Part shown: positions 1 through 64,000 of the stretch, piece by piece
Numbering within the stretch: the stretch's first letter is position 1
Layout of the letters: the number at the start of each line of letters is the position of its first letter
Assembly: GCF_001530125.1 (NCBI RefSeq)
Contig: NZ_LDUG01000002.1
Coordinates: 1 to 64,000, forward strand
Reading direction: 5' to 3'
Origin: Thiobacillus denitrificans
GTDB taxonomy: Bacteria; Pseudomonadota; Gammaproteobacteria; Burkholderiales; Thiobacillaceae
DNA: 64,000 nucleotides
Notes under the pieces: generated by a model
The model's input: the letters and a program-made list of their open reading frames with translations, nothing else
Database searches by the model: none
Told to the model about the DNA's origin: nothing
Translations under genes and position numbers: made by a program

Positions 1-726
1 GCCAGAGCCGCCGGAGCCCATGCCGCCAGAGCCGCCAGAGCCGCCAGAGCCGCCCGTGGCAGCGCCGCCGTTGCCACCGGAGCCGCCTGCGCCGCCGGCG
101 CCATTGCCGCCCGTGCCGCCGCCGGCGTTGCCGCCGCTGCCGCCCATGCCGCCGTTACCGGCGTCGCCTGCAAAGGTGTCACCGCCTGTGGCTTGGGCGA
201 AACCGCTGGCGCCGTCACCGCCATTGGCACCGGTGGCCCCGCTGTTGGCGTCCTGATTGGCATCGCCACTGTTGCCGCCCATGCCGCCCGCCCCAGCTGC
301 CGCGCCGCCGTGGGCGGTGTTGCCGATCCCGGACACGGCGTTGCCACTAACATAGCCGTTCAGGTTGGTGGTTGCTGTAATGGTGGGGTTATTGGAGTTG
401 TTGTACTGAGTGGCCGTTGAAGCATCGCTAGCCATGGCTCCCGTGCCGCCTTGGGCGGTGTTGGTGCTGTTGTCGCTGTTGGTGCTGTTGTCGCTGTTGT
501 CGCTGTTGTCACTGTTATTGGTGTTGTCGACACTGCTATCCAGGGAGGCAGATGAATATTCATTCGCGGCAGCACCCGTTTGCGCACTCTGATCGGAGGT
601 TGCGGTAGCGGTCTGCGTGATTGAGTCATTCGTGTCGGCAGTGTTATTGGTGGTGGGGTTGGCCCAAGCAGGCGCCGATACCCCGAGAGCCATTGCGATG
701 GCTGTTGAGAGCAGTGTTTTGTTCAT
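1..726 (-). CDS. Secreted Gly/Asn-rich repeat protein (5' part, runs off window start)
   Basis: The frame opens with ATG at 726 behind a GGAGG at about 732-736 and stays open for 242 codons to base 1, so the C-terminus is missing. Residues 1 to about 22 form a signal peptide ending in APAWA. Then comes a Thr/Asn/Ser-rich stretch with tandem SDN/STN triplets (about residues 70-87), and from about residue 145 an almost pure Gly-Gly-X region rich in GGSGG and GGNGG. No enzyme motif is visible. The composition suggests an exported structural, matrix or surface protein, but the family is not recognised. A sigma-54-type promoter lies upstream. The missing end could carry a sorting signal. Confidence 0.8.
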   Translation of the reverse strand, partial: MNKTLLSTAIAMALGVSAPAWANPTTNNTADTNDSITQTATATSDQSAQTGAAANEYSSASLDSSVDNTNNSDNSDNSDNSTNSDNSTNTAQGGTGAMASDASTATQYNNSNNPTITATTNLNGYVSGNAVSGIGNTAHGGAAAGAGGMGGNSGDANQDANSGATGANGGDGASGFAQATGGDTFAGDAGNGGMGGSGGNAGGGTGGNGAGGAGGSGGNGGAATGGSGGSGGSGGMGSGGSG

Positions 727-736
727 GATGAAACCT

Positions 737-1144
737 CCACTTAAGTTGAATGAATTCAAAAAGACGAAGCCACAGGAAACAGACTTCACTGCCCCCAATT
801 GCAAGGCGTGTGCCAGCATGGCTATCCAATTGAAATAAAAGAGGTTTTCAGTAATAAGGCGGGGTAAACGTCCGGATTTTCGCTGGCAAGTTGTTCCACT
901 TTTTTGACAGCCCGCGCGAGAAAAAGCCGAAGATAATAAAATAACTATTACAGATCAATATGTTACGCACAACATTCGGCTGAAAACGAAAATGTCTCAG
1001 CTTCGAGAAAACCCCGTAAGCATGGCGTAACAATCGGGAAGGGGAGGCCGCAGGCGGCTCGTTCAGCGCTGACCGGCGCGTCCTGAGCAGCCTGCCGCCC
1101 ACGCAGGTTTTGCCAAGCGCCAGGCCACGCCCGCGCACCCCGGT
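737..1144. other. Intergenic region without a supported gene
   Basis: About 400 bases upstream of the Gly-rich gene. It holds the sigma-54 promoter and, at about 840-965, an AT-rich tract that could hold activator sites. An open frame at 848-1138 has no family resemblance and is not called. Confidence 0.5.
800..815 (-). promoter_or_regulatory. Sigma-54 (-24/-12) promoter
   Basis: On the minus strand TGGCAC and TTGCA are separated by exactly five bases, matching the RpoN consensus TGGCAC-N5-TTGCW. Transcription would start near 789, giving a leader of about 60 bases before the ATG at 726 of the Gly-rich protein. No activator gene is present in the window. Confidence 0.65.
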
Positions 1145-2098
1145 TTAGCGCTGCCAGTCGCGGATGAAGGGGGTATAAAAATCCTGCGCGGCCGGCACGG
1201 CACCGCGGATCTGGCACAAGGCGCGGGCAAAAGCATCGGCGCGCGTCAGCCGGTCGGCCAGCGGCCAGCCGCGCAGCGTGCCGAGGATGAAAATAGCGGC
1301 AAACCCGTCGCCCGCGCCGGTACGGTCGACCAGGTTCGGCAGCGCCTGGCCCGGCACCGATTCGATGCGGCCGGCAGCGTCGAGCGTCCACGCGCCGGCC
1401 GCACCGCGGGTGACCACCACCCGCTCCAGGCCGAAGTCGGACACCAGCACGCCGGCGCGGGCTTCCGGGGTGGCTCCATCCAGCGCAAGCAGATGACCGA
1501 GGCGGGTCAGTTCCGCCTCGTTGAGCTTGGCCACGCTGGCCTGCCGCAGCGACCAGCGCAGCGTGTCGGCGTCCACCCAGGGATCGGTCAGATTGAGATC
1601 CAGGAAGACGCGGCTGTCGACCGCGCCGAGCAGTTCGCGCAGCGCGCGACGCGATTCGCCGCGCTGCGCCAGGGTGCCGAAGTAGACCATCGCCGGATGC
1701 ACCAGCAGCCCCACCATGCGGGCCAGGCCGGCGTGGATGTGGTCATAGGCCTGGTCGGACAGGATGTCGAACACCGGCCCGGCGGCCGTTTCGGTCACCT
1801 TGACCCGCCCGGTCGGGCGCGCCGGATCGCGCTGCAGGCCGCGCCTGTCCAGCCCGCGTTCGCGCATTGCCTGCTGCAACTGCTCGCCCGGCGCATCCTT
1901 GCCGGCCCGCGTCATCAGCACCGGATGCGCGCCCAGCGCGCCAAGATGGCACGCCACGTTGAACGGCGCGCCGCCCAGCACAGTGCGGTCGCGAGACTGA
2001 TCGACCAGGGCTTCGCCAAAGGCCACCACGGATTGCGCATGCGGATGGGGCGCGTCGCCCGGCCGATGCATGACGGTCGCTGCGTTCGACATATTCAT
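1145..2098 (-). CDS. PfkB-family carbohydrate kinase, probable fructokinase
   Basis: A 317-residue ribokinase/PfkB fold sugar kinase. The N-terminal GEALVD and GGAPFNVACHLGALG segments match the family's substrate-binding signature, and DRTGAGDGFAA near residue 263 is the C-terminal PfkB signature with the catalytic Asp (GAGD) and anion hole. Resemblance is best to fructokinases, which phosphorylate fructose to fructose-6-phosphate in the cytoplasm, but other sugars are possible. The ATG at 2098 follows AAAGG. The gene runs in the same direction as the DUF481 gene upstream with a 75-base gap, so they may be co-transcribed. Confidence 0.85.
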   Translation of the reverse strand: MNMSNAATVMHRPGDAPHPHAQSVVAFGEALVDQSRDRTVLGGAPFNVACHLGALGAHPVLMTRAGKDAPGEQLQQAMRERGLDRRGLQRDPARPTGRVKVTETAAGPVFDILSDQAYDHIHAGLARMVGLLVHPAMVYFGTLAQRGESRRALRELLGAVDSRVFLDLNLTDPWVDADTLRWSLRQASVAKLNEAELTRLGHLLALDGATPEARAGVLVSDFGLERVVVTRGAAGAWTLDAAGRIESVPGQALPNLVDRTGAGDGFAAIFILGTLRGWPLADRLTRADAFARALCQIRGAVPAAQDFYTPFIRDWQR

Positions 2099-2173
2099 GA
2101 TTCAAACCTTTGAAAAAATGGTTTGCACTATCGCCTTGTCCGGCCATTCGGCCTGCCGGGGTCCCGGCAGGCT

Positions 2174-3187
2174 TCAAAGTGCGTAATCCAGCTTGAAGAT
2201 CAGCGCCGTGTCGGTGGTGTCCTTGCCTGCCGCCGGCACCGCGTCGTAATCGACATTCACCTGGGTGCCGAGGCTGAGCCCGTTGCCCATCGGCACCCGC
2301 ACGCCGGTGCGGCTCTGATAGAGATAATCCGCCAGCGATTCCAGGCTCAGCAGCACATCGCTGTTGTGGAAAAGTTTCAGCCGCCCCTGCCAGAAGGCCT
2401 GCTCGTACTTGAGGCCGAAGCGCGCGCTGGGAAACCGTTCGTCAGGCGCGCTGCCGTAATCCTCGCTCACCAGGCTTGCGCCGCCTTCCAGCGCGAATTT
2501 CAGGTCACCGCGATCGACAAACTGGCGGCCGATGCCCACCCCCAGCGTGCTGCGCAGGTCGAGATCGGCCTGGCCGTCGTGATCGAAACGAGTGTTGGCA
2601 TACAAATAGGTTTTCCCCTTGAGGAAATGGTCGTATTTCAGGCCCGCGCGCCAGTTCGACGCGGTATTCGACCTGTCCTGCGAGGCTTCGTTGAGTTCGG
2701 CGTCGAGCGTGACGCGCTGGGATGGGTTGCGCGCCACCCACTCGCCGCCCAGATGCAGGGTCTGCGCATCGGTATTGCCCCGGGCATAGCTGCCGCCGAG
2801 CGAAACCCGCGCGCTCAGCACCGTCTTGTCGGGATGCAGCGGCGGGTTGATCGCGGCAATGCGGTCGAGCGCCAACGGCGTGGTTTCCGCCAGGTTGCCG
2901 ATGCGGATACGCAACTGCCGCGCGTCCGCGGCGCGCAACTGGCCGTCAAGTTCGGTACCGTCGGCCAGCCGCACCCGCACCGGCGCGTCCGTCTCGATGC
3001 GGCTCACCTGCGCCCAGGGCAGCTTGAGCTTGCCTGCGTAAGGCGTTTCGAGCACCAGCGAATCGGCTTCCATGCGGACGAGGGTGCCGCTCAGCCGATC
3101 GCCGTTGGCGAGGCTGACGGTGTCGGCCAGTGAGGCCGACGAAACCAGACAGCTTGTTGCGGCGAGTTTCAGGAGGGATCGTTTCAA
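2174..3187 (-). CDS. DUF481 (YdiY-like) outer-membrane protein
   Basis: 337 residues. The first about 20 residues (KRSLLKLAATSCLVSSASLA) are a signal peptide. Residues about 20-110 form a small beta domain with 'ANGDRLSGTLV' and 'LADGTELDGQL' repeats. The rest is the DUF481 beta-barrel region with alternating aromatic strands, ending LIFKLDYAL as outer-membrane proteins do. The start is taken as TTG at 3187, seven bases after GGAAAGG. The frame extends upstream, but that extension lacks signal-peptide character. Family members are linked to salt or alkaline response in some species; a link to the nearby Mrp operon is inference only. Confidence 0.8.
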   Translation of the reverse strand: MKRSLLKLAATSCLVSSASLADTVSLANGDRLSGTLVRMEADSLVLETPYAGKLKLPWAQVSRIETDAPVRVRLADGTELDGQLRAADARQLRIRIGNLAETTPLALDRIAAINPPLHPDKTVLSARVSLGGSYARGNTDAQTLHLGGEWVARNPSQRVTLDAELNEASQDRSNTASNWRAGLKYDHFLKGKTYLYANTRFDHDGQADLDLRSTLGVGIGRQFVDRGDLKFALEGGASLVSEDYGSAPDERFPSARFGLKYEQAFWQGRLKLFHNSDVLLSLESLADYLYQSRTGVRVPMGNGLSLGTQVNVDYDAVPAAGKDTTDTALIFKLDYAL

Positions 3188-3616
3188 GCTATTTCCTTTC
3201 CCGGTAAGAACCGATGATGGACAGCCTCGCGCTGCAAGGGACGCCCGGACAGCGCGCTGACAGGGAAAACCAGAGAGGCGGCACGCGGCTGCACCGTGAT
3301 GCGCATTGGCCAGAGCAGGCACCGAGAACCAGAATGAACTGCAGGCAAAATGCCTTTTTATGTTTGCACAAAACAAATTGGCTGCGCAAGTGCCCCTCCG
3401 GCGCAGGCCCGCTTGCTGAACAGAGGCACCCACCGTATTGACCCATTTGGCCGCGGCAAGATAACGGCGGCTCGACTAGTCTTTTCTGACGGGATGTCTG
3501 CGCGATGAAAGCCCCGGTTCCGATGTCCGCACATCTGCCATTCACGTTCTTGCCCGTCCATTCCCCGTTTTGCCCTGTATCCCGGCCATCGGCCACGCGC
3601 CGCAGGTCACGCATTC
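3188..3616. other. Divergent intergenic region, no gene seen
   Basis: Roughly 430 bases between the DUF481 gene (minus) and the EAL gene (plus). Short open frames on both strands show no family resemblance, and the EAL frame is closed upstream by a TGA at 3506-3508 with no earlier start. It presumably holds both promoters, but I cannot point to convincing boxes. Confidence 0.4.
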
Positions 3617-4411
3617 ATGAACGGCTGGGCCGAGACCCATCTGGAACTGCACTTCCAGGGCATCTACCAAACCCGCGACGGCAGCCTGAGCCATCTGGAG
3701 GCGCTGGTGCGGATGCGGGATCCGCTGCAACCCGAGCGTCTGATCATGCCGGGACAGTTCATCCCGGTTGCCGAGAAAACCGGCCAGATTCTCGAAATCG
3801 ACCGCTGGGTGATCCGGCGCGGCATCGAGACCCTGGCGCAGCACCCTGATCTGGCAGCGCTGGCGGTCAACGTCTCCGGCCGCAGCTTCGACGAGCCGAA
3901 CCTGCCGCGCTATATCCATGAACAACTGGAACAGCACGACGTCGCGTCGGAGCGGCTGATCATCGAACTGACCGAGACGGCCGCCGTCTCCGAAATGCAG
4001 GACGCGCAGCGCTTCATCGAGGCGCTGCAGCAAACCGGCTGCCTGATCTGCCTGGACGATTTCAGTTCCGGATTTTCCACCTTCGCCTACCTAAAATACC
4101 TCGGCGCGCAGATTCTCAAGATCGACGGCATGTTCATCCGCGACCTGCCCAACAACCGTGACAACCAGGCTTTCGTCAAGGCCATGATCGACGTCGCCCG
4201 CGGGCTCGGCAAGGTCACCGTGGCCGAGTTCGTCAAGGACGCCGCCACCCTCGGCATGCTGCGCGACTTCGGCGTCGACATGGCGCAGGGCTATCACCTC
4301 GACCGGCCGTCGGCCCAGCACCCCAGCCGGCTGAACCCACGCAACGCCTTGCCCGCGCCCGACGCGGGTTCATGGCGGCGCCAAGTCACGCTAGCAGTCT
4401 GTCGGACTTGA
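3617..4411 (+). CDS. EAL-domain cyclic-di-GMP phosphodiesterase, stand-alone
   Basis: 264 residues, almost entirely one EAL domain, with no sensor, GGDEF or membrane segment. Key positions are present: EAL (E28), N85 (NVSGR), E117 and E120 (ELTET), D147-D148 (LDDFSSG), K168 (KID), E204 (AEFVK) and Q224. The usual second Glu of AEGVE is Lys207, and the loop-6 DFGxGxSS reads DFSSGFST. Most catalytic ligands are intact, so activity is plausible but unproven. The last six codons (AVCRT, stop) lie in the left terminal repeat of a MITE-like element, so the original C-terminus may have been replaced. A Pro/Arg-rich tail follows the domain. Confidence 0.85.
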   Translation: MNGWAETHLELHFQGIYQTRDGSLSHLEALVRMRDPLQPERLIMPGQFIPVAEKTGQILEIDRWVIRRGIETLAQHPDLAALAVNVSGRSFDEPNLPRYIHEQLEQHDVASERLIIELTETAAVSEMQDAQRFIEALQQTGCLICLDDFSSGFSTFAYLKYLGAQILKIDGMFIRDLPNNRDNQAFVKAMIDVARGLGKVTVAEFVKDAATLGMLRDFGVDMAQGYHLDRPSAQHPSRLNPRNALPAPDAGSWRRQVTLAVCRT

Positions 4412-4627
4412 AGTAAATCGGCTGCAAATCCGCCTGGCCGGTCCATATTTCGCCGCTTTTTTGGGCAATAGAACGGGCGCGCTCAAAAACCAAGTGCAAC
4501 ATTTTTCAGGAGAGAATGTTGCATGGGAAAATCGTCAAAATTATGTCCCATCGGGACGGTATCCCTTGGGGCTGTCCTCGCCCAGCCGAATTTTCGCTTC
4601 GATTCTTCAAGTCCGACAGACTGCTAG
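4391..4627. mobile_element. MITE-like element with 23-bp terminal inverted repeats
   Basis: Positions 4391-4413 and 4605-4627 are perfect 23-bp inverted repeats (outer end CTAGCAGTCTGTCGGACTT). The 237-bp interior encodes no transposase and contains a hairpin with 9-bp arms TGCAACATT (4495-4503) and AATGTTGCA (4515-4523). No clear target-site duplication is visible. The left repeat supplies the end of the EAL gene; the right end lies 51 bases before the mrpA start, so the element may also carry or disturb that operon's promoter. It could be a non-autonomous derivative of an IS with these ends. Confidence 0.7.
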
Positions 4628-4678
4628 AATGGCCGCGTCTTCCGGCCACCCGCCGGTCCGTCTAACAATTCCCGATCG

Positions 4679-7477
4679 ATGACGCTTTTTTTCGCTGTTT
4701 TGACCCCGTTTATCGGCGCGGCCCTGGTTGCGCTGGCGTCCCGCCTCGGACGCTCGCATTCCGCCTGGGCGGCGGGCGCGGTCACCCTGGCGGCAATAGC
4801 CTGGCTGGTGCCGTCCTTGCACCTGCCGTTCGAAGGCACCACGCTGATCCAGCAGCACGACTGGATGCCCGCCCTGGGGCTGAACCTTGCGTTCCGCCTC
4901 GACGGCCTGGCACTGCTGTTCGCCGCGCTAATCCTCGGCATCGGCCTGCTGATCGTGCTGTACGCCCGCTACTACCTGTCCGAGCGCGACAGCATGGGGC
5001 GCTTCTATTCCTACCTGATGCTGTTCATGGGCTCGATGCTCGGCATCGTGCTGTCGGAAAACCTGATCCAGCTGCTGATCTTCTGGGAACTGACCAGCCT
5101 GTCGTCCTTCCTCTTGATCAGCTACTGGCAGCACCGCGAGGAAGGCCGCCAGGGCGCGCGCATGGCGCTGGCGGTGACCGGCGCCGGCGGCTTCGCGCTG
5201 CTGGGCGGTTTCCTGCTGCTGGGCCACATCGTCGGCAGCTACGAGCTGTCGGTGGTGCTCGCCTCCGGCGACCTGATCCGCGAACACCCGCTCTACGTGC
5301 CGACGCTTACGCTGATCCTGCTCGGCGTGTTCACCAAATCGGCGCAGTTCCCCTTCCATTTCTGGCTGCCGCACGCGATGGCCGCGCCCACGCCGGTGTC
5401 GGCCTACCTGCATTCGGCGACCATGGTGAAGGCTGGCGTGTTCCTGCTGGCGCGGCTGTTCCCGGCGCTGTCCGGCACCCCGGAATGGTTCTGGCTGGTC
5501 TCCGGCGCGGGGCTGGCCACGCTGCTGCTCGGCGCCTACGTCGCGCTGTTCAAGCATGACCTGAAGGGCCTGCTGGCCTATTCGACCATCAGCCACCTCG
5601 GCCTGATCACGCTCTTGTTCGGTCTGTCGACCCCGCTCGCCGCGGTGGCGGGCGTGTTCCACATCATCAACCACGCCACCTTCAAGGCCTCGCTGTTCAT
5701 GGCCGCCGGCATCATCGACCACGAGGCCGGCACGCGCGACATGCGGCGGCTCAACGGCCTGTGGCGGTTCATGCCCTACACCGCGACGCTGGCGATGGTG
5801 GCCGCCGCCGCGATGGCCGGGGTGCCGCTGCTGAACGGCTTTCTCTCCAAGGAAATGTTCTTCGCCGAGACAATGGAGATTTCCGCCGGGCATGCCGGCG
5901 GCTGGCTGCTGCCCGCGCTGGTGACGCTGGCCGGCGCGCTGGGGGTGGCCTATTCGCTCCGCTTCATCCACGACGTGTTCTTCAACGGCAGGCCGGTGGA
6001 CCTGCCGCGCACGCCGCACGAGCCGCCGCGCTGGATGAAGGTGCCGGTGGAAATTCTGGTGGTGCTGTGCCTGGTGGTCGGCATCGCGCCCACGCTCACC
6101 GTCGCGCCGCTGCTGGCGGTGGCAGCGGCGGACACGCTGCAGGCGCCGCTGCCCGATTACCACCTGGCACTGTGGCATGGCGTCAACCCGGCGCTGGTCA
6201 TGAGCCTGATTGCGCTGGGCGGCGGCGCGCTGATTTACCTCATGCGCCGCCCGCTGTTCGCCTGGCACGAGCGCAGCCTCGGCCGGCTCGACGCGCGCGT
6301 GGTCTTCAACGCATTGCAAAATGGCCTATTCGCGCTGGCGCGCTCAATCACCCGCCTGATCGACACCGGCTCGTTGCAGCGCCAGGTGTTCTTCCTGCTG
6401 GCGGCTGCCTTGGTGCTGGGCGTCGCGCCCTGGCTGGCGGGCGGCACGCCGCTGGCCGGCAACCGCGAAGGTCTGCCGCTCGACGCCGTCAGCCTGATCG
6501 CCGCCAGCGCCCTGATCATCGCCACGCTGGCCACCGTGTGGCTGCACCGGCAACGCTTCGTCGCGCTGGTCACCATCGGTGTGGTGGGGCTGGTAGTGTC
6601 GCTCGCCTTCGTCAAGTTCTCGGCGCCCGACCTCGCACTGACCCAGCTGTCGGTCGAGATCGTCACCATTGTTTTGCTGCTGCTGGCGCTCTACTTCCTG
6701 CCGCAGCATGCCGCGCCCGAGCATGAACCGGCGCGCCTCTGGCGCGATGGCATGATCGCCTTGCTGGCGGGTGGTGGCACCGCCGCGCTGGCGTGGGCGG
6801 TGCTGACCCGGCCCTACGACACCATCGCCGGCTATTTCCTCGCCAACAGCGTGCCGGGGGGTGGCGGCAGCAACGTGGTAAACGTCATCCTGGTCGACTT
6901 CCGCGGCTACGACACCCTGGGCGAAATCACCGTGCTGGCGCTGGCCGGGCTCGGCATCGTCGCGATGCTGCAGGGCCTGCAACTGGCGGCACCCAGCCGC
7001 GACGACGCCGGGCGAAGCTGGGATGCCGATGCCTACCCGGCCATCATGGCCACGCTGACCCGCATCCTGCTGCCGCTGGCGCTGCTGGTCGCGGTGTTCA
7101 TCCTCTTGCGCGGCCACAACCAGCCGGGCGGCGGCTTCATCGCCGGCCTGATCACCTCGGTTGCGCTGATCGTGCAGTACCTCGCCAACGGCGCTGTGTG
7201 GACGCATCAGCGCATGGCGTCCGACAGCCACCCGCTGGTCGCCTGGGGATTGGCGATCGCCGCCTTCACCGGGCTGGCGAGCTGGCTGTTCGGCTACCCC
7301 TTCCTCACCTCGACCTTCAGCCACCTGAACTGGCCGGTGGTCGGCGAATTCGAACTGGCCTCGGCGATGGCGTTCGACCTTGGCGTGTTCCTCGTCGTCG
7401 TCGGCGCCACGCTGATGATCCTGGTCAATCTCGGTGGCCTGCATCGCGCGCCGCCCAAAAAAGGGAGCGTCCACTGA
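4679..7477 (+). CDS. mrpA: Na+/H+ antiporter Mrp subunit A with fused MrpB domain
   Basis: 932 residues of multi-pass membrane protein, the largest Mrp (Mnh/Pha) subunit. Residues about 60-420 resemble NuoL, with the proton-antiporter core including KSAQFPFHFWLPHAMAAPTP and HINHATFKA-like helix signatures. A DUF4040/MbhD-like block follows around residue 628 (VALVTIGVVGLVVS), and residues about 795-925 match MrpB/MnhB (NQPGGGFIAGLITSVAL). No separate mrpB exists, so this is the A-B fusion form. It acts in the inner membrane, exchanging cytoplasmic Na+ (or K+) for protons together with subunits C-G. The ATG at 4679 follows the MITE. The stop overlaps the mrpC start by one base. Confidence 0.93.
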   Translation: MTLFFAVLTPFIGAALVALASRLGRSHSAWAAGAVTLAAIAWLVPSLHLPFEGTTLIQQHDWMPALGLNLAFRLDGLALLFAALILGIGLLIVLYARYYLSERDSMGRFYSYLMLFMGSMLGIVLSENLIQLLIFWELTSLSSFLLISYWQHREEGRQGARMALAVTGAGGFALLGGFLLLGHIVGSYELSVVLASGDLIREHPLYVPTLTLILLGVFTKSAQFPFHFWLPHAMAAPTPVSAYLHSATMVKAGVFLLARLFPALSGTPEWFWLVSGAGLATLLLGAYVALFKHDLKGLLAYSTISHLGLITLLFGLSTPLAAVAGVFHIINHATFKASLFMAAGIIDHEAGTRDMRRLNGLWRFMPYTATLAMVAAAAMAGVPLLNGFLSKEMFFAETMEISAGHAGGWLLPALVTLAGALGVAYSLRFIHDVFFNGRPVDLPRTPHEPPRWMKVPVEILVVLCLVVGIAPTLTVAPLLAVAAADTLQAPLPDYHLALWHGVNPALVMSLIALGGGALIYLMRRPLFAWHERSLGRLDARVVFNALQNGLFALARSITRLIDTGSLQRQVFFLLAAALVLGVAPWLAGGTPLAGNREGLPLDAVSLIAASALIIATLATVWLHRQRFVALVTIGVVGLVVSLAFVKFSAPDLALTQLSVEIVTIVLLLLALYFLPQHAAPEHEPARLWRDGMIALLAGGGTAALAWAVLTRPYDTIAGYFLANSVPGGGGSNVVNVILVDFRGYDTLGEITVLALAGLGIVAMLQGLQLAAPSRDDAGRSWDADAYPAIMATLTRILLPLALLVAVFILLRGHNQPGGGFIAGLITSVALIVQYLANGAVWTHQRMASDSHPLVAWGLAIAAFTGLASWLFGYPFLTSTFSHLNWPVVGEFELASAMAFDLGVFLVVVGATLMILVNLGGLHRAPPKKGSVH

Positions 7478-7821
7478 TGGAAGCCCTGATCGCACTCGTT
7501 ATCGGCGTGCTCACCGCGGGCGGGGTGTTTCTCGCGCTGCGCGGCCAGACCTTTCCGGTGGTGCTGGGACTCACCCTCATGTCCTACGCCGTCAACCTGT
7601 TCCTGTTCGTCATGGGCCGGCTCGCCATCGGCCTGCCGCCGGTGATCAGCGACGCCGCGGCAGGCTACACCGACCCGCTGCCGCAGGCACTCGTGCTCAC
7701 CGCCATCGTCATCAGCTTCGGCATGACCGCCTTCGTCATCGTGCTGGCGCTAAAGGCGCGCGCCGAGCTGGGAAACGACCATGTCGACGGTCGTCACCAC
7801 GATGAGGAGCGGCACGCATGA
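7477..7821 (+). CDS. mrpC: Na+/H+ antiporter Mrp subunit C
   Basis: 114 residues with three membrane segments, resembling NuoK as MrpC proteins do. The ATG at 7477 overlaps the mrpA stop (TGATG), and the stop overlaps the mrpD start by four bases (ATGA), indicating translational coupling. The conserved QALVLTAIVISFGMTAF segment is characteristic of the MrpC/NuoK family. The His/Asp-rich C-terminal tail (DHVDGRHHDEERHA) is cytoplasmic by topology and variable between species. Confidence 0.92.
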   Translation: MEALIALVIGVLTAGGVFLALRGQTFPVVLGLTLMSYAVNLFLFVMGRLAIGLPPVISDAAAGYTDPLPQALVLTAIVISFGMTAFVIVLALKARAELGNDHVDGRHHDEERHA

Positions 7822-9449
7822 ACTGGCTTGATCATCTGCCCATCCTGCCGGTGGTGCTGCCGCTGCTGGCTGGTGTTGCCCTGTTAGTGCTGCGCAACCG
7901 CAGCCTGGCCGTGCAGCGCGGCGTCAGCCTCGTCGCCGCACTGGCGCTGATTCCGCTGGCGATTGCGCTGGTTCAAACCGCCGCCGAGGGCACCCAGCTT
8001 GTCTACGCGCTCGGCAACTGGGTCGCGCCCTATGGCATCGTGCTGGTAGTCGACCGCCTGGCGGCGTGGATGCTGCTGACGACTTCCCTGCTGGCGGTCT
8101 TCGCGCTGCTGTACGCAATCCGCGGAAGCGACACGCAGGGCCGCCACTTCCACGTGCTGTTCCAGCTGCAGCTGTTCGGCCTGAACGGCGCCTTCCTCAC
8201 CGGCGACCTGTTCAACCTGTTCGTTTTCTTCGAGATCCTGCTGCTCGCCTCCTATGGCCTGCTGCTGCACGGCGGCGGCCGTCTGCGGGTGAAGGCGGGG
8301 CTGCATTTTGTCGTCATCAACCTGGTCGGCTCGACGCTATTCCTGTTCGCCGTCGGCACCCTGTACGGCGTGGCCGGCACCCTCAACATGGCCGACCTGG
8401 CGGTGAAGCTCGCGGCCACGCCGCCGGACAACCTGGCGCTGGTGCAATCCGCCGGCCTGCTGCTGTTCGCCGTGTTCGCGCTGAAGGCCGCGCTGCTGCC
8501 GCTGTATCTCTGGCTGCCCGCCGCCTACGCCCACACCAGCGCGCCGGTGGCGGCGCTGTTCGCCATCATGACCAAGGTCGGCGCCTACAGCATCCTGCGC
8601 GTCTACAGCCTGATGTTCGGCGACGCCGCCGGGCCGGTCGCCAACCTGCTCGACCCCTGGCTGGCGCCGCTGGCGCTCGCCACCCTGACGCTCGGCATGC
8701 TCGGCGCGGTGGCCAGCACCACGCTGCGGCAACAGGCCGCCTATCTGGTGGTGGCCTCGATCGGCAGCCTGCTCTTGGCCTTCGGCCTCGGCAGCCGCGA
8801 TGCAATCGCCGCCGGCCTGTATTACCTGCCGCACTCCGTCTTCGCCGCTGCCGCCCTGTTCCTGCTGGCCGACTCGATCGGGCGGGCGCGCGGCGACTTC
8901 GCCGACCGCTTCGAGTCCGGCCCCGCGATGCCGGGCGCGCGCGTGCTGGGCGGGTTGTTCTTCGTCGTTGCCGTGGCCATCGCCGGGCTGCCGCCGCTGT
9001 CGGGTTTCCTCGGCAAGTTCATGCTGCTGAAGGCCGCGCTCGACTCGCCGCTGCTGCCCTGGGTGTGGAGCATCGTTCTGGTCACCGGGCTGCTGAGCAT
9101 GATCGCGCTGGCGCGGAGCGGCAGCCTGCTGTTCTACCGCACCCACAGCCCGCACGACGCGGCGTCGCTGACGCCGCCGACCACTGCCGCACTCGCGCCC
9201 GTCGGCGGCCTGCTGCTGCTGGTCGCAGGCCTGGTGATCTGGGCCGGGCCGCTGTCCGATTACGCCCACGCCACCGCAACGCAGTTGCTGCAGCCGCAGC
9301 AGTACATCGAAGCCGTACTGGGGACTGCGCCAAGACCGCCCGAAGGGCGAGCACCCGCAAGGGGTACGCCGGTGGGTTCCCCGCTGCTGGGCAGCGACCC
9401 TTCCGCAGCGTCTGGCGGCATGCCCCTTCTTGCGGGTACTGTGCCATGA
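7818..9449 (+). CDS. mrpD: Na+/H+ antiporter Mrp subunit D, with repeat-derived C-terminal tail
   Basis: 543 residues. A NuoN/NuoM-like proton-translocating subunit with about 14 membrane segments and the family core FALKAALLPLYLWLPAAYAHT (about residues 219-239). It shares the core of the exchanger with MrpA. Residues from about 498 to the end are unlike the family: a Pro/Ala/Gly-rich tail (APRPPEGRAPARGTPVG) encoded by an inverted-repeat DNA element at 9353-9437. The membrane domain looks complete, so the tail is probably tolerated. The stop overlaps the mrpE start by three bases. Confidence 0.92.
   Translation: MNWLDHLPILPVVLPLLAGVALLVLRNRSLAVQRGVSLVAALALIPLAIALVQTAAEGTQLVYALGNWVAPYGIVLVVDRLAAWMLLTTSLLAVFALLYAIRGSDTQGRHFHVLFQLQLFGLNGAFLTGDLFNLFVFFEILLLASYGLLLHGGGRLRVKAGLHFVVINLVGSTLFLFAVGTLYGVAGTLNMADLAVKLAATPPDNLALVQSAGLLLFAVFALKAALLPLYLWLPAAYAHTSAPVAALFAIMTKVGAYSILRVYSLMFGDAAGPVANLLDPWLAPLALATLTLGMLGAVASTTLRQQAAYLVVASIGSLLLAFGLGSRDAIAAGLYYLPHSVFAAAALFLLADSIGRARGDFADRFESGPAMPGARVLGGLFFVVAVAIAGLPPLSGFLGKFMLLKAALDSPLLPWVWSIVLVTGLLSMIALARSGSLLFYRTHSPHDAASLTPPTTAALAPVGGLLLLVAGLVIWAGPLSDYAHATATQLLQPQQYIEAVLGTAPRPPEGRAPARGTPVGSPLLGSDPSAASGGMPLLAGTVP
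9353..9437. repeat. Imperfect inverted repeat inside the mrpD 3' end
   Basis: ACCCGCAAGGGGTACGCC (9353-9370) faces an imperfect reverse complement at 9414-9437. A smaller GCCCGAAGGGC hairpin lies just upstream, at about 9339-9349. The reading frame stays open across the element and meets the mrpE start directly. Confidence 0.5.
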
Positions 9450-9943
9450 GACGTTTCCTGCCGCACCCCCTGCTGACCGTCTCGCTCGCCATCCTGTGGC
9501 TGCTGCTGGCCAACCAGCTGTCGGCCGGCCACGTCGTGCTGGGCGCGCTGCTCGGCTGGCTGATTCCCTTCGCCACCTCGAGCTTCTGGCCGGAGCGGAT
9601 CCGCATCCGCCACCCGCTTACCCTGCTGCGTTTCCTGCTCGTGTTCGTCATCGACATCGTGCGCGGCAGCTTCCTCGTCGCCTGGCTGATCCTGAAGGGG
9701 CCGGCGCGCCTGCGCCCGGTTTTCGTCGAGGTGCCGCTGGCGCTCGAAACCGATCTCGCCATCGGCCTCCTGGCCAACACCATCTCGCTGACGCCGGGCA
9801 CGGTGTCAGCCCGCCTGAGCGCAGACAAACGCACGCTGATCGTGCACACGATCGACACCGGCGACGCCGCCGCGCTGGTCGCCGAAATCAAGCAGCGCTA
9901 CGAGACGCCGCTGAAGAAAGTCTTCGAACAGGAGAACGCATGA
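9446..9943 (+). CDS. mrpE: Na+/H+ antiporter Mrp subunit E
   Basis: 165 residues. Two N-terminal membrane helices (LLTVSLAILWLLLANQLSAG and following) lead into a cytoplasmic domain with the family's ANTISLTPGT segment (about residues 111-120). MrpE belongs to the small-subunit bundle of the Mrp complex and is required for assembly or activity. The ATG at 9446 overlaps the mrpD stop and the gene ends overlapping mrpF. An in-frame extension upstream would enter the mrpD tail and is not used. Confidence 0.92.
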   Translation: MRRFLPHPLLTVSLAILWLLLANQLSAGHVVLGALLGWLIPFATSSFWPERIRIRHPLTLLRFLLVFVIDIVRGSFLVAWLILKGPARLRPVFVEVPLALETDLAIGLLANTISLTPGTVSARLSADKRTLIVHTIDTGDAAALVAEIKQRYETPLKKVFEQENA

Positions 9944-10212
9944 TGCTGGAGACCGTCATCCCGATCGCTTTTACGCTGGTCAGCCTGGCCTTCCTGTTGA
10001 GCTTCTGGCGCCTACTCAAGGGCCCCGACGCGCCCGACCGCATCCTCGCACTCGATACCCTGTACGTGAACACCATCGCGCTGCTGGTGCTGCTCGGCAT
10101 CCATCTCGGCAGCGCCATCTATTTCGAGGCGGCGCTGCTGATCGCCATGATGGGCTTTGTCGGCACGGTGGCGCTGTGCAAGTACCTGCTGCGCGGCGAC
10201 ATCATCGAATGA
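9940..10212 (+). CDS. mrpF: Na+/H+ antiporter Mrp subunit F
   Basis: 90 residues with three membrane segments. The central KGPDAPDRILALDTL stretch is the hallmark of MrpF/MnhF. It begins MM (ATG at 9940 or 9943) and overlaps the mrpE stop. It ends 13 bases before mrpG. In the complex it sits with the C, E and G small subunits. Confidence 0.92.
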   Translation: MMLETVIPIAFTLVSLAFLLSFWRLLKGPDAPDRILALDTLYVNTIALLVLLGIHLGSAIYFEAALLIAMMGFVGTVALCKYLLRGDIIE

Positions 10213-10225
10213 GGACCGCGCAACC

Positions 10226-10579
10226 ATGATCGACATCCTGCTTTCTCTCTTGATTATCACCGGCGCGCTCTTCACCTTCATCGGCTCGCTCGGCCTTGCC
10301 CGCCTGCGCGACTTCTACACCCGCCTGCATGGACCCACCAAGGCCACCACGCTAGGCGTCGGCTGCCTGCTAATCGCCTCCGCCGTATACTTCAGCGTGC
10401 GCGACGAGGGCGTTAGCCTGCACGAGGTGCTGGTCACGCTGTTCCTGTTCATTACCGCACCGGTGAGCGCGCACCTGCTCGCCAAGGCAGCGCTGCACCT
10501 GAAGGTCAGATCGCTTGCCTCCACGCCGGCGCCGGATGCGACGACGAATCCGGCCGTTCAGCGCAACCCGGCAGATTGA
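10226..10579 (+). CDS. mrpG: Na+/H+ antiporter Mrp subunit G
   Basis: 117 residues, three membrane helices, with the MrpG signature GSLGLARLRDFYTRLHGPTK near residues 23-42. The start is ATG at 10226; a longer frame from 10157 would lie inside mrpF. The C-terminal about 20 residues (STPAPDATTNPAVQRNPAD) are polar and variable. Last gene of the mrp operon. A weak GTTCC/GGAAC hairpin near 10590-10613 might end transcription. Confidence 0.9.
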   Translation: MIDILLSLLIITGALFTFIGSLGLARLRDFYTRLHGPTKATTLGVGCLLIASAVYFSVRDEGVSLHEVLVTLFLFITAPVSAHLLAKAALHLKVRSLASTPAPDATTNPAVQRNPAD

Positions 10580-10696
10580 TCCGAACCTGAATTCGTTCCG
10601 AAATGACGGGAACGGGTGCAAACCCACGTATCCTGCCGTGACCCAAAGCAATTCCGGCCTCATGCCGTTTTTTCAAATCAACCCAAAGGATTCACC

Positions 10697-11374
10697 ATGC
10701 GCATCCCCTTCCTTGCAATTCCCCTCCTGGCAACGCTTGTGCTCTCCGCCTGTACCACCAACGATCTGGGCGACTCCCGTGGCCTGAGCAAGACCCAGAC
10801 GGGCGCCATCATCGGCACCGCGAGCGGCGCGGCGCTGGGCGCGATCATCAACCACAAGAACCGCGGCAAGGGCGCGCTGATCGGCGCCGTCGGCGGCGGC
10901 CTGGCCGGAACCGGCGTGGGCTACTACATGGACAAGCAGGCGAAGGACCTGGAAAAGCAATTGCAGCCGGAAATCCAGCGCGGCGAGATCAGCGTCGAAA
11001 AACGCGCCGGCGACAACGCCCTGCTGGTCAGCATGACGGCCAACACCGGCTTTGACACCAACTCCGCCATGTTGAAGCCCGGCTACACCACGACATTGAA
11101 CAAAATTTCCCGCGTGCTGAACCAGTACGGCAAGACTACCGTGACCGTGATCGGCCATACCGACAGCGTCGGCTCCGACGCCGCCAACCAGATCCTGTCG
11201 GAAAATCGCGCGCAGTCGGTGATGAATTATTTTGCCGGCCAGAACGTCAACCCGTTGCGTCTGGAAGCCTATGGCAGGGGCGAGTCCGAGCCGCGCGCCG
11301 ACAACGCGACCGAAGCCGGTCGTCAGTTGAATCGCCGGGTCGAATTGTGGATCCTGCCGGTGGTCGCGAACTAA
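10697..11374 (+). CDS. OmpA-family outer-membrane lipoprotein with glycine zipper
   Basis: 225 residues. Residues 1-19 are a lipoprotein signal (lipobox LSAC, acylated Cys19). Residues about 35-80 form a glycine-zipper segment (IGTASGAALGAIINHKNRGKG, IGAVGGGLAGTGVGYY). Residues about 110-222 are an OmpA-like peptidoglycan-binding domain with GHTDSVGSDAANQILSENRA and the terminal RRVELWI motif. It likely tethers the outer membrane to the cell wall (YiaD-like). The ATG at 10697 has AAAGGA eight bases upstream; an in-frame upstream extension lacks signal character. A strong terminator follows. Confidence 0.88.
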   Translation: MRIPFLAIPLLATLVLSACTTNDLGDSRGLSKTQTGAIIGTASGAALGAIINHKNRGKGALIGAVGGGLAGTGVGYYMDKQAKDLEKQLQPEIQRGEISVEKRAGDNALLVSMTANTGFDTNSAMLKPGYTTTLNKISRVLNQYGKTTVTVIGHTDSVGSDAANQILSENRAQSVMNYFAGQNVNPLRLEAYGRGESEPRADNATEAGRQLNRRVELWILPVVAN

Positions 11375-11421
11375 GCGCCCCCGTTTCGCCGGCCCTGCGC
11401 CGGCGCAGCCCTTGTTTTCGT

Positions 11422-11468
11422 GAAGGCACGCGAAAAAACCCAGCGTGAGGGTTTTTTCGCGTGCCTTC
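11422..11468 (+). terminator. Rho-independent terminator with perfect 20-bp stem
   Basis: Positions 11422-11441 and 11449-11468 are perfect reverse complements with a 7-base loop, followed by a T-rich run. It ends the OmpA-like lipoprotein transcript. The A6/T6 tract inside the stem may let it work in both directions. Confidence 0.8.
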
Positions 11469-11529
11469 GCGTTTTTCGTTTCAAACCCCCACCCCGGGCA
11501 GAATGATTTTTTCGGTCTAAAGTGAAGCC

Positions 11530-12918
11530 ATGGCCAACCTGCTTCGCTTCCTGTCACGCCTTGCCCTGCCCGCCTGCCTGATTCTGGGGCTGGCCGCGCC
11601 CGCCGGTGCGGCGATGGTGCGAGTATTGACGGTTCAGGGTGCGATCAGCCCGGGCAGCGCCGACTACCTGTTGCGCGGCATCGACAAGGCGATCGAGGAC
11701 CAGGCGCATCTGATTGTGATCGAGATGGACACGCCGGGCGGGCTCGACACCGCGATGCGCGACATCATCAAGGCCATCCTGGCATCGAAGGTGCCGGTCG
11801 CCACCTATGTCTCGCCCAAGGGCGCCCGCGCCGCCAGCGCCGGTACCTACATCCTGTATGCCAGCCACATCGCGGCGATGGCGCCGGCGACCAACCTGGG
11901 GGCGGCAACGCCGGTCGAACTGGTGCCTGCCGGCGGCGACAAGCCCGCGCCGGATAAGCCCACGCAACCCGACAAGCCCGGCCCAGCCCAACCTGAAGCG
12001 GCCAAGCCTGCCGACGCGCCACCGGGCGACGCCAAGATGCGCAAGGCAGTGCACGATGCCGCGGCCTACATCCGCGGGCTGGCCGAACTGCGCGAGCGCA
12101 ACGTCGAGTGGGCCGAGCGGGCGGTGCGCGAGGCGGTGAGCCTGCCGGCGTCCGAGGCGCTGGAACTGAAGGTGATCGACCTGGTAGCGACCGACCTCGA
12201 CGACCTGCTGCGCCAGGCCAACGGCCGCGTCATCAAGATGAACGGCGACACGGTCACCCTCGACACCGCGAATGCCGTCATCGAGCGCGTCATGCCCGAC
12301 TGGCGCAGCCGCCTGCTGGCGGTCATCGGCGACCCCGGCATCGCCTACATCCTGATGCTGCTGGGCATCTACGGGCTGATCTATGAATTCTCCAATCCCG
12401 GCATGCTGTTCCCTGGCGTGGTCGGCGGCATTTGCCTGCTGCTGGCGCTGTTCGCGCTGCAGGTGATGCCGATCAACTATGTCGGACTGGCACTGATCAT
12501 CCTCGGCATCGTGCTGATGATTTCGGAGGCCTTTATGCCCAGCTTCGGCGCGCTGGGGGTGGGGGGACTCATTGCCTTCGTCATCGGCTCGGTGATGCTG
12601 ATCGACACCGACGTTCCCGGCTACGGCATTCCCTGGGCGCTGATCGTTCCGGTGGCAGTCACCAGCGGGCTGTTCAGCTTCTTTGTCGTCGGCATGGCGA
12701 TCAAGGCACGGGCGCGGCCAGTGGTGACCGGCGCCGAGCAAATGATCGGCGCCCCCGGTGAAATCCTCGATGACATGGAACACGAAGGCTGGGCCCGCAT
12801 CCACGGCGAACAGTGGCGGGTGCGCAGCAGCGTGCCGCTGAAGCGCGGCAGCACGATCCGGGTGCGCGCCCGGCACGACCTGATACTCGATGTGGAACCG
12901 AACCAGGATGGTTCATAA
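11530..12918 (+). CDS. NfeD-family membrane-bound serine protease (ClpP class), long form
   Basis: 462 residues. Signal peptide 1-27, then a ClpP/SppA-like periplasmic protease domain. The catalytic Ser is probably S103 in GARAASAGTYILYA; the Lys partner is likely K169 or K172 in AKMRKAV, by analogy with the archaeal 1510-N Ser-Lys dyad. A Pro/Ala/Lys-rich insert separates them (about residues 140-166). Four to five membrane helices span about 255-390, and an NfeD OB-fold domain ends the protein. Known partners are slipins, and a slipin gene follows after 12 bases. Likely role: membrane protein quality control. Confidence 0.88.
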   Translation: MANLLRFLSRLALPACLILGLAAPAGAAMVRVLTVQGAISPGSADYLLRGIDKAIEDQAHLIVIEMDTPGGLDTAMRDIIKAILASKVPVATYVSPKGARAASAGTYILYASHIAAMAPATNLGAATPVELVPAGGDKPAPDKPTQPDKPGPAQPEAAKPADAPPGDAKMRKAVHDAAAYIRGLAELRERNVEWAERAVREAVSLPASEALELKVIDLVATDLDDLLRQANGRVIKMNGDTVTLDTANAVIERVMPDWRSRLLAVIGDPGIAYILMLLGIYGLIYEFSNPGMLFPGVVGGICLLLALFALQVMPINYVGLALIILGIVLMISEAFMPSFGALGVGGLIAFVIGSVMLIDTDVPGYGIPWALIVPVAVTSGLFSFFVVGMAIKARARPVVTGAEQMIGAPGEILDDMEHEGWARIHGEQWRVRSSVPLKRGSTIRVRARHDLILDVEPNQDGS

Positions 12919-12930
12919 AGGAGAATAAAC

Positions 12931-13689
12931 ATGTTTGAATTCGGCGGCATCACCATCGTCTTTATAATCGTCGCGCTACTGGCCGCCAGCATACGCATCC
13001 TGCGCGAATACGAGCGTGGCGTGGTGTTCATGCTCGGGCGCTTCTGGAAGGTGAAGGGGCCGGGGCTGGTGATCATCATTCCCGGCATCCAGCAGATGGT
13101 GCGGGTGGACCTGCGCACTATGGTGTTCGACGTGCCGAGCCAGGACGTGATCTCGCGCGACAACGTCTCGGTGAAGGTCAACGCGGTGGTGTATTTCCGC
13201 GTCATCGACCCGGCCAAGTCCATCCTGCAGGTGGAGGACTACATGAACGCCACCAGCCAACTGGCGCAGACCACGCTGCGCGCGGTGCTGGGCAAGCACG
13301 AGCTCGACGAGATGCTGGCCGAGCGCGAACGCCTGAACCAGGACATCCAGCAATTACTGGACACGCAGACCGACGCCTGGGGCATCAAGGTGTCCAACGT
13401 CGAGATCAAGCATGTCGACATCGACGAAACAATGGTGCGCGCGATCGCCAAACAGGCTGAGGCCGAGCGCGAACGGCGCGCCAAGATCATCCATGCCGAA
13501 GGCGAACTGCAGGCCTCAGAAAAGCTGCTGGCTGCGGCTGAAATTCTTGCCGGCCGGCCCCAGGCGATGCAGCTGCGCTATCTGCAGACGCTCGCCAACA
13601 TCGCCGGCGACAAGACCAACACCATTGTCTTCCCGATGCCGGGGGAATTGATGAACCTGATGATGCGGAGCACGAAACCCGGCGAATAA
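12931..13689 (+). CDS. Slipin (stomatin/SPFH-family membrane protein), NfeD partner
   Basis: 252 residues. An N-terminal hydrophobic anchor ([15 protein letters not shown]) precedes a complete SPFH domain with [24 protein letters not shown] and a coiled-coil region rich in [19 protein letters not shown] strong AAAGGAG ribosome site precedes the ATG at 12931. Slipins oligomerise into membrane scaffolds and are substrates or partners of the NfeD protease encoded just upstream; the pairing is conserved across bacteria and archaea. Confidence 0.92.
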
Positions 13690-13842
13690 TGGCGCGCACG
13701 CGCAAACCCCTGCGGCCGCAGGGTGGAAACCGCCGCCGCATCCCGGTATGCTTGATCCCGATCCCGGCACATTCCGGGAACTTGTGCCAGAAAAAACGCT
13801 CTCTCTTGGCACTGCCGTTTTCAATTCACGTGAGGAATCCAC

Positions 13843-14508
13843 ATGAACCCGCAAGTTACCACCCTCGGCCGCAGCCAGTCTGCGGCGCTGTCGACCAACA
13901 AGGTCGTCAAGAATACCTACATGCTGCTGTCGATGACGCTGGCGTTTTCCGCGCTGACAGCCGGCCTGTCGATGTCGCTGAACCTGCCGCATCCCGGTCT
14001 CATCATCACCCTGGTCGGCTATTTCGGCCTGCTGTTTTTGACCTCCAAGTTCCGTGAAAGCGGTCTCGGCATTGCCTTCGTGTTCGCCCTCACCGGCTTC
14101 ATGGGCTACACGCTTGGCCCCATTCTCAACGCCTATCTATCCCTGCCCAACGGCACCCAGGTGGTGATGATGGCGATGGGCGGTACCGCCGCGATCTTCC
14201 TCGGCCTGTCGGCCTACGTGATGACCACCCGCAAGGATTTCAGCTTCATGGGTGGTTTCCTCATGGTCGGCATCCTGGTCGCCTTCCTCGCCGGCCTCGG
14301 CGCGATCTTCTTCAATATGCCCGGCCTGTCGCTGGCAGTGTCCGCGATGTTCGTGCTCCTGATGTCCGGCCTCATCCTGTACGAGACCAGCAACATCATC
14401 AACGGCGGCGAAACCAACTACATCATGGCGACCGTCACGCTGTTCGTGGCAATTTTCAATCTGTTCACCAGCCTGCTGCATTTGCTGGGCTTTGCCAGCA
14501 ACGACTAA
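13843..14508 (+). CDS. Bax inhibitor-1/YccA-family membrane protein
   Basis: 221 residues with seven predicted membrane segments and the family's typical soluble N-terminus (LSTNKVVKNTYMLLSMTLAFSAL). FTGFMGYTLGP-like and ILYETSNIINGGETNYI segments match the UPF0005/BI-1 family (E. coli YbhL/YccA). YccA interacts with the FtsH protease in E. coli; the role here is inferred as membrane stress modulation. The ATG at 13843 has GAGGAA upstream. The gene stands alone between an intergenic region of about 150 bases and a clear terminator. Confidence 0.88.
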   Translation: MNPQVTTLGRSQSAALSTNKVVKNTYMLLSMTLAFSALTAGLSMSLNLPHPGLIITLVGYFGLLFLTSKFRESGLGIAFVFALTGFMGYTLGPILNAYLSLPNGTQVVMMAMGGTAAIFLGLSAYVMTTRKDFSFMGGFLMVGILVAFLAGLGAIFFNMPGLSLAVSAMFVLLMSGLILYETSNIINGGETNYIMATVTLFVAIFNLFTSLLHLLGFASND

Positions 14509-14527
14509 ACACGTGACTGGCATCACG

Positions 14528-14556
14528 AAAACGGCGCCCCCTGTGGCGCCGTTTTT
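14528..14556 (+). terminator. Rho-independent terminator
   Basis: Arms AAAACGGCGCC (14528-14538) and GGCGCCGTTTT (14545-14555) with a six-base loop and a trailing T run, 20 bases after the BI-1 gene stop. Confidence 0.8.
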
Positions 14557-14592
14557 GCGCGCCACAAAAATGAACTGGGGAAAGGCAGTTAA

Positions 14593-14727
14593 CCACAGAG
14601 ACGCAGAGACACAGAGGCACAGAGTTGAAATACAAGGAGAAAGTCCCGTACGCATCGCTCACCGATTTGGGGACGGCAAGTCTTCCTGCAACCTATTTGT
14701 TTTCTCCGTGCCTCTGTGTCTCTGTGG
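14593..14727. repeat. Inverted pair of CCACAGAGAC-type intergenic repeats
   Basis: A purine-rich tract at 14593-14624 (CAGAGACACAGAGGCAC core) faces a near reverse complement at 14704-14727 (GTGCCTCTGTGTCTCTGTGG). Together they bracket about 80 bases without a gene, just before tatD. This motif is one I associate with dispersed intergenic repeats in many bacteria; its function is unknown. Confidence 0.6.
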
Positions 14728-14749
14728 TGAATGAACTGAGGCTTTCAGG

Positions 14750-15547
14750 ATGAACCCAGCGGCGCCGTTTTTTATCGACACCCACTGCCATCTCGACGCG
14801 GCCGAGTTCGATGCCGACCGCGACGCCGAGTACGCGCGTGCTGTCGCCAGCGGCGTCACCACCCTGGTGATTCCTGCCGTCAGCCGCGACAACTTCGCCG
14901 CGGTGGCCGCCACCTGCGAACGCTACCCGGGCAGCCTGCCGGCGTGGGGGCTGCACCCGATGTTTATCGATATCCATCGGCCCGAACATCTGGCCGACCT
15001 GCGCGCACAGGTCGAGACGCAGCGCCCGGTCGCCATCGGTGAAATCGGGCTCGATTTGTTTGTAAGCAAGCTCGACTACGCGACGCAGGAATTCTTCTAC
15101 GTCGAACAGTTGAAGATCGCGCAGGAATACGACCTACCGGTGCTGCTGCACTGTCGCCGCGCCAACGATGAAATCCTCAAGCATCTGCGCAGGATCAAGG
15201 TGCGCGGCGGCATTGCCCACGCCTTCAACGGCAGCCCGCAGCAGGCGAATGAATTCATCAAACTGGGGTTCAAACTAGGTTTCGGCGGCGCCTTCACCTG
15301 GCCGCGCGCCAACAAGCTGCGGCGGCTGGCGGTCGACCTGCCGCTTGACGCGATCGTGCTGGAAACCGACAGCCCCGACATGCCCCCGGTGTGGATCGGT
15401 CACGGCCGCAACGCGCCCGGCGAATTGCCGCGCATCGCACAGACCTTGGCCGAACTGCGCGGTCTGGACATCGGCAGCGTGGCGCAGGTCACGACGCGCA
15501 ACGCCCGCGAACTCTTCCGTCTGGGCTCAAGCCGTGGCGCGCTGTAA
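14750..15547 (+). CDS. TatD-family metal-dependent hydrolase (DNase)
   Basis: 265 residues, one TIM-barrel domain of normal length. Metal and catalytic positions are all visible: THCHLD at residues about 11-16, GEIGLD, LLHCRRAN, GIAHAFNGS and the late ETDSPDMPP. E. coli TatD and YcfH/YjjV relatives are Mg-dependent 3'-5' exonucleases or phosphohydrolases acting on damaged DNA or RNA. The start at 14750 lies 23 bases after an intergenic repeat pair. It is monocistronic: the next gene is convergent. Confidence 0.9.
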   Translation: MNPAAPFFIDTHCHLDAAEFDADRDAEYARAVASGVTTLVIPAVSRDNFAAVAATCERYPGSLPAWGLHPMFIDIHRPEHLADLRAQVETQRPVAIGEIGLDLFVSKLDYATQEFFYVEQLKIAQEYDLPVLLHCRRANDEILKHLRRIKVRGGIAHAFNGSPQQANEFIKLGFKLGFGGAFTWPRANKLRRLAVDLPLDAIVLETDSPDMPPVWIGHGRNAPGELPRIAQTLAELRGLDIGSVAQVTTRNARELFRLGSSRGAL

Positions 15548-15587
15548 TCTGAAGCGAGCGGTACCGGGGTAATTCAGCGCACGGCTC

Positions 15588-16058
15588 TCACAGCCAGCGC
15601 CGCACCCGGGTTTGATAGTCGCGGTAGGCACCGCCGAACCGGGCGTGCAGGTGCGCTTCCTCGTGACGAATCACGCCGTAGCGCAACATGGCCCAGATCA
15701 GCGGTGCAAACAGCAGCGGCCATGCTGTGGCCAGCAGCAACGACACTCCGGCGAAAATGAACCAGTCGCCGAGATAGATCGGATTGCGGCTGAAGCGGAA
15801 CGGGCCGCCAGTGCACAGGCTGGACGCCGCCTTGTAGGGATTGACCGTGGTGCGGTGGCGCCAGAAGGTCGCGAGCGTCCACACGAAAAGCCCCAGCCCG
15901 ATGCCCACCAGCAGCCACCCCAACGGTCGCGTCATCACGCCCCAGTCGAGCGGGAGCGCATGGACCTGGCGGTCCAGCCACCAGCCACCGAACAGCGCTG
16001 CAGCATAGGGTGCGGGGGGCAGGATCAGCGTGCGCGGGCGGTGGGCGGGGTCGGTCAT
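15588..16058 (-). CDS. Isoprenylcysteine carboxyl methyltransferase-like membrane protein
   Basis: 156 residues, about four membrane helices. The C-terminal half carries the ICMT/PEMT-type signature GPFRFSRNPIYLGD followed by EEAHLHARFGGAYRDYQTRVRRW. Bacterial members of this family are probable SAM-dependent methyltransferases of unknown substrate (lipid or small molecule rather than isoprenyl-Cys). The ATG overlaps the stop of the universal stress protein gene by four bases, so the two are co-translated. Confidence 0.82.
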   Translation of the reverse strand: MTDPAHRPRTLILPPAPYAAALFGGWWLDRQVHALPLDWGVMTRPLGWLLVGIGLGLFVWTLATFWRHRTTVNPYKAASSLCTGGPFRFSRNPIYLGDWFIFAGVSLLLATAWPLLFAPLIWAMLRYGVIRHEEAHLHARFGGAYRDYQTRVRRWL

Positions 16059-16525
16059 GGCGACTCAGCAGGTCCGCCCGACACGGGAACGAGCAGGACC
16101 GGCACCGTCGAGCGCCGTGCGACGCCCTCGGCCACGCTGCCGAGCAACCATCGCTCCACCCCTCTGCGCCCATGCGTGCCCAGCACCAGCAAATCGGCCG
16201 GCCAGCTGGTCGCCGCTTCGGCAATCGCTGCAGCGACATGCTGGACGGGGGTCGCCGTATCCAGTAGCCGGGTTTCGACCTCGAGTTCGGGCGCCTGCAC
16301 GCTGTCCCGCGCAGCGGCGAGGATATTTTCGGCAGCGGCATAGCGTGCCTCGAGCAAGGCGTCGATGTCGATGCTGAGTTCCGGCCCGTAAGGCAGCAGG
16401 CCAATATCGACCACATGGATGATGCGCAAGCTGGCGGACAATCCTTTGGCAAGACCGGCTGCATGCTGGAGTGCGTGTGCGGAGCCGGGGCTTCCGTCGA
16501 TGGCGACCAGGATTCGTGAATACAT
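16055..16525 (-). CDS. Universal stress protein, UspA-like, ATP-binding type
   Basis: 156 residues, a single Usp domain. The N-terminal ILVAIDGSPGSAHALQ and the C-terminal GTHGRRGVERWLLGSVAEGV match the G-x2-G-x9-G(S/T) nucleotide-binding loop, so ATP binding is expected. Usp proteins accumulate under starvation, oxygen limitation or membrane stress. It has its own upstream gap of about 70 bases after folE and overlaps the downstream methyltransferase gene (ATGA). Confidence 0.9.
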   Translation of the reverse strand: MYSRILVAIDGSPGSAHALQHAAGLAKGLSASLRIIHVVDIGLLPYGPELSIDIDALLEARYAAAENILAAARDSVQAPELEVETRLLDTATPVQHVAAAIAEAATSWPADLLVLGTHGRRGVERWLLGSVAEGVARRSTVPVLLVPVSGGPAESP

Positions 16526-16594
16526 GCTTGCTCCTCGTTGTGCGGGTGGCTCGTTGTGGTGAGCGGAAAGAACGCTCCCGACATCACACTGGTT

Positions 16595-17239
16595 CTATTT
16601 CAGATCGCTGTGCGTCACCGCGCGCAAGAACTCGTTGCGCATCTGGTCGCTGGTCTTGAAGCAGCCAGTGAAAGCCTGGGTGACGACGCGCTCGTCGCCG
16701 CGCCGGTCCTCCCCGAGCAGCAGGCACAGCTGTTCGGCCTCGATGATGCACGCCGCGCCCTGCGCCAGACCGTGCGTCACCAGCGCCTCGGCGATGTCGC
16801 GCGTCATCCATTCCTGGTAGGTGAAGCGATGGCCGATGGCATCGACCATGCGCGCAATGCGGCCGAAGCCGTGCAGCCGTCCGCCGGGAATATAGGCCAC
16901 GTGCGCCACGCCGCGAAACGGCACCAGGTGATGCGGGCACACGCCGTGCACCGCGATGCCGCGCACCACCACCATGTCGTCGCGGGCGTCGGCAAAGCCC
17001 TCGCCCAGCGCCTCGGCGGGTTCGATCGCATAGCCGCCAAGCAGGCGGCGCTGCCACAGCTCGCGCACGCGTTGCGCGGTACGCCCGGTGTGCACCGAAT
17101 CCGGCGCCACCCCGCAAGCGGCGAGCATGGCGTTGACCGCCTGCTCGAACGCCGCCGGGTCGAATGCGCCGACTTGCGGAATGCCGAAGCTGCCGCTGAC
17201 GTGCGGGGTGTGGCAGTCGTGGTCGCAGGCGTCGATCAT
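16595..17239 (-). CDS. folE: GTP cyclohydrolase I
   Basis: 214 residues. Converts GTP to 7,8-dihydroneopterin triphosphate, the entry to folate synthesis. The zinc ligands are visible in VHGVCPHHLVPF (Cys, His) and in QLCLLLGE, and FGRIARMVDAIGHRFTYQEWM matches the active-site region of type IA enzymes. The start is ATG at 17239, overlapping by one base the stop of the dienelactone hydrolase gene; longer in-frame extensions run into that gene. The N-terminal His/Cys-containing DACDHDCHTPHVSG leader is variable in the family. Confidence 0.9.
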   Translation of the reverse strand: MIDACDHDCHTPHVSGSFGIPQVGAFDPAAFEQAVNAMLAACGVAPDSVHTGRTAQRVRELWQRRLLGGYAIEPAEALGEGFADARDDMVVVRGIAVHGVCPHHLVPFRGVAHVAYIPGGRLHGFGRIARMVDAIGHRFTYQEWMTRDIAEALVTHGLAQGAACIIEAEQLCLLLGEDRRGDERVVTQAFTGCFKTSDQMRNEFLRAVTHSDLK

Positions 17240-18021
17240 TATTTGAGCGTCGCCTTGAGGAACTCCAGCGTGCGCGTCCACGAGTCGGTGTCGGCCGCAT
17301 TGTCGTACTTGAGCGGCAGCCCGAACTGCGCGGCATAGCTGTCGGCCTCGCGGTTGGTGAAAGTGTGCTTCACCCCGGGGTAGGCTACGAACATGTAGTC
17401 GGCCTTGGCATTGTTCATTTCGGTCTTGAACGCCTCGACCTGCACGGGCGGCACGACAGTGTCGGCTTCGCCGTGGAAGACGCGGATCTTCGCCTTGATC
17501 TCGCCGGGTTTGGGCGTGACGTCGCTCGCCAGCACGCCGTGGTAGCTGACCACCGATTTCAGCGGCATGCCGGCGCGCGCCATATTGAGCACCACGCCGC
17601 CGCCGAAACAGTAGCCCAGCGCGGCGATCTCGCCCTGCTTCACCTTGGGCTGCTTGTCGAGGAAGTGGCGCGCGGCGTCGAAGCGCGCGTAGGCCAGCGG
17701 CGGATTCTTGTTGACGCTGCCCGCCAGCGCACCGGCGTCCTTCGGATTGTCGGCCACCTGGCCGTTGCCGTACATGTCGACCACCAGCGCCACATAGCCT
17801 TCGCTTGCCAGCATGCGCGCGCGCTTTCTCGCATAATCGTTGGCACCCCACCATTCCGGCACCACCAGCACCCCGGCGCGCTTGTCCTTGACGGCATCGT
17901 CATACGCCAGATAGCCCTTCATGACGGTGTCGCCCGCCTGGTAGCTGACATCCTTGCCGACCACGGCAGCGAGGGCGGATGAGGTGAAAAACAACAATGA
18001 CAGCGCAAGTGCAGTTTTCAT
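17239..18021 (-). CDS. Exported dienelactone hydrolase family protein
   Basis: 260 residues with a signal peptide (about 18 residues, LLFFTSSALA) and an alpha/beta-hydrolase DLH domain. The Cys-Asp-His triad is visible: GYCFGGG nucleophile, HGEADTVVP Asp and KHTFTN His. The classic enzyme opens dienelactones in aromatic degradation, but periplasmic members usually have unknown substrates. The start is ATG at 18021. Its stop overlaps folE by one base, so the two are probably one transcript although functionally unrelated. Confidence 0.85.
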   Translation of the reverse strand: MKTALALSLLFFTSSALAAVVGKDVSYQAGDTVMKGYLAYDDAVKDKRAGVLVVPEWWGANDYARKRARMLASEGYVALVVDMYGNGQVADNPKDAGALAGSVNKNPPLAYARFDAARHFLDKQPKVKQGEIAALGYCFGGGVVLNMARAGMPLKSVVSYHGVLASDVTPKPGEIKAKIRVFHGEADTVVPPVQVEAFKTEMNNAKADYMFVAYPGVKHTFTNREADSYAAQFGLPLKYDNAADTDSWTRTLEFLKATLK

Positions 18022-18195
18022 GGGTGTCTCCGGGAGTGAGTGATCGCAAAGCATACCGCGCTCGCACAATGTATAACAACCATGCGCGCCATGTGCACCG
18101 CCCCAAGCCGTTCTGTTTTCATGGCCGATTTGCACGAACATTCACGCCGCCGAGCCTCTGTGCCATGATGGCGGCCATCGTGAATTTGCGTTGAG

Positions 18196-21042
18196 GTGTC
18201 GGTGATTCTCTGGGGCGTAATTTGGGGTGGCCTGCTGGGCTCGATGATCAGCAGAGGGGGCGAGTTCGGCGTGGTGCTCGGCGCGATCATCGGCGCGCTG
18301 GCGGGCTGGACATTAAGAAGCTCGGTTCGCAGCGAGTTTGCGCGGATGCAAGGCAAGCACCGAGAATCAGCGCACGCAGCCACAGCGCCCCTCACCCAGC
18401 CCTCAACTGCCCAGGATCCCATGCTGCCCGACGCGGCATGGTTTCAATCCGACGAACGCTCCACGCCTGCCTCGGAAACCGTTTCGGTCGAAACGTCACT
18501 GCGCCCCGAAGCTGACCCGACTATGGCGGCAGAGCCCGCGCCACCGCCCAATACCTTCACCGCGCCGCCGCCGCTTTCAAGTCAGCCTGTAGAACCCAAT
18601 ATTGTCGACAAGGTGGTTTCCGCAGCCATGGCATGGCTCACCGGCGGCAACACGGTGGTGCGGATTGGGGTGGTCGTGCTTTTTATCGGTTTGTCGTTTC
18701 TGGCCAAATATGCGGCTGAGAACGCCCTGCTCCCGGTGGAACTCCGGCTGGCGCTGGTCGGTGCATCGGGCATGGCGTTGCTGCTGATCGGATTCCGATT
18801 GCGCGACCGCCGCAAAGGGTATGCGCTGACGCTACAGGGTGCGGGGGTGGCCGTCCTGTATCTGACGGTGTTCACATCGTTTCGACTGTACCAACTGGTG
18901 CCGCCAGGGCTGGCGCTGGCGGTGATGGTGTCGGTCTGTGCGCTGTCGACTGCAATCGCCCTGATGCAAAACGCCCGCGCGCTGGCGTTCATCGGTTTTG
19001 CCGGCGGCTTCCTGGCGCCCATCCTGGCCTCGACCGGTGAGGGCAGCCATGTCGTGCTGTTTTCCTACTGCACGCTCCTTAACCTGGCCATTCTGCTTAT
19101 CGCGTTCAGGCGTTCATGGCGGCTGCTTAATCTGCTTGGTTTTTTCATGACCTTTGGCATTGCCACTGCATGGGGCGCGTTGCGCTATACGCCGGAAAAC
19201 TATGCCAGCACGCAGCCTTTCCTGATCGTGTTTTTCCTGATCTATGTGCTGACAGCCGTGTTGTATGCCCTGCGCCACTCGACGGAACTCAAGGCCAGCC
19301 TGAACGGCGCAGTGGACGGCACGCTGGTGTTTGGCACCCCGCTGATCGCGTTTGGACTGCAAGTCGGACTGGTGCGCGAATTCGAGTTTGCAATGGCGTT
19401 TTCGGCCCTGGCGCTGGGCGCATTTTATCTGCTGCTGGCTGCGGGACTACTCAAGCGCAAGCAGGCTAGCTTGCGGCTGTTGACCGAAAGCTTTCTCGCG
19501 CTGGGTGTGGGTTTTGCCACCCTGGCCGTGCCGCTGGCGCTGGACGCGCGCTGGACTGCCGCCATCTGGGCCGTGGAAGGGGCGGCGATTTTCTGGGTTG
19601 GGATGCGGCAGGCACGCTGGATGCCGCGCGCCTTTGGCCTGCTGTTGCAAGGCGTTGCCGCCCTGGCCTTTGTCGGCTCCATTGATCGCGGCATGCATTC
19701 CGCCCTGCCGTTTGCCAACCCGTCCTTCATCGGCGCGATGTTGTTGGCGCTGCCGGCGTTTGCCGTGGCGTGGTGGGTGCGTCAGCCGCTGGCACAGAGC
19801 GGCAGCACGTTTGCCCAGGGCTATGCGCAGATTGAAGCCACGCTTGAAAAACCCGTCTTCCTGTTTGGCTTTTTCTGGTGGGTGATGGCGTTCTGGCTGG
19901 AGATCACGCGCGTGCTGCCCAGCAGCACCGGCGCGCACAGCTTCGCGTGGGCACACGTATGGCACGTTAACCTGGGCATGCCCGCTTACGTGTTCAGCGC
20001 ATTCATGGCCGAACGCGTTGCCGCGCACAAGGGCTGGTCGGTCGCTGCGTGGCCCGCTTACCTGACCGCGCCGGTGCTGATGTTGGCGGCACTCATCAAC
20101 ATCCTGGATGGCAACCGGCTGCTGGCGTCTGCCGGTTCGCTGCTGTGGCTGGCGGGCATCATCGCGCACCTCATCGTGCTGCGGCGCATCGATCGCCGGG
20201 CGCCTCCCGCCTGGTTTTCCTGGATGCATGCACTGGGCGTGTGGACGCTCGTGATCCTGCTGGCCGACACGCTGGTTTACGCGGTGGATCGTGGCGACTT
20301 ATGGCACACGGCCTGGGGCGCAGTGGTGCTGCTGGTCGCCGGGTCGGCCGTCCTGCTGTGCCTGGCCTTTGTGCCGACATCGAGGCGCTTTGCATCCCAC
20401 TGGCCTTTCAGCCATTTTGCCCGCAGCTATGCGTGGGTGGCGGCGGCCCCCCCGGTAGTGGGCGTTTACCTGGGCAGCCTGCTGGTGGCGCTGTCCTCGC
20501 GTGGCCATGCAGCCCCGCTGCCTTATATTCCCTTGCTGAACCCAACCGATCTGGCGGTGGCGCTGGCCCTGGGCGCGCTGACACTCTGGCTGCTGCGGCT
20601 GCGCAGCAGCGACATGCAGGTGCCCGACATCGTGCAGCGTACATCGCCCAAAGCAGCCCTGTTTTTTGCTGCTTTCATCGCCATCAACACCGTGTGGCTG
20701 CGGGTGGCGCACCACTACGCTGGCGTGCACTGGGACGCAACGACCCTGTTCAATTCGTTTCTCGTGCAAACCGGGTATGCGATCTTGTGGACCCTGCTGG
20801 CACTGGGCCTGATGGTGTTGGCACACCGCCGCGCGCAGCGGCCCTTGTGGATGCTGGGCGCCGGCTTGCTCGGCTTGACGCTGGCCAAACTGTTCCTGAT
20901 TGATCTATCCAATGCAGGTGGAACCGAACGCATTGTTGCGTTTATCGCGGTGGGCATTTTGATGTTGGTGGTGGGCTATCTGGCGCCGCTCCCGCCCAAC
21001 CCTGCAACGCAGCAGACCCTGGCCTCGGGGGTGCGGGCATGA
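18196..21042 (+). CDS. DUF2339 large polytopic membrane protein
   Basis: 948 residues with more than twenty hydrophobic segments. An N-terminal membrane helix with GLLGSMISRGGEFGVVLGAIIGALAGW is followed by a Pro/Thr-rich linker (about 60-130) and the DUF2339 region (GGNTVVRIGVVVLFIGLSFLAKYAAEN). Function unknown; members resemble cell-envelope permease-like proteins. GTG at 18196 is used here; a second GTG at 18202 sits better spaced behind GAGG (18193-18196) and may be the real start. The stop overlaps the DUF3999 gene by four bases, a conserved pairing. Confidence 0.85.
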   Translation: MSVILWGVIWGGLLGSMISRGGEFGVVLGAIIGALAGWTLRSSVRSEFARMQGKHRESAHAATAPLTQPSTAQDPMLPDAAWFQSDERSTPASETVSVETSLRPEADPTMAAEPAPPPNTFTAPPPLSSQPVEPNIVDKVVSAAMAWLTGGNTVVRIGVVVLFIGLSFLAKYAAENALLPVELRLALVGASGMALLLIGFRLRDRRKGYALTLQGAGVAVLYLTVFTSFRLYQLVPPGLALAVMVSVCALSTAIALMQNARALAFIGFAGGFLAPILASTGEGSHVVLFSYCTLLNLAILLIAFRRSWRLLNLLGFFMTFGIATAWGALRYTPENYASTQPFLIVFFLIYVLTAVLYALRHSTELKASLNGAVDGTLVFGTPLIAFGLQVGLVREFEFAMAFSALALGAFYLLLAAGLLKRKQASLRLLTESFLALGVGFATLAVPLALDARWTAAIWAVEGAAIFWVGMRQARWMPRAFGLLLQGVAALAFVGSIDRGMHSALPFANPSFIGAMLLALPAFAVAWWVRQPLAQSGSTFAQGYAQIEATLEKPVFLFGFFWWVMAFWLEITRVLPSSTGAHSFAWAHVWHVNLGMPAYVFSAFMAERVAAHKGWSVAAWPAYLTAPVLMLAALINILDGNRLLASAGSLLWLAGIIAHLIVLRRIDRRAPPAWFSWMHALGVWTLVILLADTLVYAVDRGDLWHTAWGAVVLLVAGSAVLLCLAFVPTSRRFASHWPFSHFARSYAWVAAAPPVVGVYLGSLLVALSSRGHAAPLPYIPLLNPTDLAVALALGALTLWLLRLRSSDMQVPDIVQRTSPKAALFFAAFIAINTVWLRVAHHYAGVHWDATTLFNSFLVQTGYAILWTLLALGLMVLAHRRAQRPLWMLGAGLLGLTLAKLFLIDLSNAGGTERIVAFIAVGILMLVVGYLAPLPPNPATQQTLASGVRA

Positions 21043-22430
21043 GAATCATCGCGCACGTCGCCTGCGCCTTGCTGATGATCAACCCGGAAGCGGCCCTCGC
21101 GGCAGACAAACCAGAAGACTTTGCCGTCCACTTCACCGTGCAAACCGTACCCGATGCAAGCCTGCAGCGTCTTGTCCTGCCCAAGGAAGCCATGGCCGTT
21201 TTGCAAACTGCCAACGCTGCGGACGTGCGACTGTTCAACGGCAAGGGGCAATCTGTGCCACTCGCACCGATTCCGCTACGCAACGTGACCATCGCCTCAC
21301 CGTCCCGCGAGTGGCCGATTTATCCCATCATGGCCACCACGCAACAGCAACAGAATCTGGGCAATCTGAGTTTGCGGATTGAAAAAACCGCTGGCCGCAG
21401 CGTGGTGCGCGTGATTGAAGGCGCAGACACCCAACCCTCCGCCTCGGCCACCCGACAAATTGCCACCCTGGTGGATACTCGAACAATCAAGGAGCCGCTG
21501 GCTGAACTGACAGTGGACGCTGAATTAACCCCAGGCGAGCCGGTCGCGCTGACGGTTGCAGCCAGCAAGGATTTAAAAATCTGGCGCACGCTGGCGCAGG
21601 ACGTTCCCGTATTTCGCTTCGGCGCCACGGCCGACGGGCCGGGCAGCATGCGGGTGCCGCTGGCGGGCGTGCGCCTGGAAGATGACTATCTGCGTATCAG
21701 CTGGCCGCCGGGTGCGGCTTTCAGCTTGCGCGGCGTGCGCATCACCCCTGCTTCCAGCTCGGCTGCGCCACAACGGCTCTCGGTTCCCCTGATCGCCAGG
21801 CCGGACGGAAATGGGTTCGTGATTGCACTCCCGTTTGCCACACCCCTGCAAGCGCTGGACATTCATCCGGCCGGTCCCAACACACTCGTTCCCGTCCGCC
21901 TCAGCGGTCGAAGTGTGCGCGGCGAGTCCTGGCGCCCGCTTGCCACGGGCGTCGTCTATCGCATGCATTCAACAGGAACCGAATCACTCAGCCCGCCGAT
22001 TGAAATGAACGGGGTATCAGTGCGGGAACTGCGGATCGCGCCTGCGGCTGGCGTCCCCGGTTTTGCCACCCCCCCACACGTGCGTGCGCTGCTCTTGCCG
22101 CGGGAATGGGTCTTTGTCGCCAGCGGGTCGCCCCCCTTCACCCTGGCCGTAGGTCGTGCCGGCGCCGACACAACCGAGTTGCCATTGGCCAGCCTGATTC
22201 CCGGCTACACCGCAGGTGCCGAACACACACTGCCAACAGCGCATGTCAACGTGACGTCCATCATCAGGCAACCACCCGGCAACCTGTCCCGCATCAGCCA
22301 GGCGCTGGGCGCGCCCTCTACGCGTTCTTTGGTGCTCTGGGCGGTGTTGATTGGTGGCGTGCTTGTGCTGGGGGGCGTCGCATGGGCGGTGATGCGCCAA
22401 ATGAAATCGGCTGACAAATCTCAGCCCTGA
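21039..22430 (+). CDS. DUF3999 exported membrane-anchored protein
   Basis: 463 residues: signal peptide 1 to about 22 (ALLMINPEAALA), a long beta-rich periplasmic region, one C-terminal membrane helix (SLVLWAVLIGGVLVLGGVAWAV) and a short basic tail. It matches the DUF3999 family, normally next to DUF2339 as here (ATGA overlap), so the two products probably form one envelope complex of unknown function. The periplasmic part has two repeated beta-sandwich-like halves by eye, but no catalytic motif stands out. Confidence 0.85.
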   Translation: MRIIAHVACALLMINPEAALAADKPEDFAVHFTVQTVPDASLQRLVLPKEAMAVLQTANAADVRLFNGKGQSVPLAPIPLRNVTIASPSREWPIYPIMATTQQQQNLGNLSLRIEKTAGRSVVRVIEGADTQPSASATRQIATLVDTRTIKEPLAELTVDAELTPGEPVALTVAASKDLKIWRTLAQDVPVFRFGATADGPGSMRVPLAGVRLEDDYLRISWPPGAAFSLRGVRITPASSSAAPQRLSVPLIARPDGNGFVIALPFATPLQALDIHPAGPNTLVPVRLSGRSVRGESWRPLATGVVYRMHSTGTESLSPPIEMNGVSVRELRIAPAAGVPGFATPPHVRALLLPREWVFVASGSPPFTLAVGRAGADTTELPLASLIPGYTAGAEHTLPTAHVNVTSIIRQPPGNLSRISQALGAPSTRSLVLWAVLIGGVLVLGGVAWAVMRQMKSADKSQP

Positions 22431-22532
22431 GCTTTACGGATACAACGATATGGCCGCATGAACTCAATCCATCGCGCACTTGAAGCGCCCCTGCAGCGGT
22501 AAACTCACTGGATTCGCCCACCCCAGCCCGCC

Positions 22533-23267
22533 ATGACCGACCCCATCCGCCTTGCCAAACGCGTCGCCGAACTGCGCGGCTGCTCGCGCCGCGAAGCCGA
22601 GCAGTTCATCAACGGCGGCTGGGTGCGGGTCGACGGCATCGTGGTCGAGGAGCCGCAGTTCCGCGTCGCCGACCAGCGCGTCGAAATCGACCCCGGGGCC
22701 GACCTCGGCCAGACCGAACCGGTCACCCTGCTGCTGCACAAGCCGCCTGGCTATCACACGCTGCAGAGTGACAATCAGAACGGCCAGCCCGCCTCGCAGT
22801 TGCTCAACCCCGCCACGCTGTGGCCCGAAGACATCTCCGGCCTGCGTCCGCTGAAAATGCATTTCGCCCAACTAACCGGCTGTGTGCCGCTGGAAACCGG
22901 CGCCAGCGGCCTCGTCGTGTTCACCCAGGACTGGCGCATCGCGCGCAAGCTGACCGAAGACGCCGCCACCCTGGAGCACGAAGTCATCGTCGAAGTCGCG
23001 GGCGAACTCGCCCCCAACGGGCTCAAGCGGCTGAACCGGGGCATCCTCTACCGCGGCAAGACCCCGCCTGCCATCAAGGTCAGCTGGCAAAATGAAACCC
23101 GCCTGCGGGTGGCGCTGAAGGGCGCCCAACCCGGACAGATCGCGCACCTGTGCGAAGCTGTCGGCCTGCAGGTGCTATCGATGAAACGCATCCGCCTTGG
23201 CCGCGTCCCGCTAGGAAAGCTGCCGCCCGGACAGTGGCGCTATTTGCTCGAGGACGAGCGGTTTTGA
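22533..23267 (+). CDS. S4-domain RsuA/RluF-type pseudouridine synthase-like protein
   Basis: 244 residues: an N-terminal S4 RNA-binding domain (LAKRVAELRGCSRREAEQFI to about residue 60) and an RsuA-type synthase domain. The family motif normally reads GRLDxxTSGLL with the catalytic Asp; here it is VPLETGASGLVVFTQD, with Glu121 at the catalytic position and the preceding Arg missing. The C-terminal KRIRLGRVPLGKLPPGQWR matches the family well. It may be a non-catalytic RNA-binding relative or a Glu variant. Monocistronic by spacing. Confidence 0.8.
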   Translation: MTDPIRLAKRVAELRGCSRREAEQFINGGWVRVDGIVVEEPQFRVADQRVEIDPGADLGQTEPVTLLLHKPPGYHTLQSDNQNGQPASQLLNPATLWPEDISGLRPLKMHFAQLTGCVPLETGASGLVVFTQDWRIARKLTEDAATLEHEVIVEVAGELAPNGLKRLNRGILYRGKTPPAIKVSWQNETRLRVALKGAQPGQIAHLCEAVGLQVLSMKRIRLGRVPLGKLPPGQWRYLLEDERF

Positions 23268-23373
23268 GGCTGCAGGGGAGCGGGGTTGCGCGGGGCGGGG
23301 AGGCGGTTACGCGCAGAACTTCCAGGTGCCTGTTTGATCTGGTTCTATTGATACCACACCCCCGGTCCGCGAC

Positions 23374-23796
23374 ATGAGTTTTCCTACGCCGGAAGCTGCC
23401 GAATCCGCTTTCTACGCTGCCTTCGAAGCACGCGACCTCGACGCCATGATGGCAGTCTGGGCCCGCGACGACAGCGTCGCCTGCATCCACCCACTGGCCG
23501 CGCCGCTGAATGGGCGCGCCGCCGTGGCGGCAGGCTGGCGCAGCATGTTCGAGGCCGCCGGGCAGTTCCGCGTTCAGGTGGAAGTCGCGCATGAACTGCG
23601 CGAAGCCGGCCAGGTCATCCGCATCGTGCGCGAGTACCTCGTCATCGGCCAGGAAACCGAACCGCGCCCGCCGATTCTGGCGACCAACGTGTACCGCAAG
23701 GAAGCCGACGGCTGGCGCATGGTGCTGCACCATGCCTCGCCGCTCCAGGTCGGCGGCACGCCGCCCGCACGCACCCCGCCTGTGGTGCTGCATTAA
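23374..23796 (+). CDS. NTF2-like/SnoaL-type small protein
   Basis: 140 residues. PEAAESAFYAAFEARDLDAMMAVWARDD at the start, then HPLAAPLNGRAAVAAGWRSMF and TNVYRKEADGWRMVLHHAS, match the NTF2-like fold family (SnoaL/DUF4440 style). Members are ligand-binding or isomerase-like domains; no specific substrate can be assigned. It precedes the YheT-like hydrolase gene by 35 bases on the same strand, possibly co-transcribed. Confidence 0.8.
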   Translation: MSFPTPEAAESAFYAAFEARDLDAMMAVWARDDSVACIHPLAAPLNGRAAVAAGWRSMFEAAGQFRVQVEVAHELREAGQVIRIVREYLVIGQETEPRPPILATNVYRKEADGWRMVLHHASPLQVGGTPPARTPPVVLH

Positions 23797-23831
23797 GGGC
23801 GCGAAGCTGCGCCTTTGCTAAACTCGGCGCC

Positions 23832-24809
23832 ATGCTCCCCCTGGAAAACCCGCCTTATCGCGCCCCCGCCTGGCTGCCCGGTGGGCATGTGCAGACCATC
23901 TATGCCAACCTGTTGATCCGCGTGCCGCCGGTCGCGTCCCGGCGCGAACGGCTGGAACTGGCGGACGGCGATTTTCTTGATTTCGACTGGACCGATGGCA
24001 CAGCCGGCACCCCTGTGGTGGTGCTGTTTCACGGCCTGGAAGGCAGCGCCGACAGCCCCTACGCGCGCGCGCTCATGGCCCAGGTCCGGGCGCGTGGCTG
24101 GCATGGCGTGGTGGCGCACTTTCGCGGCTGCTCGGGCGAGGAAAACCGGCTGCCGCGCGCCTATTTCGCTGGCGACAGCGCAGACATCGACCACGTGCTG
24201 CGCCACGTCAAATCGCAGCACGCCGCTGCGCCGGTGTATGCCGTCGGCGTCTCGCTCGGCGGCAACGCGCTGCTGAAATGGCTGGGCGAGCAGGGCGAGG
24301 CGGCGCGCGCGCTGGTCGAACGTGCTGCCGGCATCTCCGCGCCGCTCGACATGACGGCGGCCGGCCACGCGCTGGACCAGGGCTTCAATCGCCGCGTCTA
24401 CACCGCGCGCTTTCTCGCCACTCTGAAAGCCAAAGCCCTGCGCAAGGCCGTGCGCTTCCCCGGGGTGCTGGATGCGGCAGCCATCGCTGCCGCCACCACA
24501 TTCCGCGAGTTCGACACCCTGGTCACCGCGCGGCTGCATGGATTTCGCGATGCCGAGGACTACTGGTTCAAGGTGTCGGCCAAACCCTTGCTGAAATCCA
24601 TCGCGCTGCCCACCCTCGTCATCAACGCCCGAAATGACCCCTTTCTGCCGGCCTGGGCACTGCCGTCATCCGCCAACGCATCGCCTTCGGTCATCCTCGA
24701 ACAGCCCGCAAGCGGCGGCCATGTCGCCTTCCCATCCGGCCCTTTTCCCGGCAATCTCGGCTGGCTGCCGCGCCGCCTGATGCAGCATTTCGTTATCCAG
24801 CCCGGTTAG
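23832..24809 (+). CDS. YheT-family alpha/beta hydrolase
   Basis: 325 residues. The N-terminal PPYRAPAWLPGGHVQTIYANL is the hallmark of the YheT/ABHD1-3 group. LFHGLEGSADSPYAR forms the oxyanion strand, GVSLGGNALLKWLGEQG is the nucleophile elbow (Ser), NARNDPFLP supplies Asp and GGHVAFPS supplies His, so the triad is intact. Substrates are unknown esters, possibly lipids. Of normal length for the family; co-directional with its neighbours. Confidence 0.88.
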   Translation: MLPLENPPYRAPAWLPGGHVQTIYANLLIRVPPVASRRERLELADGDFLDFDWTDGTAGTPVVVLFHGLEGSADSPYARALMAQVRARGWHGVVAHFRGCSGEENRLPRAYFAGDSADIDHVLRHVKSQHAAAPVYAVGVSLGGNALLKWLGEQGEAARALVERAAGISAPLDMTAAGHALDQGFNRRVYTARFLATLKAKALRKAVRFPGVLDAAAIAAATTFREFDTLVTARLHGFRDAEDYWFKVSAKPLLKSIALPTLVINARNDPFLPAWALPSSANASPSVILEQPASGGHVAFPSGPFPGNLGWLPRRLMQHFVIQPG

Positions 24810-24839
24810 AATCAGAACATCACACATAGGGAGTACGTT

Positions 24840-26213
24840 GTGGAATACCCCAAGGAAATCTTCAAGGCCTACGACATTCGCGGCATCGTCGGCAAGACCT
24901 TCACGCCGGAAATCGTCGAGGCCATCGGCCACGCCATCGGTTCCGAAGCTGTGGCGCGCGGCCAGAGTGAAATCTGCATCGGGCGCGACGGCCGCCTGTC
25001 GGGCCCCGAGATGGCCGCCGCACTCGCGCGCGGCATCCAGAAGGCCGGCATCGGGGTCGTCGACCTCGGCATGGTCGCCACCCCGATGACCTATTTCGCC
25101 GCCTACCAGCTGGGCACGAACAGCGCGGTGATGGTCACCGGCAGCCACAACCCACCCGACTACAACGGCCTGAAAATGGTGCTCGGCGACGAAACCCTGT
25201 CGGGCGACGCCATCCAGAAGCTGCGCGAACGGCTCGTCAACAACGACCTGGTGCACGGTGACGGCGGTTACCGCCAGCACGACATCGCCGGCGAATACCT
25301 CACGCGCATCGTCTCCGACGTCAAGCTCGCACGCCCGATGAAAATCATCATCGACTGCGGCAACGGCGTGCCCGGCGCATTTGCCCCCAAGCTCTACCGC
25401 GACATGGGTTGCCAGGTGGAGGAGTTGTTCTGCGAGGTTGACGGCAACTTCCCCAACCATCACCCCGACCCCTCGCAGCCGAAGAACCTGCAGGACCTGA
25501 TCGCCGCGCTGAAAACCAGCGACGCTGAAATCGGGCTGGCCTTCGACGGCGATGGCGACCGCCTGGGCGTGGTCACCAAGGACGGCAGCATCATCTTCCC
25601 CGACCGCCAACTGATGCTGTTCGCCGACGACGTATTGAGCCGCAACCCCGGCGCCGAAATCATTTTCGACGTCAAGTCGACGCGCAACCTGTTCAGCTGG
25701 ATCCGCGCGCGCGGCGGCCGTCCGCTGCTGTGGAAAACCGGCCACAGCTTCATCAAGGCCAAGATGAAGGAAACCGGCGCGCTGCTGGCGGGCGAAATGT
25801 CCGGCCACGTGTTCTTCAAGGAACGCTGGTTCGGCTTCGACGACGGCATGTACGCCGGCGCGCGACTGCTCGAGTACCTAAGCAAGCAGGCCGACATCAA
25901 CGCCACCCTGCACGGCCTGCCCGACACGCTGAATACGCCCGAACTCAACATCAAGATGGCCGAGGGCGAGCATTACGCACTGATGGACACGCTGCAGAAA
26001 ACCGCGCACTTCCCCGGCGCCCAGGAAATCATCACCCTCGACGGCCTGCGCGTGGAATACGCCGATGGCTTCGGTCTGGCGCGCCCGTCCAACACCACGC
26101 CAGTGATCGTGCTGCGCTTCGAGGCCGACACTGCCGATGCGCTGGAACGGATCCAGGCCGACTTCCGCCGCGTGTTTCACCAGGCCGCGCCCGGCCTCGC
26201 GCTGCCGTTCTGA
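24840..26213 (+). CDS. Phosphomannomutase/phosphoglucomutase (AlgC/ManB type)
   Basis: 457 residues, four-domain phosphohexomutase. The phosphoserine loop VTGSHNPPDYNGLK, Mg loop FDGDGDRLGVV, sugar-binding GEMSGHVFF and phosphate-binding RPSNTTPVIVLRFEA are all present, as is the N-terminal KAYDIRGIVG of the AlgC group. It interconverts mannose-6-P/mannose-1-P and glucose-6-P/glucose-1-P for exopolysaccharide and LPS precursors. The start is GTG at 24840 behind a GGGAG. It differs from the phosphoglucomutase at 56.5 kb, which belongs to another subfamily. Confidence 0.92.
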   Translation: MEYPKEIFKAYDIRGIVGKTFTPEIVEAIGHAIGSEAVARGQSEICIGRDGRLSGPEMAAALARGIQKAGIGVVDLGMVATPMTYFAAYQLGTNSAVMVTGSHNPPDYNGLKMVLGDETLSGDAIQKLRERLVNNDLVHGDGGYRQHDIAGEYLTRIVSDVKLARPMKIIIDCGNGVPGAFAPKLYRDMGCQVEELFCEVDGNFPNHHPDPSQPKNLQDLIAALKTSDAEIGLAFDGDGDRLGVVTKDGSIIFPDRQLMLFADDVLSRNPGAEIIFDVKSTRNLFSWIRARGGRPLLWKTGHSFIKAKMKETGALLAGEMSGHVFFKERWFGFDDGMYAGARLLEYLSKQADINATLHGLPDTLNTPELNIKMAEGEHYALMDTLQKTAHFPGAQEIITLDGLRVEYADGFGLARPSNTTPVIVLRFEADTADALERIQADFRRVFHQAAPGLALPF

Positions 26214-26250
26214 ACGGCCCTGCCGGCATCGAGCCGGCGGCGAACCGGGA

Positions 26251-28755
26251 TCAGTCCACCGGTAGCGGCGCCGGCCGATGCAGCAGATAGCCCTGGACGA
26301 AATCGACGCCCATTTTTTTCAGGCAGCCCAGTTCCGCCTCGGTTTCCACCTGTTCGGCGATGGTCTGCTTGCCCAGCTCGTGCGCCAGCGTGTGCATGGC
26401 TTTGACGATGGCAAATTTTTCGCGGTCGTGATCCATCCCGCGCACAAAATCGCCATCGATCTTGAGGGCGGTCACCGGCAGGCGTTTCAGGTAACCGAAC
26501 GAGGACTGCCCCTTGCCGAAATCGTCCAGCGCGAACTGAATGCCGCGTGACTGCAGCGTCAGGATCAGTCGCTCGCAGGCATCCAGGCTGTCGATGGCAG
26601 CGGTTTCGGTGACTTCAAAGCTGATCCGTGCGGGATCGAAATGGTACTGGCCGATTTCATCGAGAATGAACCCTGCCATGCCCGGATCGCTCAGGCTGCG
26701 GCCCGACAGATTCAGCGCATAACAGGCTTCATCGTCTGGATGGGTGTCGAGATAGGCGAAGAAATTGCGGATCACCCAGCGGTCGAAGCTGGGCGCCAGC
26801 CCGTAACGCTCGGCAGCCGGCAGGAACTCGCCCGGCTCGATAATCGAGCCATCCTCACTATGCAAGCGCAGCAGGATTTCATAATGCTGCGCTGTGATGT
26901 CCGGCGCGTGCGTGGTTGTTGGCGCATACGATTCCACATGGGCTTTAGCCCATAGTGGATCGGAGTCCTTTAGGGCTTCAGCGCCAGTACAAACACGGCC
27001 TCGCCCTTGCGGGGGCAGGGCCACTTTCTGCTGGCGATACAGGACAAACCGATGCGCCTCGAACGCCTTGGTGAGCGTGCTGACCCACTGCATTTCGTCA
27101 TTGATTTTCCGTAGCGCGGGGTGGGTTTTTTCATATACCTGGATGGCGTTTCCGCCCAGCGATTTGGCGTGATAACACGCGGTATCGGCCTGCGCCAGAA
27201 TTTCACCGATATCGGTCATGCCGCTGTGCAGCTCGGTCACCCCGAAGCTCACCTCGAGCCGGAACACCTTGTCGTCCCACTCGAAACGGAAGCGGCTGAT
27301 TTCGTCGCGCAAGCCCTGGATATGGTCGAGCGCCTGCGGCAGCGTGGCATCGACGAACAGCAGGCCGAACTCGTCGCCCCCCAGTCGTGCCAGAGTCTGA
27401 TTTTCACCCTCTGCGCGGCGCGCCATGATGGCGGTCAAGCGCTGCAGCAAGGCATCCCCCGCACGGTGGCCGCAGGTGTCGTTGACCAGCTTGAAACGGT
27501 CAAGGTCGATGTAGCAGAAGATAAAGCGCCGCGCCTCATGCTGCACGCTGTGCAGCGCTGCAGAGAGCTTGTTTTCCATTGCGCGGCGGTTCCACAAACC
27601 GGTCAGGTGATCGCGTTCGGCCTGCCAGGCCAGCCGCTGCATCAGGCTGCGCCGCTCGCTCTCGTCCTGGAACACCAGCACGCCGCCCAGCACCTTGCCG
27701 TCGCCCGAGCGTATCGGCGCGGCGGTGTCGCTGATCGCAATGGTCGCGCCATCCTGCCGGCGGATCACCGTATGGTTGTCCAGTTCGACCACCGTATTGC
27801 GCCGCAGCGCCTGGTCGAGCGGACTGGTGACGGCTGCACCGCTTTGCTCGTTGAAGAGAGGCAACACGTCGGCCACCCGTTGCCCCCGCGCATCGGCACT
27901 GCTAAAACCGGTCAGTTCTTCCGCCCGGGGATTGAGAAACTCGATCAGGCCATCCGCATCGGTGACCATCACGGCATCGCCAATCGACTCGATCGTCACC
28001 CGCAGGCGTTCCTTTTCGACCAGCAGTTCGCCATGCTCGCGCTCCAGCGCAGCCACCAGGTGGCTGACGTGATCGGCCATGTGGTTGAACGCCAGCTTGG
28101 TCTCGCGCACTTCCGGTGGCGAGCCATGCGCCAGGCTGGCACGTGCGCTGAAATCTCCCGCCTCGATTGCCCGCGCTGCGGTGCGCAAGGCATACAGGCC
28201 GCGCAGATTGACCCGCAGCAGCCAGCGCAGCAACAGCATGACCGCAGCCAGACTGCCAACCGCCAGCAGGGTGAAGCGCACGGCCAGCACCCACAGGCCC
28301 TGGATGGTCGGCCCGGCGTCCAGCGCAACCGCCAGCGTGCCATAGGCGGTGCCGCCCACCACCAGTTCGGACTGTGCATGGGGCGCGCGGAGTTCCAGCA
28401 GCGTGGCGAACCAGGCCGGATAGCGCTGCGGATCCGGCAGCGTGCGCGCTTCGAACGCGACCTGCGGGGTCGCGAAACGTGCGCTCAGAATTCTGGAATC
28501 GCGTGCGCGCGCCTCGATCGTCTGTTCGATGGCGGGGTAATCGCGCAGCAGCACCTGGTCCTGAATCGCCGTCATCAGCGCGCTCAGTTCGCGTTCGGCG
28601 CCGATGTCGAGATTCTGTTGCGCGCGCGCCTTGAGCGGCAGGCCCAGCACCGCCAGCGTGGCCAGATACATCACCAGCACCAGCACGAATACCGCACCCA
28701 GAATGCGGGCCTGCAGACTGTAATGCGTGCTGCGCGCCGCTTGCGGCTCACTCAT
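26251..28755 (-). CDS. Membrane sensor GGDEF-EAL protein (HAMP-PAS-GGDEF-EAL)
   Basis: 834 residues. Membrane helix about 17-40, periplasmic domain about 41-158, helix about 159-182, HAMP about 183-235, PAS about 245-370, GGDEF domain about 380-545 with intact GGDEF at 459-463, EAL domain about 565-830. The EAL ligands E626 (EIL), N682, E714, D744-D745, K765, E801 and Q821 are present, so both cyclase and phosphodiesterase activity are possible. Residues about 580-619, inside the EAL domain, are an unusual insert encoded by palindromic repeat DNA. The ATG overlaps the upstream PhnD-like gene by eight bases, suggesting the binding protein feeds the periplasmic sensor. Confidence 0.9.
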   Translation of the reverse strand: MSEPQAARSTHYSLQARILGAVFVLVLVMYLATLAVLGLPLKARAQQNLDIGAERELSALMTAIQDQVLLRDYPAIEQTIEARARDSRILSARFATPQVAFEARTLPDPQRYPAWFATLLELRAPHAQSELVVGGTAYGTLAVALDAGPTIQGLWVLAVRFTLLAVGSLAAVMLLLRWLLRVNLRGLYALRTAARAIEAGDFSARASLAHGSPPEVRETKLAFNHMADHVSHLVAALEREHGELLVEKERLRVTIESIGDAVMVTDADGLIEFLNPRAEELTGFSSADARGQRVADVLPLFNEQSGAAVTSPLDQALRRNTVVELDNHTVIRRQDGATIAISDTAAPIRSGDGKVLGGVLVFQDESERRSLMQRLAWQAERDHLTGLWNRRAMENKLSAALHSVQHEARRFIFCYIDLDRFKLVNDTCGHRAGDALLQRLTAIMARRAEGENQTLARLGGDEFGLLFVDATLPQALDHIQGLRDEISRFRFEWDDKVFRLEVSFGVTELHSGMTDIGEILAQADTACYHAKSLGGNAIQVYEKTHPALRKINDEMQWVSTLTKAFEAHRFVLYRQQKVALPPQGRGRVCTGAEALKDSDPLWAKAHVESYAPTTTHAPDITAQHYEILLRLHSEDGSIIEPGEFLPAAERYGLAPSFDRWVIRNFFAYLDTHPDDEACYALNLSGRSLSDPGMAGFILDEIGQYHFDPARISFEVTETAAIDSLDACERLILTLQSRGIQFALDDFGKGQSSFGYLKRLPVTALKIDGDFVRGMDHDREKFAIVKAMHTLAHELGKQTIAEQVETEAELGCLKKMGVDFVQGYLLHRPAPLPVD
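26934..27032. repeat. Palindromic repeat cluster inside the GGDEF-EAL gene
   Basis: TGGGCTTTAGCCCA (26939-26952) sits in a longer imperfect palindrome (26934-26959). A second imperfect palindrome with GGCC ends covers about 26997-27022. The tract encodes the insert between two normally adjacent EAL-domain strands, in frame. Confidence 0.5.
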
Positions 28756-29584
28756 TCACGGGCACCTGGGTGTGCTTGAAAAAATTCCGGTAGTTGCTGT
28801 AGTCGCGGTCGTCCGCCACGACAAAACCGCGCGCCTTCGACAACCCAAGCGACTGCGCCGCCCGTTGCAGCACGCGCAGCCCTTCCGGGTCGTGCGCCAT
28901 ACTAACAAAGGCCTGGCGGATTTTTTCGCCGTCGGCCGCGCTAACTCGCGGCGAGGCCATCACGGCCAGGTCGAAATACGGTTCCGACTCGGCCAGAACG
29001 CGGTACTTCAACGCACGACGCTGGGCGAAATCGGCCATCACCTGATGGTTCACCCCGGCCGCTTCCACTTGGCCCGACATGAGCTGCCCCATCGCCGCCT
29101 CCTGGTTGCCGGCAAACACCGGCGAAACCTTGACGCCGGCACGCAACAGCGTATCCATCGGCACGTAATACCCGGTGAAGCCATACGGATTGGCAAATGC
29201 GACAGATTTTCCAGTCAGTTCCTGCAGCGTCTTGATCGGCGAACTGTCGAGCACCACCACCTGCCCGCGAATGCCCTGCGTATCCTGCCGTGCCAGCACA
29301 CGCCAGCCCAACTGATCACGCTTCGGCGTAAACAGATGATTGGTGTAGGCAAAATCCAGCTGTCCGGCCACCACGCGGTCGGTGGTTTCGTTGGCGGTGC
29401 GCCCGATATGCAGCTCCAGCGGCACACCGGAACGCGCCGACACATAATTCAGAATGGGATTCCAGTAAGCTGCGGTCGACTGCAGGCTGCGATGATTGAG
29501 CACGCCAAAGGCGTAAGGGATGGGGGGGGCTGCCTGACTCGCGGTGCTCAGCATCAAGGCCAGGCACATCCATATTCTTTTCAC
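28748..29584 (-). CDS. PhnD-like periplasmic phosphonate/phosphate-binding family protein
   Basis: 278 residues from GTG at 29584, preceded by GGGAGA; an in-frame ATG at 29596 is possible but has no ribosome site. Signal peptide (IWMCLALMLSTASQAA), then a PBP2 fold of the PhnD/SsuA2 type: VLNHRSLQSTAAYWNPILNYVSARSGVPLEL, RTANETTDRVVAGQLDFAYTN, LTGKSVAFANPYGFTGYYVP. No ABC permease or ATPase lies nearby. It overlaps the GGDEF-EAL sensor gene, so a role as periplasmic ligand sensor subunit is more likely than transport. Confidence 0.85.
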   Translation of the reverse strand: MKRIWMCLALMLSTASQAAPPIPYAFGVLNHRSLQSTAAYWNPILNYVSARSGVPLELHIGRTANETTDRVVAGQLDFAYTNHLFTPKRDQLGWRVLARQDTQGIRGQVVVLDSSPIKTLQELTGKSVAFANPYGFTGYYVPMDTLLRAGVKVSPVFAGNQEAAMGQLMSGQVEAAGVNHQVMADFAQRRALKYRVLAESEPYFDLAVMASPRVSAADGEKIRQAFVSMAHDPEGLRVLQRAAQSLGLSKARGFVVADDRDYSNYRNFFKHTQVPVNE

Positions 29585-29778
29585 GTTGTCTCCCATGAGC
29601 TTTTATTGAACTGCAGTTTTATTGCGCGTCGAGTGTACCGTGTCGCCCCGCAATTTCTCAAATGAACGGGGCAGTTTGGGGGGCCGGCTGCAATAACGGA
29701 CAAAAGCGCGCCCATATTGAATTCGCGCGTGTGGCATGAACTAGAATCACCAAACTATTTTTTATCGCTGCGGAGTTC

Positions 29779-30741
29779 ATCATCGACTGCCTGCTCTTCC
29801 ACGATTCCAAGTCCCAAGCCATCGCCCTGGACGATATCAGCGATCATATCGGCCAGCCGGATCGCTTCATCTGGGTCGAACTCAAATCGCCCGACAGCCA
29901 GACCATTACGCATCTGGGCGATGAGCTCGGCTTGCATGCGCTGGCGCTGGAGGACGCGATTTCCACCCACCAGCGTACCAAGCTCGAGGAATACGACAAA
30001 CACGTTTTCATTGCCACGCGCACGGTGCAACTGTGGGAATCACGCATGGAACTCGGCGAAACGCACTTGTTTGTCGGAAGCAATTACGTCGTCGCCATCC
30101 GTCACGACAGCGGCAGCGGCTACCAGCGGGTGAGCGAGCGCCTGCAGGCGGCAAGAAACGGCATCAAGCCGGGCGCGCCCTACGCGCTATACCTGGTGCT
30201 CGACCTCATCGTCGACCAGTTCAGGCCGGTGATCGAAAGCATGCAGGACCGGTTTCAGTCACTCGAGAGTCAATTGATGAGCGGGGCAAAATCGGGGCGC
30301 GACACGCTGGAACGGCTATACGCCATGAAACGCGACCTGACGACGTTGCGCGACGTCGCTGAACCGATGCAGGACATCACGCAGGACCTGATCCGCCTGC
30401 ATCCCGGGTTGTCCACCAAGGAACTCAAGGCCTATTACCGCGATGTGCAAGACCATGCGGTACGCGTGTCCGCCGCCATCGATCGCCTGCGCATTTCGAC
30501 CTCGGACGCGATGCAGTTCCACCTCGCCTCGTTGTCGGTGAAGCAGAACGAATCGGTGCAGAAGCTGGCGGGCTGGGGGGCGCTGCTGGCGCTGCCCACG
30601 GTGGTGTTCAGCCTCTATGGCATGAATTTCATCAACATGCCCGAACTGAAATGGCCGTGGGCGTATCCCGCCTTGATGCTGGCGACCGGTGCGGCAGTGA
30701 TCGTGCTGTATCGGCGGCTGAAGCGGCGCGGCTGGATCTGA
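29779..30741 (+). CDS. CorA-family divalent cation transporter, no canonical start codon
   Basis: About 320 residues, full family length only if translation starts near 29779. The frame there reads ATC ATC GAC TGC; the conserved family start would be M-I-x-C. Between the in-frame TGA about 40 bases upstream and TTG 29932 there is no ATG, GTG or TTG. A GGAG at 29772-29775 stands three to six bases before the ATC codons. The body is intact: EDAISTHQRTKLEEYDKHVF, a long helical stalk, and the YGMNF signature (GMN at 281-283) between two C-terminal membrane helices, ending in a basic tail. Starting at TTG 29932 would remove about 50 conserved residues. Confidence 0.8.
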   Translation: MIDCLLFHDSKSQAIALDDISDHIGQPDRFIWVELKSPDSQTITHLGDELGLHALALEDAISTHQRTKLEEYDKHVFIATRTVQLWESRMELGETHLFVGSNYVVAIRHDSGSGYQRVSERLQAARNGIKPGAPYALYLVLDLIVDQFRPVIESMQDRFQSLESQLMSGAKSGRDTLERLYAMKRDLTTLRDVAEPMQDITQDLIRLHPGLSTKELKAYYRDVQDHAVRVSAAIDRLRISTSDAMQFHLASLSVKQNESVQKLAGWGALLALPTVVFSLYGMNFINMPELKWPWAYPALMLATGAAVIVLYRRLKRRGWI

Positions 30742-30756
30742 ATCCGAAATAAAGGC

Positions 30757-31935
30757 TCAGCGCCGCTCGGCGCGCGCATAGCGGATGCGCGCGCCGGCCG
30801 CCTCGTCGCGATCCAGCCACACCACATGCAGCGCGCCGGCCGCATCCAGCGTCGCCACCGGATCGGACTGCCCGCCCGGCCCGGTTGCCGCCGGCACCGC
30901 CAGATCATCACCGAACGCCTCCCCTTCCCATTCGGACAGCCACACGTCCGGCGTGCCGTCGCGGGCGTCGTCCCACAGCGCCACCAGCCGGCCAGCCGCA
31001 TCGCCGACGACCAGCGCATGCCATTGCGCCATGTTGTCGCCGAAGTTATCCTGCACCCGGATGTTCTTGCCGAAGCGGCGCGTTCCCGTATCGAACGCTG
31101 CAAAGACATCGTAGCCGGAGAGGAAGTCGCGCTTGTCGAGCCACACCGCGGCAATGCCCTGTTCGCCCCAGGCCGTGAGCGTCGGGCGCATCGCGCCGGT
31201 GCCGGCGCCGAGCCCGTCGACGCTGCCGCTCTTACGGTCGGTGAGGCGGGCCGGCGGCGTAAACTGCCGGCCATCCGGGCGATGACTCACCATCGGCACA
31301 GTATGGCGATGACGACGGTCTTCCCACACCACCGTCACGCTGCCGTCGCCGGCCACGGCCAGCGCGGGCCAGCCCTGTTCGTCGACCGGCATCGCCGCTT
31401 CGACCGGCTGCGCCGATTTCACGCTCAGCGTGTCGCCTTTCAGCGCCAGCCTTGCAACGACGATGCGGCGGAAGCGTCCGGCCTGCTCGGCCCACGCCGC
31501 ATAGAGCGTGTGATCGCGCAGGGCCAGCGTCACCTGCGCCGCCTCGGTCTTCGAAAGCTGCAGCGTCTTGCCGCCGGGCATCACCCGGGCATGCACCTTG
31601 CCGGCTTCTTCCCAGGCGGCCACAAAACGGCCCGCGCCCAGGGCCATCACCACCGGTTCGTAACATTCGGCCTTGCTCAATTGAGTTTCCGGCTGAAAGT
31701 TCGCCGCCGTGGCCGACTTCATTGCCAGATAGCACTGCGGGCTGCCGCTACGATTGTCTTCCCACACCACGCCCACGGTGCCGCCCGACACCGCGACGCC
31801 CTGGCGGTTGGCTGATTCCAGGTGCGGGAAAATCGCCGAACCCTGAACCGAATTGACGGTAAGCGGCTCGCTCCAGGTCCACGCGGCGTGCGCCGGCCAC
31901 GCCAGCGCCGCCAGCAGCAGCGCGGCCGCCCTCAC
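30757..31935 (-). CDS. Exported sialidase-like beta-propeller protein
   Basis: 392 residues with a signal peptide (LLLAALAWPAHAA). At least seven recurring blade motifs end in W-x-D/E: VVWEDNRSG, AAWEEAG, AAWAEQAG, VVWEDRRH, AVWLDKRD, ALWDDARDG, VVWLDRDEA. This resembles BNR/sialidase-type beta-propellers, but the Arg triad and Tyr nucleophile of sialidases are not evident, so a binding role is more likely. The ATG overlaps the stop of the upstream thioredoxin-like gene by four bases, suggesting an exported two-protein unit. Confidence 0.75.
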   Translation of the reverse strand: MRAAALLLAALAWPAHAAWTWSEPLTVNSVQGSAIFPHLESANRQGVAVSGGTVGVVWEDNRSGSPQCYLAMKSATAANFQPETQLSKAECYEPVVMALGAGRFVAAWEEAGKVHARVMPGGKTLQLSKTEAAQVTLALRDHTLYAAWAEQAGRFRRIVVARLALKGDTLSVKSAQPVEAAMPVDEQGWPALAVAGDGSVTVVWEDRRHRHTVPMVSHRPDGRQFTPPARLTDRKSGSVDGLGAGTGAMRPTLTAWGEQGIAAVWLDKRDFLSGYDVFAAFDTGTRRFGKNIRVQDNFGDNMAQWHALVVGDAAGRLVALWDDARDGTPDVWLSEWEGEAFGDDLAVPAATGPGGQSDPVATLDAAGALHVVWLDRDEAAGARIRYARAERR

Positions 31936-32423
31936 GACTTGCCGCCCAGAAATTCAAGCAGGGTTTTCTGCTTGTAATGCCCGCCGCGCACGTAGCGGTC
32001 GTAGTCCTCGAAGTCCTGCACCGTCTTGAAACCAGGCACCTGCATGATCTTGTCGCCCTGCGGCGTCATGTAAACGAACAACGGCGTGGCAAAGGCCTGC
32101 AGCCGCGCGCCCAGTTCGGCCTCGGTGATGCGCTCGCCGCTGGGCAGCGTCAGCCGCTTGCCCGATTCGGCATCGACATAGACCAGCGCATAGTTCTCGC
32201 TGTAGCGTTTTTTCAGGCCGGCATCGGAGAAGGTTTTCTTGTTGGTGTGGTCGCACCACGCGCAGCCGTAACGCCCGAAGTACACGAAGATCGGCTTGCC
32301 ACTCGCGCGCGCCGCCTTGAGACCGGCATCGAAATCGACAAAAGGGTATCCCGTCGGCGGGTCGGCCAGCACCGTTCCCGCCAACATGCAGCCTGCCGCC
32401 AGCGCCATTTTGATCAGCTTCAT
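31932..32423 (-). CDS. Exported thioredoxin-fold protein (SoxW/DUF255-like)
   Basis: 163 residues. Signal peptide to about residue 20 (LAAGCMLAGTVLA), then a thioredoxin fold with redox motif CAWC (C54-C57) in YFGRYGCAWCDHTNKKTFSD and cis-Pro in FATPLFVYM. It resembles the periplasmic thioredoxins found with sulfur-oxidation genes (SoxW) or DUF255-type proteins; no sox genes are in the window. It overlaps the beta-propeller gene and may keep that protein or an unknown partner reduced. Confidence 0.82.
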   Translation of the reverse strand: MKLIKMALAAGCMLAGTVLADPPTGYPFVDFDAGLKAARASGKPIFVYFGRYGCAWCDHTNKKTFSDAGLKKRYSENYALVYVDAESGKRLTLPSGERITEAELGARLQAFATPLFVYMTPQGDKIMQVPGFKTVQDFEDYDRYVRGGHYKQKTLLEFLGGKS

Positions 32424-32494
32424 TTTGTTCTCACTTTAGTCGCATCTCGCCATTCTGATAAATTCGGGCATTCATGCAACCCTATTCTGACCCC

Positions 32495-33049
32495 ATGACC
32501 CACGATTCCGTTCGTATCGGCCTGATTTCCATCAGCGACCGCGCAAGCCAAGGCATCTACGAGGATCAGGGCCTGCCCGCGCTGCAGGCCTGGTTCGGCG
32601 AGGTGCTGGCCAATCCCGTGGAATTCGTCAGCCGGCTGATTCCCGACGAGCAGGCATTGATCGAGGCCACGCTGATCGAACTGGCCGACGCCAAACGCTG
32701 TTCGCTCATTCTCACCACCGGCGGCACCGGCCCGGCGCCGCGCGACGTCACGCCCGAGGCCACGCTGGCGGTGGCGCACAAGGTGCTGCCCGGCTTCGGC
32801 GAGGCGATGCGCGCGGTATCGCTGAAATACGTGCCAACCGCGATCCTGTCACGTCAGGTCGGCGTCACGCGCGGCGCCAGCCTCATCCTTAACCTGCCGG
32901 GGCAGCCCAAGGCGATCAAGGAGACGCTGGATGGCGTCTTCGCCGCCGTGCCCTACTGCATCGACCTGATCGGCGGCCCCTATCTCGAAGCGCGCGCCGA
33001 CACGATCGCCGTGTTCCGTCCCAAGTCCGCATTACGGTCGCCTGCATGA
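32495..33049 (+). CDS. mogA: Molybdopterin adenylyltransferase
   Basis: 184 residues from ATG 32495; a further ATG at 32474 would add seven residues that E. coli MogA lacks. IGLISISDRASQGIYEDQG, LILTTGGTGPAPRDVTPEAT and ILSRQVGVTRGASLILNLPG match MogA throughout, including the TTGGTG nucleotide loop. It adenylylates molybdopterin before Mo insertion, so the organism makes Mo-cofactor enzymes. The stop overlaps the next gene by four bases. Confidence 0.93.
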   Translation: MTHDSVRIGLISISDRASQGIYEDQGLPALQAWFGEVLANPVEFVSRLIPDEQALIEATLIELADAKRCSLILTTGGTGPAPRDVTPEATLAVAHKVLPGFGEAMRAVSLKYVPTAILSRQVGVTRGASLILNLPGQPKAIKETLDGVFAAVPYCIDLIGGPYLEARADTIAVFRPKSALRSPA

Positions 33050-33756
33050 CGGTGCTCGATGCACTCGCACGCGCCCTGCGCGACCTGTTCAGCCTGCGCG
33101 TGCTGTGGGTGGTGGTGTGGCCGATGCTGACCGCCCTGCTGCTGTGGCTGGCGCTGGGGATGACGTTCTGGGGCAGTTTCGCCGGCTGGATTGAACAGGG
33201 ACTTGGCGCGATCGGCATCCAGGTCTGGCTGGCCAAGGTCGAACCGAGATGGATCGCCAACGGCATTCAGGCGCTGCTGCACCTCATGCTGTTCGTTCCG
33301 CTGGTGATGCTGACCGCGCTCGTCATCACCGCGCTGTTCGGCATGCCCGCGCTGATCCGCGCGGTGGCCGAGCGCGACTACCCCACGCTCAAGCGCGAAA
33401 ACGGCGGCGGCCTGGTCGGCAGTGTATGGAACGCCGTCATCGCAATTACCTGGTTCGCTGTCCTGTGGGTGGTCACCCTGCCGCTGTGGCTGATCGGCGT
33501 CGGCGTGATCGTGCCCTTCGTCGCGGCCGCCTGGCTGAACCAGCGCCTGTTCCGCTACGACGCCATCGCCGAGCACGCCAGCGCCGACGAAATGGCCGCG
33601 CTGTTCAAGCAGGAACGTGGCGGCTGGTGGGGATTGGGGTTACTCACCGGGCTGGTGCAGTTCATCCCCTTGCTCAATCTGTTCGGACCGGTGCTGGCCG
33701 CGCTGGCCTTCATCCACTTCGGCCTGGCGCGTCTCGCGCTGCAACGCCCGGCCTAA
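33046..33756 (+). CDS. EI24-domain (CysZ-like) membrane protein
   Basis: 236 residues with several long hydrophobic stretches, matching the EI24/CysZ family (ALARALRDLFSLRVLWVVVWPM at the start and LLTGLVQFIPLLNLFGPVLAALAFIHF near the end). CysZ takes up sulfate; other members have unknown function, so sulfate transport is not assured. Translation is coupled to mogA (ATGA). Its stop overlaps the convergent zincin gene by a few bases. Confidence 0.82.
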   Translation: MTVLDALARALRDLFSLRVLWVVVWPMLTALLLWLALGMTFWGSFAGWIEQGLGAIGIQVWLAKVEPRWIANGIQALLHLMLFVPLVMLTALVITALFGMPALIRAVAERDYPTLKRENGGGLVGSVWNAVIAITWFAVLWVVTLPLWLIGVGVIVPFVAAAWLNQRLFRYDAIAEHASADEMAALFKQERGGWWGLGLLTGLVQFIPLLNLFGPVLAALAFIHFGLARLALQRPA

Positions 33757-34553
33757 TTGCCCGAGCCAAAGCGCCGCTTGAATCCTGCGTCGAAGTTGAT
33801 TTCGTGGGCGGTCATCGCCCCGATCACGCACCGCTCCAGGCTGGGCGGCATCACCAACTGGCCGGCGGCATTCACCAGCCGGCCCGCCATGATTTCGGCC
33901 TCGCGGCGCGGCAGGTGCGGCGGCAGTTCGGGCTCGGCATAGCCCTGCGGGTAAACCGGCCGCCCCCCGATGTCGTATTTGTCCGTCGCCCCCAGCGTAT
34001 GCAGCAGCTCATGCGCGAAGACGATGTTGTTCTGCTGCGTCTGCCGGGGATCGGCAAAGGCATGCACCACGCCGACCAGCCCTTTCTGCAGCCCCAGCGA
34101 ATGTGCCAGCGCCACGCCGTCCTGCGGCGCGTGATACAGCACGAACAGCTTGATCGTGCCCAACTGCGGCAACCATTCGCCCGACTGCCGGTACACCCAC
34201 CAGCGCAGGTGCAAGCTCCAAAAAATGGTTTTCAGCACGTTGCCCGAGCGCGGGGGCGCGGGCGGCGGCTCATCCAGCGCCGGCAGCAGCGTGGCCTGCA
34301 TGGCCGGCGACAGCTTCAGCCCGTAACGCGCCGACTCGCGTTCGAGAAAGGCGTTGATCTCGTCGAAATCGCTCGCCTGCAGCGCGCGGATCGTCTCGCT
34401 CGCCTCGGTCGAACCGTCGCCGTTGATCGGGATCACCGCCACCGCCAGCGGCGCCCGCCAGCCGCGCACCATGGACTGTTCCAGCCAGGTGAAACTGAGT
34501 GCTGCGGCCAGCACCCCCAGCAACAGCAGAATGCGAAAGCGGCGGAACGTCAT
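33753..34553 (-). CDS. Membrane-anchored putative zinc metallopeptidase (metzincin-like motif)
   Basis: 266 residues. An N-terminal uncleaved anchor (ILLLLGVLAAALSFTWL) leads to an extracytoplasmic domain. The motif HELLHTLGATD (H181, E182, H185, G188, D191) fits HExxHxxGxxH/D, the extended zinc-binding motif of metzincins. A PPPAPP linker lies near residue 97. No named family is recognised; the fold outside the motif is unclear. It sits 16 bases downstream of yjgA and may share its transcript. Confidence 0.7.
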   Translation of the reverse strand: MTFRRFRILLLLGVLAAALSFTWLEQSMVRGWRAPLAVAVIPINGDGSTEASETIRALQASDFDEINAFLERESARYGLKLSPAMQATLLPALDEPPPAPPRSGNVLKTIFWSLHLRWWVYRQSGEWLPQLGTIKLFVLYHAPQDGVALAHSLGLQKGLVGVVHAFADPRQTQQNNIVFAHELLHTLGATDKYDIGGRPVYPQGYAEPELPPHLPRREAEIMAGRLVNAAGQLVMPPSLERCVIGAMTAHEINFDAGFKRRFGSGN

Positions 34554-34569
34554 TCGCGGCCTTCGCGGG

Positions 34570-35136
34570 TCAATCCGTTTTCTGCATGGCCTCGCGGATC
34601 ACCCGGAATATCTCGCGGAAGGCTTTCGGCGGCTTGTTGCGCGCTGCCTCGTCGCGGGCATTGCGGATGACTTGCCGCAGATGGGTGGCGTCGGTATCGG
34701 GATATTTATTGAGGAAAAGCGTCAGCGCCTCGTTGTCGGCGATGAGCTTCTCGCGCCACTTTTCAGCCTGGTGCAGCTTGGCAGTTTCCGCCGCCGACAC
34801 GCCGTTGAAGGCGTCGAGCTGCGCCTGGATCGGCGCCGGGTCGACGCCGCGCATCAGCTTGCCGATGTATTGCTTCTGCCGCCGCAGCGCTCCGTTCTGG
34901 GTGATCTTGCGGCAGGCGGCCACCGCCGCGCGCAGGTCTTCCGGCAGCTCGATGCGCTTGAACTGCGCGTCGGGCAGTTCAACCAGTTGCGCGCCGAGGT
35001 CCTGCAGGGCCTCGACTTCGCGCTTTTTCTGGCTTCTGCTGGGGCCGTCATAGACGTCATCGGGGTCAAATTCCAACTCGGCATCGGGGTCGATCAGTCG
35101 CACGGCAGGGCTTTCGGTTGCTGTTATTATCGACAT
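34570..35136 (-). CDS. yjgA: Ribosome-associated protein YjgA (DarP, DUF615)
   Basis: 188 residues. DDVYDGPSRSQKKREVEALQDLGAQLVELP, followed by RRQKQYIGKLMR, is diagnostic of DUF615/YjgA, a late 50S subunit assembly factor. An acidic N-terminus (DPDAELEFDPDD) precedes the helical domain. It is divergent from pmbA across 71 bases, the arrangement seen in many beta- and gammaproteobacteria. Confidence 0.93.
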   Translation of the reverse strand: MSIITATESPAVRLIDPDAELEFDPDDVYDGPSRSQKKREVEALQDLGAQLVELPDAQFKRIELPEDLRAAVAACRKITQNGALRRQKQYIGKLMRGVDPAPIQAQLDAFNGVSAAETAKLHQAEKWREKLIADNEALTLFLNKYPDTDATHLRQVIRNARDEAARNKPPKAFREIFRVIREAMQKTD

Positions 35137-35207
35137 TGTAGTTTCTGCCCATTCAAAACGTGCCGATTCGAATCCTATTGCGCCCCACTTTCCTTTTGTA
35201 AACCGAC

Positions 35208-36548
35208 ATGTCCCGCTCCCAATTCAGCTATACCCGCGACCAACTCACTGCCCTCTCCCGGATCGTCATCGAGCACGCTGCCCGGCAGGGCGCCACCGCC
35301 GCCGACACCGAGATTTCCGAGGGCGTCGGCCAGAACGTCAGCGTGCGCCAGGGTGAAATCGAGACCATCGAATACAACAAGGACAAGGGCGCCGGCGTCA
35401 CCGTCTACATCGGCCAGCGGCGCGGCCATGCCTCGACCTCGGATTTATCGGAGGCGGCGCTGAAGAGCGCGGTGGAAAAGGCACTGACGATTGCGCGCTA
35501 CACCGCCGAAGACGATGCTGCCGGGCTGCCCGAAGCCGACAAGTTGGCGAAGGACGTGCCTGACCTCGACCTCTACCACCCGTGGCCGCTCAGCGTCGAA
35601 GAAGCCGCCGAACGTGCGCGCGCCTGCGAAGCGGCGGCGCTGGCGGTCGACAAGCGGCTGACCAACTCCGAAGGCGCCGGCGTCAGCCTCCACACCTCGC
35701 AATTCATCTTTGCCAACAGCCTCGGCTTCTGCAACGGCTACGCGGGCTCGCGCCACGGCATGTCGGTCGCGGTGATCGGCGAGGACCGTGGCGGCATGCA
35801 GCGTGACTACTGGTACACCAGCGCCCGCAATGCAAACGATCTGGACTCCGCCGAGTCCGTCGGGCGCATCGCCGGCACCCGCACCGTGCGCCGCCTGAAC
35901 GGCCGCAAGCTCGACACCCGCACCTGCCCGGTGGTTTTCGAGGCGCAGATCGCCACCGGCCTGATCGGCAACTTCGTCGCCGCAGTGTCGGGCGGCAGCC
36001 TCTACCGCAAGTCGTCGTTCCTGCTCGACAGCCTGGGCCAGCAGGTGTTCGCCCCCCTGGTGACCATCCGCGAGCAGCCCTTCATTCCCGGTGGCCTCGG
36101 CAGCGCGCCGTTCGACAGCGAAGGCGTCGCCTGCCTCGAACGCGACATCGTCAAGGACGGCGTATTGCAGGGTTACTTCCTGTCGACCTACTCGGCGAAA
36201 AAGCTCGGCATGACGACCACCGGCAACGCCGGCGGCAGCCACAACCTCATCGTCACCCCCGGCGAGCACGACCTCGACGGCCTGTTGAAGCAAATGGGCA
36301 CCGGGCTCTTGGTCACCGAACTACTCGGCCAAGGCGCCAATATGGTCACCGGCGACTACTCGCGTGGAGCCGCCGGCTTCTGGGTGGAAAACGGCGAAAT
36401 CCAGTACCCGGTCGAGGAAGTCACCATCGCCGGCAACCTGGCCGAGATGTTCAAGGGCATTGTTGCGATAGGCAACGATGTCGAGCGGCGCGGCTCGAAG
36501 CAGGTCGGCTCCATCCTGATCGACAAGATGACGGTGGCGGGGAATTAA
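35208..36548 (+). CDS. pmbA: Metalloprotease-complex subunit PmbA (TldE)
   Basis: 446 residues, full length. VEKALTIARYTAEDDAAGLPEAD, SLGFCNGYAGSRHGMSVAVI and FIPGGLGSAPFDSEGVACLERDIVKDGVLQ-type segments match PmbA/TldE. With TldD it forms a heterodimeric protease that degrades unfolded peptides and matures peptides such as microcin B17 or PQQ precursors. PmbA itself lacks the HExxH of TldD, as expected. TldD is not in this window. The region after its stop changes character to an IS/toxin-antitoxin zone. Confidence 0.93.
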   Translation: MSRSQFSYTRDQLTALSRIVIEHAARQGATAADTEISEGVGQNVSVRQGEIETIEYNKDKGAGVTVYIGQRRGHASTSDLSEAALKSAVEKALTIARYTAEDDAAGLPEADKLAKDVPDLDLYHPWPLSVEEAAERARACEAAALAVDKRLTNSEGAGVSLHTSQFIFANSLGFCNGYAGSRHGMSVAVIGEDRGGMQRDYWYTSARNANDLDSAESVGRIAGTRTVRRLNGRKLDTRTCPVVFEAQIATGLIGNFVAAVSGGSLYRKSSFLLDSLGQQVFAPLVTIREQPFIPGGLGSAPFDSEGVACLERDIVKDGVLQGYFLSTYSAKKLGMTTTGNAGGSHNLIVTPGEHDLDGLLKQMGTGLLVTELLGQGANMVTGDYSRGAAGFWVENGEIQYPVEEVTIAGNLAEMFKGIVAIGNDVERRGSKQVGSILIDKMTVAGN

Positions 36549-36606
36549 GGCGCGAAGGGCACCCAGAAAACCCCTACAAGTCCATCGCCTTATAGCCACT
36601 TGATTG

Positions 36607-36625
36607 ATACATACACTATATGTAT
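36607..36625. promoter_or_regulatory. Palindromic operator candidate upstream of brnTA
   Basis: ATACATA (36607-36613) and TATGTAT (36619-36625) are perfect inverted arms with a five-base spacer, nine bases before the brnT ATG. BrnA antitoxins autorepress their promoters, so this is a plausible BrnA site. Confidence 0.5.
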
Positions 36626-36634
36626 ATTTAGCGC

Positions 36635-36894
36635 ATGGCGTTTGAGTTCGATCCCAAAAAAGCGGCAGCAATCTGCGTAAGCATGGCGTTTCGCTCACGG
36701 ATGCCGAGCCGGTGTTTTATGACGATCAGGCGTTGACGCGTGAGGATGCGGATGCAAACGGCGAGGCACGCCTTGTAACGGTCGGTACGGATGCGCTGGG
36801 GCGGATTCTGACAGTGTGCTGGACCGAACGCGGTCCAGGCTATTCGCGTGATTTCAGCGCGGTTATCCACGCAGGCAGAAAGGAAAGTGTATGA
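36635..36894 (+). pseudogene. brnT: brnT toxin, frameshifted at an A6 tract
   Basis: ATG at 36635 begins MAFEFDPKK, a typical BrnT start, but the frame is lost after six A residues (36655-36660). Shifting back by one base there gives SGSNLRKHGVSLTDAEPVFYDD and continues in family register to the TGA at 36892-36894 (GYSRDFSAVIHAGRKESV). A seventh A would restore the gene. BrnT is a RelE-fold ribonuclease toxin. The lesion could be real inactivation, a phase-variable or slippage-prone tract, or a sequencing error. brnA overlaps the end by four bases. Confidence 0.75.
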
Positions 36895-37139
36895 AATCTG
36901 AATACGACATGAAGAAAGCCAAGCGCGGCGCGGTAGTCACGCCCGTCGGCAAAACCCGAATCACCATTTATCTGGACGACGCGATACTTGCGGCTTTCCG
37001 GGAACGCGCCGAAGCCGAAGGACGCGGCTATCAAACCCTGATTAACGAAGCTTTGAGCGCGGCACTGGCGGAAAACAATGCACCCGTGACGATCGGCACC
37101 TTGCGTAAAGTACTGCGCGAGGAATTGCACGCGGCCTGA
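36891..37139 (+). CDS. brnA: BrnA-family antitoxin
   Basis: 82 residues. ITIYLDDAILAAFRERAEAEGRGYQTLINEALSAAL is the ribbon-helix-helix DNA-binding region typical of BrnA, with the family's KTRITIYLD start. It neutralises BrnT and represses its own promoter. The ATG overlaps the brnT stop (ATGA). The antitoxin is intact although the toxin frame is broken as read. Confidence 0.85.
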   Translation: MKSEYDMKKAKRGAVVTPVGKTRITIYLDDAILAAFRERAEAEGRGYQTLINEALSAALAENNAPVTIGTLRKVLREELHAA

Positions 37140-37217
37140 AAAGCGTTCACGCAGAAACGTTAAAGGGTAGCGTCCCCAATGGCAATTGATCGCGGCGCTG
37201 GCTTGACTTCGTAGCAC

Positions 37218-37616
37218 GTGTCGGCAAGGCCACGGGGTTTTGAGTTTCCCGTACTAAAAATAATCGTGTCTGACCCCAATGCTGTTACAGAGTTTGCAGA
37301 TATGACAGGGCTATGCGTGCGACTGGTGTACTACCCGCCCTATCACAGCAAGTACAACGCCATTGAGCGTTACTGGGCAGGGCTGGAGAAATCATGGAAT
37401 GGCTACTTGCTCAGCACCGTGGAGACGGTCATCAGACGCGCCGGAAATTTCTTCTGGAAGGGAATGCGCACAAGCGCCAACTTAATGGATGGCGTCTACG
37501 AGAAAGGTGTCAAAATCCGTGGCAAAGAAAAAAGAGCCCTTGAGGATCGACTAGAAAGAACCGCCGAGTTGGGTTGCTGGGACATAACCATTCATCCTAA
37601 AACGGTATTTTTGTAA
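37218..37616 (+). pseudogene. ISAzo13-type transposase, C-terminal remnant
   Basis: From about 37281 the frame encodes FADMTGLCVRLVYYPPYHSKYNAIERYW, then EKSWNGYLLSTVETVIRRAGNFFWKG and the family C-terminus, matching ISAzo13-family transposases. The N-terminal two thirds are missing; the sequence upstream is unrelated and carries a GTGTCTGACCCCAAT motif right at the junction (37266-37280). Not expected to be active. Confidence 0.75.
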
Positions 37617-37684
37617 TTTCTTACTCCCTTAACTAATTGATCCGCAATGAATACTCGTGGGGAAACCTCAGTGTCTGACCCCAT

Positions 37685-37836
37685 TTCTCTGTGCCATTTC
37701 TCTCCGGCGTTGCTGAAACGATCGGCGGATTCTCGAACACCCCCACCCGGACCGGAATGCGATCCTGCGCAGACCACGCCAGTGTGAACGACATCAGCCA
37801 TAACAACCCTGCCCGCAAAACGGTACGGCGCATCAT
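37685..37836 (-). pseudogene. Decapitated sensor or solute-binding gene, N-terminal fragment
   Basis: MMRRTVLRAGLLWLMSFTL begins a signal peptide, followed by DRIPVRVGVFENPPIV, the usual start of periplasmic solute-binding (PBP2-like) domains of sensor kinases or cyclases. The family match stops within about 45 residues at a GTGTCTGACCCCATT motif (37671-37685). The rest of the gene is gone, probably through an insertion or rearrangement also involving the adjacent ISAzo13 remnant. Confidence 0.55.
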
Positions 37837-38041
37837 GTGATTTTTGTCCTGGAAAATGGGGGCCGCTTATGCATTATGGACACCGGGAAGGCTGCTGTGG
37901 GATCGACAATGGGCAAGTATAGGGGGCAATTCCGGCACCGGCCAGAATGACGTCAGGTCGTGCCGGTTTTCTGAAGACAAGCAGCCGCTCGCGCCAGGGA
38001 GTTCGGACTTATGCCGCGTCGCGAAGCCGTGTTCAATTCAT

Positions 38042-39043
38042 TTACGCAAGCAAAAAATCTGCCGTGCGGGCGCCGCTCGCAAAAGCATTCACGCTCGCTA
38101 CCACACTGGCTGCGATTTCGCGCAATGCCTCGTGGGTAAAAAATGCCTGATGGGGCGTGATGAGCGCGCGCGGCTGCGCAAGCAACCGTTGCAGTATCGG
38201 ATCGTCGTAGCTGCGGGTCGAGCAGTCCCGAAAAAATACACCGCGTTCATTTTCGTACACATCCGCCCCATATGCAGCCAGCTGCCCCGCCTCCAGCGCG
38301 TCCAGCACGGCAGCGGTATCAACCACGCCGCCGCGCGCCGTGTTGATGAGCACCAGACCTGGTTTCGCCGCATGCAAACAGGCCGCGTCAACCAAATGCC
38401 GGGTCGCGGGAGTCAAGGGGCAATGCAGCGATACCACATCCGCTTCGCGCCACAGCACGTCAAGTGGCACGGCCTCCACCCCCTCGATCTGGAACGGGCT
38501 GCGTGAATGCGCGATCACCCGGCAGCCGAACCCGCGCATGATGCGGGCGAACACCTGGCCGATGCGTCCCATGCCCACGATGCCCACCGTCTTGCCATGC
38601 AAGCTGAAGCCCAGCAAGCCGTCGAGTTTGAAATTGTTTTGTTGAACCTGGCGCAACGCCTGCGGAAGATTGCGCGCGAGGGCCAGCAATAAGGTCGCTG
38701 CGTGTTCGGCGACCGATTCGGGACTGTACGTGGGGACATGCGCCACGCAGAGCCCCAATTTGCGTGCGGCGTCGAGGTCGATGTTATCCACGCCCGCCGC
38801 GCGCTGTACAACGAGGCGCACGCCCAGTTTCGCCAGCTTCTCAAACGTCGCCGCATCAAGACAGTCTCCGACAAAACTTACCACCGCATCGAAATCCTGA
38901 TAGGGCTCCACATCGGACGGGATGGACAATGCCCCGAGGGCACGCACCGTGTGTCCCGATGCCTCAAGCGCAGGACGCAGATACAATTCATCGTGGGCTT
39001 GAGAACTGGTAATCGCGAGTTTCAGAGTCTTGTGCATAGACAT
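38042..39043 (-). CDS. D-lactate dehydrogenase-type D-2-hydroxyacid dehydrogenase
   Basis: 333 residues from ATG 39043 (alternatives TTG 39049 and ATG 39037; none has a clear ribosome site). NAD-binding GKTVGIVGMGRIGQVFARI, then the catalytic Arg in NTARGGVVD, Glu in DVYENERGVFF and His in TPHQAFFT. The N-terminal half, with YQDFDAVVSFVGDCLD and AAGVDNIDLDAA, resembles fermentative LdhA enzymes that reduce pyruvate to D-lactate. An intact metabolic gene amid IS and toxin-antitoxin remnants; possible cargo. Confidence 0.85.
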   Translation of the reverse strand: MSMHKTLKLAITSSQAHDELYLRPALEASGHTVRALGALSIPSDVEPYQDFDAVVSFVGDCLDAATFEKLAKLGVRLVVQRAAGVDNIDLDAARKLGLCVAHVPTYSPESVAEHAATLLLALARNLPQALRQVQQNNFKLDGLLGFSLHGKTVGIVGMGRIGQVFARIMRGFGCRVIAHSRSPFQIEGVEAVPLDVLWREADVVSLHCPLTPATRHLVDAACLHAAKPGLVLINTARGGVVDTAAVLDALEAGQLAAYGADVYENERGVFFRDCSTRSYDDPILQRLLAQPRALITPHQAFFTHEALREIAASVVASVNAFASGARTADFLLA

Positions 39044-39100
39044 AGTCAAGTGGGCAAACTGAAATTCGATATGCTTATAATAGTCAGAGCGCGGTTATAT

Positions 39101-39354
39101 CAATACAAACTTGGCCGCCGAAAGCGGCAGCGCTCACGGACGCGCTGCCTCGTGTGCTGAGTTTTACCGGTGCCAAGCGTCTATTGGCCGCCTTCTCCGA
39201 TCAACTGCGCCGAACGCCGGAGAAGCAAATATGCGCCGTAATCGCGACCGTACTTGCGAGCATTGCCACCCTGAAACTTCCGCATCGACCCGACCGAATC
39301 GAACCCCGCGCCAAGAAACGACGACCCAGAAAAAGCCTCGGGGACAGGTCTAGC
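39101..39354 (+). pseudogene. IS4-family transposase, C-terminal remnant
   Basis: The plus frame reads KAAALTDALPRVLSFTGAKR, then a helical stretch ending HRPDRIEPRAKKRRPR and a stop nearby. HRPxRxEPRAKKRRPK is the characteristic C-terminal end of one IS4-family transposase group. There is no catalytic domain or start upstream, so it is only the tail of an old insertion. Confidence 0.65.
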
Positions 39355-39430
39355 TATGTAGCATTCTTTGTATGCACGCTTTTTAGCGTGCTATGATGTG
39401 TCTACATAGATATACATCCCGAGGCAAGTC

Positions 39431-39490
39431 ATGAAACTGCAAGTCGCAAAATGGGGCAACAGCCTGGCGGTGCGCCTGCCGATAGAACAG
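39431..39490 (+). pseudogene. Truncated duplicate of vapB antitoxin gene
   Basis: MKLQVAKWGNSLAVRLP matches the first residues of the intact antitoxin at 39878, and about 43 bases upstream are also nearly identical. After codon 19 the sequence is replaced by a GGGTCAGGTCT-flanked insert. The frame runs on by chance to 39739 without resemblance to VapB. No toxin gene follows this copy. Confidence 0.7.
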
Positions 39491-39735
39491 GATTTTGGGG
39501 TCAGGTCTCAATACTGTTCGTTTAAGCAAAATTCCGTTCGTCCTGAGCCTGTCGAAGGGCTCTTGGTGAGTAGCTGGTGGTTCGACAAGCTCACCACGAA
39601 GGTTAACCGAACAGCATTGGGTCAGGTCTTTCGTTATCATATGCTATTGAAAGACCCAAGCCCGATATCAGCCCATCAACTTCGGTGGCCTGCAGAAAAT
39701 CAAAGGTTTCAGGCTCGAATTACCCCCCTAAAAAC
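39491..39735. repeat. Composite repeat insert with TTCGACA-type inverted pair
   Basis: GGGTCAGGTCT occurs twice as direct repeats (about 39498 and 39618). Inside, CAATACTGTTCG... and ...CGAACAGCATTG form imperfect inverted ends, and within them lie opposed copies (39536-39558 and 39579-39601) of the widespread TTCGACAGGCTCAGGACGAA-type repeat. No gene. Confidence 0.6.
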
Positions 39736-39740
39736 ATAAG

Positions 39741-39765
39741 CGCCGAAAGTTTTCATTCGGCGTTT
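39741..39765 (+). terminator. Terminator-like hairpin
   Basis: CGCCGAA (39741-39747) and TTCGGCG (39756-39762) with an eight-base loop, followed by TTT. It could insulate vapBC from upstream transcription. Confidence 0.5.
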
Positions 39766-39840
39766 ACAGAAGGCTCAGGGGCACGGTCTAAACAATGTAA
39801 AAAATGAAATGATTTGCCATACATGCTTCTTATCGCGCTA

Positions 39841-39866
39841 AGATGTATCTACATAGATATACATCT
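39841..39866. promoter_or_regulatory. VapBC operator candidate
   Basis: AGATGTAT (39841-39848) and ATACATCT (39859-39866) are perfect inverted arms, eleven bases before the vapB start. A degraded version precedes the truncated copy at 39431. AbrB-type antitoxins autorepress through such sites. Confidence 0.55.
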
Positions 39867-39877
39867 AGGGGTGACTC

Positions 39878-40126
39878 ATGAAACTGCAAGTAGCGAAATG
39901 GGGCAATAGTCTGGCGGTGCGCCTGCCGACGGAATGCATACGGGCTGCCGGGTTGAAGGAAGGCGATAGCGTTGAGGCCGAGGTCGGCCGGGCGGGGGAA
40001 ATCACGCTTACGCCAACGCATGCCTTCGACAAGGCCGCATTTCTCAAGCGGGTGCGCAAACTGCGGGCTGGGATGCCGATGACCTCTGCTACGGTGGAGA
40101 CCATGCGCCAGGAGGAACGCTATTGA
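39878..40126 (+). CDS. vapB: VapB/AbrB-type antitoxin
   Basis: 82 residues. MKLQVAKWGNSLAVRLPTECIRAAGLKEGDSVEAEV is a swapped-hairpin AbrB/MazE-type DNA-binding domain; the C-terminal about 35 residues would wrap the toxin. The stop overlaps the vapC ATG (TGATG). A palindromic operator candidate sits just upstream. Confidence 0.88.
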   Translation: MKLQVAKWGNSLAVRLPTECIRAAGLKEGDSVEAEVGRAGEITLTPTHAFDKAAFLKRVRKLRAGMPMTSATVETMRQEERY

Positions 40127-40548
40127 TGATTTACCTCGATACCAGCGCGGCCATTCCCCTGTTTGTTCCTGAACCGACAAGCGATGCGGTGGATGCGTGG
40201 TTTGAGTCTTGCGATGAAACGCTGATTTCCTCCGACTGGATTTTGACCGAGTTCGCCAGCGCTTTGTCGATCAAGGTGCGGCGCGGGGAGATTGAGAAAA
40301 AGCAGGCGCAGGCGGCCTGGAAGGACTTCGAGTCCTTCTGCCAATCCGGTTTGCGGCTTGTCCCTGTGAGCAGGCAAGCTTTCGGGCAAGCCGCACAGCT
40401 TGTACGCAATGTTTCCAGCGGCCTGCGTTCTGGAGATTCGCTTCATCTGGCTATGGCGATAGAGACTGGGGCGGCCAGCATTGCTACCGCAGACGGCAAT
40501 CTGGAGAAAAATGCAAAGCTGAAGGGACTGGCTGTGAATCGGTTTTGA
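40126..40548 (+). CDS. vapC: VapC PIN-domain toxin
   Basis: 140 residues from ATG 40126. PIN-domain acidic residues are visible in IYLDTSAAIPLF (Asp), SSDWILTEFASAL (Glu), LRSGDSLHLAMA (Asp) and IATADGNLEK (Asp), so the ribonuclease site is complete. VapC toxins cut tRNA or rRNA when free of VapB. Full length, directly coupled to vapB. The only intact toxin-antitoxin pair in this hotspot. Confidence 0.9.
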   Translation: MIYLDTSAAIPLFVPEPTSDAVDAWFESCDETLISSDWILTEFASALSIKVRRGEIEKKQAQAAWKDFESFCQSGLRLVPVSRQAFGQAAQLVRNVSSGLRSGDSLHLAMAIETGAASIATADGNLEKNAKLKGLAVNRF

Positions 40549-40568
40549 ATACCGGGAAAGCTACTGAC

Positions 40569-41180
40569 ATGCAACTGATTCAACGTTCGCTCTTTACCCT
40601 TTTCGCCCTCTTCCTGCTCGCAGCGTGCGAGCGCGCGCCGACGCTGCCCAAGCTCAATTCGCACGACGTCATCGTCGCCTTTGGCGACAGCCTCACCCAC
40701 GGCATCGGCGCCAGCGCCGACACGGCCTACCCCGCCGTGCTGGCGACGCTGACCAGCCGCACCGTGATCAACGCCGGCGTGCCCGGCGACACCACGGCAT
40801 CGGCCCTGCTGCGCCTGCCCGAAGTGCTGGCCGAGCACCAGCCGCGCCTCGTGCTGCTGTGCCTGGGCGGCAACGACATGCTGAGACAGCACCCCGCTGC
40901 CGCCACCGAAAACAACCTGCGCCTGCTGGTGCGAACCATCCGCGCCAGCGGCGCCAGCGTCGTGCTGATCGGCGTGCCCGAACCGAAATTGTTCGGCGGC
41001 GCGCCGGATTTCTACGCCCGGGTTGCAGAGGACATGCAACTACCGCTGGAGCAGGACATCTTCAACAATGTGCTGAAGGACAACCGCCTCAAGTCCGACT
41101 CTATCCACGCCAACGCCGCCGGGTATCGCGTGGTCGCCGAGCGGCTGGCCGAATTCCTCAAGAAGACCGGCGCACTGTGA
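40569..41180 (+). CDS. Arylesterase/GDSL lipase (TesA-like) lipoprotein
   Basis: 203 residues from ATG 40569; an in-frame TTG at 40545 lacks support. A lipoprotein-type signal ends LLAAC (Cys20). SGNH blocks: AFGDSLTHG (Ser41), NAGVPGDTTASALLRL, CLGGND and DSIHANAAGY (Asp, His). Family enzymes hydrolyse short acyl esters or thioesters. The stop overlaps the TRAP small permease GTG start, so it is translationally coupled to the transporter, which may mean that it hydrolyses a substrate whose acid is taken up; that link is inference. Confidence 0.87.
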   Translation: MQLIQRSLFTLFALFLLAACERAPTLPKLNSHDVIVAFGDSLTHGIGASADTAYPAVLATLTSRTVINAGVPGDTTASALLRLPEVLAEHQPRLVLLCLGGNDMLRQHPAAATENNLRLLVRTIRASGASVVLIGVPEPKLFGGAPDFYARVAEDMQLPLEQDIFNNVLKDNRLKSDSIHANAAGYRVVAERLAEFLKKTGAL

Positions 41181-41716
41181 AAACCCTGCTTGCGCTGGCC
41201 CGCCTGATCGACGCGCTGACCGAACGGGTCGGCCGCATCGTCATCTGGCTGGTGCTGGTCGCCACCCTGATTTCGGCGGGCAATGCGCTGGTGCGCTACT
41301 CGCTGGGCGCAAGCTCGAACGCCTGGCTGGAAATCCAGTGGTATCTGTTCGGCGCGATGTTCCTCTTGGCCGCGGGCTACACGCTGAAGCACAACGGCCA
41401 CGTGCGCATCGACATTTTCTACAACCGTCTCGGCCCGCGCGGGCAGGCGTGGATCGACCTCATCGGCGGCCTGCTGTTCCTGCTGCCGATGGCGGTGCTG
41501 CTGGCCTGGCTGGCGTGGCCGATGTTCTTCGAAGCCTGGCAGACCCAGGAATATTCGCCCGACGCCGGCGGCCTGCTGCGCTGGCCGGTCAAGCTGCTGC
41601 TGCCGCTTGGCTTCGGCCTGCTGGCGCTACAGGGCGTGGCCGAAGTCATCAAGCGGCTTGGCGTGTTGTCCGGGCACCTGGTGCTGCCGCGCGAAGCGCC
41701 GGAAGAGGAAGTCTGA
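41177..41716 (+). CDS. TRAP transporter small permease (DctQ type)
   Basis: 179 residues with four membrane helices. VATLISAGNALVRYSLG, EIQWYLFGAMFLLAAGYTLKHNGHVRIDIFYNRL and LLRWPVKLLLPLGFGLLALQG are characteristic DctQ segments. The start is GTG at 41177, overlapping the esterase stop. It pairs with the large permease downstream (TGATG overlap). No DctP binding protein is encoded beside it. Confidence 0.9.
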   Translation: MKTLLALARLIDALTERVGRIVIWLVLVATLISAGNALVRYSLGASSNAWLEIQWYLFGAMFLLAAGYTLKHNGHVRIDIFYNRLGPRGQAWIDLIGGLLFLLPMAVLLAWLAWPMFFEAWQTQEYSPDAGGLLRWPVKLLLPLGFGLLALQGVAEVIKRLGVLSGHLVLPREAPEEEV

Positions 41717-43128
41717 TGGACGCCGCGTCATTGGAATTCCTGGCGCCACTGATGTTTCTCGGCCTGGTGGTCTTCCTGCTGCTGGGCTATCCGGTGGCGT
41801 TCGCGCTCGCCGCCAACGGCCTCCTGTTCGCCGGCATCGGCATCACGGCGGGGTTGTTCGACATCTCGCTGCTACAAGCCCTGCCCGAGCGCGTCTACGG
41901 CATCGTCGCCAACCCGACGCTGCTGGCGATTCCCTTCTTCGCCTTCATGGGGCTGATTCTCGAACGCTCCGGCATGGCCGAGGACCTGCTCGACACCATC
42001 GGCCAGCTGTTCGGCTCGCTACGAGGCGGGTTGGCCTACGCGGTGATCCTGGTCGGCGGCCTGCTCGCCGCCACCACCGGCGTGGTCGCCGCCACCGTCA
42101 TCGCCATGGGGCTGATCTCGCTGCCTGTGATGCTGCGCTACGGCTACGACAAGCGGCTCGCCTCCGGCGTCATCGCCGCCTCCGGCACGCTGGCGCAGAT
42201 CATTCCGCCGTCGCTGGTTCTGATCGTGCTGGCCGACCAGCTCGGCGCCTCGGTCGGCGACATGTACAAGGGCGCGCTCATCCCCGGTCTGGCGCTGGTC
42301 GGGCTGTATCTGCTCTATGTGTTTGGCGTGACGCTGTTCAGGCCGCACGCCGCCCCCGCGATGCCGGCTTCCGCACGCACCCTGCACGGTTCGGCGCTGC
42401 TGTTGCGCGTGCTGACCACGCTGGTGCCGCCCTTGGTGCTGATTTTCCTGGTGCTCGGCACCATCTTCATCGGCGTCGCCACCCCGACCGAGGGCGGCGC
42501 GATGGGCGCGGCCGGCGCGCTGCTGCTGGCGGTGGCGCGCGGGCGATTGAGCCGCCTGCAGCTGACGCAGGCGATGGACAGCACCACCCGCCTCACCGCT
42601 TTCGTCATCTTCATCCTGATCGGCTCGACCATCTTCACCCTGGTGTTCCGCGGGCTCGATGGCGACGTCTGGGTGGAGCACCTGTTCAACCAGCTGCCCG
42701 GCGGCGTGCTCGGCTTTCTCATCGTGGTCAACTTGATGGTGTTCGCGCTGGCGTTCTTCCTCGACTTCTTCGAGATCGCCTTCATCGTGGTGCCGCTGGT
42801 GGGCCCCATCGCCACCAAGCTCGGCATCGACCCGATCTGGTTCGGCGTGATGCTCGCGGTCAACATGCAGACCGCCTTCATGCACCCGCCGTTCGGCTTC
42901 GCCCTGTTCTACCTGAAGAGCGTCGCGCCGAAGTCGATCCGCACCGCCGACATCTACCGGGGCGCCATTCCCTTCCTCGTCATCCAGCTGTTCATGGTCG
43001 CCGTGGTGCTGGCTTTCCCGCAGGTGGTGCTGCGCGACGCACCGCCGGATGCCAGCAGCGTCACCGAAATCCCCATCGACATCGACGTCGATCCCGACGC
43101 CTACTACCTGCCGGCCGAGTGGCGCTGA
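41716..43128 (+). CDS. TRAP transporter large permease (DctM type)
   Basis: 470 residues, about 12 helices, DctM family: GYPVAFALAANGLLFAGIG, NPTLLAIPFFAFMGLILERSG, GVIAASGTLAQIIPPSLVLIVL and MHPPFGFALFYLKSVAP. It carries Na+-coupled uptake of organic acids (dicarboxylates, keto acids or similar) with the small permease and a periplasmic binding protein. The binding protein is missing from this locus and must be elsewhere. The acidic tail IDIDVDPDAYYLPAEWR is typical of the subgroup carrying 'mannitol/chloroaromatic' annotations. Confidence 0.9.
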   Translation: MDAASLEFLAPLMFLGLVVFLLLGYPVAFALAANGLLFAGIGITAGLFDISLLQALPERVYGIVANPTLLAIPFFAFMGLILERSGMAEDLLDTIGQLFGSLRGGLAYAVILVGGLLAATTGVVAATVIAMGLISLPVMLRYGYDKRLASGVIAASGTLAQIIPPSLVLIVLADQLGASVGDMYKGALIPGLALVGLYLLYVFGVTLFRPHAAPAMPASARTLHGSALLLRVLTTLVPPLVLIFLVLGTIFIGVATPTEGGAMGAAGALLLAVARGRLSRLQLTQAMDSTTRLTAFVIFILIGSTIFTLVFRGLDGDVWVEHLFNQLPGGVLGFLIVVNLMVFALAFFLDFFEIAFIVVPLVGPIATKLGIDPIWFGVMLAVNMQTAFMHPPFGFALFYLKSVAPKSIRTADIYRGAIPFLVIQLFMVAVVLAFPQVVLRDAPPDASSVTEIPIDIDVDPDAYYLPAEWR

Positions 43129-43232
43129 TCCCGGGTTCGCCCGGGGCGGAAAACGTGAGAAAATGAACGGCTTCGCACATCGCCTGTCATATGCGCGCCC
43201 ATTGCACCCTTCACACTCCAGGGACTGAATCC

Positions 43233-43559
43233 ATGAGCGAACTCATCATTGAAGAACTCGTCGCCGGCAGCGGCGCCACCGCCACCGCCGGGCAAACCGT
43301 TACCGTGCATTACACCGGCTGGCTCACCGACGGCACCAAATTCGACTCCAGCGTCGACCGCAGCGACCCGTTCGAATTCCGCCTCGGCGCGGGCCAGGTC
43401 ATCGCCGGCTGGGACCAGGGCGTGGCCGGCATGCAGATCGGCGGCAAGCGCAAGCTCACCATCCCGCCGGAACTGGGCTACGGCGCACGCGGTGCCGGCG
43501 GCGTGATTCCGCCGAACGCGACGCTGGTGTTCGAAGTGGAACTGCTGGGTCTTCGCTGA
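43233..43559 (+). CDS. FKBP-type peptidyl-prolyl isomerase
   Basis: 108 residues, a minimal FKBP domain without signal peptide. [45 protein letters not shown] contains the active-site Tyr, Asp, Phe and Trp positions; [26 protein letters not shown] completes it. A cytoplasmic folding catalyst. The start is ATG at 43233. A strong terminator follows. Confidence 0.93.
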
Positions 43560-43580
43560 GTCTATCCTTCAGTTTCCAAG

Positions 43581-43632
43581 CAGGAGGGAACGGGACTGGC
43601 CGCGCTGGCTGCCCCGTTCCCTTCTGTGCTTT
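43581..43632 (+). terminator. Rho-independent terminator after the FKBP gene
   Basis: CAGGAGGGAACGGG (43581-43594) pairs with CCCGTTCCCTTCTG (43613-43626), with one G-T pair, followed by TGCTTTT. Confidence 0.75.
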
Positions 43633-43654
43633 TATAGACGGGTAAAATCCCCCC

Positions 43655-45972
<2,318 letters not shown>

Positions 45973-45976
<4 letters not shown>

Positions 45977-46048
45977 GAGGGGCGCCCTCGCCCCGAGTTT
46001 CGCACCGTTGCAATCACCAACCATTCGGGGCGAGGGCGCCCTTCCTAC
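45973..46048. repeat. REP-like inverted repeat spanning the ygiQ stop
   Basis: The 24-base arm at 45973-45996 (GTAGGAGGGGCGCCCTCGCC...) pairs with 46025-46048 with one mismatch around a 28-base loop. Similar GTAGGAGGGCGCCCTCGCCC sequences are, from recollection, dispersed in proteobacterial genomes. It may slow or stop readthrough into the DUF2288 gene. Confidence 0.7.
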
Positions 46049-46063
46049 ATCCCTGTTTCTGAC

Positions 46064-46378
46064 ATGACCACGCCCAGCGACATCCTCCGCGCCAAGCTCA
46101 ACCTCGAAACCGCCCAGCTCCCCTGGCCCGAACTCGAACGCCACTTCGCGCGCGGCAACGTCATCAAGGTCGCCGTGGGCGTGGACCTGATCGACGCAGC
46201 CCTGCACATTGCCGAGAACGATGCGGCGACTGTGGAAGCCTGGCTGGCCGACGGCCGCATCGCGCGCGCAGAGCTCGCCGACGCCGAGGACTGGCATGCG
46301 CGCCAGCCGATGTTCTGGGCGGTGGTGGTGGCGCCCTGGGTGCTGGTGCAGGAAGTGCTGAAGCAACTGGATTCGTAG
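46064..46378 (+). CDS. DUF2288 protein
   Basis: 104 residues. LPWPELERHFARGNVIKVAVGVDLIDAALHIAEN and QPMFWAVVVAPWVLVQEVLKQ match DUF2288, a small family of unknown function found in beta/gammaproteobacteria and cyanobacteria. No signal or membrane segment. The ATG lies 15 bases after the REP-like repeat; a terminator follows immediately. Confidence 0.85.
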   Translation: MTTPSDILRAKLNLETAQLPWPELERHFARGNVIKVAVGVDLIDAALHIAENDAATVEAWLADGRIARAELADAEDWHARQPMFWAVVVAPWVLVQEVLKQLDS

Positions 46379-46384
46379 TCCACA

Positions 46385-46410
46385 AAAAAGCCCGCAGACT
46401 CGGGCTTTTT
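46385..46410 (+). terminator. Rho-independent terminator after the DUF2288 gene
   Basis: AAAAAGCCCG (46385-46394) and CGGGCTTTTT (46401-46410), six-base loop; symmetric A/T flanks allow bidirectional use. Confidence 0.85.
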
Positions 46411-46584
46411 GCTGGCCGTGGGTATTACCACGCAAATGGAACAAACCGCAAAAAGCTGCTGAGGCCACGTCTTTATTGACGGCCCGGGGTGGATTTGCCG
46501 CCCTGTTTCGAAGAAGTGAAGCAGATCCACACCGGTCTCGCTGGCGCTGATTTTATTGGCCGATAGCGAGCCAGTAATACACGC

Positions 46585-46639
46585 TTTTCCGCTTCATGTG
46601 CGCCAGCGCACATACATCATTCCGCGTGCACGGGACACT
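46585..46639 (+). promoter_or_regulatory. Shared palindromic operator, copy 1 (P-type ATPase promoter)
   Basis: TTTTCCGCTT at 46585, then ATGTGCGCCAGCGCACAT (46596-46613), a perfect palindrome around CA, then GTGCACGGGACACT (46626-46639). The same layout recurs upstream of the 40-residue membrane peptide and of pgm. The ATPase start lies 165 bases downstream of the palindrome; the intervening about 140 bases hold no gene. Confidence 0.65.
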
Positions 46640-46777
46640 GTGCACTATGCTTAAAATCGCATGAACACCGCAATCCGCTGATGTCCGGCCTGGGCTTCCT
46701 GTCCGCGGCATTGCCACTGGCAGCCGCAACGCAGGCGCGCAGGCAATTGAACCGCACGCTATGGATGGAGTGCCAAT

Positions 46778-48961
<2,184 letters not shown>

Positions 48962-48997
48962 TCGGCCCCTATGCGCCGGGGCACATCCGTTGAAATA

Positions 48998-49046
48998 TTT
49001 TCTGCTTCGTGTACGTCAGTGCACAGCACATTTTGCAGGGGCGGCA
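48998..49046 (+). promoter_or_regulatory. Shared palindromic operator, copy 2 (small membrane peptide promoter)
   Basis: TTTTCTGCTT at 48998 and GTGTACGTCAGTGCACAG at 49009-49026, with the same 11-base offset as in the other two copies. The third block is less well kept (TTGCAGGGGCGGCA at 49033). The ATG of the 40-residue peptide is 82 bases downstream of the palindrome. Confidence 0.6.
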
Positions 49047-49107
49047 AACAATTGCCGCATCCTGCCGAAACGACAGGCGGCAATCAATTTACCAGGAGGG
49101 AATGACC

Positions 49108-49230
49108 ATGATGAACGGTGACTGGATGAGTGGCTGGGGAACGGGTTACATGGGCGGGTGGGGCGGCTTGGGGATGATACTGATCGTGGCTTTGATCGTC
49201 ATCGGTGTTGTTGCGATCATGCGCAAATAG
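49108..49230 (+). CDS. Small single-pass membrane peptide, 40 residues
   Basis: ATG at 49108 lies eight bases after AGGAGG; an earlier ATG at 49102 is too close to that site. The N-terminal half is Gly/Trp/Met-rich (GDWMSGWGTGYMGGWGGLG), followed by one hydrophobic helix (MILIVALIVIGVVAIM) and a basic RK end. No homologous family is recognised with certainty; it recalls small membrane proteins found near heavy-metal or stress genes. It follows the ATPase and has its own operator copy. Confidence 0.7.
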   Translation: MMNGDWMSGWGTGYMGGWGGLGMILIVALIVIGVVAIMRK

Positions 49231-49597
49231 TGACGACGTTGGTTTCATCGTAGTGATTCGGACTTGATCTGATAGTCAATCGCGGAACCCGAACTTCTGT
49301 ACCCGACCCAGTTTCGGTCAGTTGGCGAGATCGCGATGAACGTCTTGTCTTCGGCCAAAGTTGCCTGTCACGGTTTGCTGCTCCAACGCCTGCTATGCAG
49401 CGGGAGCGGACGCTCGACCAAGCAGTGGCTCGACAAGCTAAAACGGCCATTCGAGGTCAAGATTGTCAGGACTACAATCTCGGCCAAGTATCACTCTTTG
49501 AAAAGTAGTGTTTAAAGCAATCAGCATTCTCCTTCTGCGCAAAAAAGGCGGTTTAAATCAATTGCCTTGCCATCGATGGCATGGGTGTTTATAGTTG
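49231..49597. other. Gene-free stretch before the ATPase/NACHT module
   Basis: No frame with family resemblance on either strand. The second half is noticeably AT-rich compared with the neighbourhood, which is consistent with the left boundary of transferred DNA. Confidence 0.4.
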
Positions 49598-49613
49598 TGA
49601 GTAAATTTACTCA
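49598..49613. promoter_or_regulatory. 16-bp perfect palindrome before the AAA/DUF4143 gene
   Basis: TGAGTAAATTTACTCA is a perfect palindrome ending 11 bases before the ATG at 49625. It is well placed as an operator for autoregulation of the two-gene module. Confidence 0.55.
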
Positions 49614-49624
49614 GTTAATTAAAA

Positions 49625-50884
49625 ATGACCTTTGAGCGACACCATATCCACACACTCCGACAGCGTCTCGACGAATCGCCGACCTTCATGGTTGTCATCG
49701 CGGGACCGCGCCAAATAGGTAAGAGCACCTTGGTTCGCCAAGTGCTCGCCGGGCGACCAGCAAGCTTTGTTGCGGTAGATCAGCCTCTACCCGAACTTGT
49801 TGACCCTTTCACCGGTTCGCGGGTGGGCGTTGGACTTTCAGCGCAGATTATTCCTGGCGCGCAGCCAACCACCGAGTGGTTGGTGAATCAATGGATACAA
49901 GCCCGTACCAAGGCAAGGGCGCTACCCGAAGGTCAGCAATACGTATTAGCCATTGATGAAATCCAGAAAATCCCGCGCTGGTCGGAAGTCGTCAAAGGTT
50001 TGTGGGACGCCGATCGCGCTGAAACTCTCGCGATGCATGTCATCCTGCTTGGCTCATCGCCCTGGCTGATGCAGAAAGGGCTGACGGAAAGCCTTGCGGG
50101 GCGCTACGAGGCGATTCGCATGACGCACTGGTCATACTCTGAAATGCAGGCAGCGTTCGACTTTTCGCTCGACGAGTACTTCTATTTCGGTGGTTATCCC
50201 GGGAGCGCAGGTTTGATTCGCGATGAGCGCCGCTGGCGCGAATACGTGCGTGGTGCGCTGATCCACCCGAATATCGAAAAAGACATCCTTCAGATGACAC
50301 GGGTGGACAAGCCCGCCCTGCTCAAGACCTTGTTCGAGCTGGGTTGCGCCTATTCCGGCCAGATCATTTCCTACACCAAGTTGCAAGGCCAGCTTCAGGA
50401 CGCAGGCAATACGGTCACTCTAGCGCATTACCTCGACCTGCTCTCGCAAGCAGGGTTGCTTACCGGGCTGTCGAAATATGCCATACAGAAGCACCGCCAA
50501 CGCGCTTCCAGCCCCAAACTCAATGCACTCAATACCGCGTTGATCTCGGCGCAGGGCGGTTACAGTTTCACGGATGCACGCAACGACCGGACTTACTGGG
50601 GCAGACTGGTGGAAAGCGCTGTCGGCGCGCACCTCTGCAACACTGCATCCGACAGCTGTCTGGTGCAGTATTGGCGAGAGAGCCCGGATGAAGTTGATTT
50701 TGTCCTGAGTAATGGCCGCAAACTGGTCGCGCTCGAAGTCAAAAGTGGCACGGGTTTCGCGACCCCAAAAGGGTTGAAGGTCTTCACCGAGAAATTCAGC
50801 ACAGCGCGCCCGCTCATCGTCGGCGAAGGCGGTATTCCTCTAGCCGAGTTCATGTCACGCCCTGCGGAAGACTGGTTGGAGTAA
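49625..50884 (+). CDS. AAA-type ATPase with DUF4143 C-terminal domain
   Basis: 419 residues. Walker A GPRQIGKST (27-35) and Walker B VLAIDEIQ (D111, E112) in an AAA_14 domain; sensor-like ILLGSSPWLM follows. The C-terminal DUF4143 region holds a nuclease-like D-x12-E-x-K set (D358, E371, K373 in DEVDFVLSNGRKLVALEVKSG). Such ATPases are common but usually solitary and poorly understood. Here the TAA overlaps the start of the NACHT gene by one base, implying a two-component unit. A palindromic operator candidate precedes it. Confidence 0.85.
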   Translation: MTFERHHIHTLRQRLDESPTFMVVIAGPRQIGKSTLVRQVLAGRPASFVAVDQPLPELVDPFTGSRVGVGLSAQIIPGAQPTTEWLVNQWIQARTKARALPEGQQYVLAIDEIQKIPRWSEVVKGLWDADRAETLAMHVILLGSSPWLMQKGLTESLAGRYEAIRMTHWSYSEMQAAFDFSLDEYFYFGGYPGSAGLIRDERRWREYVRGALIHPNIEKDILQMTRVDKPALLKTLFELGCAYSGQIISYTKLQGQLQDAGNTVTLAHYLDLLSQAGLLTGLSKYAIQKHRQRASSPKLNALNTALISAQGGYSFTDARNDRTYWGRLVESAVGAHLCNTASDSCLVQYWRESPDEVDFVLSNGRKLVALEVKSGTGFATPKGLKVFTEKFSTARPLIVGEGGIPLAEFMSRPAEDWLE

Positions 50885-53800
50885 TGACGATGACGCTAGT
50901 CCCCCACCGCGCTCGCAAGCTTGAGGATCAGAGCAAGGACGCAGTCGAAAATCCACCCGAAGACTTGCAGAAATTCCGCAATTTTCCTGCCTGGGTGCTG
51001 CTGGGCGAACCGGGGGCAGGAAAAAGCACAGCGTTCGAGTCTGAAGCCGAGGCGACGGGTGGTAGATGCCTTCGTATTGCTGAATTCATCCACGCCGACC
51101 CGGATGAAGCCTGGAACGGCAAGACCTTGTTTCTCGATGGACTGGACGAAATCCGTGCCAGCGCAGGGAATGACAGCGCGATTCAGTTAATCCGCAAGCA
51201 ACTTAAACGCTTGGGCAATCCGCCGTTCCGCGTTGCCTGCCGTGCCGCCGACTGGTATGGCGCGTCAGACGCCGAAGACCTCAAGGCAGCGTCCGCCGAC
51301 GGCCATCTCGCGGTGTTGCAGCTCGACCCGTTAAGCGACGATGACATCCTCACCCTGCTGCGCGACAACTACGGCACGAAAGATCCAGATGCCTTCGTCG
51401 AGAAAGCCACGCGGCTTGGCGTGGCCGACCTGCTCGACAACCCGCAAACGCTTGGCCTGCTAGCCGAGGCGGTTCGGGGCGACCAATGGCCAACCACACG
51501 TCATGACACCTACCGTCTCGCCTGTGAAAAACTTGCTGAAGAAGCAAACAAGCGGCACCGCGATCAGGCGCGCGCTCGACCCCGTTCAGTCGAAAGCCTC
51601 CTTGATGCTGCAGGCCAGCTATGCGCGGTGCTGCTCCTGTCCGACCAAACCGGGATTGCGCTTGACCCTGAGCGTTCCGGCTCCCGCTACATTTATTTGA
51701 ATAGCTGTGCATCCCCCGATCTGGAGTCGGCGGCTTTGGCCGTGCGCACAAAACTGTTCCGACCGGAAGGCGAGGAAAGAGTCGTTCCCAGCCACCGCAG
51801 CGTGGCAGAGTACCTTGCCGCACGCTGGCTGGCGCGGCAGATTGACAGCGCGGGTCTGCCATTGGGGCGGGTGTTGAACCTGTTGCTGGGGCAGGACGGC
51901 CGCACTGTCGCCGGTTTGCGTGGCCTCTATGCTTGGCTCGCCCTGCACAGCCAGAGGGCTCGCCCTCGACTGATCGAGGCAGACCCGTTAACGGTGGTGA
52001 TCTATGGCGATGTCAAGCCGATGACGGTTTCAGACAAACGTAGCCTGCTTTCAGGTTTGCGCCGCGAGGCCGAGCGTTACCACGGGTTCCGCTGGGGAGT
52101 CAGTACCACACATCCCTTCGCTGCATTGGCCGACCCCGAGCTGCGCGATGACTTCCTGTCCGCCCTGCAAGCCCCCGAACGTGACGAAGCTAGTCAAGCC
52201 TTTGTCGACTGCGTACTCGACATCCTCACCGAGGGGGGTACACCGGCGGAACTGGTGCCGCTACTGTTGGATATCGTCTGCGACCCAACCCGCTGGGCTG
52301 GTATCAGGAAAGAAGCGCTCCAGGCGTGGCTCAAACTTGCTGAGCCGTATGTTGCTTTGGCTTTGCTTGACGACATCACCGCTGGGCGGATAGCCGACGA
52401 AGACGATGAACTAACCGGCATGCTTCTTCGGGTTCTCTATCCGGCGAACATTGAACCGGAAGCGCTGCTTCGTTACTTCCATACGCCCAAGAGAAGCAAC
52501 TTGCTCGGTAGCTATGTGTGGTTCTGGGAAGAAGAATTGCCGACAGCAGCGCCTGAAAATCATCTGCCAATTTTGCTTGATGAGCTCGCCAGACATCCGG
52601 AATACCTTCGCCCACACGACGTTCTCATGCGGAGTCTGAACCAGATGGCGGATGCGCTTCTGGCGCGCGGCATCGCTATCCATGGCGAAGAAATAAGCGA
52701 GGAACGTTTATTCTCTTGGCTAGGGATCGGCGCTGATAAATATGGCGGGCTCTCACGTGAAAAGGCTGCGCAACAATTCATTTCCGGCTGGATCGGCGCT
52801 CGCTCCAGGCATTACAAAGCCATGCTGGCACTATGTTTCAAGCAATGTGAAAGTCACGAGCACCCAGCCTACTGTGTACGTCAACAGGAAAATCGTTTGC
52901 ACAACGCTTGCCCACCGGAGGACATCGGCCTATGGCATCTGATGGAGTTGGATAAAACGGCGGATGACGGACTCGCACGGGTACATCTCGCTGAGGCGGT
53001 TAATGCTCTGATGTACCAGCGTGGTGCTGCGGGCCTTTCACTGGAACGGCTTGAAGAATGGGTAGACGCGCACCCAGAGCGGAAGCACTGGCTCGAACCG
53101 TTGCTTGCCTGGGATATACCCGAGTGGAAGTTGGAAGAAGCAGCCGACAGAAAAACCCGTGAACAGGAAAGGAGTGAAACCAAACGGAATCGCACCATCG
53201 CCCTGCAAAATCAGTTATCACAAATCCAATCCGGTGCCGCCCGTGTTGACCTGATGCACCAACTCGCAGGGGTATGGATGGGTCTGTACATCGACACACG
53301 TGGAGAAACACCGACTGACCGATTTGATAGTTATTGCGATAACGGGAACGAGATGTTGTCGATCTCCGAAGCAGGGTTCCGCCATTGCCCGGAACGCGAC
53401 GACCTGCCAACAGTAAAAGAAATTATCGGCCTCGCGCTCAAACAAAAAGAGCATTTCATTCGCCGCCCCTGCCTTGTCGGCATGGAATTGCGTTGGCGCG
53501 ATGGTGAAGCGGAAATCGACAAGCTGCCCGAGGAAACCCTGCGCCGCATGTTTGCCTTCCAGCTGACCGATGGCACCGGTAATACGCCCGAGTGGTTTAT
53601 CCATATAGTGCAGCAACGTCCGGCGCTGGCGGCTGAGGTGCTTGGCCTCTATGCCGGCACAACCCTTAAAGCGGGCAAGGACTTTGTCGATAGCATTTAT
53701 CCGCTGGCGCACGATGCAGAGTACCGCGACGTTGCCATCCTCGCCGCACCTCGCTTGCTGGAGACCTTTCCGGTCAGGGCGCGAACTGGGCAATTGCATT

Positions 53801-54927
53801 ACCTGGAAAACCTGCTCAAAGCCGCAATGCGCTACACCCCGGAACAACTTCCGGCACTAATCGAGAAGAAACTGTCCATGAAGGGAATGGATGTGGCGCA
53901 GAAGGTCTATTGGCTGGCCACAGCCATGCTGCTCGATCCCAAACAATACGAGGCCGCGCTCTGGCGCCATATCGGCAAGTCCGAGGTGCGCGCCAACCAT
54001 TTGGCCGGCTTTCTGGGTGATCGCGATGGCGGGATGCGTGATGACTACACGCTATCCGTCAGTACGACCGGCAAATTGATTGAACGGCTTGTACCGCACG
54101 CGGTAATCGAGCGACCGACGGGTGGTGCTTACACGGTTAGCGATGCCATGCGGCGCGGCGATCACATTCGCGCTTTGATTAATCGCCTGGGTGTGTTGGC
54201 AACGCCCGAGGCGAAACAGGAAATCGACCGCCTGCTTGGGCTTCCCACACTGCACAAATTGAAACACATGCTGGAAGCCGCGCGTCATGAACTCAAGCAA
54301 CGGCAGCGCGAAAGCGAGTTCCGTTTTCCGCTCCCGAGTGAAGTCGCACAGGTATTCGCCAACCTGGCACCGACCAGTGTCGCCGACCTCGCCGCGCTCA
54401 CGCTTGATCATCTGGACGACATCGCAAGGGGAATCAGGCAGGACAATGACGATGGCTTCCGCGCGTTCTGGAACGTTTGGATAGAGGCGCGCCAACAAGA
54501 AATCGCCGCGCGCGAAGAAAATTATTGTCGCGACGCGCTACTTACTCGTCTGCGCCCGCGTCTGGAACCGCTGGGTATCGACAGCCAACCGGAGGGCGAT
54601 TACGCAAACGACAAGCGAGCCGATCTTCGTTTGTCCTACCGGACTGAATTTGAGCTGCCCATCGAAATTAAGCGTGATAGCAATGAGTCATTGTGGAGCG
54701 CGCTACGCAAGCAGCTTATCGGTCAGTACGCCATCGCTCCACGTGCCAGCGGGTATGGCATTTATCTCGTGCTCTGGTTCGGTGGTGAGGGTATGCCGGG
54801 CGCAACTGACGGGGGAAAGAAACCGCAGACGCCCGAAGAACTGCGAACCCGCCTCGAAGCGCAACTCGGTCCGATGGAACGGCAACGCATCTTCGTTCGT
54901 GTACTGGATGTAAGTTGGCCGAAGTAA
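50884..54927 (+). CDS. NACHT-type STAND NTPase with C-terminal PD-(D/E)XK-like nuclease, candidate defence protein
   Basis: 1347 residues. Walker A LLGEPGAGKST (G41-T49) and the NACHT-style Walker B LFLDGLDE (82-89) lie unusually close to the N-terminus, so there is no N-terminal effector. About 1100 residues of helical repeat-like sequence follow, a likely sensor. The last about 110 residues carry D1247, E1261 and K1263 (RADLRLSYRTEFELPIEIKR) followed by a Q-rich helix, a PD-(D/E)XK nuclease pattern. STAND/NACHT proteins of this shape act in anti-phage defence; this architecture I cannot name. ATG 50884 overlaps the upstream stop; ATG 50890 is better spaced from GGAG. Confidence 0.75.
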   Translation: MTMTLVPHRARKLEDQSKDAVENPPEDLQKFRNFPAWVLLGEPGAGKSTAFESEAEATGGRCLRIAEFIHADPDEAWNGKTLFLDGLDEIRASAGNDSAIQLIRKQLKRLGNPPFRVACRAADWYGASDAEDLKAASADGHLAVLQLDPLSDDDILTLLRDNYGTKDPDAFVEKATRLGVADLLDNPQTLGLLAEAVRGDQWPTTRHDTYRLACEKLAEEANKRHRDQARARPRSVESLLDAAGQLCAVLLLSDQTGIALDPERSGSRYIYLNSCASPDLESAALAVRTKLFRPEGEERVVPSHRSVAEYLAARWLARQIDSAGLPLGRVLNLLLGQDGRTVAGLRGLYAWLALHSQRARPRLIEADPLTVVIYGDVKPMTVSDKRSLLSGLRREAERYHGFRWGVSTTHPFAALADPELRDDFLSALQAPERDEASQAFVDCVLDILTEGGTPAELVPLLLDIVCDPTRWAGIRKEALQAWLKLAEPYVALALLDDITAGRIADEDDELTGMLLRVLYPANIEPEALLRYFHTPKRSNLLGSYVWFWEEELPTAAPENHLPILLDELARHPEYLRPHDVLMRSLNQMADALLARGIAIHGEEISEERLFSWLGIGADKYGGLSREKAAQQFISGWIGARSRHYKAMLALCFKQCESHEHPAYCVRQQENRLHNACPPEDIGLWHLMELDKTADDGLARVHLAEAVNALMYQRGAAGLSLERLEEWVDAHPERKHWLEPLLAWDIPEWKLEEAADRKTREQERSETKRNRTIALQNQLSQIQSGAARVDLMHQLAGVWMGLYIDTRGETPTDRFDSYCDNGNEMLSISEAGFRHCPERDDLPTVKEIIGLALKQKEHFIRRPCLVGMELRWRDGEAEIDKLPEETLRRMFAFQLTDGTGNTPEWFIHIVQQRPALAAEVLGLYAGTTLKAGKDFVDSIYPLAHDAEYRDVAILAAPRLLETFPVRARTGQLHYLENLLKAAMRYTPEQLPALIEKKLSMKGMDVAQKVYWLATAMLLDPKQYEAALWRHIGKSEVRANHLAGFLGDRDGGMRDDYTLSVSTTGKLIERLVPHAVIERPTGGAYTVSDAMRRGDHIRALINRLGVLATPEAKQEIDRLLGLPTLHKLKHMLEAARHELKQRQRESEFRFPLPSEVAQVFANLAPTSVADLAALTLDHLDDIARGIRQDNDDGFRAFWNVWIEARQQEIAAREENYCRDALLTRLRPRLEPLGIDSQPEGDYANDKRADLRLSYRTEFELPIEIKRDSNESLWSALRKQLIGQYAIAPRASGYGIYLVLWFGGEGMPGATDGGKKPQTPEELRTRLEAQLGPMERQRIFVRVLDVSWPK

Positions 54928-55187
54928 GAGCACCGTTCATGCCAAAGGAGCCAGCTTGATTTGAATGCCTGTTGTGGGTCGGCTGCTGCCGACCTCTTGC
55001 GTGTCCGCTTCCAGTCTGGAGTTGACGGTCGACCATATGTGTTCGGCCGGCCGATAAGGCCGATGAACGGCCCGTGGCGGCCACCACACTGACGGTCTGT
55101 TCTGTGGCCGATTTCAGCCATTTGTTGAAGCATTAGAACCGACTGCGCCGGACGCTTGCGGCCTGATCAAGCCTGAACCACCAGAAT
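54928..55187. other. Gene-free stretch after the NACHT gene
   Basis: Contains a hairpin with arms GGTCGGC (54977-54983) and GCCGACC (54988-54994), without a T run. Otherwise nothing recognisable. Right boundary of the inserted module by inference. Confidence 0.35.
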
Positions 55188-56198
55188 TCAATCGGCCGTT
55201 GCCACGGCCCATACCGAAAATTCGGCGAACCGCTTTTGTCCGACGCCCGTCGCGCCTTTTTCCAGGTACAGGGCCCAGGCCCAATCGGGCTCGAACAGGC
55301 TGGTGCTGGACGACCAGTAAATGTCCAGCACGTCGGCGAAGGGATGCCCGGCCGGCAAGGCCGGGCTGTGGACGGCACAATCCACCAGCGATTCCAGTTC
55401 GTTGATGGTGGGCAGCCGCCAGGCACTGCCCTCGCCTGCCTGATTAAGCTTGGCCACCGCTGCCAACGCCTCGCGCCAGACCACCGGTTGCGGGGTGAGA
55501 TTCGCGCTGCGGTGCCAGAGCAGGCGGGTGAGCCGATCCAGTACGCCATCCTGAAGCATTTCGAAGCGGGGCTCAGGCCATGGCGCGCCGACACGCCATT
55601 CGCCGTCCTGGCCGGAACCGACACATGACATGACGTTGCCGGCAGCGTCGTAGCACAAGCTTTGGCCCGTTCGCGGGACCACGCCCAGGCCTTCGCCGCG
55701 CACCGGCCATAGCATGAAGGATTGATCCTTGCCGCCGTAAAACATGCGCGCGCCATCGAGCGCCACGTACCAGGCGTGTGCCGGGCTGATGGCCGCCGTG
55801 GTCGAAGTCCAGTACCAGCCGTTGAATACATCGATGAACGGGTGTCGCTCAGGCAGGGCAGGCAATCGGGTTTGCAGGCTGAGCAGGCTGCGCAATTCGC
55901 GGCGATTGGGCATGCGCCAGTCGCGCTGGCCGAAGCGCTGCTCGCGGTTCATGGCCGCGACGAAATCGAGCGCTTCCTGCCAGGTGAGGGGGAATTCAGC
56001 GAGCCCGGCACTGCGACACCAGATCAGGCCGGTCAGACCATCCATGACCTCGTCGTCGCGCACGTCGAAGCGCGGTTCCGGCCAGGGTATGCCGACGGCA
56101 AACGATGCGTCCTGGCCGGAACCCTCGCACGCAAGCTCGCGTCCATCGTCGGCATGGCAAGTGCGTTGGCCGGTATTCAGGTAATGCTCAGAAGTCAT
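55188..56198 (-). CDS. Tandem DUF1566 (Lcl C-terminal-like) protein
   Basis: 336 residues made of two DUF1566 repeats (about 1-175 and 176-336). Each has a G(S)GQD block, PWPEPRF, a GLIW/RLLWHRSA strand, WREAL helix, WRMPNRRELRSLL or WRLPTINELESLV, HPF and a W(Y)W(T/S)S strand. There is no signal peptide, unlike most DUF1566 surface proteins. The fold is C-type-lectin-like in related proteins; function here unknown. Divergent from pgm, so the operator at 56357-56411 may serve both directions. Confidence 0.75.
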   Translation of the reverse strand: MTSEHYLNTGQRTCHADDGRELACEGSGQDASFAVGIPWPEPRFDVRDDEVMDGLTGLIWCRSAGLAEFPLTWQEALDFVAAMNREQRFGQRDWRMPNRRELRSLLSLQTRLPALPERHPFIDVFNGWYWTSTTAAISPAHAWYVALDGARMFYGGKDQSFMLWPVRGEGLGVVPRTGQSLCYDAAGNVMSCVGSGQDGEWRVGAPWPEPRFEMLQDGVLDRLTRLLWHRSANLTPQPVVWREALAAVAKLNQAGEGSAWRLPTINELESLVDCAVHSPALPAGHPFADVLDIYWSSSTSLFEPDWAWALYLEKGATGVGQKRFAEFSVWAVATAD

Positions 56199-56356
56199 GA
56201 TTACCCCAATGGCAGATCGAACTGTCCCGTCCGATGATGCATGGATTGTGCGCCACGCGTCGAAACATCGAAACCGGTTTGCGAATGCGGGCGCTGCACC
56301 TTAGGGCACATGGCTGCCGCATGGGCGATGCCGGTCTATAGTGAATTGGCAATGCG

Positions 56357-56411
56357 TTTTCTGCTTTACGTACGCCATCGCACGTACAACCTGCGGTGTG
56401 CAAGGGACACT
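56357..56411. promoter_or_regulatory. Shared palindromic operator, copy 3 (pgm operon promoter)
   Basis: TTTTCTGCTT at 56357, ACGTACGCCATCGCACGT at 56368-56385 and GTGCAAGGGACACT at 56398-56411. The offsets (11 and 30 bases) are identical to copy 1. It lies in the divergent gap between the DUF1566 gene and pgm. Confidence 0.65.
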
Positions 56412-56523
56412 CCACCCTGATTGAACGCGCACAACTTGGGCATTCCATGGAATCCGGGCGATGACGTTGACGGTTTTTGATAAGCGCGAGCCTGCCCGCC
56501 CGTACAAGCAATCTTCAAACGAA

Positions 56524-58203
56524 ATGAAAACAAGTCCATTAGCGGGGAAGCCCGCCCCGCCGGCCATTCTGGTCAATGTGCCCAGACTCGTCACGGCCTA
56601 CTACAGCAACATGCCCGACCCTTCGGTGCCCGGGCAACGCGTCGCGTTCGGCACCTCGGGGCATCGGGGTTCGGCGTTCGAAAACAGCTTCAACGAATGG
56701 CATGTGCTGGCCATCACTCAGGCCATTTGCGATTACCGCACGCAGCGGGGAATCGATGGGCCGCTGTTTGTGGGGATCGACACGCACGCGCTTTCGAAAC
56801 CGGCGTATGCCAGTGCGCTCGAAGTGCTGGCGGCCAACGGGGTGGACGTCATGCTCGCGGACAAGGACGAATACACGCCGACCCCTGCGATTTCCCACGC
56901 AATACTGGTTTACAACCGCGGCCGCGTTGCCGGACTGGCGGACGGCGTTGTCATCACGCCTTCGCACAATCCGCCCGACAGCGGCGGCTTCAAGTACAAC
57001 CCGCCCAATGGCGGACCGGCGGACAAGGACGTCACCGGATGGATCGAAGCCCGCGCCAATGCGCTTCTGGAAAGCGGCCTGAAGGGGGTGCGAAGAATGT
57101 CGCTCGAACAGGCCCGGCGCGCCGCGACCACGCACCGGCACGACTTTCTCAATACTTACGTTGCCGATCTCGGCAGCGTGCTCGACATGGAGGCGATTCG
57201 TGGCGCGGACATCCGCATGGGCGTGGATCCGCTGGGTGGCGCCGGCGTTCACTATTGGGGCCCGATTGCCGAGCGCTATGGCTTGAATCTCACGGTGGTG
57301 AACGCGGCCGTCGATCCGACCTTCCGCTTCATGACGCTCGATTGGGACGGCCAGATCCGCATGGACCCCTCTTCGTCCTACGCCATGCAGAGCCTGATCA
57401 GCCTCAAGGACCGCTTCGACATCGCCTTCGCCTGCGATACCGACCATGACCGGCATGGCATCGTCACCAAAAACGCGGGCTTGCTGCCGCCCAACCATTA
57501 CCTTGCAGTCGCCATTGACTACCTGTTCCAGCATCGGCCGAAATGGCGCAAGAATGCGGCGATTGGCAAGACCATGGTCAGCAGCCAGATGATCGATCGC
57601 GTCGCAGCGAGGCTTGGCCGCACGCTCTACGAGGTGCCGGTCGGTTTCAAATGGTTTGTGGATGGCCTGCACGACGGCTCGCTGGGCTTCGGCGGGGAAG
57701 AAAGTGCGGGTGCCTCGTTTGTGCGGATGGATGGCAGCGTCTGGACAACGGACAAGGACGGCATGGTCCCGGCGTTGCTGTCGGCGGAGATCACCGCGCG
57801 CATGGGCCGCGACCCCGGCGAACGCTACCGCGAGCTTGCGCGCGCGTTCGGCGAACCGGTTTACGATCGTATCGAGGCGCCGGCGACCCTGGAGCAAAAA
57901 CAAAGGCTGGCACAGCTTTCGCTTCGGCAGGTGCTGTCTGCCGAGCTGGCAGGCGAAAAAATCCAGAGCATCCTCACCCAGGCGCCCGGCAACGGCGCAT
58001 CCCTCGGCGGCTTGAAGGTGGTGACGGAGAGCGGCTGGTTTGCGGCGCGGCCGTCCGGCACCGAAGACATCTACAAGATCTATGCCGAGAGCTTTCGGGA
58101 TGCGGATCATCTGCGCCGCATTCAGGAGGAAGCCCAGGCTATCGTTACCGATGCTTTGACGGCATCCCCGCAGTCGCCAGAGCTGTCATCCAGCAGCAAA
58201 TGA
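56524..58203 (+). CDS. pgm: Alpha-D-glucose phosphoglucomutase
   Basis: 559 residues from ATG 56524, where the N-terminus ([19 protein letters not shown]) lines up with E. coli Pgm from memory; an ATG at 56461 would add 21 unmatched residues. Phosphoserine in VITPSHNPP (Ser147), metal loop DTDHDRHG, sugar loop [10 protein letters not shown] and phosphate loop [13 protein letters not shown]. It interconverts glucose-1-P and glucose-6-P. First gene of a pgm-glgP-ackA-xfp series with gaps of 10, about 31 and -41 bases. Confidence 0.92.
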
Positions 58204-58213
58204 AGAAAACCCC

Positions 58214-60760
58214 ATGAGTGAACAAGCCCCCGTTAGTCACCCCAAGCAGCGTTACGTATCAACGGACGTCGAGGGATTCGATGCGCTGGCCGAACTGGCC
58301 CTGGATATGCGTTCGTCGTGGAACCACGCCACCGACCAGGTGTGGCGACGGCTGGATCCGATTCTGTGGGAGCTGACCCAAAATCCCTGGGTCGTGCTGC
58401 AGACGGTGTCGCGGGAGACGCTCCAGCTTGCGTTGGCCGATCCCGCTTTCCGCAAAAGCGTTGATGATCTGGTGCACGCCAGGCGCGGTGCGGCGGAGGC
58501 GCCTGCGTGGTTCCAGCAAGCCCACCCGCAATCCCCGTTGCGCTGTGTCGCGTATTTCAGCATGGAATTCATGCTGAGCGAGGCCTTGCCCATCTACTCG
58601 GGTGGACTGGGCAACGTGGCCGGCGATCAGCTCAAGGCCGCCGGCGATCTGGGCGTTCCGGTCGTCGGCGTGGGGCTGCTCTATCAGCAAGGCTATTTTC
58701 GCCAGGTGATCGACAAGGATGGCGCGCAACAGGTTCTTTACCCCTACAACGACCCCGGACAGTTGCCGATCACACCGCTGCGCAAACCGAATGGCGAGTG
58801 GTTGCGTCTGGAGATCGCCCTGCCTGGCTACTCGGTCTGGCTGCGCGCCTGGCAGGTTCAGGTCGGTCGCGTGAAGCTGTTCCTGCTGGACAGCAATGAC
58901 GTTGCGAATTACCCGGCGCATCGCGGCATTACCAGCGAACTGTACGGCGGCGGGCCGGAGTTGCGCCTCAAACAGGAGGTGGTGCTCGGCATCGGCGGAT
59001 GGCGGCTGCTCGCGGCGCTCGGCATTCAGCCGGAAGTTTGCCACCTGAATGAGGGGCATGCCGCCTTCGCGGTGCTGGAACGCGCGCGCGACTTCATGCA
59101 GGAAACCGGGCTGAGCTTCGAGGCCGCGCTGGCCGTCACCCGTGCGGGCAACCTCTTCACCATACACACGGCGATAGCCGCGGGCTTCGATCGTTTTGCG
59201 CCTTCACTGATCGATACGTACCTCGGTGGATATGCCGAGCAGCATCTAGGCATGACGCGCCACGAGCTGCTGGCCCTGGGCCGCCAGAACCCGAACGATT
59301 CTTCGGAACCCTTCAACATGGCCTATCTGGCGATTCGCGGCAGCGGGGCTGTGAACGGCGTAAGCAGTTTGCATGGCAAGGTGAGCCGGCGCTTGTTTGA
59401 ACCGCTCTTCCCCCGCTGGCCGACGGAAGAAGTCCCGGTCGGACACGTGACCAACGGCGTTCACATGCCGACCTGGGACTCGGCCCCGGCCGACGATCTC
59501 TGGACGGAGGCCTGCGGCAAGGACCGCTGGCTGGGAACGGTGGAGACGCTGGAGCAGGATATTCGCCGGGTCTCCGACGCCAGGCTGTGGCAATTTCGCA
59601 CCGACGCCAGCCTGACGCTCGTTGCATTCGCCCGCGAACGCTTGTCCAGGCAACTGGCAGCGTCAGGTGCGTCGCCGGAGGTCGTTGACGATGCGAAGCA
59701 GGTGTGCGATTGCAACACGTTGACGCTGGGCTTTGCACGCCGTTTTGCAAGCTACAAACGACCGAACCTGCTGCTGCACGACCCGGAGCGGCTGCTGCGC
59801 CTGCTGACGAATCCGCAACGCCCGGTGCAACTCATCCTGGCCGGCAAGGCTCATCCCGCAGACCAGGCAGGCCAGGCGCTCATCCAGCAATGGATGCATT
59901 TCATCCAGCGGCCCGAGGTGCGCTCCCATGCGATCTTCCTCAGCGACTACGACATGCATCTGACCGAGCAGTTGGTGCAGAGCGTGGATGTCTGGCTCAA
60001 CACGCCGCGACGTCCCTGGGAAGCGTGCGGAACCAGCGGCATGAAGGTACTGGTCAATGGCGGCATCAATCTGTCGGAACTGGACGGCTGGTGGGCGGAA
60101 GCCTACACGCCGGAAGTGGGCTGGGCGCTGGGCGATGGCCAGGAACATGATGACGATCCCGCGTGGGACGCCATTGAAGCCGAAGCCCTCTATGACCTGC
60201 TCGAACGCGAGGTGATCCCCGAGTTCTATACCCGTGACGAGCAGGGCATTCCCACTGCCTGGGTGGCGCGGATGCGGGAAAGCATGGCGCAGTTGACGCC
60301 GCGCTTTTCCAGCAACCGCGCGGTGCGCGAATACACCGGGCAATACTACCTTCCGGCCGCCGCAGCCTACCGCGAGCGGGCCGCCGACAATGGCGCACTC
60401 GGCGTGGCGCTGGTGGATTGGCGGCACGCGCTGGCGCAAAAATGGGCCGCGCTGCGTTTCGGTGAGGTCAAGCTTGAGACCGCGAGCGAGCAGCAGGTAT
60501 TTGAAATACAGGTGTATCTCGATGACCTCGACCCGGAATCGGTACAGGTCGAACTCTATGCCAACGGCGTTGGCGGTGCCGCAGCGGAGCGCGTGGAGAT
60601 GCAGCGCGTGCGGCAACTGGTAGGCGCAGCAAACGGCTTTGCCTACCGTGCAGAAGTGCCGGCAGCCCGCCCGGCAACCGACTATACAGCGCGGCTCATA
60701 CCGCGCCACGATGGCGCGGCGGTTCCTCTGGAAGACGCGCACATCCTGTGGCAGCAGTGA
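58214..60760 (+). CDS. glgP: Alpha-glucan (glycogen) phosphorylase
   Basis: 848 residues, the GT35 GlgP-type with the N-terminal DUF3417-like region (FDALAELALDMRSSWNHATDQVWRRLDP). The PLP-binding Lys is K611 in EACGTSGMKVLVNGGINLSELDGWW; FARRFASYKRPNLLLHDPERL and YFSMEFMLSEALPIYSGGLGNVAGD are canonical. It releases glucose-1-P from stored glucan, which the upstream phosphoglucomutase converts to glucose-6-P. The ATG at 58214 lies ten bases after the pgm stop. Confidence 0.92.
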   Translation: MSEQAPVSHPKQRYVSTDVEGFDALAELALDMRSSWNHATDQVWRRLDPILWELTQNPWVVLQTVSRETLQLALADPAFRKSVDDLVHARRGAAEAPAWFQQAHPQSPLRCVAYFSMEFMLSEALPIYSGGLGNVAGDQLKAAGDLGVPVVGVGLLYQQGYFRQVIDKDGAQQVLYPYNDPGQLPITPLRKPNGEWLRLEIALPGYSVWLRAWQVQVGRVKLFLLDSNDVANYPAHRGITSELYGGGPELRLKQEVVLGIGGWRLLAALGIQPEVCHLNEGHAAFAVLERARDFMQETGLSFEAALAVTRAGNLFTIHTAIAAGFDRFAPSLIDTYLGGYAEQHLGMTRHELLALGRQNPNDSSEPFNMAYLAIRGSGAVNGVSSLHGKVSRRLFEPLFPRWPTEEVPVGHVTNGVHMPTWDSAPADDLWTEACGKDRWLGTVETLEQDIRRVSDARLWQFRTDASLTLVAFARERLSRQLAASGASPEVVDDAKQVCDCNTLTLGFARRFASYKRPNLLLHDPERLLRLLTNPQRPVQLILAGKAHPADQAGQALIQQWMHFIQRPEVRSHAIFLSDYDMHLTEQLVQSVDVWLNTPRRPWEACGTSGMKVLVNGGINLSELDGWWAEAYTPEVGWALGDGQEHDDDPAWDAIEAEALYDLLEREVIPEFYTRDEQGIPTAWVARMRESMAQLTPRFSSNRAVREYTGQYYLPAAAAYRERAADNGALGVALVDWRHALAQKWAALRFGEVKLETASEQQVFEIQVYLDDLDPESVQVELYANGVGGAAAERVEMQRVRQLVGAANGFAYRAEVPAARPATDYTARLIPRHDGAAVPLEDAHILWQQ

Positions 60761-60791
60761 TCACGCGGAAAAAATGGCAAGGGAATGGAAC

Positions 60792-62040
60792 ATGAGCTCA
60801 ACGGCGGATAGCGTACTGACCATCAACGGCGGCTCGTCCAGCATCAAGTTTGCGCTGTACCAGACCGGCCCGCCGATGCAACGAAGCCTGACAGGCATCG
60901 TTGACCACATCGGCTCATCCGGAACGCATCTGACTTACAGCGATGCGTCCCGGGACCCGCAGGAAAGCCACAACATCGACGCTGCCGGTCACGCTTTGGT
61001 TGTCGATTTTCTGCTCGACTGGCTTGAACGGCAGGTCGGTTTCAAGCACGTCAGCGGCGTGGGCCACCGCGTGGGCCACGGCATGAAACATAGCCAGCCC
61101 GAGCGTGTTTCACAGGCATTGCTGGATGAACTGCATCGCATCCGTTCATACGACCCGGATCATCTGCCGCGCGAGATCGAGCTGATCGAGGCGTTTCGCA
61201 GGCGCTATCCGAATCTGCCCCAGGTGGCCTGTTTTGACACGGCGTTTCATCACAGCTTGCCGCGCGTGGCACGGCTATTGCCGATCCCGCGCCGTTTCGA
61301 CGCAGCGGAAATCCAGCGCTATGGCTTCCACGGCTTGTCCTATGCTTACCTGATGCAGGAACTCGCGCAGCTTGCGGGAACACAAGCCGGCCCAGGACCG
61401 GGTGATCCTGCCGCACCTGGGTAATGGTGCGAGCCTGGCCGCCGTGCGCGGTGGCCGGAGCATCGATACCAGCATGGGTTTTACCCCGGCCGGCGGTGTG
61501 CCGATGGGAACCCGGACGGGCGACCTGGACCCCGGCGTGGCCTGGCATTTGATGCAGAGCGAGCATCTGACACCCGAACAGTTCAACCGCCTCATCAATC
61601 ACGAATCCGGACTGCTCGGCGTGTCGGAAACCAGCTCCGACATGCGCGACCTGATCAGGGACGAGGCAACCGACGTGCACGCCGCCGAAGCGGTCGAGCT
61701 GTTCTGCTACCAGGTCAAGAAATGGATCGGCGCCTTCGCGGCGGCGCTGGGCGGATTGGATACGCTGGTGTTCGCGGGCGGCATCGGCGAGAACGCGCCG
61801 CTTGTTTGTGCGCGAGTCTGCGCGGGACTGCAGTTTCTTGGCATCGAGATCGCGGACGCTCGCAATGCAACGAATGCGGGCGTGATTTCAACGGCGCGCA
61901 GCCGGGTCGCAGTCCGTGTCATGCATACGGATGAGGAAGTGATGATCGCGAAATCGGTCTGCCGCGTTTTAAACCTCCCAACGGGAAAGGAAAATCCACA
62001 TGGTCAGCAAGACGAAAACGCCCAAAGAAGCCACGATTAA
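60792..62040 (+). pseudogene. ackA: Acetate kinase, frameshifted as read
   Basis: ATG 60792 with AAGGGA seven bases upstream starts VLTINGGSSSIKFALY, the acetate/propionate kinase N-terminus. The frame holds to QLAGTQAG and then fails at a CCC run (61391-61393). One base further on, QDRVILPHLGNGASLAAVRGGRSIDTSMG continues to the end (GGIGENAPLVCARV) and stops at 62040. Removing one C gives a normal protein of about 415 residues with all domains. It may be a true disruption or a sequencing error. It would make ATP and acetate from acetyl phosphate supplied by the phosphoketolase encoded next. Confidence 0.85.
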
Positions 62041-64000
62041 TCCAAAAGCTGTCATTGCGAGCAAAGCGAAGCGATCCAGCGTCCCGGCCAAATCAAAGAC
62101 CCCTGGATCGCCGCGTCGCTCCGCGCCTCGCGATGACGGAATTGTTCAGCGTTTTCCCAAGCCTGCGGACAAGTCCTTGTCGCCCGATCTTCTGCGCAGG
62201 ATGGACGCCTACTGGCGGGCCGCCAACTATCTGTCGGTCGGCCAAATTTATTTGTACGACAATCCGCTGCTCAAAAAACCCCTGAAGCTGGAACACGTCA
62301 AGCCGCGCTTGCTGGGGCATTGGGGCACCACGCCGGGCCTGAACTTCATTTATGTCCACCTCAACCGGATCATCCGGCAATACGACCTGAGCATCATCAA
62401 TGTCACCGGTCCCGGACATGGCGGTCCGGGCCTGGTGGCCAATACGTATCTGGAGGGCACGTACAGCGAGGTGTATCCGAACGTGTCGCAGGATGAGCCG
62501 GGGATGAAGAAGCTGTTCACCCAATTTTCCTTCCCGGGCGGCATCCCCAGCCACGTCGCACCGGAAACGCCGGGTTCCATCAACGAAGGCGGCGAGCTCG
62601 GCTATGCCCTGTCGCATGCCTATGGCGCAGCGTTCGACAATCCCTACTTGCTGGTGGCCTGCGTGGTGGGCGACGGCGAAGCGGAAACCGGCCCGATGGC
62701 GACCAGCTGGCACTCGAACAAATTCCTCAACCCGGTTCACGACGGCGCCGTGCTGCCCATTCTGCATTTGAACGGCTACAAGATCGCCGGCCCCACCGTG
62801 CTGGCGCGCATTCCCCGCGACGAACTGGACGCGCTGTTTCGTGGTTATGGCTACACGCCGTATTTCGTCGAGGGCGACGATCCCGAGGCGATGCATCAAT
62901 TGATGGCTGCCACGCTCGATACCGTGGTTGCCGAGATCCAGCACATCCAGCGCGACGCGCGCGCCAACGGGTTTGGCGAGCGCCCGCGCTGGCCGATGAT
63001 CATCCTGCGCTCGCCGAAGGGCTGGACCGGGCCTGAATCCGTGGATGGCAAATTGATCGAAGGCAGCTTTCGCGCGCATCAGGTGCCGGTGACCGCTTTC
63101 GTCGAGACGCCCAAGCATTTGAAGATTCTCGAGCAGTGGATGAAAAGCTACCGGCCAGAAGAATTATTCGACGAGCATGGCCGCCTGATAGCGGAACTGG
63201 CCGAACTGGCACCGACAGGCGAACGGCGCATGGGCGCAAACCCGCACGCCAATGGCGGCATGCTGCTGCGCGACCTGAGAATACCGGACTTCCGCGACTA
63301 TGCGGTGAAGGTGCCGCAACCCGGCGTAGTCATTGCCGAAGCGACACGCACCCAGGGCGAGTTCCTGCGCGACGTGATGAAGCTCAATGCCGAAGCACGC
63401 AACTTCCGCATTTTCAGCCCGGACGAAACCGCGTCGAACCGCTGGGCTGCGCTGTTCGAGGTCACCAACCGCTGTTCGACGGCCGAGATTCTTCCCGGCG
63501 ACGAACATGTCGCGCCCGATGGCCGGGTCATGGAAATGCTGAGCGAGCACCAGTGCCAGGGCTGGCTCGAAGGCTATCTGCTGACCGGACGCCATGGCTT
63601 TTTCTCGTGTTACGAAGCCTTCATCCATATTGTCGATTCGATGTTCAACCAGCACGCCAAGTGGCTCGATGTGGCGCGCGACATTCCGTGGCGCCGGCCC
63701 ATTGCCTCGTTGAACTATTTGCTGTCTTCGCACGTGTGGCGGCAGGATCACAATGGCTTCAGCCATCAGGACCCGGGGTTCATCGACCTGGTGGTGAACA
63801 AGAAGGCCGAGATCATCCGCGTCTATCTGCCGCCCGATGCCAACACCCTGCTGTCGGTGACCGACCATTGCCTGCGCAGCCACAATAACGTCAATGTCAT
63901 CGTCGCCGGTAAGCAGCCGGAACTGCAATGGCTGGACATGGATGCGGCGATCAAACACTGCACTGCCGGTCTGGGGATCTGGAAATGGGCCAGCAACGAT
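62000..64000 (+). CDS. xfp: Xylulose-5-phosphate/fructose-6-phosphate phosphoketolase (3' end beyond window)
   Basis: ATG 62000, with AAAGGA eight bases upstream, begins inside the 3' end of ackA. 667 codons are present; about 120 more are expected. [47 protein letters not shown] (residues 223-232, TPP-Mg site) and [10 protein letters not shown] are diagnostic. It splits xylulose-5-P or fructose-6-P into acetyl phosphate plus a smaller sugar phosphate. Residues about 18-46 are encoded by an inverted-repeat element and are Arg/Ser/Pro-rich; the conserved protein starts near residue 60. Confidence 0.92.
62051..62137. repeat. GTCATTGCGAGC-type inverted repeat inside the xfp 5' end
   Basis: GTCATTGCGAGCaaaGCGAAGCGATCCAG-type left arm (62051-62079) and a right arm ending in CTCGCGATGAC (to 62137) form an imperfect palindrome of the dispersed GTCATTGCGAG repeat class. 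It lies in frame within the coding sequence. Confidence 0.65.

Follow-up and report, generated by a model that had tools for sequence, protein, structure and literature searches.

A probable AUC start codon conserved on the corA-like transporter gene of Thiobacillus

Where does translation of a corA-like gene begin when its frame holds no ATG, GTG or TTG codon ahead of a conserved N-terminus? The question is raised by a locus in the window, the 64,000-nucleotide stretch of Thiobacillus denitrificans DNA analysed here (contig NZ_LDUG01000002.1, positions 1 to 64,000), for which the initial annotation had described a CorA transporter apparently starting at ATC, with no canonical start codon from the preceding in-frame stop to TTG 29932. 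Direct reading of the letters and of the translation bears this description out. The corA frame runs R-V-A-stop (TGA, 29737-29739, plus strand)-T-R-I-T-K-L-F-F-I-A-A-E-F-I (29779)-I (29782)-D-C-L-L-F; ATG, GTG and TTG are absent from it between that stop and TTG 29932, the first in-frame canonical start in the window, which lies 50 codons past 29782. A GGAG motif had also been pointed out directly ahead of the ATC ATC pair, and it is found at 29772-29775 (plus strand), at gaps of 3 nt to the ATC at 29779 and 6 nt to the ATC at 29782, with a duplex energy of -6.1 with the 16S tail.

Counted from 29782, the gene (29782-30741, plus strand) consists of 319 codons and a stop and encodes a 319-residue protein of the CorA family. 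The product matches PF01544 (1.6e-55; 188.9 bits, exceeding the gathering cut-off of 27) and is the sole PF01544 match found in the genome. It also matches the corA equivalog profile TIGR00383 (5.1e-56) with 190.3 bits, below the curated cut-off of 200.75, so that Mg2+/Co2+ specificity is left unclaimed here. Positions 4-320 of TIGR00383 align to residues 6-319 and, because the alignment starts from profile position 4 at residue 6, the N-terminus looks complete. CorA-like transporters carry a GMN motif near the C-terminus; YGMNF and MPEL are both present in this protein. The upstream neighbour is a divergent gene for a phosphonate-type periplasmic binding protein (28748-29596, minus strand), and a 392-codon frame convergent with corA (30757-31935, minus strand) gave no Pfam match at 0.001. 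Two genomes of the genus contain a second CorA-like gene, a distant one with 28% identity (G046:C13:8470-9363 and G006:C232:4733-5623).

The start region was compared across 53 distinct corA orthologue rows of the genus, in which rows sharing the same 300-base core count once; a corA match was present in 53 of the 56 genus genomes (none in G001, G008 and G011). ATG occurs at codon -1 or -2 in five of the 53 rows, namely at codon -1 (29779) in L123, L124, L126 and L127 and at codon -2 in L133. Among the other 48 rows, which lack it, 44 carry ATC and three carry ATA at codon 0 (29782), and in L054 the ATC sits one codon earlier. The ATC at 29782-29784 (plus strand), conserved as ATC or ATA in nearly all of these 48 rows, is thus the proposed start codon. 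The preceding codon reads ATC in 30 of them and ACC, GTC, GCC, AAC, CAC, CCC or CTC in the remaining 18. Because the codon at 29779 drifts in this way (not ATN in 18 of the 48), the start is best placed at 29782; the ATC at 29779-29781 (plus strand), 3 nt after GGAG, is probably not the start and was set aside as a candidate. Of the proposal that translation starts within the ATC ATC pair, the AUC start therefore stands, and the position moves to 29782. Among distant genera, ATG occupies the 29782 column in, for example, L135, L196, L197, L201 and L203, and GTG does so in L200, which agrees with this being the start column.

Conservation of ATC at codon 0 is by itself no proof of a start, because the isoleucine codon 18 is conserved equally well (ATC in 40 of 41 ungapped rows). 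ATT is found at codon 0 in only three rows, all of them ATG-bearing, and in the four species of the ATG clade codon 0 is an ordinary isoleucine codon. The isoleucine codons of the genus corA genes are 80% ATC, 17% ATT and 3% ATA. The lack of ATT in 47 rows has p 0.0002 under independence, although the rows are related, and three ATA codons are not unusual (0.17); codon usage was accordingly given no weight as proof of the start. Directly before codon 0, all 47 corA rows considered, L054 and the ATG-bearing five being excluded, have C, and the infC genes of the genus also have C before their start (CTC ATC).

Mean variability at codon positions 1/2/3, calculated over the 41 ungapped rows, is 0.56/0.60/0.62 for codons -14 to -7, 0.18/0.13/0.27 for codons 1 to 12 and 0.07/0.06/0.28 for codons 13 to 24, and this drop around codon 0 indicates that coding begins about there. 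The Shine-Dalgarno duplex energy is -3.8 or lower in all 48 rows (mean -6.2), whereas this level is reached at 138 of the 629 internal ATC or ATA codons of the same corA genes (mean -2.6). GGAG itself is present in 32 of the 48 rows and GG[AGT]G in 44. Energies in the nested ATG clade of four range from -1.5 to 1.2 (mean -0.1), L133, also with ATG, has -3.2, and the 30 outgroup corA rows average -2.5 (range -6.4 to 1.2).

In 29 of the 48 genus rows, the 8 codons ahead of codon 0 hold no canonical start, versus 0 of the 30 outgroup corA rows, where the start was taken as the nearest canonical codon up to 8 codons upstream of the column and may be misplaced in L190 and L202, which have a further canonical codon upstream. 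In 16 of the 48 rows, no canonical start exists at all between the upstream in-frame stop and codon 0; L112, L113 and L118 have an in-frame stop 6 codons upstream, and none of the codons between is canonical. The other 19 rows of the 48 carry TTG, GTG or ATG 4 to 8 codons upstream, 13 of them TTG or GTG at codon -6 and two ATG, which could be used in those species, though not in the window. In addition, TTG at codon -10 could serve as a start in L114 and L117. Early canonical codons downstream are found in L130 (ATG at codon 6) and L129 (GTG at codon 10).

Could translation then begin at another nearby codon, with codon 0 a mere isoleucine codon? Candidates are ATC 29779, ATC 29764 and CTG 29791 in the window, together with, in some relatives, TTG, GTG or ATG between codons -4 and -10. 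The 19 rows with a nearby upstream canonical codon speak for such a start, as do TTG at codon -6 in 12 of the 41 ungapped rows, the start at codon -1 in the four-species ATG clade and the 29 rows in which ATC at codon -1 directly precedes ATC or ATA, so that the equivalents of 29779 and 29782 are hard to separate there. However, none of these positions is common to all rows: 18 of the 48 lack ATN at codon -1, the 16 rows without a canonical codon up to the stop offer no such start, and CTG at codon 3 is found in 34 of the 41 rows, with the window's CTG 29791 sitting 15 nt from GGAG. Where TTG stands at codon -6, moreover, the GGAG-like stretch falls downstream of it. A nearby codon is considered an unlikely start.

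Initiation at TTG 29932, with the first 50 codons left untranslated, has in its favour that this is the first in-frame canonical start in the window. Yet codons 1 to 49 are under purifying selection, and a protein begun at this TTG would align only from position 27 of PF01544 and position 52 of TIGR00383, losing 26 and 22 bits, respectively. The next downstream canonical start, moreover, falls at codon 50 in just six of the 53 rows and elsewhere anywhere from codon 6 to codon 138. On conservation and domain coverage this start was rejected, and we regard it as very improbable. An assembly error or a pseudogene is harder still to credit. Single broken copies do exist: L053 has an in-frame stop at codon 254 in an otherwise intact copy, which is either a broken gene or an assembly error, and one TAG was noted in L017, a record similar to L053. 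However, 48 of the 53 genus rows share this start region, so that the error that had been considered, beside an ATG-to-ATC change, as the alternative to AUC initiation is excluded. The frame is open in the window, and 52 of the 53 rows, the window among them, are free of internal stops and retain GMN; in this count, 23 rows reach no farther than the final matched codon, with their own stop outside the view. Finally, ribosomes might be brought from an upstream reading frame by frameshifting or coupled translation. Among the rows inspected, corA does follow closely behind a gene ending in L-P-F-stop, presumably a phosphomannomutase gene, in L036, L046, L112, L113, L116 and L119. In the window, by contrast, the upstream gene is divergent, and ATG and GTG are absent from all frames of the 34 nt before the start, as in 34 of the 48 rows overall (TTG not counted); delivery of ribosomes from upstream is accordingly given very little credence. 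The gene thus occurs in two settings, with a -10-like element of its own in 38 of the 48 rows (see below) and close behind another gene in others; AUC is kept in both, so that it is tied to corA itself rather than to a particular upstream arrangement.

A candidate promoter element, the -10-like hexamer TAGAAT, is located at 29742-29747 (plus strand), and TA[AG]AAT is found about 33 to 43 nt upstream in 38 of the 48 rows, compared with a mean of 0.6 and a maximum of 4 of 48 in mononucleotide shuffles; ten rows lack the element. Between the element and codon 0, no canonical start is present in 21 of these 38 rows. If used, TAGAAT would start the transcript 3' of the in-frame stop at 29737-29739. 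A consensus promoter scan listed no plus-strand promoter here, its single listed promoter being on the minus strand, so that this candidate -10 rests on conservation. As a separate observation, L123, L124, L126 and L127 have neither GGAG nor TA[AG]AAT upstream of corA, and part of their farther upstream sequence resembles the window's divergent neighbour.

The history of the start codon was traced on a maximum-likelihood tree of 83 corA rows. L133, with ATG, is basal in the genus and flagged as a long branch; all other genus rows have AUC or AUA save a four-species ATG clade. This clade (98/82) and the ATC rows L121 and L122 together make up a clade of six rows (100/100) that is nested inside the AUC rows. 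ATG in relatives at 29779 or 29782, named in the initial annotation as evidence against an ATC start, is thus seen at 29779 in four of the 53 genus rows, all in one nested clade. A single gain of AUC after the split of L133 and a basal gain followed by loss in L133 would both fit the counts, and AUA arose twice on the tree. AUC accompanies a strong Shine-Dalgarno sequence, and ATG came back once as the Shine-Dalgarno sequence went. This pattern fits selection that keeps initiation at a similarly low strength, with very few events behind it: the trade-off rests on few independent changes, because the gain and the loss of AUC are single events.

A parallel is provided by infC, which encodes IF3. 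Among the 51 genus genomes matching, 48 infC loci were read (L147-L177 and L237-L253), with the partial matches in G002, G029 and G008 left out. The start is ATC in all 48, with GGAG 7 or 8 nt before it; in 45 of the 48, the preceding 8 codons are free of canonical starts, and downstream the first canonical codon comes at codon 18 or 20. Outgroup infC loci (L254-L278) were matched in 25 of 27 genomes, and the start was ATC in 15 and ATA in nine of the 24 loci read, L264 having been missed by the motif. Because ATC or ATA is found in outgroup genera too, the near-cognate start of infC looks old; the AUC start of corA, in comparison with the outgroup genera examined, was found in Thiobacillus only. 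The pcnB gene was tried as a further near-cognate case in Thiobacillus and rejected, its start being ATG in 30 of 30 genus loci, a result showing in addition that ATC starts are not an artefact of the method. An altered initiator tRNA reading AUC was likewise rejected: a pattern search of the window's own genome gave one exact initiator anticodon arm, called by ARAGORN as tRNA-Met (cat), that is, the ordinary CAU. One additional hit carried a mismatch that did not fall on the anticodon position; as three hits came from the reversed control, one-mismatch hits are considered noise.

The absence of alternative starts, the onset of constraint at 29782, the Shine-Dalgarno sequence in 48 of 48 rows and the infC parallel together support AUC initiation as originally proposed. 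On this comparative evidence, we consider it likely that the AUC at 29782 is the genuine, conserved start of Thiobacillus corA. In mechanistic terms, the ordinary initiator tRNA, with its CAU anticodon, would read AUC 29782 through a third-position mismatch, and the strong Shine-Dalgarno sequence 6 nt upstream would enable initiation there. The weak AUC codon, discriminated against by IF3, would keep CorA output low, and CorA synthesis would accordingly be both low and sensitive to IF3. According to PMC4611024, AUG, GUG and UUG are the triplets spared by IF3 discrimination, and AUU, AUC and AUA are named as the remaining bacterial start triplets. In PMC10158994, more IF3 in vitro results in a smaller share of correct product at third-base mismatches, the case cited here being AUU, not AUC, with CAU. 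The AUC start probably holds CorA at a low level, as bacteria limit IF3. We infer initiation at AUC, lowered output and modulation by the IF3 level, and with them a regulatory role of the AUC start, as the initial annotation had suggested.

How does corA compare with known near-cognate genes? Beside infC, pcnB is the textbook case of a near-cognate start. Like corA, infC combines a conserved non-canonical start with a Shine-Dalgarno sequence, and the two share ATC in Thiobacillus. However, infC encodes the discriminating factor itself and corA a transporter; and outgroup infC starts are near-cognate in all 24 loci read, whereas outgroup corA has a canonical start within 8 codons in 30 of 30 rows. 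PMC13009471 describes conserved near-cognate starts in Staphylococcus aureus, AUA in infC, AUU in cvfC1 and AUA in ccpN, that accompany extended Shine-Dalgarno motifs; the non-canonical starts tested in reporters reached about 10% of the AUG level in poor medium, and ccpN up to 30% in rich medium. The ccpN and cvfC1 genes thus resemble corA in a conserved near-cognate start with a strong Shine-Dalgarno sequence, and theirs cut output by reporter. They differ in encoding a regulator or a small protein, in using AUA or AUU and in belonging to another phylum, whereas corA encodes a membrane cation transporter and would use AUC. In Escherichia coli pcnB (AUU), an inefficient start codon limits expression according to the title of a work in the reference list of PMC13009471; this is another gene, whose Thiobacillus counterpart has ATG. 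AUC initiation had been called very rare, a wording that needs softening, because PMC13009471 records conserved near-cognate starts for infC, pcnB, ccpN and cvfC1. The putative AUC start of corA would be an addition to this class. A search of the literature by titles and abstract openings found no report of an AUC start on corA, which leaves the absence of such reports unproven.

It seems doubtful that corA and infC form a small AUC start-codon regulon, in which free IF3 and magnesium, which sets subunit association, tune CorA synthesis; were this true, the ribosome itself would be a magnesium-responsive sensor for a cation transporter gene. The magnesium link of the AUC start is speculation. 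The genus offers a natural experiment, with AUC and a strong Shine-Dalgarno sequence in most of its members versus ATG in a nested clade without the Shine-Dalgarno sequence. Gene finders limited to ATG, GTG and TTG, such as the ORF lister used here at its default, cut such genes short, and further near-cognate genes may therefore be hidden. To our knowledge, few bacterial genes on record keep a start codon rejected by IF3, and a genus-wide AUC on a cation transporter gene would bring a new sort of gene to this short list.
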